Part shown: positions 1-35,490 of the stretch, one piece after another
How positions within the stretch are numbered: position 1 is the first letter of the stretch
Layout: every line of letters starts with the position of its first letter
Assembly: GCA_010032545.1 (NCBI GenBank)
Contig: RGPT01000011.1
Coordinates: forward strand, 1 to 35,490
Length of the DNA: 35,490 nt
Direction of reading: 5' to 3'
From: Alphaproteobacteria bacterium
Lineage (GTDB): Bacteria > Pseudomonadota > Alphaproteobacteria > Reyranellales > Reyranellaceae
The notes under the pieces: generated by a model
What the model was told of the DNA's origin: nothing
Seen by the model: only the letters and a program-made list of their open reading frames with translations
Databases searched by the model: none
Translations under genes and position numbers: made by a program

Positions 1-1845
1 GCCCACCTTGATGTAGGCGGCGAAGTAAGGCTGGTGGTTGGTGAGAATGCGGGTGTCGAAGACGTACTCGTCGGCGACCTTCTGCCAGCCGCCGTTGATC
101 AGATAGTGCCACGCGAGGCGGCCCAGCACGGTCGCCGGCACTTTTGGTGGGGGCGGCGGTGCGTCGGCGGCGGGCGTGGTGCCGGGCGCGGCGCCCGGGG
201 AGGCGCCCGTCATTCCCGGCGGCGGCTTGTCGTTGGGTTCAGTCTCCTTCGGCGCCGTCGGATCGGACTGCTCGCCGGCAAAGAAGAACTGGTCGCGATA
301 GTCGGAGAGGATCTGCGGCAGATCCGAGGTGTCGACCTTGAAGCCGGGATAGTAGATCTCGTCGAACGACATCGCCTTGGTGTGGGCGTTGAGCTGGGCG
401 ATCTCGGCTGCCGTAAAGCCGTCGCGCTTGTAGAGGACGGTCGCGGTCGAGAGATAGGACGACACGACGTAGAACTTCTGGGCGACGTCCTTGCCGCCGT
501 CTATGTCACGCGCCGCGGCCACCATGGTGGCGTAGAGCTTCAGCACCGACTTGGGCGGCTCTTCCTTGTTCCACATCGTGACCGAGAGGACGCCGCCGGG
601 GGTGAGCGCGCGCATGTAGGCAGTCATGGCTTCGCGCGTGTAGGAATACTTCTCGACGATAGAGAAGCCACCCGGGCTCGACAGGCCGGCCGAATCGGCC
701 AGCGACAGGTCGATGATGTCGTAGCGGTTCTTGGTGCCGGCGACATAGAGCCGGCCATCGAAATCGATGACGGTGACCTTGGGATTGCGCAGCACGTCGC
801 CGGTGAAGTCGCGCAGGCCCTTGTCCTCGCGGAACGCAGTCAGCAGCGCGGGATTGCCTTCCGCCACCGTGACGTGCCTGGAGCCCGGATAGAACATCGG
901 CAAATAGCGGAAATACGGTGTCTCGTCGGCCGGCAGGTCTTTTATGACGCCCGCCGGTCCCTCCGAGTCGATGTAGAGACCGAGATAGGCGTTGGACGGC
1001 ATCTTCGGGACGTTGAAGGCGGCGTTGTCGGACTGGCCGGGCGCGAAGTGGAGATAGGAGCTGGAGTAGACTTCCAGGTAGCCGAACGGCGAAGCGCGCT
1101 CGTAGGTGCGCACCGCGTCCGGGAACTTGCGGGCGTAGGACACGCCCTTGTAGTCCGAGACCGCGAGCTTGGGGATGCCGAGCAGCGGCGGTGCCGCGTA
1201 GTGGGCGGCCGCCGACAGAATGGCGACACCCACGATGGCGGCAATGCCGCGGCGGTCGGCCAGCGCCACGAACCACAGCACGCCACCGGCCAGCCACAGC
1301 AGCAGCGGCGCCATGATGAGATCGTCGGGCTTGAAGAAGTACATGGCGAGCAGCACGGAAAGCCCGCACAGGCCCGAGCCGACGAGGTCGGCGAAGTAGA
1401 CGCGGCTGAAAGTCTTCTGCGCCTTCAGGAAGACGACGCCGAGGTAGAGCGCACCGGCCAGGAACGGCAGGAAGTAGAGCACGAAGTTGGCGAGCAGGCG
1501 CCACTTCTGCATCGGATCGGAGATCAGGAAGATGGCGTTGAACGGCACCTGCTGGGCGGCGAGGTTGCACACCACCATGAGCGGCCCGAAGGCGAGCAGC
1601 GCACCCTTGACCGCGCCCTGCCAGTGGCGCTCGAACCAGCCCTTGCCGACGCACATGACGGCACTGGTGAGGCCGAAGCCGAACATGGCGAGGCTGACGA
1701 CCAGCGAGCCGAAGTGGGCCCAGCTGCCGACCGAGAACACCCGCATGATGCCGATCTGCAGCGCGATGATGCTGCCGGCGACCAGTGCCACGGAAAGATA
1801 GAAGGAGAGCGACGGACGATTGTCGAAGTCGACGGAGACGGTCAA
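1..1845 (-). CDS. Membrane-anchored spermidine-synthase-like protein, C-terminus cut by window edge
   Basis: At least 615 residues, open to the left edge. The first ~215 residues carry six or seven hydrophobic segments, including a YFADLVGSGLC stretch like that of membrane-linked spermine/spermidine synthase relatives. The rest is soluble and keeps the outline of the synthase Rossmann fold: a VTVAEGNP-like strand, VTVIDFDGRLY, YDIIDLSLAD and TPGGVLSVTMWN. A proline/alanine-rich low-complexity stretch (with PPPPP) sits near residue 565, before the last visible ~40 residues. Real polyamine synthesis is doubtful because the usual acidic substrate residues are not obvious, so a SAM- or nucleotide-binding membrane enzyme of unknown substrate is safer. 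The start is uncertain: TTG at 1845 has no good ribosome site and follows nine consecutive G bases on the plus strand. The frame stays open to 1926 with no ATG. It lies downstream of the PIMT gene on the same strand. Confidence 0.72.
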   Translation of the reverse strand, partial: MTVSVDFDNRPSLSFYLSVALVAGSIIALQIGIMRVFSVGSWAHFGSLVVSLAMFGFGLTSAVMCVGKGWFERHWQGAVKGALLAFGPLMVVCNLAAQQVPFNAIFLISDPMQKWRLLANFVLYFLPFLAGALYLGVVFLKAQKTFSRVYFADLVGSGLCGLSVLLAMYFFKPDDLIMAPLLLWLAGGVLWFVALADRRGIAAIVGVAILSAAAHYAAPPLLGIPKLAVSDYKGVSYARKFPDAVRTYERASPFGYLEVYSSSYLHFAPGQSDNAAFNVPKMPSNAYLGLYIDSEGPAGVIKDLPADETPYFRYLPMFYPGSRHVTVAEGNPALLTAFREDKGLRDFTGDVLRNPKVTVIDFDGRLYVAGTKNRYDIIDLSLADSAGLSSPGGFSIVEKYSYTREAMTAYMRALTPGGVLSVTMWNKEEPPKSVLKLYATMVAAARDIDGGKDVAQKFYVVSSYLSTATVLYKRDGFTAAEIAQLNAHTKAMSFDEIYYPGFKVDTSDLPQILSDYRDQFFFAGEQSDPTAPKETEPNDKPPPGMTGASPGAAPGTTPAADAPPPPPKVPATVLGRLAWHYLINGGWQKVADEYVFDTRILTNHQPYFAAYIKVG

Positions 1846-1889
1846 GGGGGGGGGCTCCGTTGTTGTTGGGCCGTCGTTGCGGCCGATCA

Positions 1890-1914
1890 GGGCCGCGCTT
1901 TCATGGCGCGGCCC
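1890..1914 (-). terminator. Perfect 9-bp GC stem-loop between PIMT and the synthase-like gene
   Basis: GGGCCGCGC at 1890-1898 is the exact reverse complement of 1906-1914, with a 7-nt loop. It lies 33 bases past the PIMT stop and about 45 bases before the next start on the same strand. There is no T-run after it in the direction of transcription, so it may be an attenuating or RNA-stabilising hairpin rather than a classical intrinsic terminator. Confidence 0.4.
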
Positions 1915-1947
1915 CGTCTCGTTCGTTCAGGCGTAGCGCCGTTCGCG

Positions 1948-2737
1948 TCAGCGGTTGTGGCTGCCGACGATCTTGTCGCCCTCGAGCTTGGTGAAGGGCA
2001 CGAACGGCACGATCTTGCCGCCATAGATGTCCTCACGGCTGGTCGTGATCGACCCATCGGCACCCTGGGTCTTGGAGACCTTGAGCACGCGCTGGGCGCC
2101 CGGCGGACCGACCGGGATGACCATGAGGCCGCCGGTCTTGAGCTGCTGCAGGAGCGGCGGCGGCACGTGATCGATGCCGCAGGTCACGATGATCTTGTCG
2201 AACGGACCCGCCTCTTCCCAGCCGTAGTAGCCGTCGGAGTTCTTGGTCTTGATGTGCTTGTATTCGGTGTAGCCCTTGTCGATCAGCTTGTCGTACAGCG
2301 CGCGCGTGCGCTGGGCGAGCGGGGCGATGATCTCGATCGTGTAGGCGTTTTCCGTAAGGTTGGCGATGTAGGCCGACTGCACGCCCGACCCGGTGCCGAT
2401 CTCGAGCACCTTCTCGCCGCGCTTGACGTCGATCACGTTGGTCATGCGGCCCTGCAGATGCGGGCCGGACATGGTGACGCCGTAGCCGATGTCGAGGAAG
2501 GCATGCTCGTAGGCGCGCTTGTGGATCGCGGCGCTCACCGAGGCGAACTCCTCGCGCGGCGTTAGCAGGAAGGCGCGGATGGTGGCGGGGCCCCAGATGT
2601 CCTTGTTCTTGAGCATCGCCTGGAAACGGTCCCAGCGCTGGCCGAGGAAGACGGGATCCTGTCGCGGCGAACGCCGGCGACACAACACTGGCCGCGGCGA
2701 GGGCCGCCGTACCAGAGACGAAAGTGCGCCTCTTCAA
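1948..2737 (-). CDS. Exported protein-L-isoaspartate O-methyltransferase-like protein, frameshifted after the signal peptide
   Basis: The catalytic part is a PIMT-family SAM methyltransferase. Motif I is VLEIGTGSGVQSAYIANL, followed by YTIEIIAPLA, FDKIIVTCGIDHVPPPLLQQL and GGLMVIPVGPPG. PIMT enzymes methylate isoaspartyl residues to repair aged proteins. The likely true start is TTG at 2737, seven bases after an AAGGAGGA ribosome site. It opens a 25-residue Tat/Sec-type signal peptide (MKRRTFVSG...SPAFAA), which points to a periplasmic enzyme. That peptide is one frame away from the catalytic domain. Removing one base at about 2662 joins them as ...AFAA-QDPVFLGQRW. The catalytic frame itself is open from 2688 and could start internally, giving a cytoplasmic protein. 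The sequence cannot separate a sequencing error from a real mutation. Confidence 0.75.
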
Positions 2738-2950
2738 GATATTCCTCCTTGGCGCGGACCCCGTGAGAAGGGGGGCGAACGCGCCGGAAGAGCCCGGCGA
2801 GTCGGGGGCGACCGCGCAAACAGTAGATACGTGAAATGTGGCGAATTTGCCAGTGCGACACGAGGGCGACGGGCGCGTAGTGCAGGTGCTTGGTCGGCTT
2901 GCGGCACCATGTTACGGGTGGCGGAACAACACTGAAAACGTGAGGAAGCC

Positions 2951-3955
2951 ATGACCCGCCGCCTTTCCCGCCGCGCCACCCTGGTTGGCGCTACCGCCCT
3001 GCCCATGGCCGGCCTTCTGCCCGCCGGTCTTGGGGCGCAGTCGCCCTGGAAGCCCAGCCAGGCGGTCAAGATCGTCGTGCCGGCGGCCCCGGGCGGCACC
3101 ACCGACATCGTGGGCCGCCTGCTTGCCGCCCATCTCCAGCAGGCCTGGGGCCAGTCCTGCGTGGTCGACAACAAATCCGGTGCCGGCGGCGTCATCGGCT
3201 CCACCGAAGTCGTCAAATCGGCTCCCGACGGCAACACCATCCTCATGGGCAACATCGGCCCGCAGTCGATTGCCTATTCGCTCTACCGCAACATGCCCTA
3301 CGCGCCGGCGGCCCTGATCCCGGTGTCGTGCGTCATCACGGCACCCAACGTCCTGGTGGTGCATCCCTCGGTTCCCGCCACGACCGTACCGGAGTTCGTG
3401 GCCTGGCTGAAGGCGCAGAACGGCAAGGCGTCCTACGCCTCGTCGGGCACCGGCCAGTCGCCCCACCTGTCGGGTGCTTGGTTCCTCCAGCTGACGGGCA
3501 CCAAGGCCGAGCACATCCCCTATCGGGGCGCTGCGCCAGCGCTGCAGGACCTGACGGCGGGCGTCACCCAGTTCTTCTTCGACAACCTCACCACGGCGAT
3601 CGAATTCGTGCGCGCCGGGAAGCTGCGGGCGCTCGGCCTCACCTCCAAGGAACGCAATCCGCTCACGCCGGATCTCGTGCCGATCTGCGAGACCATGCCC
3701 GAGCTAAGGCCGTTCGACGTCTCGACCTGGTTCGGTGTCTTCCTGCCCGCCAACACCCCCCGGCCGGTCGTCGACTCGCTCAATGCCCAGATTAAGCTGT
3801 GGCTGGACGACGAGAAGACCAAGGAGCGCTTCAAGACCATGGCCGGCTTCCCCGCCTACGGCACGCCGGAGCAGTTCAACGGCTTCGTCAACGCCCAGAT
3901 CGCCCAATGGAAGGGCGTCATCGACAAGGAAGGGCTGAAGCTCGACGTGAACTGA
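2951..3955 (+). CDS. Bug-type (TTT) periplasmic solute-binding protein
   Basis: 334 residues. The N-terminus is a twin-arginine-type signal peptide (RRATLVGATALPMAGLLPAGLGAQ). The mature part starts SPWKPSQAVKIVVPAAPGG, the strand and glycine loop typical of Bug receptors, and continues with DIVGRLLAAHL, DNKSGAGGVIG and the YRGAAPALQDLTAG ligand-loop region. Bug proteins bind carboxylates, amides or aromatic acids for tripartite tricarboxylate transporters. No TctA or TctB membrane partner is present, so this is an orphan receptor, as is common in this family. GAGGAAGCC before the ATG serves as ribosome site. It diverges from the PIMT gene across 213 bases in which I see no clear operator, and converges on the PaaK-like ligase with a 15-base gap. 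Confidence 0.9.
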   Translation: MTRRLSRRATLVGATALPMAGLLPAGLGAQSPWKPSQAVKIVVPAAPGGTTDIVGRLLAAHLQQAWGQSCVVDNKSGAGGVIGSTEVVKSAPDGNTILMGNIGPQSIAYSLYRNMPYAPAALIPVSCVITAPNVLVVHPSVPATTVPEFVAWLKAQNGKASYASSGTGQSPHLSGAWFLQLTGTKAEHIPYRGAAPALQDLTAGVTQFFFDNLTTAIEFVRAGKLRALGLTSKERNPLTPDLVPICETMPELRPFDVSTWFGVFLPANTPRPVVDSLNAQIKLWLDDEKTKERFKTMAGFPAYGTPEQFNGFVNAQIAQWKGVIDKEGLKLDVN

Positions 3956-3970
3956 GGGTTGTTCCAGCCC

Positions 3971-5218
3971 TCACGTATATTTTCTGACGTCGTCGATCAC
4001 CTTGCCGTCGTTGGGCAGCGAACCTGGCTGGGCGAACTCGACCTTGCCGCCGACCTTGCAAACCGTGCGCACGGTGGCCGCCAGCGCCTCCGCCAGCGCC
4101 GGCGCGGTATCGGAGCTCTCGGCCTTCAGCGTCATGACGTCGGCCTGGTTCACCCAGTCGACGACCAGGCGCAGGCGGCCAAGGCCTGGATGCTTTCTGG
4201 CGATCTCGGCGATCTGTTCGGGATCGACGAACATGCCGCGCACCTTGGTGCGCTGGTCGGCGCGGCCCATCCATCCCTTTATGCGCATGTTGGTGCGCCC
4301 GCAGGGGCTGGGCCCCGCCAGCACCGCCGACATGTCGCCGGTGCCGAAGCGGATCAGCGGATAGGCGCGGTTGAAGGTGGTGACGACCACTTCGCCGACG
4401 TCGCCCTCGGGCACCGGATCGCCGGTGCCGGGCCGCACGATCTCGACGATCGCGCCCTCGTCGACCGTCATGCCCTCGATGGCCCCTCCGATTCCCGGGG
4501 ACTCGTAGGCGATGGTGCCGAGGTCGGCGGTACCATAGCTCTGCAGGCAGGTCATGCCCTTCTCGACAAACATCTGACGCAGGCTGGGCGGCAACGCCTC
4601 GGCGCCGACGAAGGCATGCCTGATCGAGGAGATGTCCTTGCCCAGTTCGGCCGCCTTCTCTATCAGGATTTTCAGGAACGAAGGCGTACCGACATAGCCC
4701 GAAGGCCGGATCGCGGCGATGGCATCGAGCTGCAGCTCGGTGTTTCCGACACCGCCTGGCACCACGGCGCAGCCCAGCGCGCGGAGCGCCGACTCCATCA
4801 TGATGCCGGCCGGAGTGAGGTGATAGGAAAACGTGTTGTAGACGACGTCGCCCGGCCGAAAGCCGGCCGCATGCATGGCGCGGGCGCCGCGGAAATAGTC
4901 GGGCTCGTCGGTGTCGATCTCGAAAATAGGGCCGGGCGACATGAAGACGTGGCGCACCCGGCTCATCGGCACGGTGATCAGGCCGCCCATCGGCGGGTTC
5001 TTCTTCTGGACCTCACCCAGCATCGACTTGCGCAGCACCGGCAGCTTCGCAAGCGCCGCACGCGACGTGACCGATGCGGGATCCACATCCTTCAGCCAGG
5101 TGGCGAAAAAGGGCGCATTGGCCGTGGCATGGGCGATCTGCTGCGGCAGGGCCGTCATCAGTGCCTTGTCGCGCTCGGCCGGCGTGCGGGTTTCCAGCGT
5201 GTCGTAGTGCTTTGACAT
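3971..5218 (-). CDS. Phenylacetate-CoA ligase (PaaK-like) family protein
   Basis: 415 residues from the ATG at 5218, preceded by AGGGAA. The open frame continues upstream to 5338, but that stretch lies in the promoter region and shows no family-like sequence. Features of the PaaK branch of adenylate-forming enzymes are visible: the VFMSPGPIFEIDTDEPDYFRG segment, SYHLTPAGIMMESALRALG, GYVGTPSFLKILIEKA, AEALPPSLRQ, QSYGTADLGTIAYE, YPLIRFGTGDMS and RIKGWMGRADQRTKVRGMFV. It should activate an aryl or other carboxylic acid with CoA and ATP. The substrate cannot be read from the sequence, and no paaABCDE genes are nearby. It diverges from the AhpD-like gene across a 103-base promoter region with a strong inverted repeat. 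Confidence 0.86.
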   Translation of the reverse strand: MSKHYDTLETRTPAERDKALMTALPQQIAHATANAPFFATWLKDVDPASVTSRAALAKLPVLRKSMLGEVQKKNPPMGGLITVPMSRVRHVFMSPGPIFEIDTDEPDYFRGARAMHAAGFRPGDVVYNTFSYHLTPAGIMMESALRALGCAVVPGGVGNTELQLDAIAAIRPSGYVGTPSFLKILIEKAAELGKDISSIRHAFVGAEALPPSLRQMFVEKGMTCLQSYGTADLGTIAYESPGIGGAIEGMTVDEGAIVEIVRPGTGDPVPEGDVGEVVVTTFNRAYPLIRFGTGDMSAVLAGPSPCGRTNMRIKGWMGRADQRTKVRGMFVDPEQIAEIARKHPGLGRLRLVVDWVNQADVMTLKAESSDTAPALAEALAATVRTVCKVGGKVEFAQPGSLPNDGKVIDDVRKYT

Positions 5219-5267
5219 GGCGGCGCGTTCCCTAGTTTGGCGGCGACCGTAGACTGGACGGGTGGTC

Positions 5268-5295
5268 TTGAAAACAATATCAGAGTACTGATATT
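5268..5295 (+). promoter_or_regulatory. Predicted promoter of the AhpD-like gene, overlapped by an inverted repeat
   Basis: TTGAAA at 5268-5273 and GATATT at 5290-5295 form a sigma70-like pair with 16-base spacing. A GGAGA ribosome site follows before the ATG at 5322. The -10 element lies inside the right arm of the inverted repeat at 5275-5296, which is the usual geometry of a repressor-controlled promoter. Confidence 0.4.
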
Positions 5296-5296
5296 G
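5275..5296. promoter_or_regulatory. Perfect inverted repeat, likely operator in the divergent PaaK-like/AhpD-like promoter
   Basis: The left arm CAATATCAG (5275-5283) and right arm CTGATATTG (5288-5296) are exact reverse complements around a 4-base AGTA centre. The element is AT-rich in GC-rich surroundings and lies 57 bases before the ligase start and 25 before the AhpD-like start. It fits a dimeric TetR-, MarR- or GntR-type regulator, but no regulator gene is in the window and I cannot name the family. Confidence 0.6.
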
Positions 5297-5321
5297 TGCG
5301 GCGAACACCGGAGACCGATCG

Positions 5322-5804
5322 ATGAGCAACGTCCGCATCGCCTACGACAGCTTCGCCAAGGCCGCGCCCGCCGCCCAAGCCGCCCTGCTGGCCATGGGCA
5401 ACGCGGCCGACGAGTCGGGCCTCGACAAGGAGATCGTGGAACTGGCCAAGCTGCGCGTCTCGCAGATCAACAACTGCGCCTTCTGCCTGCAGATCCATCT
5501 CAACGTCTCGCGCAAGCTCGGAATCGCCCGGGAAAAACTCGACCTGGTGGCGACCTGGCACGAAGCCGGCATCTTCTCAGAACGCGAGTGCGCCGCACTT
5601 GCCTGGGCCGAGGCGCTGACGCAGCTGGCCGGCCACAGCATTTCCGATGCTGCCTATGACCAGGTGCGCCGCCACTTCAGCGAGAGCGAGCTGGTGTTCC
5701 TGAGCACGGCGATCGCCGCCATCAACGCCTGGAACCGGCTGGGGGCTGCTTTCCACTTCGCTCCTCCGATTCCCGGAAAGGCTGCGGTCAGCAAGGCCGC
5801 CTGA
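5322..5804 (+). CDS. Carboxymuconolactone decarboxylase/AhpD-like family protein
   Basis: 160 residues. The core LAKLRVSQINNCAFCLQIHLNVSRKLGI contains the AhpD redox/proton-relay signature, with Cys52, Cys55 and His59. The C-terminal helices (ECAALAWAEALTQLAG, SESELVFLSTAIAAINAWNRLGAAF) also match the all-alpha CMD fold. With the CxxC present, an alkylhydroperoxidase-like disulfide reductase role is more likely than true lactone decarboxylation. The ATG is preceded by GGAGACCGATCG. The gene diverges from the PaaK-like ligase, and the inverted repeat over the shared promoter suggests co-regulation with it. Confidence 0.88.
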   Translation: MSNVRIAYDSFAKAAPAAQAALLAMGNAADESGLDKEIVELAKLRVSQINNCAFCLQIHLNVSRKLGIAREKLDLVATWHEAGIFSERECAALAWAEALTQLAGHSISDAAYDQVRRHFSESELVFLSTAIAAINAWNRLGAAFHFAPPIPGKAAVSKAA

Positions 5805-5834
5805 GCCTTACCTCGCGGGTAATTGCCCGGGCCG

Positions 5835-6236
5835 ATGGCGAGCGCCCAGACTGCCGGCATGTCGATCATCGCCCTCGTGCCCCTGGCCTTCGCCATCGTC
5901 GCGGTCATCCATCTGCTGCCGATCGCGCCCGTCTTCTTCCCGCAGACCCTGACTCGGCTCTACGACATCGCACCGGGCGACGACACCCTGCTGGTGCTGC
6001 TGCGCCATCGCGCCGTGCTGCTGGCGCTGGTCGGCGTCCTTTGCCTGTGGGCCGCGTGGTCGATGCCTGTGCGACCGGCCGCCCTGCTGGCCGCAACGGT
6101 CAATATTGCGGCATTCCTGGGCTTCTACGCGCTCTATGGCACTCCGACCGGCGCGTTGCGGACGATCGCGATCTTCGACCTGATTGCACTGCCGCCACTT
6201 GCTTTCGCGGCATGGACCACGCTGATGCGTGGCTAG
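5835..6236 (+). CDS. Small four-helix membrane protein of unknown function
   Basis: About 133 residues with four hydrophobic stretches: IIALVPLAFAIVAVIHLLP, AVLLALVGVLCLWAAW, AALLAATVNIAAFLGFYALY and IAIFDLIALPPLAFAAW. No catalytic motif is recognisable. The start is uncertain among TTG 5823, ATG 5835 and ATG 5859, none with a strong ribosome site. ATG 5859 would begin MSIIALVPLAF and give a compact four-helix protein. It follows the AhpD-like gene by 30 bases, so the two may be co-transcribed. Its stop overlaps the convergent livF stop by four bases. Confidence 0.66.
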   Translation: MASAQTAGMSIIALVPLAFAIVAVIHLLPIAPVFFPQTLTRLYDIAPGDDTLLVLLRHRAVLLALVGVLCLWAAWSMPVRPAALLAATVNIAAFLGFYALYGTPTGALRTIAIFDLIALPPLAFAAWTTLMRG

Positions 6237-7063
6237 AGCCAGCGCTTGCGCCGGCGGTAGTGCTTGACGTCGCGGAACGAGCGGCGGCCCTCGCCGCCGA
6301 CGCCGAGGTAGAATTCCTTCACATCCTCGTTTTCGCGCAAGGCTGCTGCAGCGCCGTCAAGCACGATACGGCCATTTTCCAGGATGTAGCCGTAGTGGGC
6401 GAAGCGCAGCGCCACGTTGGTGTTCTGCTCGGCCAGCAGGATGGAAACCCTCTCCTGCTCGTTGAGATTCTTCACGATATCGAAGATCTCCTCGACAAGC
6501 TGCGGCGCCAGTCCCATCGACGGCTCGTCGAGCAGGATGGTGGTGGGCCGGCTCATCAGCGCACGGCCGATCGCCGTCATTTGCTGCTCGCCGCCCGAAG
6601 TGTAGCCGGCCAGGCTGGTGCGCCGTTCCCGGAGCCGCGGGAAGTAGTGGTAGACCTTCTCTAGGTCGTCGGCGATCTGGCGGCGCTTGCTGCCGTGGAT
6701 GAAGGCGCCGGTCAGCAGGTTCTCCTCGACCGTGAGGTGGCCGAAGCAGTGCCTTCCCTCCATCACCTGGATGACGCCGCGCCGCACGAGATCGTTGGGC
6801 GTGAGCCCGTCGACCCGCTCGCCGCGGCAGTGGATCTGGCCCTTGGTGACCTCGCCGCGCTCGCTGCGCAGCAGGTTGGAGATCGCCTTCAGGGTGGTCG
6901 ACTTGCCGGCGCCGTTGCCGCCCAGCAGCGCCACGATACCACCCTCGGGCACCGTCAGCGACACGCCCTTCAACACCAGGATGACGTGGTTGTAGATCAC
7001 CTCGATGTTGGCGACGTCGATGACGTTGACCGGCGCGATCGCCGGGGCGGCAGGGGCGCTCAT
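6233..7063 (-). CDS. livF: LivF-type ABC transporter ATP-binding protein
   Basis: 276 residues from the ATG at 7063; the upstream open stretch to 7282 is antisense noise over the binding-protein gene. The nucleotide-binding domain is complete: Walker A GGNGAGKST, signature SGGEQQ, Walker B ILLDEPSMGL and a switch His region (LLAEQNTNVAL). The basic C-terminal tail (RRSFRDVKHYRRRKRWL) is typical of the LivF subgroup found beside acyl-CoA ligases. It is the last gene of the minus-strand cluster ligase-livG-livH-livM-binding protein-livF and should power uptake of branched-chain amino acids or organic acids through LivHM. The ribosome site is weak (GACAGG). Confidence 0.92.
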   Translation of the reverse strand: MSAPAAPAIAPVNVIDVANIEVIYNHVILVLKGVSLTVPEGGIVALLGGNGAGKSTTLKAISNLLRSERGEVTKGQIHCRGERVDGLTPNDLVRRGVIQVMEGRHCFGHLTVEENLLTGAFIHGSKRRQIADDLEKVYHYFPRLRERRTSLAGYTSGGEQQMTAIGRALMSRPTTILLDEPSMGLAPQLVEEIFDIVKNLNEQERVSILLAEQNTNVALRFAHYGYILENGRIVLDGAAAALRENEDVKEFYLGVGGEGRRSFRDVKHYRRRKRWL

Positions 7064-7130
7064 TGCAGGATGCCTGTCGTAAAGAGGAAGCCCCCTCGCC
7101 CGTCGGGGCGAGGGGTTCGGTCCCTGGAGA

Positions 7131-8462
7131 TCAGCTCTCCTTGGAGCAGTCGCGCGGCGCGATCTTCTTTTCGTCGGCGTACTTGGCCGAGATGTCACGC
7201 ACCATGGGCGCCAGCAGCTTGTCGTCACCCTCGTACCAGTCGGAGATGACCTTCCACTGCTTGCCGTCCCACTGCTGGACACGGCCGAAGCGCGTGCCCT
7301 CGTGGTCGCTGCACGAGATCTTGAGCGGCTTCAATGCGCCCTCGAAGCCCAACTCCTTGATGCGGGCTTCGCTGAGGTCGAGGTTTTCGAGGCCCCAGCG
7401 GATCTGCTCACCGGTCAACGGCTTGTTGCCGAACTTCTTCTGCGCGGTGCGGATCGCCTCGACACCGAGCATGGCGTTGACGAGGCCGCGGTTGTAGAGA
7501 ACGTCGTCAGCCTCGTCGGGCTTGGTCTGCGAGCCGTCCTTGCCGACCGCGAACTTGAGCATGTCGGCGTGAACCGGGAACTTGCCAGCGCCGTGCTGCA
7601 GCATCAACGCCTTGTAGCCGGCGGCCTGGTCGCCCGCCGGCAGCACGTCGGGTTCGGCGCCCGACCACCACACGCCCAGCATCTTGTCGCGCGGATAGCC
7701 GACAGCCGCCGCCTCCTTGACCGAGGTCGAGTTCATGACGCCCCAGCCCCACAGAAGGACGTAGTCGGGCCGCTGCTGGCGAATCTGCAGCCATTGCGAC
7801 TTCTGCTCTACGCCGGGATGGGTGACCGGCAGCAGGAGCAGCTCGAAGCCGAGCAGCTTGCTCATCTCCGTGAGCATCGGGATCGGCTCCTTGCCGTAGG
7901 GCGAGTCGTGGAAGACCAGCGCGATCTTCTTGCCCTTGAGCTTGTCGAACCCGCCCATCTCCTTGGCGATGTGCTGTACGGCGATGTTGGCGGCGGTCCA
8001 GTAGGTGCCCAGCAGCGGGAAGTTCCAGGGGAACACCGCGCCGTTGCGCGACTCCGAGCGGCCGTAACCCATGGTGATGATCGGAATCTTGTCGACCGGC
8101 GCCTTCTCGGTCAGAGCGAAGGTGATGCCTGTGCTCAGCGGATTGAAGAACGCCGCGCCGGTCGGGCCCTTGGCCTTGAGGCGCTCGTAGCACTCCACGC
8201 CCTTGTCGGTGGCGTAACCCGTCTCGCACTCCTCGAACAGGATCTTGACGCCGTTGATGCCGCCGTCGCGGGCGTTGATCATGCGATAGTAGTCGCCCAT
8301 GCCGTTGGCGAACGGAATCCCGTTCGGGGCGTAGGCGCCGGTCCTGTAGCTCAGCATCGGAATGAACTGCTCGTTCTGCGCGAGGGCCGGAACGGCGGTG
8401 CCGCCAAGCCCGACCGCAGCAGCCAGGGCCATGGCGGCCAGGCCGAAGGTCTTCTTTTCCAT
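7131..8462 (-). CDS. Periplasmic branched-chain amino acid/organic acid ABC-transporter binding protein
   Basis: 443 residues. The start is ATG 8462, nine bases after a strong AAGGAGG; the in-frame TTG at 8471 would be only one base from that site. A signal peptide (MEKKTFGLAAMALAAAVGLG...VPALAQ) precedes a periplasmic type-I receptor fold: EQFIPMLSYRTGAYAPNG, FANGMGDYYRMINARDGGINGVKI, GVECYERLKAKGP, IPIITMGYGRSES and KKIALVFHDSPYGKEPI. This long LivK-like subgroup accompanies acyl-CoA ligases, and its members often bind aromatic or fatty acids rather than leucine. The ligand here is unknown. It lies 67 bases before livF and 157 bases after livM. That second gap may hold a separate promoter or processing site, since binding proteins are usually made in excess. 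Confidence 0.9.
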   Translation of the reverse strand: MEKKTFGLAAMALAAAVGLGGTAVPALAQNEQFIPMLSYRTGAYAPNGIPFANGMGDYYRMINARDGGINGVKILFEECETGYATDKGVECYERLKAKGPTGAAFFNPLSTGITFALTEKAPVDKIPIITMGYGRSESRNGAVFPWNFPLLGTYWTAANIAVQHIAKEMGGFDKLKGKKIALVFHDSPYGKEPIPMLTEMSKLLGFELLLLPVTHPGVEQKSQWLQIRQQRPDYVLLWGWGVMNSTSVKEAAAVGYPRDKMLGVWWSGAEPDVLPAGDQAAGYKALMLQHGAGKFPVHADMLKFAVGKDGSQTKPDEADDVLYNRGLVNAMLGVEAIRTAQKKFGNKPLTGEQIRWGLENLDLSEARIKELGFEGALKPLKISCSDHEGTRFGRVQQWDGKQWKVISDWYEGDDKLLAPMVRDISAKYADEKKIAPRDCSKES

Positions 8463-8619
8463 GGGTCGCAACCTCCTTGTTTTCTTACATTGTCATCCGG
8501 CGATGATCCCGCCGTTCTGCTGTGCAACTTAAGGGCTCCGACCGCTTCCCGCCAGACCGGGCAACCGACTTTTCGCGGCCAGGCCTGCCCGGCAGCAGGG
8601 GCCGGTCCGGAACGGCCGA

Positions 8620-9696
8620 TTAATAGGGGAACGGCCAGAGCCTGAGCTTCTCCTTCACGATCGACCACAGCCGCGCCAGCCCATGCGGCTCCACGATCAG
8701 GAAAAAGATGATCAGGGCGCCGAAGATCATGACCGAGAAGTGCGAGACCGTGGCCTTGTCCATCGTCCAGCCCACCAGCTCGCCCAGCGGCGGCAGGGCG
8801 ATATCGAGGAAGATCGGCAGGATCCACATGAAGGCAGCCCCCAGGAAACAACCCAGGATCGAGCCGAGGCCGCCAATGATGATGGCGAACAGAAGCTGGA
8901 AGCTGCGGTCGATACTGAAGGCCAGCGGCTCCCAGGAGCCCAGATGGACGAACGCCCACAGTGCGCCGGCAACGCCGACGAAGAAGGAGCTGACGGCGAA
9001 GGCGCTGAGCTTGGCATACATCGGGCGGATGCCGATGATCTCGGCGGCGATGTCCATGTCGCGGATCGCCATCCACTGCCGGCCGACATGGCCGCGCACT
9101 AGGTTCTTGGCGAGCAGCGTGAACACACAGACCAGCCCAAGAACGAAGATGTACCGCTCGACCGGCGTGTTGACGGTCCAGCCGAAGACGTCCAGGCGCG
9201 GCGCATTGACCGAGCCCGACGGCGTGTAGTTGGTGAACCAGCCGGCGCGCAGGAACAGCCAGTCGAAGAAGAACTGGGCGGCAAGCGTCGCCACCGCGAG
9301 ATAGAAGCCCTTGATGCGGAGCGACGGAATGCCGAAGAAGACGCCGACCATGGCCGACACGACACCGCCGAGCAGGATCGAAACAAGAAGAGGCAGCTCC
9401 GGCACTCGGATGGCGAAGTTGTAGGCCGCATAGGCGCCGATCGCCATGAAGGCGCCCGAACCAAGCGACACCTGCCCGCAGTAGCCGACCAGGATGTTCA
9501 GCCCGACCGCGGCCAGCGCCAGGATCAGCGTCGGCACCATAATCGAGTTCAGGAAGTACTCGGTCGCCACGAACGGCATCAGCAGAAAAGCCGCGGCCAC
9601 GATGGCGAGTACGGCAATGCGGTCCTGGGCGATCGGAAAGATCGCCATGTCGGCGCTGTAGGATATCTTGAACTGTCCGGCCTCGCGGTAAAACAC
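8620..9696 (-). CDS. livM: LivM-type ABC transporter permease
   Basis: 358 residues from GTG 9696, which follows GGGGAGG with a 6-base spacer. About ten hydrophobic segments are visible. The family hallmark VGLNILVGYCGQVSLGSGAFMAIGAYAA is at residues ~65-92, and the cytoplasmic loop RDMDIAAEIIGIRPMYAKLSAFAVSSFFVGVAGAL contacts the ATPases. It ends LWPFPY. It forms the inner-membrane channel with LivH, whose stop lies 12 bases upstream, so the two are translated from one message. Confidence 0.92.
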   Translation of the reverse strand: MFYREAGQFKISYSADMAIFPIAQDRIAVLAIVAAAFLLMPFVATEYFLNSIMVPTLILALAAVGLNILVGYCGQVSLGSGAFMAIGAYAAYNFAIRVPELPLLVSILLGGVVSAMVGVFFGIPSLRIKGFYLAVATLAAQFFFDWLFLRAGWFTNYTPSGSVNAPRLDVFGWTVNTPVERYIFVLGLVCVFTLLAKNLVRGHVGRQWMAIRDMDIAAEIIGIRPMYAKLSAFAVSSFFVGVAGALWAFVHLGSWEPLAFSIDRSFQLLFAIIIGGLGSILGCFLGAAFMWILPIFLDIALPPLGELVGWTMDKATVSHFSVMIFGALIIFFLIVEPHGLARLWSIVKEKLRLWPFPY

Positions 9697-9708
9697 TGAC
9701 GGCCTCCC

Positions 9709-10827
9709 CTAGACGCGCTCGATGATGCGTTCGCCGAACAGCCCTTGCGGCCGGAACAGCAGGAACACGAGCGCCAGAACGTAGGCGAACCAGTACTCGA
9801 TGCCGCCCGGCATGGCAGTGCCAAGGACGTACTTGGTCAGAGCCGGAAAGTAGACCTCGGCCAGTTTCTCGCCGGCGCCTATCAACAGCCCTCCGACGAT
9901 CGCACCGGGCACGGACGTAAAGCCGCCCAGGATCAGCACCGGCAGCGCCTTCAGAGCCAGGAAGGTCAGCGAGAACTGGATGCCGAGCTTGCTGCCCCAG
10001 ACGATGGCCGCGACCAGCGCAACGATGCCGGCGACCGACCAGACAATGAACCAGATCCAGTTCAACGGGATGCCGACCGACTGGGCCGCCGCATGGTCGT
10101 CGGCGACGGCGCGGAGCGCACGACCGATGCGCGTCTTCTGGAAGAACACGGCCAGCCCAGCCACCAGCACGCCGGCGATGATGGCGCCGGAGATGTCGAG
10201 CTGGTTCACCAGAATGCCGCCGTCGAACACGCTCTCGAGCAGGAACACCGGGTCTTTCGAAAGGCCGACGTTCAGCGGATAGACATTCGAGCCGAAGATC
10301 GTCTGGCTGAACCCATCGATGAAGAACGTGATACCGAGCGTGGCCATGAACAGGATGATTCCCTCCTGATTCACCAGCGGCCGCAGCACCCAGCGCTCGA
10401 CGACCCACGCCACGGCGACCATGACGGCGATCGCGGCCGGAATTGCAAGCCAGAGCGGCCAGCCCTTGGCGCCGCCGGCCAGCGCCAGCAACCCGCCCAC
10501 CAGCCCGGCGCCCACGGCCACCAGCATCGGCAGGTGGACGCGCCAGTCGCCCTTGACGACCGCAAAGGTCCCGCCGCGCAGCACGCGCAAGACCAGCAAG
10601 CCCGCCACGGCGGCGACCAGCGCGCCGATGCCGACGAAGTGCCAGAGTCCGATGTAGGTCGGTTGAATGAGCTGCACGAGGGCCAGGCCCGCCATCAGCA
10701 CCATCGCGCCCTGGGCGAAGTTGAACACGCCCGAAGCCTTGAAGATCAGCACGAATCCCAAGGCGACCAGCGAGTAGAGAACGCCGGTAAGCAGGCCGCC
10801 TATCAACACTTCTAGGAAGAAACCCAT
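9709..10827 (-). CDS. livH: LivH-type ABC transporter permease
   Basis: 372 residues. The N-terminus GGLLTGVLYSLVALGFVLIFKASGVFNFAQGAMVLMAG is the LivH signature, and the coupling loop RALRAVADDHAAAQSVGIPLNWIW is intact. It is longer than E. coli LivH (about 308) because of an additional hydrophobic stretch around residues 60-125, a layout common in liv clusters next to acyl-CoA ligases. ATG 10827 is preceded by GAGG that overlaps the livG stop region, with a 10-base intergenic gap. It partners LivM. Confidence 0.92.
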   Translation of the reverse strand: MGFFLEVLIGGLLTGVLYSLVALGFVLIFKASGVFNFAQGAMVLMAGLALVQLIQPTYIGLWHFVGIGALVAAVAGLLVLRVLRGGTFAVVKGDWRVHLPMLVAVGAGLVGGLLALAGGAKGWPLWLAIPAAIAVMVAVAWVVERWVLRPLVNQEGIILFMATLGITFFIDGFSQTIFGSNVYPLNVGLSKDPVFLLESVFDGGILVNQLDISGAIIAGVLVAGLAVFFQKTRIGRALRAVADDHAAAQSVGIPLNWIWFIVWSVAGIVALVAAIVWGSKLGIQFSLTFLALKALPVLILGGFTSVPGAIVGGLLIGAGEKLAEVYFPALTKYVLGTAMPGGIEYWFAYVLALVFLLFRPQGLFGERIIERV

Positions 10828-10837
10828 CGCCCGAACC

Positions 10838-11629
10838 TCAGTGGCTGACGCCGAGATAGGCGGAGATCACCGCCTCGTTCTTCTTGATCTCGTCGGGCAC
10901 GCCGTCGCCGATCTTCTTGCCGTAGTCGAGCACGACGACGCGGTCAGAGATGTCCATGACCACGCCCATGTCGTGTTCGATCAGGCAGATGGTGGTGCCG
11001 AACTCGTCGTTCACGTCGAGCACGAAGCGGCACATGTCCTGCTTCTCCTCGATGTTCATGCCGGCCATCGGCTCGTCGAGCAGCAGCAGCTCGGGTCCGG
11101 CCGCCAGGGCGCGGCCAAGCTCGACGCGCTTCTGCAGGCCGTAGGGCAGCCGCCCGACAGGGGTCTTGCGGATGTGCTGGATGTCGAGGAAGTCGATGAT
11201 GCGCTCGACCTCGCGTCGATGCTCGATTTCCTCGCGTCGCGCCGGCCCGAGATGCAGGGCTTGCCACAGCAGGCCGGTCTTCATGCGCAGGTTGCGGCCG
11301 GTCATGATGTTGTCGAGCGTCGACATGCCCTTGAATAGCGCAATATTCTGGAACGTGCGGGCGATGCCCTGCTCGGCCGCCTCGTGCGGCTTCATCTGGC
11401 TGCGCCTGACGCCCTTGTAGGTAATGGAACCCTGCTGCGGATGATAGAAGCCGTTGATGCAGTTCAACATCGACGACTTTCCCGCACCGTTGGGGCCGAT
11501 GATGGCACGGATTTCGCCCTTGCGAATGTCGAAGCTGATGTCGGTCAGCGCCTTCACGCCGCCGAACGCCAGGCTGATGTTCTCGACTGACAACAGCACC
11601 TCGGGAAAGGAACGCACACGGAGGGTCAT
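10838..11629 (-). CDS. livG: LivG-type ABC transporter ATP-binding protein
   Basis: 263 residues from ATG 11629. Walker A is GPNGAGKSS, Walker B LLLLDEPMAGM and the switch region CLIEHDMGVVMDISDRVVVLDYG. The ABC signature reads LPYGLQKRVELGRAL instead of LSGGQ, which is typical of this LivG subgroup and not a defect. A TTG at 11638 is in frame, but it overlaps the stop (11635-11637) of the upstream ligase remnant, so the ATG five bases after that stop is preferred. The tight spacing shows the ligase was originally the first gene of this operon. Confidence 0.92.
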   Translation of the reverse strand: MTLRVRSFPEVLLSVENISLAFGGVKALTDISFDIRKGEIRAIIGPNGAGKSSMLNCINGFYHPQQGSITYKGVRRSQMKPHEAAEQGIARTFQNIALFKGMSTLDNIMTGRNLRMKTGLLWQALHLGPARREEIEHRREVERIIDFLDIQHIRKTPVGRLPYGLQKRVELGRALAAGPELLLLDEPMAGMNIEEKQDMCRFVLDVNDEFGTTICLIEHDMGVVMDISDRVVVLDYGKKIGDGVPDEIKKNEAVISAYLGVSH

Positions 11630-11634
11630 TGCGC

Positions 11635-13408
11635 TCAACTCGCCTTCTTCAGCGCTGCATGGGGGGCCACGTCGCGAACCGCGATGTCACCCTCAATGGT
11701 GCCCTTGCGGCCGTCCTCAAAGGTTACATCGACCTTGATGTAGATGCTCTTCGAGCCGTCGTAGAGCGCATCGACAAGCGGCTTGTAGCGTTCGCCGATG
11801 AAGCCGCGCCGCACTTTGTTGGTACGCGTTAGCTCGCCGTCGTCGGCCTATGTCGATATTGACGAAGACAGCGCCATAGTCCCGGCCATGGCCGAACGCC
11901 ACCGCCTCGTTGATGTGCGGAAAGAACTTCAGCTTGTTCTCGATGAACTTGGGCGCGAACAGCGTTCCATCGTTCAGTTTGCCCACGTCCTTGGCGCGAT
12001 CGATGATGCGCAGATGGCCACGCTCATCGAGGTAGCCCGCGTCGCCGGTATGCACCCAGCCGTCAGCCGTCTTGGTGTCGTTGGTCGCCTCGGGATTCTT
12101 GAAGTATTCCTTGAACACGCCGGGGCTGCGATAGAGCACCTCTCCGGACTCGGCGATCCGGAGTTCGACCTGGGATACGGGCTTGCCGACCGTTTCGGGA
12201 TAGACCTCGCCGTTTGGATGGATGGTGACGAATACCGAGGCCTCGGTCTGTCCGTAGAGCTGCTTCATGTTGACGCCGAGCGCGCGGAAAAAATTGAAAA
12301 TCTCGGGTCCCACCGCCTCGCCAGCGGTATAGGCCACACGCACGCGGCTCATGCCCAGCGTGTTCTTGAGCGGCCCGTAGACCAGCAGATTGCCCAGCGC
12401 ATGCAGCAGCCGATCGCCCACCGACACAGGCCGGCCGTCGAGCAGCGCCGGCCCGACCCGCCGGGCGAGCGTCATGAAGTACTGGAACAGCCGGCGCTTA
12501 AGAAAGCCCGCGTCCTCCATGCGGATGGTGACCTGAGTGATCAGGTTCTCGAGCACGCGCGGCGGCGCGAAGTAGTAAGTCGGGCCGATCTCGCGCAGAT
12601 CGGTCATCACCGTTGCCGCCGACTCGGGGCAGTTGACCACCAGGCCGACGACGTAGCACTGGGCGTAGGAGAAGATGTGGTCGCCCACCCACGCCATCGG
12701 CAGGTAGGACAGAAGCTCGTCGCCCTCCTTGAGTCCGTCGAACTCGGCACCGGCGCGCGCCGCCCACGCCAGGTTGTCGTAACTCAGCACCGCGCCCTTC
12801 GGGCGGCCCGTCGTGCCCGAGGTGTAGAGCATGATGGCGTCGTCCGAGCCGCGCCCCTTGGCGACCTCGGCCGACACCGTGTCGGGCGCCGTCGCCAGCA
12901 ACCTGGCGCCGCGCTCCTGGACCTGATCGTAGGATTGAAGCTGACCATAGTGCCGCATGCCGCGCGGGTTGTCGTAGATGATGATGCCGAGCGACGGCAC
13001 CGTCTTCTGAATTTCGAGCAGCTTGTCGACCTGCTCCTGGTTCTCGGCCAGGGCGAAGCGGGCACCGCCGTGTTCGACGACGTAGGCCAGCTCCGCCGCC
13101 ACCGAATCCTGGTAGACCGGGACCGGCACTCCACCCAGAGACTGCGCGGCGCATATCGACCAGTAGAGGCGCGGACGGTTATCGCCGACCACGATCAACC
13201 GGTCGCCGCGGCGGAATCCGAGGTCGGCCAAGCCCGCTGCCAGCAACCGAACCTGCTCGGCAACATGGCCCCAGCTGTGGGTCTGCCAGATACCGAATTC
13301 TTTTTCGCGGTAAGCGGGCTTGCTGGCACCGGTACGGGCACGCTCCGCGAGAAGCTTCGGAAACGTGTCCGGAGCGCCGGCGCCAATATCGGCCGTCCTC
13401 GTCATCAT
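11635..13408 (-). pseudogene. Long-chain acyl-CoA synthetase-like ligase with an internal deletion and frameshift near its C-terminus
   Basis: The N-terminal ~515 residues are an intact adenylate-forming domain: MLYTSGTTGRPKGAVLSY (P-loop), LLSYLPMAWVGDH, VRVAYTAGEAVGPE, LYGQTEASVF, DGWVHTGDAGYLDERG and IDRAKDVGKLNDGTLFAP. After YGAVFVNID (11852) the frame turns into arginine-rich nonsense and stops at 11717. A second frame, from 11847 to a TGA at 11635, carries the missing end: ADDGELTRTNKVRRGFIGER, VTFEDGRKGTIEGDIAVRD. From memory of the family, about 60 residues normally lie between these pieces. The lysine motif TRTNKVRR, needed for adenylation, is therefore out of frame and the protein is probably inactive as read. 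The ATG at 13408 (or 13405) follows GAGG. It heads the liv operon. Confidence 0.8.
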
Positions 13409-13531
13409 CCCTGCCTCGCGCTTCCCTGCTGACAATTGTTCGCTTCTGCGGCGATTTCGTCAGGCAGATATCCATAGCTGTTTCGAGCCGGTCAAGCCAG
13501 CCGTCCCTCCAAAGCGAGGAAATTTGGCGGC

Positions 13532-14209
13532 ATGGTCCGGGAGTGCCTTCTCATGCTGCCGCGTCCCGGCTACACCCAAGGTGTGTCGATCTCCGACGGC
13601 CTCCCGCACGACGATCTCATCGACCTTGGCGACCGGCGCCTGCGCGTCCGCCGGCTGACTCCGCGTCGCAGTGACGGGCTCGAGCGTACAACGCTCGTCT
13701 TCCTCCACGAGGGACTGGGTTCCATCGAGATGTGGCGGGATTTCCCACAGAAACTCTGCGATTCCACGCACTGCACAGGCATCGTCTACGATCGAACCGG
13801 CTACGGTCGCTCCAGCCCTTGGCCGGCCGATCCAGGATCGCGCTACATGGAAATCGAAGCCGACGACGTGTTGCCGCGCCTGCTCGCCCGGTTGGGGGTC
13901 GAGGATTGTGTCCTGATCGGCCACAGCGACGGCGGCACGATTGCCCTCAACTACGCCGCATTGGATCCCGAACCGCTGCGTGCCGTAGTGACGCTTGCTG
14001 CTCACGCCATCAACGAAGTCGTTTCGGTCGACAGCATCCGACGTGTACGCGACGCCTTCACCACCGGCGATCTGCGCCAGAGGCTGATCAGATATCACGG
14101 CGACAATGTCGACGGCTGCTTTCGGCTGTGGTCCGAGTCATGGCTGACGCCGGGCTTCGAGCCGATGGATGCCAACGGGCGGCTGCCCCGTGTCGTGGTA
14201 CCGGTGCAG
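13532..14209 (+). pseudogene. Alpha/beta hydrolase, C-terminal part lost
   Basis: Residues 1-226 look like an alpha/beta hydrolase: TTLVFLHEGLGSIEMWRDFP (oxyanion region), YDRTGYGRSSPWP and a nucleophile elbow IGHSDGGT with Ser132. Homology stops at RLPRVVVPVQ (14209), just where the strand carrying the catalytic acid begins. The frame remains open to 15049 only because it runs antisense through the TPR gene; that extension has no hydrolase acid or His motif. The true end, with the catalytic His, seems deleted together with the end of the facing TPR gene. The start is uncertain: ATG 13532 is chosen, with ATG 13553 and GTG 13581 possible. Function cannot be assigned beyond ester or C-C bond hydrolase. 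Confidence 0.7.
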
Positions 14210-15169
14210 ACCGGACACGGTCGGACAGCGCGCCTGAGCGAGCTGGAACTGTTCGCGCGCCCTCTGCTTGTCGCCGCGGCGAACCGCATCTATGCCGATG
14301 AAGAAAGCCGCCGCACACTTGCCGTTGCTGCGCTTGGCCGCCTCGTCGGACTCTGCTGCGACCTCAAGTTCGCCAGCCGGGCTCTTGCCGAGCAGAAAGC
14401 GGGCAATCGGACTCGGCCATTCGTTGAGGCTCTCCGCGCCCACATCCCGCGCGAGCGCCGCGCGCCCATCGCGCTTGGCCCGGATCTGGGCGGCGTAGCG
14501 CCAGAGCAGCGGCCAAATCTTGCTCCTGAAAGTCGTGCGGCCGGCCAGCGTCGCATCGAAATCGTCGGCCGCCTGCGAATAGTTGCCGAGGTTGAAGCTG
14601 GCAATTCCATGCTGGAAGGACACCGTCTGGCGATCTCTCGGCGTCGAGGCGGTCCCATAGGCCGTGTCGAGCAGCCCGAGGGCACGTTGGAAATCGGCGA
14701 TCTGCATATAGACCTGTGCCTGGGCGACCAGCAGCGAGGGGTCGCCGGGCTTGCGCAGCAGTGCATTGTCGAGCGTCCGCAGCGCGGCGGCCCGATCACC
14801 ACTTCCAGCCAACGCCGGCAGGGTGAGGGCCGTGAGGATGGGCCAGTCCGCAGGCAGGACCTTGGCCATCTCAGCGATGTCCTTCTGGCTATCGGCCTCG
14901 CGGCCGACCCGGCTCAGCTGATAGGCACGAATACCGAGGTAGAGCGTCCGATCGACGGGGGAAAGTTGCGACGCCGAGAGAATCTTGTTGAGTCCATCCA
15001 GGGTCGCGTTGCGCGTCTCCGCCGGAATTGCCGGTGTCCCAGCGGATGAGTTGAACTCTCGCACCGACGGATCCCAGGAATCCACCGCATTGCGCTGGGC
15101 AAGCGCTGCCGCCTGGACGGTCAGCAGGACGGCAAGGGCCCCGGCTGCCCGAACCAATGTCAGTCGCAT
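14138..15169 (-). CDS. Exported tetratricopeptide-repeat protein with a probably replaced C-terminus
   Basis: 343 residues from ATG 15169; an upstream in-frame TTG at 15187 would spoil the signal peptide MRLTLVRAAGALAVLLTVQAAALA. The mature protein is helical with TPR-type repeats, for example DPSLLVAQAQVYMQIADFQRALGLLDTAYG and VSFQHGIASFNLGNYSQAADDF. Such proteins serve as periplasmic scaffolds, and no catalytic domain is seen. The last repeat-like helix (RRGDKQRAREQFQLAQARCP) ends near 14215. The ~25 residues after it are antisense of the hydrolase gene and unlike a TPR end. This gene and the hydrolase therefore share about 70 bases only because of an apparent deletion junction near 14210. 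Confidence 0.75.
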   Translation of the reverse strand: MRLTLVRAAGALAVLLTVQAAALAQRNAVDSWDPSVREFNSSAGTPAIPAETRNATLDGLNKILSASQLSPVDRTLYLGIRAYQLSRVGREADSQKDIAEMAKVLPADWPILTALTLPALAGSGDRAAALRTLDNALLRKPGDPSLLVAQAQVYMQIADFQRALGLLDTAYGTASTPRDRQTVSFQHGIASFNLGNYSQAADDFDATLAGRTTFRSKIWPLLWRYAAQIRAKRDGRAALARDVGAESLNEWPSPIARFLLGKSPAGELEVAAESDEAAKRSNGKCAAAFFIGIDAVRRGDKQRAREQFQLAQARCPTVSGLHRYHDTGQPPVGIHRLEARRQP

Positions 15170-15282
15170 CACATCAATCTGACACAAGCTCGGACGGCCC
15201 GCATCCGCCGATTGCCTGGACCGGCCCGTGCCCCTATTTTGCCACCCACTCGCAGAAAACCGACCTCCAGGAGTATCCGAAC

Positions 15283-17970
<2,688 letters not shown>

Positions 17971-17991
17971 GCGAAGCGGGAACAAGCAGCC

Positions 17992-18546
17992 ATGGCGACG
18001 GGGCTTTCCAGCCACTTCGTCGCCATGGCCCGCAACAACATCTGGGCGAACCACCGGCTGCTCGGCGCCTGCATGGCGCTGACGCCGGCCGAGTTCACCG
18101 CGGCCCGCACCAGCTTCTTCCCCTCGCTGCGCGCCACGCTGAACCATATCCTCTGGGTCGATACCTATTACATCGACGCGCTCGAGCGCGATCCGACAGT
18201 GCTCGCGCGCTACGACGATCCGCCTCCGGACTTCGCCGATGCGACCTCTCTCTATGGTGTGCAGATCGCCAGCGACCGGCGACTGCTCGGCTTCTGCGCG
18301 TGCCAGACGGACCATTCGCTCGCCGAGCGTGTCGTGCTGCCTCGGCCCAAAAGGACGCCACCGCCCTCGACTGTCGCATCGATCCTCGAACATCTTTTCC
18401 AGCACCAGATCCATCATCGCGGCCAGGCCCACGCCATGCTGGCCGGCACCGGCGTGAGGCCGCCGCAGCTCGACGAATTCTTTCTTGCCGGCGAAGAGCA
18501 TCTGCGGCGCGACGAACTGCGCGCGCTCGGGCTGCCGGAGGGCTGA
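17992..18546 (+). CDS. DinB-like (YfiT/DinB superfamily) four-helix protein
   Basis: 184 residues. The DinB-like metal-binding bundle is recognised from [16 protein letters not shown], the first metal His region [15 protein letters not shown] and the last-helix motif [16 protein letters not shown]. Members bind a divalent metal, and many are thiol-dependent transferases or hydrolases; the specific role is unknown. The name does not imply DNA polymerase IV. It starts 21 bases after acnA and its stop overlaps the next start by one base, so translation is probably coupled to the VOC-hydrolase gene. Confidence 0.86.
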
Positions 18547-19667
18547 TGCGGCCACGTTCATCCTTCGCGGGTGCGGCGATCGAGGTGAGCGATCTCGGGC
18601 GCTCGATCGCCTTTCATCGCCTGTGGCTTCCGATGCTGGGCTTCCATCGCGTGTGGGCCAGCCCCGATCGCGTGATGTGGTCGCGGGGCTACGATCATTT
18701 TGTCATGCGCCAGGCCAAGGACGGCGTGTCCTACGGTCCCGGCGCGTTGTGGCTCGCCGTGTCAGCCGAGAGCCGCGCCCAGGTCGACCAGGTCCATGCC
18801 GAGTTGCGCGATGCCGGCGCCGAGATCCTGCAAGCTCCGAAGGAACTCGATTACTTCGCGCCGGGCTACTACTCGGTCGGGTTCCGCGATCCCGACGGCG
18901 TGCCGATCGAGGTCGCCCATCGGTGGAACGACCTGCCCGATCTGCCCGACGCTGAATCGGTGCGCGTACCGGGGCATGGCGTGACGCTCGGGGGCTATTT
19001 CTTCAAGCCCCAGGCGGGCAAACCGCCCTACCCGGCTGTCGTTTTGCTTCATGGTTTTGCGGGCCACGCCTACAATCTCGCGGGCCCGGCTCGCCTTACC
19101 TCTGCCAATGGCTACGTTGTGCTCGCGCTGTCCCTACGCGGCTGGCTGGGCTCGGAAGGCGAGAGCGACCAGGGCCTGCGCCAACCGCTCGACGTTCTGG
19201 CCGCCATCGATTGGCTCGCCAAGCGCCCGTTGGTCGACCGCGAACGCATTGCTTTGGTCGGCGCTTCGATGGGTGGCCAGGTGGCGTTGCTTGCTGCCGC
19301 TCACAGGCCACCGATCTGCGCCGTTGCCTCCTACTACGCTCCAACCGACCTCGCCGATTGGTACAAGACCAATCCGTTCATCCGCGATTATCTCGACGAC
19401 CTCTGCGGGCCCGAGGGACTGCCGGTACGCTCGCCGATTCTCCGCGTGGCGCAGATCGATGTGCCGGTGCTGCTGATCCATGGCGACAAGGACGAGAACG
19501 TGCCGGTCGCGCAGACGCTGGCCATGGAAGAAGCGCTCAGGAGCCACGGCAAGGACGTCGAGACCTTCATCGTGCAGAGCGGTACGCATTTCTTCACCGA
19601 GCAGCAAAATGCGCTGGCACGGCGTAAGCTGTTCGACTTCCTGCGACGCCACCTCAATCGGAGCTGA
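18546..19667 (+). CDS. Two-domain protein: VOC (glyoxalase-fold) domain fused to a dienelactone-hydrolase-like alpha/beta hydrolase
   Basis: 373 residues. Residues 1-130 form a VOC domain ([22 protein letters not shown] ... [15 protein letters not shown]). Residues ~140-373 form an alpha/beta hydrolase with [15 protein letters not shown], nucleophile GASMGG (Ser241), acid in HGDKDENVP (Asp314 or Asp316) and His348 in GTHFF. The hydrolase is intact by these residues. The ATG overlaps the DinB stop (TGATG), and the open frame further upstream is antisense noise. The two domains usually occur as separate genes, so the fusion could be a natural two-step enzyme or the product of a small deletion joining neighbours. 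The linker is short ([12 protein letters not shown]). Substrate unknown. Confidence 0.82.
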
Positions 19668-19674
19668 CTTTATC

Positions 19675-20346
19675 ATGCGCGTATCCGAAGCCATCAATTC
19701 CCGCCGCTCCATGCGCGTCTTCACGCCGGACCCTGTGTCGAAGGCCGACGTCGAATGGATCGTGGCCAACGCCAACCGCGCGGCCTCCAACGGCAACCTG
19801 CAGCCGTGGAAACTCCACATCACGATGGGCAAGGCGCGGCAGCGCCTGTCGGCAGCGATCCTGAAGGCGATGGACGACGGCGATACCGGGCCAGGCGCAG
19901 AATACGACGTCTATCCGAAGGAATTCACGCCGGTCTACGACGCCCGCCGCAAGCTGGTCGGCAAGCAGCTCTACACCCTGCTTGGCGTGCCGCGCGGCGA
20001 TGCCGCCGGCATGCTGAAGCAGTTCCGCAAGAACTACGACTTCTTCGACGCGCCGGTCGGCATGATCCTGTGCGTCGAACGCCGCATGGGCAACGGCCAG
20101 TGGATCGACTGCGGCATCTTCCTCGACCAGCTCATGCTGCTCGCCCGGGAGAAGGGCCTGCATACCTGTCCGCAGGCGGCCTTCAGCCGCTACCAGCATG
20201 TCGTGCGTCGCGAACTGAACATCCCCGACGATCAGGTCGTCATCTGCGGTCTGGCGCTGGGCTATGCCGACCCTGATGCGGTGCCGAACTGCCTGATCAC
20301 CGAACGCGCACCGATCGAGGATTTCACGACCTGGCACGGCGAGTGA
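19675..20346 (+). CDS. Nitroreductase-family FMN oxidoreductase
   Basis: 223 residues. The N-terminal INSRRSMRVFTPDPV and NRAASNGNLQPWKLHI carry the FMN phosphate-binding arginines and the Ser-Asn-Gln-Pro loop. FLDQLMLLAREKGLHTCPQAAF and VICGLALGYADPD complete the fold. Such dimeric enzymes reduce nitroaromatics, quinones or enones with NAD(P)H. It follows the VOC-hydrolase by seven bases and is probably in the same transcript, which may form a small detoxification or catabolic unit with the DinB-like protein. The specific substrate cannot be inferred. Confidence 0.9.
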   Translation: MRVSEAINSRRSMRVFTPDPVSKADVEWIVANANRAASNGNLQPWKLHITMGKARQRLSAAILKAMDDGDTGPGAEYDVYPKEFTPVYDARRKLVGKQLYTLLGVPRGDAAGMLKQFRKNYDFFDAPVGMILCVERRMGNGQWIDCGIFLDQLMLLAREKGLHTCPQAAFSRYQHVVRRELNIPDDQVVICGLALGYADPDAVPNCLITERAPIEDFTTWHGE

Positions 20347-20432
20347 CCGCGCCCAAAGTCGAATTGCCGAGGCCGGCGCGCGCGCGGTAAAACCGCAGTA
20401 ATTCAAGGCAATAAGCCAAGCGGGAGGAATAA

Positions 20433-22370
<1,938 letters not shown>

Positions 22371-22378
22371 GGAACCCG

Positions 22379-23722
22379 ATGGCCAATCCGACGATCGTAC
22401 AACTCTCCGAGGACCTGGCCGCCGGCCGCACCACGTCAGTCAAGCTCACCGAAGAGGCCCTCGCCCGCATCGAGGCCCCACGCGGCGAAGGCAAGCGCGC
22501 CTTCATCAAGGTCTGGAAGACGCAGGCGATGGCCGCTGCGGCCGCCAGCGATGCCCTGCGCAAGGCGGGGCTCGTGCCGTCGCCGCTGGCGGGCCTTCCC
22601 GTCTCGATCAAGAACCTCTGCGACGTGGCCGGCGAGACCACGCTGTCAGGATCGAAGGCGCTCGACGACGCGCCGCCGGCCAAGGCCGACGCGCCCGTGG
22701 TGGCGCGCCTCAGGGCTGCCGGTGCGGTGATCGTCGGCAGCACCAACATGAGCGAGTTTGCCTTCACTGGTGTCGGCGCCAACCCGCACTACGGCACGCC
22801 GGGCAATCCCGCCGACCGCACGCGCGTGCCGGGCGGATCGTCGTCGGGCGCGGCCGTGTCGGTCGCCGACCGCATGGCCGTCGCTGCTCTGGGCACTGAC
22901 ACCGGTGGCTCGGTGCGTATTCCAGCGGCGCTCTGCGGCATCACGGGGTTCAAGCCCACGGCGCGTCGCGTGCCGATCGATAACGTCATCCCGCTCTCGA
23001 CCTCGCTCGACTCGATCGGCCCGCTCGCCAACTCGGTGGAATGCTGCGCAATCGTCGACGCGGTCTTTGCGGGTGAGTCCATCGCTATCCCCGATGCCGC
23101 GCCTCTCGCCGGCCTGCGTTTCGGCGTCCCGAAGCACTATGTGTTCGACGACATCGACGCCGTGGTCGGCAAGGCCTTCGAGCGCGCCTGCAAGGCGCTC
23201 GCCGCCAAAGGCGTCAAGATCGAGCATATCGACCTGCCGCAGCTCACCGAACTGCCGACGATCAACGCTCGCGGCACCTTCGCCGCGGCCGAAGCCTATG
23301 CCTGGCACAAGGATCTGATCGCCCGCCGCGGCAACGACTATGACCCGTTCGTGGCGCCGCGCATCCTGGCCGCCGCCAAGATGACAGCCCACGACTACAT
23401 CGCGCTGCTGGCCAACCGTGCCAGCCTGCAGAAGCGCGTATCGGCGGTGACGCAGAATTACGATGCCGTGATCATGCCGACCTGTGCCATCGTGGCGCCG
23501 ACCCTAGACGAGGTGTCGACGGTCGACGGCTTCACCAGGAAGAACATGCTGTTGCTGCGCAACACTGCGGTCGGCAATTTCCTCGACCGTTGCGGCATCA
23601 GCCTGCCGTGCCACGCCGCCGGCGAGCTGCCGGTCGGCTTCATGCTGATGGGCGAGACGATGGCCGACCAGCGCGTTCTGGCGATGGCCCGGTCAGTCGC
23701 GCCGGCCGTGCGCGCTCACTGA
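22379..23722 (+). CDS. Amidase-signature-family amidase
   Basis: 447 residues. The Ser-cisSer-Lys catalytic set is visible: Lys in GLPVSIKNLCDVAG, the GGSSSGAAVSVA glycine/serine loop and GTDTGGSVRIPAALCGITGFKPT carrying the nucleophile. The C-terminal LPCHAAGELPVGFMLMG is typical of the family. It hydrolyses amides to acid and ammonia. It is not GatA in context, since no gatC or gatB is near. It starts eight bases after acsA behind AAGGAA, so it may feed the acyl-activation step, but that link is inference. Its end overlaps the convergent flavin reductase by seven bases. Confidence 0.91.
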   Translation: MANPTIVQLSEDLAAGRTTSVKLTEEALARIEAPRGEGKRAFIKVWKTQAMAAAAASDALRKAGLVPSPLAGLPVSIKNLCDVAGETTLSGSKALDDAPPAKADAPVVARLRAAGAVIVGSTNMSEFAFTGVGANPHYGTPGNPADRTRVPGGSSSGAAVSVADRMAVAALGTDTGGSVRIPAALCGITGFKPTARRVPIDNVIPLSTSLDSIGPLANSVECCAIVDAVFAGESIAIPDAAPLAGLRFGVPKHYVFDDIDAVVGKAFERACKALAAKGVKIEHIDLPQLTELPTINARGTFAAAEAYAWHKDLIARRGNDYDPFVAPRILAAAKMTAHDYIALLANRASLQKRVSAVTQNYDAVIMPTCAIVAPTLDEVSTVDGFTRKNMLLLRNTAVGNFLDRCGISLPCHAAGELPVGFMLMGETMADQRVLAMARSVAPAVRAH

Positions 23723-24351
23723 TAGCGGGGGTCGTCCGGCCGGCGCATTTTCCAGACATTGTCGGTGGTGGTGTATTCGCTGTAGCCGAGCCGCGCGACC
23801 GGCTTGAAGGCCAGCGTATCGATGCGGCCATCCTTGATGATGCTGTCGTCGATGTAGACGCCCACCACCTGGCCGAAAACCACCGCGCCGCGTTTGGCCT
23901 CGTGGCCCTTCTCCGCAGGCATCTCGATGGTACGCCAGTACTTGCACTCGAGCGCGACAGGCGATTCCTTGACGCGCGGCGGCTTCACGAACCGGCAGGG
24001 TGCCGGCGTCAAACCGGCCAGCTTCAGTTCGTCGACGCCGAACGCCACCATGGCGGTTGTGACGTTCATCTGTTCCGCCAGGTCGGCGCTCACCATGTTG
24101 ACGACGAATTCGCCGGTCTGCTCGGCGTTCAGGCGGCTGTGCTTGGTCGGCGTATCGCCATAGGTGCCGGTGGTGGAGAAGTAGACCATCGGCGGGTGCT
24201 CGCCGACGCCGTTGTAGAAGCTGTAGGGCGCGAGATTGACGCGGCCCTGGGCATCCATCGTCGAGATCCAGCCGATCGGCCGTGGCACGATCAGCGCCTT
24301 CAGAGGGTCCTGTGGCAGCCCGTGGTCGCGTTTTGCGGCATCGTAGAACAT
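23716..24351 (-). CDS. Flavin-reductase-like FMN-binding split-barrel protein
   Basis: 211 residues from ATG 24351, six bases after AAGGAG; a GTG at 24366 is in frame but overlaps the previous stop. The core PLKALIVPRPIGWISTMDAQGRVNLAPYSFYNGVGEHPPMV is the flavin-reductase-like split barrel, followed by EFVVNMVSADLAEQMN and a C-terminal GQVVGVYIDDSIIKDGRID. Members reduce FMN/FAD with NAD(P)H for two-component monooxygenases or bind FMN as oxidoreductases. No partner monooxygenase is present. It lies 11 bases downstream of the NDH-2-like gene. Confidence 0.88.
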   Translation of the reverse strand: MFYDAAKRDHGLPQDPLKALIVPRPIGWISTMDAQGRVNLAPYSFYNGVGEHPPMVYFSTTGTYGDTPTKHSRLNAEQTGEFVVNMVSADLAEQMNVTTAMVAFGVDELKLAGLTPAPCRFVKPPRVKESPVALECKYWRTIEMPAEKGHEAKRGAVVFGQVVGVYIDDSIIKDGRIDTLAFKPVARLGYSEYTTTDNVWKMRRPDDPRYQ

Positions 24352-24362
24352 CGGCTTCTCCT

Positions 24363-25577
24363 TCACTCAAAGCGGACAGGCGGTGCCTGCACCGTCGGCG
24401 CCGCGGCATCGAGGATTTGCCGGCGATCGCCCGACCGTGGCGGGTAGATGCGCTCCCGGTTGATGATTTCCTTGGTGCGCTTGGCCGTCGCCCCGCGGGC
24501 CACGAGCAGGCGGTCCCAGCCTTCGGTGTACACAGCTCCCCACGGCCCGAGATCGAGAATCGTCGTGTACCAGTCGATCCTGAGCGGCAGCATCGGCCGG
24601 CCCAACAGATCGCAGACAACATTGTGGCCGGCGAAGCGGCCCATCGGGCGGCCATGCTGGCACGACATCACCGAGCTATGGACACCGTCGACCAGGAACC
24701 ATGCAGAATCGCCGGCGGCGAATTCCGCGACCAGCCCCTTGATCCTGAGCGACGGCTCGACCGGCAGGCGGCCCAGCCGGTCGCACTCGACCGGAAACTG
24801 CGCCGTGAGTGGATGGGCCTGCATGCCGGCGCACCAGACGACGGTCGCCGCGGCAATCCTCTCGCCCGTCGCCAGCGTAACGCCCTCGGCATCGACCGCC
24901 GCGACCGACACGCCGCCGCGCGCTTCGATGCCGAGGGCGCTGAGCGCTTCTTCGATGACGGCCAGCGCGCCCGTGCCCATGCCGGAGCCGACCCGCACCG
25001 CATGGTCGGCGAGGATGACCCGCGGCGACGCCATGCCGGCGGCGCGCAACTTGGCCGGCATCTCGGCCGCGGCCTCGATCCCGGTCAGCCCGCCGCCGAC
25101 CACGAGCACGGTGGACAGGCCGGGCGTGGGATCGCGCTGTACAAGGCCGGCAATATGGGCATTGAGCCGCTCGGCCGCTGCATAGGTATCGACGTCAAAA
25201 GCGTGGCTGCTAAGGCCGGGGATCGGCGGGTGGGCGAGCCGGCTGCCGAGCGCAAAGACCAAACGATCGTAGGTCATGGACGACGCCACGCCGCCTGCTT
25301 CGTAGGCGACGGTGCGTCCGCCGATGTCGAGCCCGGTGACCTCGCCTTCGACGCGGCGCACGCCAATGGGCCCGAGCACGCCGTCGAGCGCAACACGCGT
25401 GTCGCGGAGATCGGCCTCGTAGTTGCGCACGCGAATCGAATGCCAGGGCGTTCGCTCTATCATGACGACTTCGACCCGCCCGGCGCCAACGCCCAGCTCA
25501 TCGAGCGCCCGCGCGGCGCCGACCGCGCTCCAAAGACCGGCGAAGCCGCCGCCAAGCACCACGATGCGGTCAGTCAT
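24363..25577 (-). CDS. FAD-dependent pyridine nucleotide oxidoreductase, NDH-2-like
   Basis: 404 residues from ATG 25577; the frame continues upstream to 25691 over the next gene, without family-like sequence. Two dinucleotide folds are seen: IVVLGGGFAGLWSA near residue 5 (FAD) and TVLVVGGGLTGIEAAAEMP near residue 165 (NADH). FAAGDSAWF is the second FAD contact. YDRLVFALGSRLAHPPIPGL also matches type II NADH dehydrogenases. No terminal membrane-anchoring helix is obvious, although NDH-2 proteins can be peripheral. It may pass electrons to quinone or to a soluble acceptor. It starts 14 bases after the HD-hydrolase stop and precedes the flavin reductase, forming a three-gene minus-strand unit. 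Confidence 0.86.
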   Translation of the reverse strand: MTDRIVVLGGGFAGLWSAVGAARALDELGVGAGRVEVVMIERTPWHSIRVRNYEADLRDTRVALDGVLGPIGVRRVEGEVTGLDIGGRTVAYEAGGVASSMTYDRLVFALGSRLAHPPIPGLSSHAFDVDTYAAAERLNAHIAGLVQRDPTPGLSTVLVVGGGLTGIEAAAEMPAKLRAAGMASPRVILADHAVRVGSGMGTGALAVIEEALSALGIEARGGVSVAAVDAEGVTLATGERIAAATVVWCAGMQAHPLTAQFPVECDRLGRLPVEPSLRIKGLVAEFAAGDSAWFLVDGVHSSVMSCQHGRPMGRFAGHNVVCDLLGRPMLPLRIDWYTTILDLGPWGAVYTEGWDRLLVARGATAKRTKEIINRERIYPPRSGDRRQILDAAAPTVQAPPVRFE

Positions 25578-25591
25578 CGAACAGGTCCCCG

Positions 25592-26134
25592 TCAGCCGAG
25601 ATGTCGCTTTGCGTCCGCATACGCGGCGTCGAATGCCGACTCGAGCGCGGCGTTGAGGCCGCGGCACGAGCGCACGACTTGCTCCGCCCACACGACATAG
25701 TCGCGCAATCGCGCCTCGGTCCAGCCTGCCGGCGGGCTGTTCACCATGCTGCGCAAATTGGACGTCTTGTCGGCAATCTTCAGCAGCTTCGCCCGCCGCG
25801 ACTTGCCCGCAGTCTTCTCGATTTGCAGGCGCTTTCGTTCATCCTTGGGCAGCGACTTGTCGTCCGTCACTTCGGCCACCAGCGCCGCCACTTCCGGACC
25901 AAAACGCTCGGCAAGGTCCTCGTAGGTCGAATCGGTGTCTTCGAGCGTGTCGTGCAGCAGCCCGCCGGCCAGCAACGTCGCGTCGGTCCCGCCGGTCGCC
26001 TCGGCAAGTAGCGCCGCCACCTCGGTCAGGTGGTTGATGTAGGGCTCGGCGCGCTCGCCCTTGCGCCGCTGGGCAATGTGCTGGCGCGCGGCGTAGTCGG
26101 CGGCGCGTGCCAGAAGGAGAACATCCGCGCTCAT
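25592..26134 (-). CDS. Small RelA/SpoT-type HD hydrolase, MESH1-like
   Basis: 180 residues from ATG 26134, five bases after AAGGAG; the longer open frame to 26731 is antisense to the SCO gene. Motifs of the (p)ppGpp hydrolase HD fold are in order: ADYAARQHIAQRRKGERAEPYINH, the metal pair and ED motif LLHDTLEDTDSTYEDLAERFG, and LLKIADKTSNLRSM. There is no synthetase, TGS or ACT domain, so it has the size of the metazoan MESH1 class. Known members remove the 3-prime pyrophosphate of (p)ppGpp, and human MESH1 also acts on NADPH. It heads a unit with two redox flavoproteins, so a link to NADPH is possible but only inferred. Confidence 0.87.
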   Translation of the reverse strand: MSADVLLLARAADYAARQHIAQRRKGERAEPYINHLTEVAALLAEATGGTDATLLAGGLLHDTLEDTDSTYEDLAERFGPEVAALVAEVTDDKSLPKDERKRLQIEKTAGKSRRAKLLKIADKTSNLRSMVNSPPAGWTEARLRDYVVWAEQVVRSCRGLNAALESAFDAAYADAKRHLG

Positions 26135-26188
26135 CAACTCTCCTTGTGCGACCAGTGGTCCGGCTTGTCGAGCCGGCCCGCCCGGACC

Positions 26189-26779
26189 ATGTTCCGTCCC
26201 ATGTCGCGTCCCATGAAGGCTTTGCTCGGCGTCTGGATTGCCACCCTCGCCATCGCCGCCGGCTGGATCGGCTGGGATGCTTTCCAGGGTGGCCGTCCCA
26301 GTATCGGCGGCCCCTTTGCGCTGGTCGACCAGGACGGCCGTACCGTTACGGAAGCGGCCTTCAAGGGCAAGCCGACACTCATCTATTTCGGCTTCACCTA
26401 TTGTCCGGACGTCTGCCCGACGTCGCTCCTGCTGATGGAAACCGCACTGGAGAAGCTGGGCCCCGACGCCGCCAGCAAGGTCAACCTCGTCTTCATCACC
26501 GTCGATCCCGAGCGCGATACGCCGGCCCTGCTCAAGGGCTACGTCACCAACTTCGGCCCGACCTTCATCGGCCTCACCGGCACATCCGAGCAGGTCGCGG
26601 CCGTCGCACGTGCCTATCGAGTCTACTACCAGAAGGTACCGGGCAAGGACGGCGGGCCCTACCTGATGGACCACTCCTCGATCATCTACCTGCTCGACCG
26701 CAATGGCCGCTTCGTCACCCACTTCACTCACGATGCAAAGGCCGAGGCAATCGCGGCGGCCGTGGGTCGTCTACTCTAA
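26189..26779 (+). CDS. SCO1/SenC-family copper chaperone/thioredoxin-like protein
   Basis: 196 residues from ATG 26189; ATG 26201 and 26213 are equally possible. An N-terminal hydrophobic anchor (ALLGVWIATLAIAAGWIGW) tethers it to the periplasmic side. The copper-binding CPDVC motif (Cys72, Cys76) lies in YFGFTYCPDVCPTSLL and the distal His162 in LMDHSSIIYLLD, the complete Cys-Cys-His set needed for Cu delivery to cytochrome oxidase CuA. ITVDPERDTP is another SCO hallmark. No cytochrome oxidase genes are nearby. It diverges from the MESH1-like gene across 54 bases with no recognisable operator. Confidence 0.9.
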   Translation: MFRPMSRPMKALLGVWIATLAIAAGWIGWDAFQGGRPSIGGPFALVDQDGRTVTEAAFKGKPTLIYFGFTYCPDVCPTSLLLMETALEKLGPDAASKVNLVFITVDPERDTPALLKGYVTNFGPTFIGLTGTSEQVAAVARAYRVYYQKVPGKDGGPYLMDHSSIIYLLDRNGRFVTHFTHDAKAEAIAAAVGRLL

Positions 26780-26856
26780 GTCCTTGAATCTATACACTTT
26801 GTGCGCTGCAATATTAGAGTGACAAGCGGACACTGCTGCGTACAATCCGCGCCCAC

Positions 26857-28077
26857 ATGCTTTATCACGCCTACGAATTCCAGCGACAGCTGGCCAGTCC
26901 GGTCCGCCTGTGGGCCAACGCCCTCGAGCAGGCTTACACCAGCCCCTACAACCCGTTGTCCGAAACCTGGATCGGCAAGTCGGTGGCGGCGGGCGCCGAA
27001 ATCGTGGCGCGGCTGACCCAGAACTACGGCAAGCCCCACTTCGGCCTCGCGACCACGCAGATCGGCAACGAGACGGTCGAGGTCAACGAAGAGATCCTGG
27101 TGCGCAAGCCGTTCTGCGATCTCGTGCGTTTCCGTCGCGACACCATCCGGCGCGACCCCAAGGTGCTGGTGGTGGCGCCGATGAGCGGCCACTTCGCCAC
27201 CCTGCTGCGCGGCACCGTCGAGGCGTTGCTGCCCGAGCATGAAGTTCATATCACCGACTGGAAGGACGCCCGCGAAGTACCGGTCACCTCCGGCGACTTC
27301 TCGCTCGACGACTACATCGACTACATCATCGCCTTCTGCCGCTATCTCGGGCCCGACGTGCATGTGATCGCCGTCTGCCAGCCCTCCGTGCCGGTCCTGG
27401 CCGCAGCCTCCCTGATGGCCGAAGCCAAGGACCCACGCCAGCCGCGTTCGCTCACTCTGATGGGCGGCCCGATCGACACCCGCCAGAGCCCGACCGTTCC
27501 TAACGATCTGGCGATGCGCAACTCGATGATGTGGTTCCGCCAGAACGTGATCTCGACGGTGCCCTACGGCTATCCCGGTGCCATGCGCCGCGTCTACCCG
27601 GGCTTCCTGCAACTCACGAGTTTCATCTCCATGAACCTCGACCGGCATGTGAACGCCCATATGCGGCAGTTCGAGCACCTGGTGAAGGGCGACGACGATT
27701 CGGCCGACGGCCACCGCACCTTCTACGACGAATATCTCGCAGTCATGGACCTCAATGCCGAATTCTACCTCCAGACCATCGAAGTGGTTTTCAAGGAACA
27801 CCTGCTGCCGCGCGGCGAATGGGTGAGCCGCGGCCGCAAGATCAATCCGGCTGCCATCGAAACCGCCCTGATGACAGTCGAGGGCGAACTCGACGACATT
27901 TCCGGTATCGGTCAGACCAAAGCCGCCCATGCGTTGACGCCCAACATTCCCGGCGCCCGCCACGTCCATTGGGAGCAGCCCCGGGTCGGTCACTATGGCA
28001 TCTTCAACGGCCGCAAGTGGCGCGAGCAGATCATGCCACGCGTCCGCAACTTCATCCGCGAGAACGACGCGGCCTGA
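26857..28077 (+). CDS. phaZ: Intracellular polyhydroxybutyrate depolymerase
   Basis: 406 residues, normal for the intracellular PhaZ family. Hallmarks are MLYHAYEFQRQLASPVRLWA at the N-terminus, KVLVVAPMSGHFATLLRGTVEALLPEHEVHITDW and the nucleophile segment VIAVCQPSVPVLAA. Cys174 there aligns with the active-site cysteine known in Ralstonia PhaZ, and Ser177 lies in the same loop. The C-terminus HVHWEQPRVGHYGIFNGRKWR supplies the catalytic His. It breaks stored PHB into 3-hydroxybutyrate. The 77 bases before the ATG are AT-rich, with a weak TTGAAT-like -35 and no clear ribosome site. Confidence 0.94.
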   Translation: MLYHAYEFQRQLASPVRLWANALEQAYTSPYNPLSETWIGKSVAAGAEIVARLTQNYGKPHFGLATTQIGNETVEVNEEILVRKPFCDLVRFRRDTIRRDPKVLVVAPMSGHFATLLRGTVEALLPEHEVHITDWKDAREVPVTSGDFSLDDYIDYIIAFCRYLGPDVHVIAVCQPSVPVLAAASLMAEAKDPRQPRSLTLMGGPIDTRQSPTVPNDLAMRNSMMWFRQNVISTVPYGYPGAMRRVYPGFLQLTSFISMNLDRHVNAHMRQFEHLVKGDDDSADGHRTFYDEYLAVMDLNAEFYLQTIEVVFKEHLLPRGEWVSRGRKINPAAIETALMTVEGELDDISGIGQTKAAHALTPNIPGARHVHWEQPRVGHYGIFNGRKWREQIMPRVRNFIRENDAA

Positions 28078-28086
28078 ACAAGAGAC

Positions 28087-29064
28087 TCAGGTCTTGGCGA
28101 GGCCCGCCTTGACCAGCATCGGCTTCACGTCGACGTAGTACTTCTCGGCGAAGGCGCGGTACTCCGTCGGGCTGCGGTACCACGGCTCCTGGATGAACTT
28201 GTCGAGTAGCGGCTGGTGACCGGGGTCGGCCATCGCTTCCTTCACAGCGTCGTGCAGCGCCTGGACGATCGGCTCCGGCAAGGCCTTCGGCCCGACCAGC
28301 CCGTAGGGGCTGACGGCCACCGCGTTGATGCCAACCTCGACCAGGGTCGGCTTGTCGGGATACTTGCCAAAGCGCTTCTCGGTCGCCATCGCCAGCACGC
28401 GCACCTGACCGTTCTCCACGAACGGCGCCCAGCCGGCGCCGTCGGCCACAAACTGGATATGGCCACCGAGCAGTGCCTGCATCCAGTCCGGCGTGCCTTT
28501 GTAGGGGACATGCGTGAAGCGTGCGCCGGTCGACTGTTCGGCCTCGATCATGAGGAGGTGGCCCGTCCCGCCAATACCGCTGGTGCCGTAGTTTAGCTTC
28601 TCCGGTTCGCGCTTTCCCGCCTCCATCAGATCCTGGATCGTCTGGTAGGGCGAGTCGGCGCGTACCACGATACCGAAAGTAAATTCCGAGAGGCCGATGA
28701 TGTAGGAGAAATCACGCAGCGGATGCCAGCTGGCTGTCTGGTAATGTGGATAGCGCAGGCTGTTGATGGTCATGCAGGCGATCGTGTAGCCGTCGGGCTT
28801 TACGTTCACCATCTGCGCCGCGGCCAAGGTGGCGCCCGCACCAGCCTTCACGTCGATGATGATTGGCTGTCCCCACTTGCGGGTCAGCCGCTCGCCGATG
28901 AAGCGCAGATGCACATCCGCCACACCGCCGGCAGCCAGGGGATTGTAGATCGTGATCGGCTTTTCGGGCTTCCAGGCGCTCTGCGCCTGCACGTCTTCAA
29001 ATCGTGCGATGGCCGGTGCCGCAAGGGCAGTGACAAGCAGGCCGCGACGTCCGATGGCGGTCAT
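28087..29064 (-). CDS. Bug-type (TTT) periplasmic solute-binding protein
   Basis: 325 residues. The start ATG 29064 follows a strong GGAGGAATAGGA; upstream in-frame codons to 29112 lack support. A twin-arginine-type signal peptide (GRRGLLVTALAAPAIARFEDVQAQ) precedes WKPEKPITIYNPLAAGGVAD, VKAGAGATLAAAQMVNVKPDG, LNYGTSGIGGTGHLLM and THVPYKGTPDWMQALLGG. The ligand is unknown, and no TctA/TctB genes are adjacent. It is only distantly similar to the other receptor at 2951, so the two likely bind different carboxylates. It converges on phaZ with a nine-base gap. Confidence 0.9.
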   Translation of the reverse strand: MTAIGRRGLLVTALAAPAIARFEDVQAQSAWKPEKPITIYNPLAAGGVADVHLRFIGERLTRKWGQPIIIDVKAGAGATLAAAQMVNVKPDGYTIACMTINSLRYPHYQTASWHPLRDFSYIIGLSEFTFGIVVRADSPYQTIQDLMEAGKREPEKLNYGTSGIGGTGHLLMIEAEQSTGARFTHVPYKGTPDWMQALLGGHIQFVADGAGWAPFVENGQVRVLAMATEKRFGKYPDKPTLVEVGINAVAVSPYGLVGPKALPEPIVQALHDAVKEAMADPGHQPLLDKFIQEPWYRSPTEYRAFAEKYYVDVKPMLVKAGLAKT

Positions 29065-29147
29065 TCCTATTCCTCCAGGTCCTGTCCGTTCTGTGACGGT
29101 TATCGAGAGCATACCCAGCCCCCACCGAGAGGGCTATCATCACCACC

Positions 29148-29999
29148 ATGACCCTGCCCGTCGAGATTTCCGCATGGAAGCCTGCACCGTTCGCGCTGAA
29201 GGGCGAGACGGTGTTCGCCATCGGCGATGTCCATGGCTGCGCAGCCGAGCTCCGCGTGCTGCTCGACACGATTGCCGAACTCGCCAAGGCGGAGAGCGGC
29301 CAGCGGCGCCTGATCTATCTCGGCGACATGATCAACCGCGGGCCCGACAGCGTAGGCGTGCTCGAACTTTGGGCGGAGAAGTCCGAGACCCGCGGCGTCG
29401 ATCGTATCGACCGGGTGATGGGCAACCACGAGATCATGATGATGCTGGCAGCCATCGGTGGCCCGCATGCACACAAGGCCGAAGCCATGTGGCTCAGCAA
29501 GCGCATGGGCGGTCAGAAGCTGCTCGACCAGATGGCAGCGCGCGCAGGACGCCCGGCAGTCCACGCCGATCTCACCTTGCTCGAGTCGGCATTGGGCAGG
29601 CGAGTCGTCCAGCGGCTGTACGGCATGCGTTCGCACGTCAGCATCGGCAACACGCTGTTCGTCCATGGCGGGCTCGACCCGCACGCGGATCCAGACGAAT
29701 TCCTGACCCGGCCCTGGACCGTCTTTACCGAGGCGCGCTGGGCCTGGATCAACCATGGCTTCCTCGACTGGAAGGGTGGCTTTGGCGGCACGCTGGTGGT
29801 GCATGGCCACACACCGCCCGACAAGCACATGGCGATCAGCGGCATGACCGATCCGCACCTTTTCGAGGGTGACCGCCTCGGCCTCGACGGCGGCAGCGCC
29901 CGGACCGGCATCGTGATGGGCGCACAACTCCAGGACGGCCGCTATCGCCTCCTCAAGGCCGGCACGCCGTTCGAGAACCCCGAATCCTCGGCCGAATGA
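29148..29999 (+). CDS. PPP-family serine/threonine-phosphatase-like metallophosphoesterase
   Basis: 283 residues. All metal-binding blocks of the PPP fold are present in order: GDVHG (residues ~27-31), YLGDMINRGPDS, GNHEIM, VHGGLDPHADP and VVHGHTPP. It most resembles the bacterial PrpA/ApaH-like branch. The substrate could be phosphoproteins or dinucleoside polyphosphates and cannot be decided by motif alone. It diverges from the Bug receptor gene across 83 bases and ends six bases from the convergent recQ stop. Confidence 0.9.
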   Translation: MTLPVEISAWKPAPFALKGETVFAIGDVHGCAAELRVLLDTIAELAKAESGQRRLIYLGDMINRGPDSVGVLELWAEKSETRGVDRIDRVMGNHEIMMMLAAIGGPHAHKAEAMWLSKRMGGQKLLDQMAARAGRPAVHADLTLLESALGRRVVQRLYGMRSHVSIGNTLFVHGGLDPHADPDEFLTRPWTVFTEARWAWINHGFLDWKGGFGGTLVVHGHTPPDKHMAISGMTDPHLFEGDRLGLDGGSARTGIVMGAQLQDGRYRLLKAGTPFENPESSAE

Positions 30000-30005
30000 C
30001 CGGAC

Positions 30006-31598
30006 CTAGGCGTTCGCGCGGCGGTCGCGGCGCGCGCCGGCCTTGCCTTTGGCTGCGCCCGAGGAAAGGTCCTTGCGCAGCTCGATGCGCGCCTCGCCTT
30101 TCAGCACCCGCCTGCCCTCCTCGGTCACCGACCAGCGGCCATGCTCCATCAAGTCCTGGGCGATCAGGCCGACCGCCGAGAGCTGGCGAAAGATCGAGCG
30201 CCACTCCCCCGCCTTGCGGCCCGAGCCGACGCCGAAGGTGGGCAGCCGGTCGTGGTTGAACTTGGCCACGTTCTCGGTGCGCTCGCCGGTCAGGATGGCC
30301 ACGAGATGTTCCACGCCGAAGCGTTCGCCGGTGCGCAGGATCGCCGACATCGCCTTCTGGGCTTCGATGGTGCCGTCGAAACGCTCGACGCCTTCGACGC
30401 AGAGATCGCAGTTGCCGCAAGGCTCGGATTGTTCGCCGAAATATGCCAGCAGTGTCTGGCGACGGCAGCGCGGCGCCTCGGCCAGCGCCAGCAGCGCCCC
30501 CAGCCGCTGGCGCTCGATGCGCTTGCGCTCGTCCGAGGAGTCGCTCTGCTCGATCTGCAGGCGGCGGAGCTGCATGTCGCCCAGGCCATAGAGCGTGAGC
30601 GTGTCAGCCGGCAGTCCGTCGCGGCCGGCGCGACCGATCTCCTGGTAGTAGGCTTCGACGTTGGACGGCAGATCGGCATGGCAGACGAAACGCACGTCGG
30701 GTTTGTCGATGCCCATGCCAAAGGCGACGGTGGCGGTCATCACCACGCCGTCATCCTGCTGGAAGGAATCCTGGTTGGCGTCGCGCACGCGCTTGTCGAG
30801 GCCTGCGTGATACGGCAGCGCACGCACGCCTGCTTCGGCCAGCGTCGTGGCCAGTTCCTCGACCTTGCGGCGCGACGCACAATAGACGATGCCACTCTCG
30901 CCCTCGTGGGCACGCACGAACGCCAGCACCTGGCGAGAGGAACGCTCCTTGGTCTGGAAGGCGAGCCGCAGGTTCGGCCGGTCGAAGCTGCGCACGAAGA
31001 CGCGCGGCGACGAAAGGGGAAACAGCTTCTCGACGATGTCGCCACGGGTCGGCGCGTCGGCCGTCGCCGTCAGCGCCAGCGTCTGCAGCCGGCCACCGAT
31101 CTGGCGCGCGATATTGCCCAGGGTGAGGTACTCCGGCCGGAAATCGTGACCCCACTGAGAAACGCAATGCGCCTCGTCGATCGCCATCAGGGTGACGTGG
31201 GCCTCGGCCAGCATCTCGACCGTGTCGGGCCTGGCCAGCCGTTCGGGGGCGACATAGAGCAACCGCAACTCACCCGTGCGAAGCAATCCCATGACCCGGG
31301 CATTCTCGGCGGGCTCGTTGCTCGAGTTGAGGCTGCCGGCGGCAACCCCGGCAGCGGTCAACGCCTGCACCTGATCGCGCATCAGGGCGATCAGCGGCGA
31401 GACGACGAGGGTGAGACCCGGCCGGACGATGGCCGGCAACTGGTAGCACAGCGACTTGCCGCTGCCGGTCGGCATGACCGTGAGCACGTTCTCGCCCGCC
31501 AGCACGGCGCGGACGATCTCCTCCTGGCCAGGCCGGAATTCGCTGAAGCCGAAGACGGAGTGTAGCAGCGCGTGAGCAGTCGAGAGGGCGTCGGTCAT
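30006..31598 (-). CDS. recQ: ATP-dependent DNA helicase RecQ, without an HRDC domain
   Basis: 530 residues from ATG 31598; upstream in-frame sequence to 31769 is non-conserved. Helicase motifs are FGFSEFRPGQEEIV (motif 0), MPTGSGKSLCYQLP (Walker A), MAIDEAHCVSQWGHDFRPEY (DEAH and the aromatic-rich loop), LALTATA, VRSFDRPNL, YCASRRKVEEL, VAFGMGIDKPDVRFV and YYQEIGRAGRDG. The RQC zinc site is C-x16-C-x2-C-x2-C in the stretch ending CGNCDLC, and a winged-helix region follows. Typical RecQ of ~600 residues ends with an HRDC domain; here the protein ends after the winged helix with a Lys/Arg-rich tail (GAAKGKAGARRDRRANA). It unwinds DNA in recombination and fork repair. Confidence 0.92.
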   Translation of the reverse strand: MTDALSTAHALLHSVFGFSEFRPGQEEIVRAVLAGENVLTVMPTGSGKSLCYQLPAIVRPGLTLVVSPLIALMRDQVQALTAAGVAAGSLNSSNEPAENARVMGLLRTGELRLLYVAPERLARPDTVEMLAEAHVTLMAIDEAHCVSQWGHDFRPEYLTLGNIARQIGGRLQTLALTATADAPTRGDIVEKLFPLSSPRVFVRSFDRPNLRLAFQTKERSSRQVLAFVRAHEGESGIVYCASRRKVEELATTLAEAGVRALPYHAGLDKRVRDANQDSFQQDDGVVMTATVAFGMGIDKPDVRFVCHADLPSNVEAYYQEIGRAGRDGLPADTLTLYGLGDMQLRRLQIEQSDSSDERKRIERQRLGALLALAEAPRCRRQTLLAYFGEQSEPCGNCDLCVEGVERFDGTIEAQKAMSAILRTGERFGVEHLVAILTGERTENVAKFNHDRLPTFGVGSGRKAGEWRSIFRQLSAVGLIAQDLMEHGRWSVTEEGRRVLKGEARIELRKDLSSGAAKGKAGARRDRRANA

Positions 31599-31703
31599 TG
31601 TTTTGCCGGCACTATCGCCGGGCCAGCACGCCACGTCATGCGCCCGATTGTGGATGAACCGGGCTCGTTGAACGGCCCGGACACCTGAAGGCGAAATTGA
31701 GGC

Positions 31704-31728
31704 GGAACTCGTTCGCCCGACGCTCGTT
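31704..31728 (+). promoter_or_regulatory. EcfG-type general-stress promoter
   Basis: GGAAC at 31704-31708, a 16-base spacer, then CGTT at 31725-31728. This matches the alphaproteobacterial sigma-EcfG consensus (GGAAC, 16-17 bases, CGTT) exactly. It lies 25 bases before the ATG of the DUF3309 gene and just upstream of its AGAGGAGG ribosome site, so transcription would begin with a very short leader. Confidence 0.6.
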
Positions 31729-31753
31729 GTCCTTGAGAGGAGGCGCTCCGAGC

Positions 31754-32020
31754 ATGATCGTCCTGGCAATTACGCTCCTGCTGGCCGCGACAGGGGCGTC
31801 CGTCATGCCTTGCTGGCGTTACAGCGCAAGCTGGGGCTATGGACCCGGTGCCTGCATTGGCCTGCTCTTGGTCGGGATCGGCGTCCTCGCGGTGACTGGG
31901 CGGGTCGGAGGGGCCGAGGTGCTCAGCGAGCGTTTGGCCGCACCGCCAAAGTCGACCGTCATGATTGATGTTTCAGCGTTCGACGTCACTCGACCAAAGA
32001 CCATCACGCTTATCGAGTGA
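31754..32020 (+). CDS. DUF3309-family small membrane protein with a C-terminal extension
   Basis: 88 residues from ATG 31754, ten bases after AGAGGAGG. Two hydrophobic segments flank the family core: MIVLAITLLLAATGASVMPCW, RYSASWGYGPGA, then GLLLVGIGVLAVTGRV. DUF3309 proteins are usually about 50 residues. Here a 35-40-residue soluble tail (EVLSERLAAPPKSTVMIDVS...) follows the second helix. The function of the family is unknown. The EcfG-type promoter suggests induction in general stress. Confidence 0.75.
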   Translation: MIVLAITLLLAATGASVMPCWRYSASWGYGPGACIGLLLVGIGVLAVTGRVGGAEVLSERLAAPPKSTVMIDVSAFDVTRPKTITLIE

Positions 32021-32094
32021 CCGCAGCGAGACAGATCGTACACGCCTGTCGAAAGGGCCTAGGGTCCACGCCCACAAACAGGAGGAGACCCGAC

Positions 32095-32235
32095 GTGGCC
32101 CAGAAGCAACAACGTGGTAATCGCGAAGCCAAGAAGCCGAAACAGGACAAGACCAAGAAGATCGTTTCGAGTTCGCCGTTCGCGTCGTCGAATTCCAACC
32201 CGGGCGCCAAGGCAGCGGCCAACAAGCGCAAGTAG
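32095..32235 (+). CDS. 46-residue lysine-rich basic protein of unknown function
   Basis: Starts at GTG 32095 behind GGAGGA with an 8-base spacer; the frame upstream to 32017 has no ribosome site. The sequence is very polar (AQKQQRGNREAKKPKQDKTK ... GAKAAANKRK), with no hydrophobic segment and no cysteine. RGNREAKKPK resembles short alphaproteobacterial hypothetical proteins that I have seen but cannot name. The strong ribosome site and biased composition make it likely to be real. It may bind nucleic acid through charge alone, but that is a guess. It lies 74 bases after the DUF3309 gene and could share its stress promoter. Confidence 0.62.
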   Translation: MAQKQQRGNREAKKPKQDKTKKIVSSSPFASSNSNPGAKAAANKRK

Positions 32236-32272
32236 CATCCCTGGATCTGCCCGAGACTGGCGCGGCGGGGGC

Positions 32273-32305
32273 GGGGGCCACCGCCGCGCAAGCGGACCGG
32301 CCCCC
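32273..32305 (+). terminator. GC-rich stem-loop after the small basic protein gene
   Basis: GGGGGCC at 32273-32279 pairs with GGCCCCC at 32299-32305. Inside it CCGC (32281-32284) pairs with GCGG (32292-32295). It lies 38 bases after the small-gene stop and before the 3-oxoacid CoA-transferase promoter, where a terminator is expected. Only TT follows, so intrinsic termination would be weak. Confidence 0.35.
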
Positions 32306-32362
32306 TTCACGTGCCGGCTCTCTCCGTCGATTTCCGCTGCAGGCTGGCACGGGTCCCCCGCG

Positions 32363-32378
32363 GAAACGTGACGGTTTC
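32363..32378. promoter_or_regulatory. Short inverted repeat just upstream of the predicted CoA-transferase promoter
   Basis: GAAAC (32363-32367) and GTTTC (32374-32378) form an inverted repeat around six bases, in a wider near-palindrome GCGgAAAC / GTTTCGC with one unpaired base. It ends nine bases before the -35 element, a position suited to an activator. The arms are short, so chance is possible. Confidence 0.3.
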
Positions 32379-32386
32379 GCGCCTGA

Positions 32387-32416
32387 TTGACAGGCAAGCG
32401 CCCGCCCTTCCATATG
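32387..32416 (+). promoter_or_regulatory. Predicted sigma70-type promoter of the 3-oxoacid CoA-transferase genes
   Basis: A perfect TTGACA at 32387-32392 is followed after 18 bases by CATATG (32411-32416), a weak -10. The first gene starts at 32449 behind AAGGACGGAA. The perfect -35 in GC-rich DNA is the main support. Confidence 0.42.
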
Positions 32417-32448
32417 CCGCAAGAGCGGGACAAGGACGGAACGAATCG

Positions 32449-33150
32449 ATGGCAAACAAGGTCTACAAGGATGCCAAATCGGCGCTCGAGGGCGTGCTCA
32501 GCGACGGCATGATGGTGATGTGCGGCGGCTTCGGGCTGGTCGGCATTCCCGACAAGCTGATCCGGGCGATGCGAGATGCGGGCGTAAAGAACCTCACCTG
32601 CGTCAGCAACAATGCCGGCATCGACGGCGCGGGCCTCGGCCTGCTGCTCGAGGCCGGTCAGGTCAAGAAGATGATCTCGTCCTATGTCGGCGAGAACAAG
32701 ACTTTCGCCAAGCTCTACCTCGAGGGCAAGCTCGAGATCGAATTCAATCCGCAGGGCACGCTGGCCGAGCGCTGCCGCGCTGGCGGCGCGGGCATTCCAG
32801 CCTTCTACACCAAGACCGGTGTCGGAACCGAAGTGGCCAAGGGCAAGGAGACCAAGATCTTCGACGGCCAGGAATACGTCATGGAGCGCGGGTTGGTCGG
32901 CGACGTGGCCCTGGTCAAGGCCTGGAAGGGCGACACCTCGGGCAATCTTGTCTACCGGAAGGCCGCTCGGAACTTTAATCCGATGATGGCGACGGCAGCC
33001 AGGATCTGCATAGCCGAAGTCGAGGAGCTCGTGCCGGTGGGCCAGCTCGATCCGGACCACATCCACACGCCCGGGATTTTCGTCAATCGCATCCTCTGCG
33101 GTGCGCCCTATGACAAGCAGATCGAACAGCGCACCATTCGCAAGGCTTAG
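32449..33150 (+). CDS. scoA: 3-oxoacid CoA-transferase subunit A
   Basis: 233 residues from ATG 32449. DGMMVMCGGFGLVGIPDKLI holds the family glycine loop (GGFGxxGxP). Next come KNLTCVSNNAGIDGAGLGLLLEAGQVKKMISSYVGEN and FNPQGTLAERCRAGGAGIPAFYTKTGVGT, both very characteristic of succinyl-CoA:3-ketoacid transferase subunit A. With subunit B it moves CoA from succinyl-CoA to acetoacetate, so acetoacetate derived from PHB can enter central metabolism. The longer frame back to 32311 crosses the promoter region and is rejected. It is followed by scoB after 11 bases. Confidence 0.95.
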   Translation: MANKVYKDAKSALEGVLSDGMMVMCGGFGLVGIPDKLIRAMRDAGVKNLTCVSNNAGIDGAGLGLLLEAGQVKKMISSYVGENKTFAKLYLEGKLEIEFNPQGTLAERCRAGGAGIPAFYTKTGVGTEVAKGKETKIFDGQEYVMERGLVGDVALVKAWKGDTSGNLVYRKAARNFNPMMATAARICIAEVEELVPVGQLDPDHIHTPGIFVNRILCGAPYDKQIEQRTIRKA

Positions 33151-33161
33151 GAGACTGAGAG

Positions 33162-33821
33162 ATGGCCTGGACCCGCGAACAGATGGCGGCGCGCGCCGCC
33201 AAGGAATTGAAGGACGGCTACTACGTCAACCTCGGTATCGGCATTCCGACCCTGGTGTCGAACTACGTGCCCGAGGATGTCGACATCACGCTGCAGAGCG
33301 AGAACGGCATGCTGGGCGTCGGCCCCTTCCCGCTCGACAACGAGGTCGACGCTGACATCATCAATGCCGGCAAGCAGACCGTGACCGAACTCAAGGGCAC
33401 GTCTTATTTCAGCTCGGCCGACAGCTTCGCCATGGTCCGCGGCGGCCATATCGACCTCTCCATCCTCGGCGCCATGGAAGTGGCGGAGAACGGCGACCTC
33501 GCCAACTGGATGATCCCGGGCAAGATGGTGAAAGGGATGGGCGGCGCGATGGACCTCGTGGCGGGCGTCCGGCGCGTCATCGTCACCATGGAGCATGTCT
33601 CCAAGGACGGCGCCTCCAAGCTCCTCAAGGAATGCAGCCTGCCGCTGACCGGCCGCCGCGTGGTCGACATGGTGATCTCGGAACTGGGCGTCTTCGACAT
33701 CGACAAGAAGGGTGATGGCGGAGTCACGCTGATCGAACTCGCCGACGGCGTCACCGTCGAGGAGGTCAAGGCCAAGACCAAGGCCAAGCTCTCGATCGAC
33801 GCCGGCCTGAAGGTCGCCTAG
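33162..33821 (+). CDS. scoB: 3-oxoacid CoA-transferase subunit B
   Basis: 219 residues; the ATG is preceded by [31 protein letters not shown] and [14 protein letters not shown] carry the family signature, with the catalytic glutamate Glu47 that forms the glutamyl-CoA thioester. [39 protein letters not shown] and [18 protein letters not shown] complete the subunit. Together with the upstream subunit it makes the heteromeric enzyme. The next gene begins 13 bases after its stop and may be co-transcribed, though it is functionally unrelated. Confidence 0.95.
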
Positions 33822-33834
33822 GTCCCGCGAGAGC

Positions 33835-34680
33835 TTGCGCAGGCCGACGAGACGGACCCTTTTCCCGTTGCTGGCGGGCCTTGGCCTGTCACGCGGGGTT
33901 TTCGCGCAGCCGCCCGCGTGGCTCCCCGGATTGCAGCTGTTCACGGTCAGGGACCCTCTCTCTGCCAACCCGGACGGCACGCTGCGGCAAGTCGCCGATA
34001 TGGGCTATCGCGAGGTCGAGCTCGCCGGCTTGTCCGGCATGACGGCCACCGCATTTCAGGCGAGACTGAAGCACCATGGGCTCGCCGCGCCGTCGATCCA
34101 CGCCGGATACGACAGCTTGCTCCGCGATTTCGACGGGGTCCTTCGGGAGGCCCGGACCTTCGGCGCAAGCTTCGTCGTCTGCCCGTCGATCGACGCCGAC
34201 GAGCGCCGCACGGCCGACGACTGGAAGCGGGTCTGCCGGACGCTGGCCGAGGCCGGTCGCGCTGTTCGCAACCATGGCCTCGCGCTCGCCTATCACAACC
34301 ACGACTACGAGTTCGTGCCCTTCGCGGACGGCGCCACGCCGTTCGACCTGCTGCTGCGGGAAACCGACCCGGCCGACGTCAAGCTCGAGCTCGACGTCTA
34401 TTGGGCCGCCCGGGGTGGCCTCGACCCGGTCAGCTGCCTGCGGGACAACGCCGGCAGGATCGCGCTCGTGCATCTGAAGGACCTCGGGCGCGGCGACGCG
34501 ACCGTAGAGCTGGGTGCGGGCAGGCTCGCCATGGAGCAGATCGTCCGCGCGGCGCTGTCGATCGGCGCCAAACACCTGTTCGTCGAGCAGGACGACTCGG
34601 TCGATCCACTGCGCAGCGTCGGCATCAGCTTGCGATTCCTCGAAGCGCTGCCGCCCGACTTGCGACCGCGACCGAGCTAG
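33835..34680 (+). CDS. Exported sugar phosphate isomerase/epimerase-like TIM-barrel protein
   Basis: 281 residues from TTG 33835; no ATG exists before the conserved region, and GAGAG just upstream is a weak ribosome site. A twin-arginine signal peptide (RRPTRRTLFPLLAGLGLSRGVFA) is followed by an AP-endonuclease-2/xylose-isomerase-type barrel. PGLQLFTVRDPLSANPDGTLRQVADMGYREVEL is the first strand-helix unit. AYHNHDYEFVPF and KLELDVYWAARGG carry the metal ligands, and ALVHLKDLGRG and HLFVEQDDS follow. The metal residues look complete, so it is probably an active epimerase or isomerase in the periplasm, with unknown sugar. It ends 16 bases from the convergent SYLF gene. Confidence 0.85.
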   Translation: MRRPTRRTLFPLLAGLGLSRGVFAQPPAWLPGLQLFTVRDPLSANPDGTLRQVADMGYREVELAGLSGMTATAFQARLKHHGLAAPSIHAGYDSLLRDFDGVLREARTFGASFVVCPSIDADERRTADDWKRVCRTLAEAGRAVRNHGLALAYHNHDYEFVPFADGATPFDLLLRETDPADVKLELDVYWAARGGLDPVSCLRDNAGRIALVHLKDLGRGDATVELGAGRLAMEQIVRAALSIGAKHLFVEQDDSVDPLRSVGISLRFLEALPPDLRPRPS

Positions 34681-34696
34681 CCGAGCCGCGCGGCCC

Positions 34697-35326
34697 CTAC
34701 CACTTGGCGAGGAATTTGCGTAGCGGCTCGCCGCCGGGATTGCTGAACTTGCGATCGATGGCGATCGCTTTCGCCGTGGCACCCGGGCCGTAGTAGATCG
34801 CATTCCAATCGCTGTCGGGCTCGAGGAACGAGCCCTCGATGGAGGCGCCCGCGAACAGGCCGGCGGAATTGGCGAAGGCCACGACGTCCGCGCCACCCGC
34901 CGCCGTCGAGGCACCTTCGAGGCCAATGCCCACGGCGACCAGGGTGACGCCGGCTTCGGCGCCGAACTTGAATTTGTGATCGAGGATCGCGGCCAGGCCT
35001 TTCTCGGTCCGGATGATGAACACGATCTCGGAGACCTTGCCGCCGATCTGCAGGCCGATGCTGCCGGAGCCCATGCCGTAGAAGACCGGAAAGCTCCAGT
35101 CGTTGGCCTTGGTACGCGCGACCAGGACGCCGCGCCCACCGGCCGCCCCCAGGATGAACCCGCCCTGGACGAGTTCGGGAATGATCAGCACGCCCCTGGC
35201 GCCGGACATGAGTTTGACCGCGTCGGGGAAGTCCTTGCCGCTCAACACCTTCTGGCCCGACGCCAGGCAGGCATCGACCAGCGACTGGCGTCTGGCGTCG
35301 GCGCGGGCGGGGAGAGCAATGACCAT
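34697..35326 (-). CDS. SYLF-domain (Ysc84-like) lipid-binding protein, start anomalous
   Basis: 209 residues if ATG 35326 is used. The Ysc84/SYLF domain is recognised from SGARGVLIIPELVQGGFILGAAGGRGVLVART, WSFPVFYGMGSGSIGLQIGGKVSEIVFIIRTEKGLAAIL and GLFAGASIEGSFLEPDSDWNAIYYG. These proteins are exported and bind lipids. ATG 35326 leaves only an 11-residue stub of a signal peptide and has no ribosome site. The frame upstream reads RRHALSNSAASAFAAP before that Met, which looks like a twin-arginine signal core. It has no ATG, GTG or TTG, only CTG, before a stop. Either a CTG start is used or the 5-prime end was lost at a junction with the upstream gene. Confidence 0.82.
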   Translation of the reverse strand: MVIALPARADARRQSLVDACLASGQKVLSGKDFPDAVKLMSGARGVLIIPELVQGGFILGAAGGRGVLVARTKANDWSFPVFYGMGSGSIGLQIGGKVSEIVFIIRTEKGLAAILDHKFKFGAEAGVTLVAVGIGLEGASTAAGGADVVAFANSAGLFAGASIEGSFLEPDSDWNAIYYGPGATAKAIAIDRKFSNPGGEPLRKFLAKW

Positions 35327-35358
35327 CGGGGCGGCAAACGCGGATGCAGCTGAGTTAC

Positions 35359-35490
35359 TCAGCGCATGGCGTCGCGGTTGGCTTGGTCGAGTTTGGCTTT
35401 GGTCAGAATCTCAGGGGTGACCTGGACGCCGGCTTGGGCGAGGGCGGCTTCGAGGAGGACTTCGCCCTTGAGGTAGCCGGTGCAGAGGGC
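35359..35490 (-). CDS. C-terminal 43 residues of an unidentified protein, cut by window edge
   Basis: The minus strand is open from the right edge to a TGA at 35359-35361, ending ALCTGYLKGEVLLEAALAQA ... KLDQANRDAMR. Codon use and the charged-helical end look like a real protein tail. I do not recognise the family from so short a piece. Its end runs in a different frame over the apparent signal-peptide sequence of the SYLF gene downstream. Confidence 0.45.
   Translation of the reverse strand, partial: ALCTGYLKGEVLLEAALAQAGVQVTPEILTKAKLDQANRDAMR

Follow-up and report, generated by a model that had tools for sequence, protein, structure and literature searches.

A predicted EcfG-type promoter before a DUF3309 gene, and a family of small basic proteins, in Reyranella

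The described systems closest to this locus are the EcfG general stress regulon and the Pfam family DUF3309 (PF11752). The EcfG motif of Sphingomonas melonis has been published as GGAAC-N17-20-GTT (PMC6599016). DUF3309 is a family of unknown function that was named in one paper found, where a single member appears in a list of proteins released by Asaia bogorensis (PMC12502724). A literature search returned no paper joining Reyranella, stress and sigma factor.

The locus studied here lies in a contig of 35,490 nucleotides from a draft genome of the Reyranellaceae; this whole stretch is called the window below. It resembles the EcfG regulon in the sequence and spacing of a predicted promoter, P1, and in that phyR, ECF sigma genes and a HisKA_2 kinase gene occur together at one locus in the genus. 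It differs in that a search of the draft genome containing the window did not find the regulator. The features are:

31704..31728, + strand: P1, predicted EcfG-type promoter, with -35 GGAAC at 31704-31708 and, after a 16-nt spacer, -10 CGTT at 31725-31728 (direct sequence reading; conserved in g1-type loci)
31738..31743, + strand: Shine-Dalgarno sequence of g1, AGGAGG, 10 nt before the ATG (direct sequence reading)
31754..32020, + strand: g1, 88-aa DUF3309 protein (Pfam PF11752; hydropathy; 22 orthologues aligned)
32030..32065, + strand: P2, promoter-like block of g2, with GACAGATCGTACA at 32030-32042 and TAGGGT at 32060-32065 (conserved pattern upstream of g2)
32080..32085, + strand: Shine-Dalgarno sequence of g2, AGGAGG, 9 nt before the GTG (direct sequence reading)
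32095..32235, + strand: g2, 46-aa lysine-rich protein with GTG start and pI 11.3 (translation; relatives aligned)

Divergent from g1, at about 30006-31598 on the - strand, is a gene that we take from its translation to be recQ-like, and downstream of g1 and g2 lies what is, judging by the translations, presumably a CoA-transferase-like gene pair. A recQ match is present in 21 of the 22 loci where g1 and g2 are adjacent (in the remaining one g1 is at the contig edge) and also in 7 g1-type loci without g2.

A DUF3309 gene with a C-terminal tail

The g1 product matches PF11752 over residues 2-51 (model positions 3-50 of 50) with E=1.7e-10 and 41.3 bits, above the Pfam gathering cut-off of 22.3. 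Hydropathy indicates two hydrophobic segments, at about residues 1-16 and 33-47. Of 30 canonical loci examined, 29 encode proteins of 51-52 aa, and canonical members match PF11752 at 2e-23 to 2e-21. Unlike these, g1 belongs to a divergent subfamily built around PCWRYSAxWGYGP, and about 37 residues follow the DUF3309 match. A preliminary description of this DNA had noted a DUF3309 core with an unusual tail of 35-40 residues, and the comparison confirms this, as the tail is found in all 22 aligned g1 proteins. It is under weak constraint (pooled pN/pS 0.55 vs 0.26 in the core; 13 overlapping pairs). Protein length is 77-110 aa in the 22 g1-g2 loci. Of the 16 g1-type loci without adjacent g2, 15 encode proteins of 65-112 aa and one has a frame of 209 aa.

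The EcfG-type element and its conservation

The preliminary description had also reported an exact GGAAC-16-CGTT before a strong ribosome site, and direct reading agrees, with P1 followed by the AGGAGG of g1 and an ATG at 31754. Taken alone the motif is at chance level. With spacers of 15-17 nt, one match is found in the window where 0.66 are expected, and in the window's own genome GGAAC-CGTT with spacers of 16-17 nt occurs 50 times, compared with 68 for the reversed pattern. Genome-wide GGAAC-N16/17-CGTT enrichment was tried as evidence for an active EcfG system and dropped, as the reversed control was not consistently exceeded across the genus. When 30 of the 50 sites in the window's own genome were classed as coding or intergenic, the result was uninformative because long open frames cover all 30, P1 included. 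What makes the motif convincing is the comparison across species.

In 38 upstream regions of g1-type genes from the genus, the exact motif was found in 36; its reverse complement occurred in none and the reversed pattern in 1, and the mean over 500 shuffles was 0.08. These regions come from the 22 g1-g2 loci and 16 loci without adjacent g2. One further g1-type locus (L207), found after this test and then added, does not have the exact motif, which gives 36 of 39. The spacer is 16 nt in 34 of the motif-bearing loci and 17 nt in the other 2. Among the g1-g2 loci the exact motif is present in 20 of 22; at L150 and L156, GCAAC replaces GGAAC and AAGGC stands directly before AAC, which by its sequence reads as a -35 shortened by 2 bases. 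The 16 loci without adjacent g2 were recognised by a local profile among 20 further DUF3309 regions, themselves a subset of the DUF3309 matches, and all 16 carry the motif at -33 to -80. The profile did not recognise the remaining four regions (L187-L190) as g1-type, and these were counted with the glycine-rich genes described below.

Earlier column counts were partly invariant by construction because the alignment was anchored on the motif, and the version relied on here is unanchored. For the 22 g1-g2 loci it shows full invariance in 7 of 9 core columns and agreement of 20 of 22 sequences in the remaining two. Outside the core, 3 of 101 columns are invariant: two at the gene start and one a G that stands immediately before the GC ahead of the motif. 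With all 39 g1-type loci, conservation is 36-39 in the core columns, and the three best columns elsewhere reach 37, 37 and 36; the bases GGC ahead of the motif come close to the core in conservation. The g1-type loci are kin and not independent events, and the contrast between the core and the variable spacer is a stronger argument than the locus counts. This cross-species footprint supports the idea of an EcfG-type promoter before the DUF3309 gene, as had been proposed, and g1 is probably a gene of the EcfG regulon and likely a general-stress gene.

Other DUF3309 genes carry the motif less often. In the 30 best-scoring canonical loci of the DUF3309 search (27 from the genus and 3, L078, L079 and L083, from other families), the exact motif was upstream of 5, all in the genus and all with a 16-nt spacer; on the same DNA the reverse complement occurred once and the reversed pattern not at all. 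In a glycine-rich group of DUF3309-like proteins, 53-64 aa long, 10 of 23 loci examined have an EcfG-type motif upstream, as a raw count (L187-L189, L198, L200, L202 and L208-L211). From these counts, several kinds of small DUF3309-type membrane protein look like EcfG targets in the genus, the g1 subfamily almost always.

PhyR and linked sigma genes

Of 101 genomes, 57 have a PhyR match (PF22233) above cut-off, and 49 of these belong to the genus. Among the 22 genomes that carry the g1-g2 pair, 18 have such a match; the window's own genome and 3 of the other 21 do not. The PhyR of one genus locus, L164, matched solved protein chains, best 4g97 (1e-60), and also 4qic, which is named PhyR (4.6e-55). 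The sigma factor linked to phyR matched PDB 5uxx, deposited as an RNA polymerase sigma factor, at 2e-37. Among the models shown, the phyR-linked sigma genes score above cut-off only for TIGR02937, a general ECF model, and fall short of the PRK-type cut-offs; because only general ECF models pass, the name EcfG is used here on the strength of place beside phyR and of similarity. A HisKA_2 kinase gene follows phyR in L164. Two related ECF sigma genes stand side by side near phyR in L163 and L164.

The promoter motif occurs at these loci too. GGAAC-N15/17-CGTT was found in 7 of 8 same-genus phyR loci and also in L163, L164 and L165, in total 10 of 11 genus phyR loci (raw counts); two phyR loci from other families had none. 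This would fit control by EcfG of its own neighbourhood, as expected. Thus the EcfG-type reading in the preliminary description finds support in a genus that has PhyR and PhyR-linked ECF sigma genes, in loci with the same motif.

The window's own draft genome gave no convincing match to these regulators. A search for NepR, made in this genome alone, had a best E of 1.8; the sigma query reached only 0.14; the PhyR sigma-like domain matched nothing at E<=1, and full-length PhyR only receiver domains. The assembly is rated 100% complete and is in 567 contigs, so a gap in the assembly is possible, as is loss or divergence of the genes.

An alternative that we regard as unlikely is that, at least in this lineage, P1 is recognised by a different ECF sigma factor whose -35 is of the GGAAC type. 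Such a factor would explain the lack of convincing EcfG, PhyR and NepR matches, and the assembly does contain other sigma-region-4 matches, one over cut-off on contig C91 and a weaker one on C528. The AAGGC conserved before the motif is also outside the EcfG consensus given in PMC6599016. However, same-genus phyR loci carry GGAAC-N16-CGTT and PhyR accompanies most pair-bearing genomes, and the fact that P1 is intact argues against a long-standing loss of its sigma factor. We therefore favour recognition of P1 by EcfG, on which g1 would depend.

The g2 family and its relation to g1

The second gene begins 74 nt after g1. It had been described as encoding a 46-residue lysine-rich protein with its own strong ribosome site, and direct reading bears this out, with 10 K and 3 R in 46 aa. 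The start codon is GTG in the window and ATG in nearly all relatives. We found g2 in 41 of 101 genomes, 39 in the genus with the window's own included. The window protein aligns over its whole length with its relatives, a family marked by an N-terminal [RG]-x-N-[RK]-E-x-KKPK. Conservation is highest towards the N-terminus, and a comparison of 11 diverse members, ten from the genus and one from a different family, shows 12 invariant residues. The family matched no model in Pfam, NCBIfam or PHROG, and a literature search for the strings NREAKKPK, NREKKKPK and NKEAKKPK found none, although papers rarely print such strings. We know of no name for it.

In named genomes g2 occurs at no fewer than 42 loci. 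Hosts among the matches listed include Microvirga, Bradyrhizobium, Bosea, Methylocystis and Stella, further Cupriavidus, Paraburkholderia and Rhodocyclaceae, and others. A motif of the cold-shock domain was seen near g2 in 5 of 33 listed loci outside the genus, in 0 of 44 Reyranella g2 loci and in 0 of 77 control loci, which were shorter and came mostly from this genus. Named loci were assigned by hand to Reyranella or to other groups, with the g2 sequence among the criteria. The cold-shock-linked loci outside the genus are L114, L117, L133, L135, L136, L142 and L144. In L133, L135, L142 and L144 the cold-shock motif is about 350-415 nt upstream of g2 on the same strand, and L114 and L117 are included by BLAST cluster only; two Microvirga loci have upstream genes that share one BLAST cluster.

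Between the two genes lies the P2 block. Its core, CG[TG]AC-N17/19-TAxxxT, is a pattern drawn up with the sequences already in view; 38 of 42 Reyranella g2 loci contain it (42 of 43 places were read, G006:C69 being left out). The shuffle mean was 0.1, and the reversed and reverse-complement patterns each gave 0 of 42. The spacer is N18 in 37 of the 38 matching loci, and exact CGTAC-N18-TAGGGT occurs in just 17 of 42. A genome scan with AATCGTACA gave 2 matches in 61 genomes, both before g2; it could not find the window copy because the window has GATCGTACA. The block is spaced like a sigma-70 promoter, CGTACA occupying the -35 position; the sigma-70 promoter scan itself found none. From its conservation, P2 is probably the promoter of g2. 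A crude screen found a short hairpin (5-6 pairs, 5-nt loop) in the g2 leader in part of the genus (L050, L058, L059, L152-L156, L160 and L162), with stem sequences that differ between loci, and none upstream of the window g2.

The preliminary description had suggested a stress-induced two-gene unit, to be checked by conserved adjacency. Adjacency, as a DUF3309 gene within 600 nt of g2, was found in 22 of the 39 g2-bearing genus genomes. In the other 17 the local profile found no g1 near g2 in the DNA fetched, and at the 33 listed loci outside the genus no DUF3309 gene was recognised within the 2.5 kb or less covered on each side. Conversely, no g2-like motif was seen near g1 in 16 fetched g1-type loci. 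Adjacency is seen in part of the genus, and a fixed unit, as first put forward, is not supported; judged by these neighbourhoods, the pair is a frequent arrangement in one genus and not a fixed partnership.

A single stress operon of g1 and g2, with P1 as its sole promoter, is, in our view, highly improbable. The genes are on the same strand with a short gap, the terminator scan found nothing on the + strand (and one chance-level terminator-like site on the - strand), adjacency is frequent in the genus, and the P2 pattern is absent from 4 of the 42 g2 loci. Yet P2 lies inside the gap and is also present in 16 of 20 g2 loci without g1, and each gene is found without the other, as the counts above show. 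Separate control of g2 from P2 is thus the reading we prefer, and g2 could still be co-induced by read-through from P1. A chance origin of the GGAAC-N16-CGTT match, for which the 0.66 matches expected in the window might speak, is negligible given 36 of 39 g1-type loci with the motif, the shuffle mean of 0.08 of 38 and flanks and spacer less conserved than the core.

We consider it likely that P1 is an EcfG promoter for g1, a stress membrane protein, and that g2 is separately controlled from P2. Under stress, phosphorylated PhyR would titrate NepR and free EcfG. RNA polymerase with EcfG would then start at about 31735, leaving a very short leader from which g1 is translated. Its product may be a small membrane protein of the DUF3309 kind with two segments, probably in the inner membrane, acting in envelope, osmotic or desiccation stress. 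We infer that g2 would be made from P2, with its sigma-70-like spacing, and read-through from P1 may add to its expression in stressed cells. The g2 protein is basic and probably unfolded. A speculative idea, which we hold to be rather doubtful, is that g2 represents an undescribed, widespread alpha- and betaproteobacterial family of tiny basic proteins associated with RNA or ribosomes. In this genus it would have come to lie behind the gene of a stress-induced membrane protein, so that transcription reading through from the EcfG promoter increases its level under stress, and elsewhere it would sometimes be placed behind cold-shock-protein genes.

These data tie DUF3309 to the general stress response, with the motif before 36 of 39 g1-type genes and, in the canonical and glycine-rich groups, before 5 of 30 and 10 of 23. 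They also bring out g2 as a conserved family of about 45 residues that is named by none of three family libraries, and this unnamed family is the most interesting point for follow-up.
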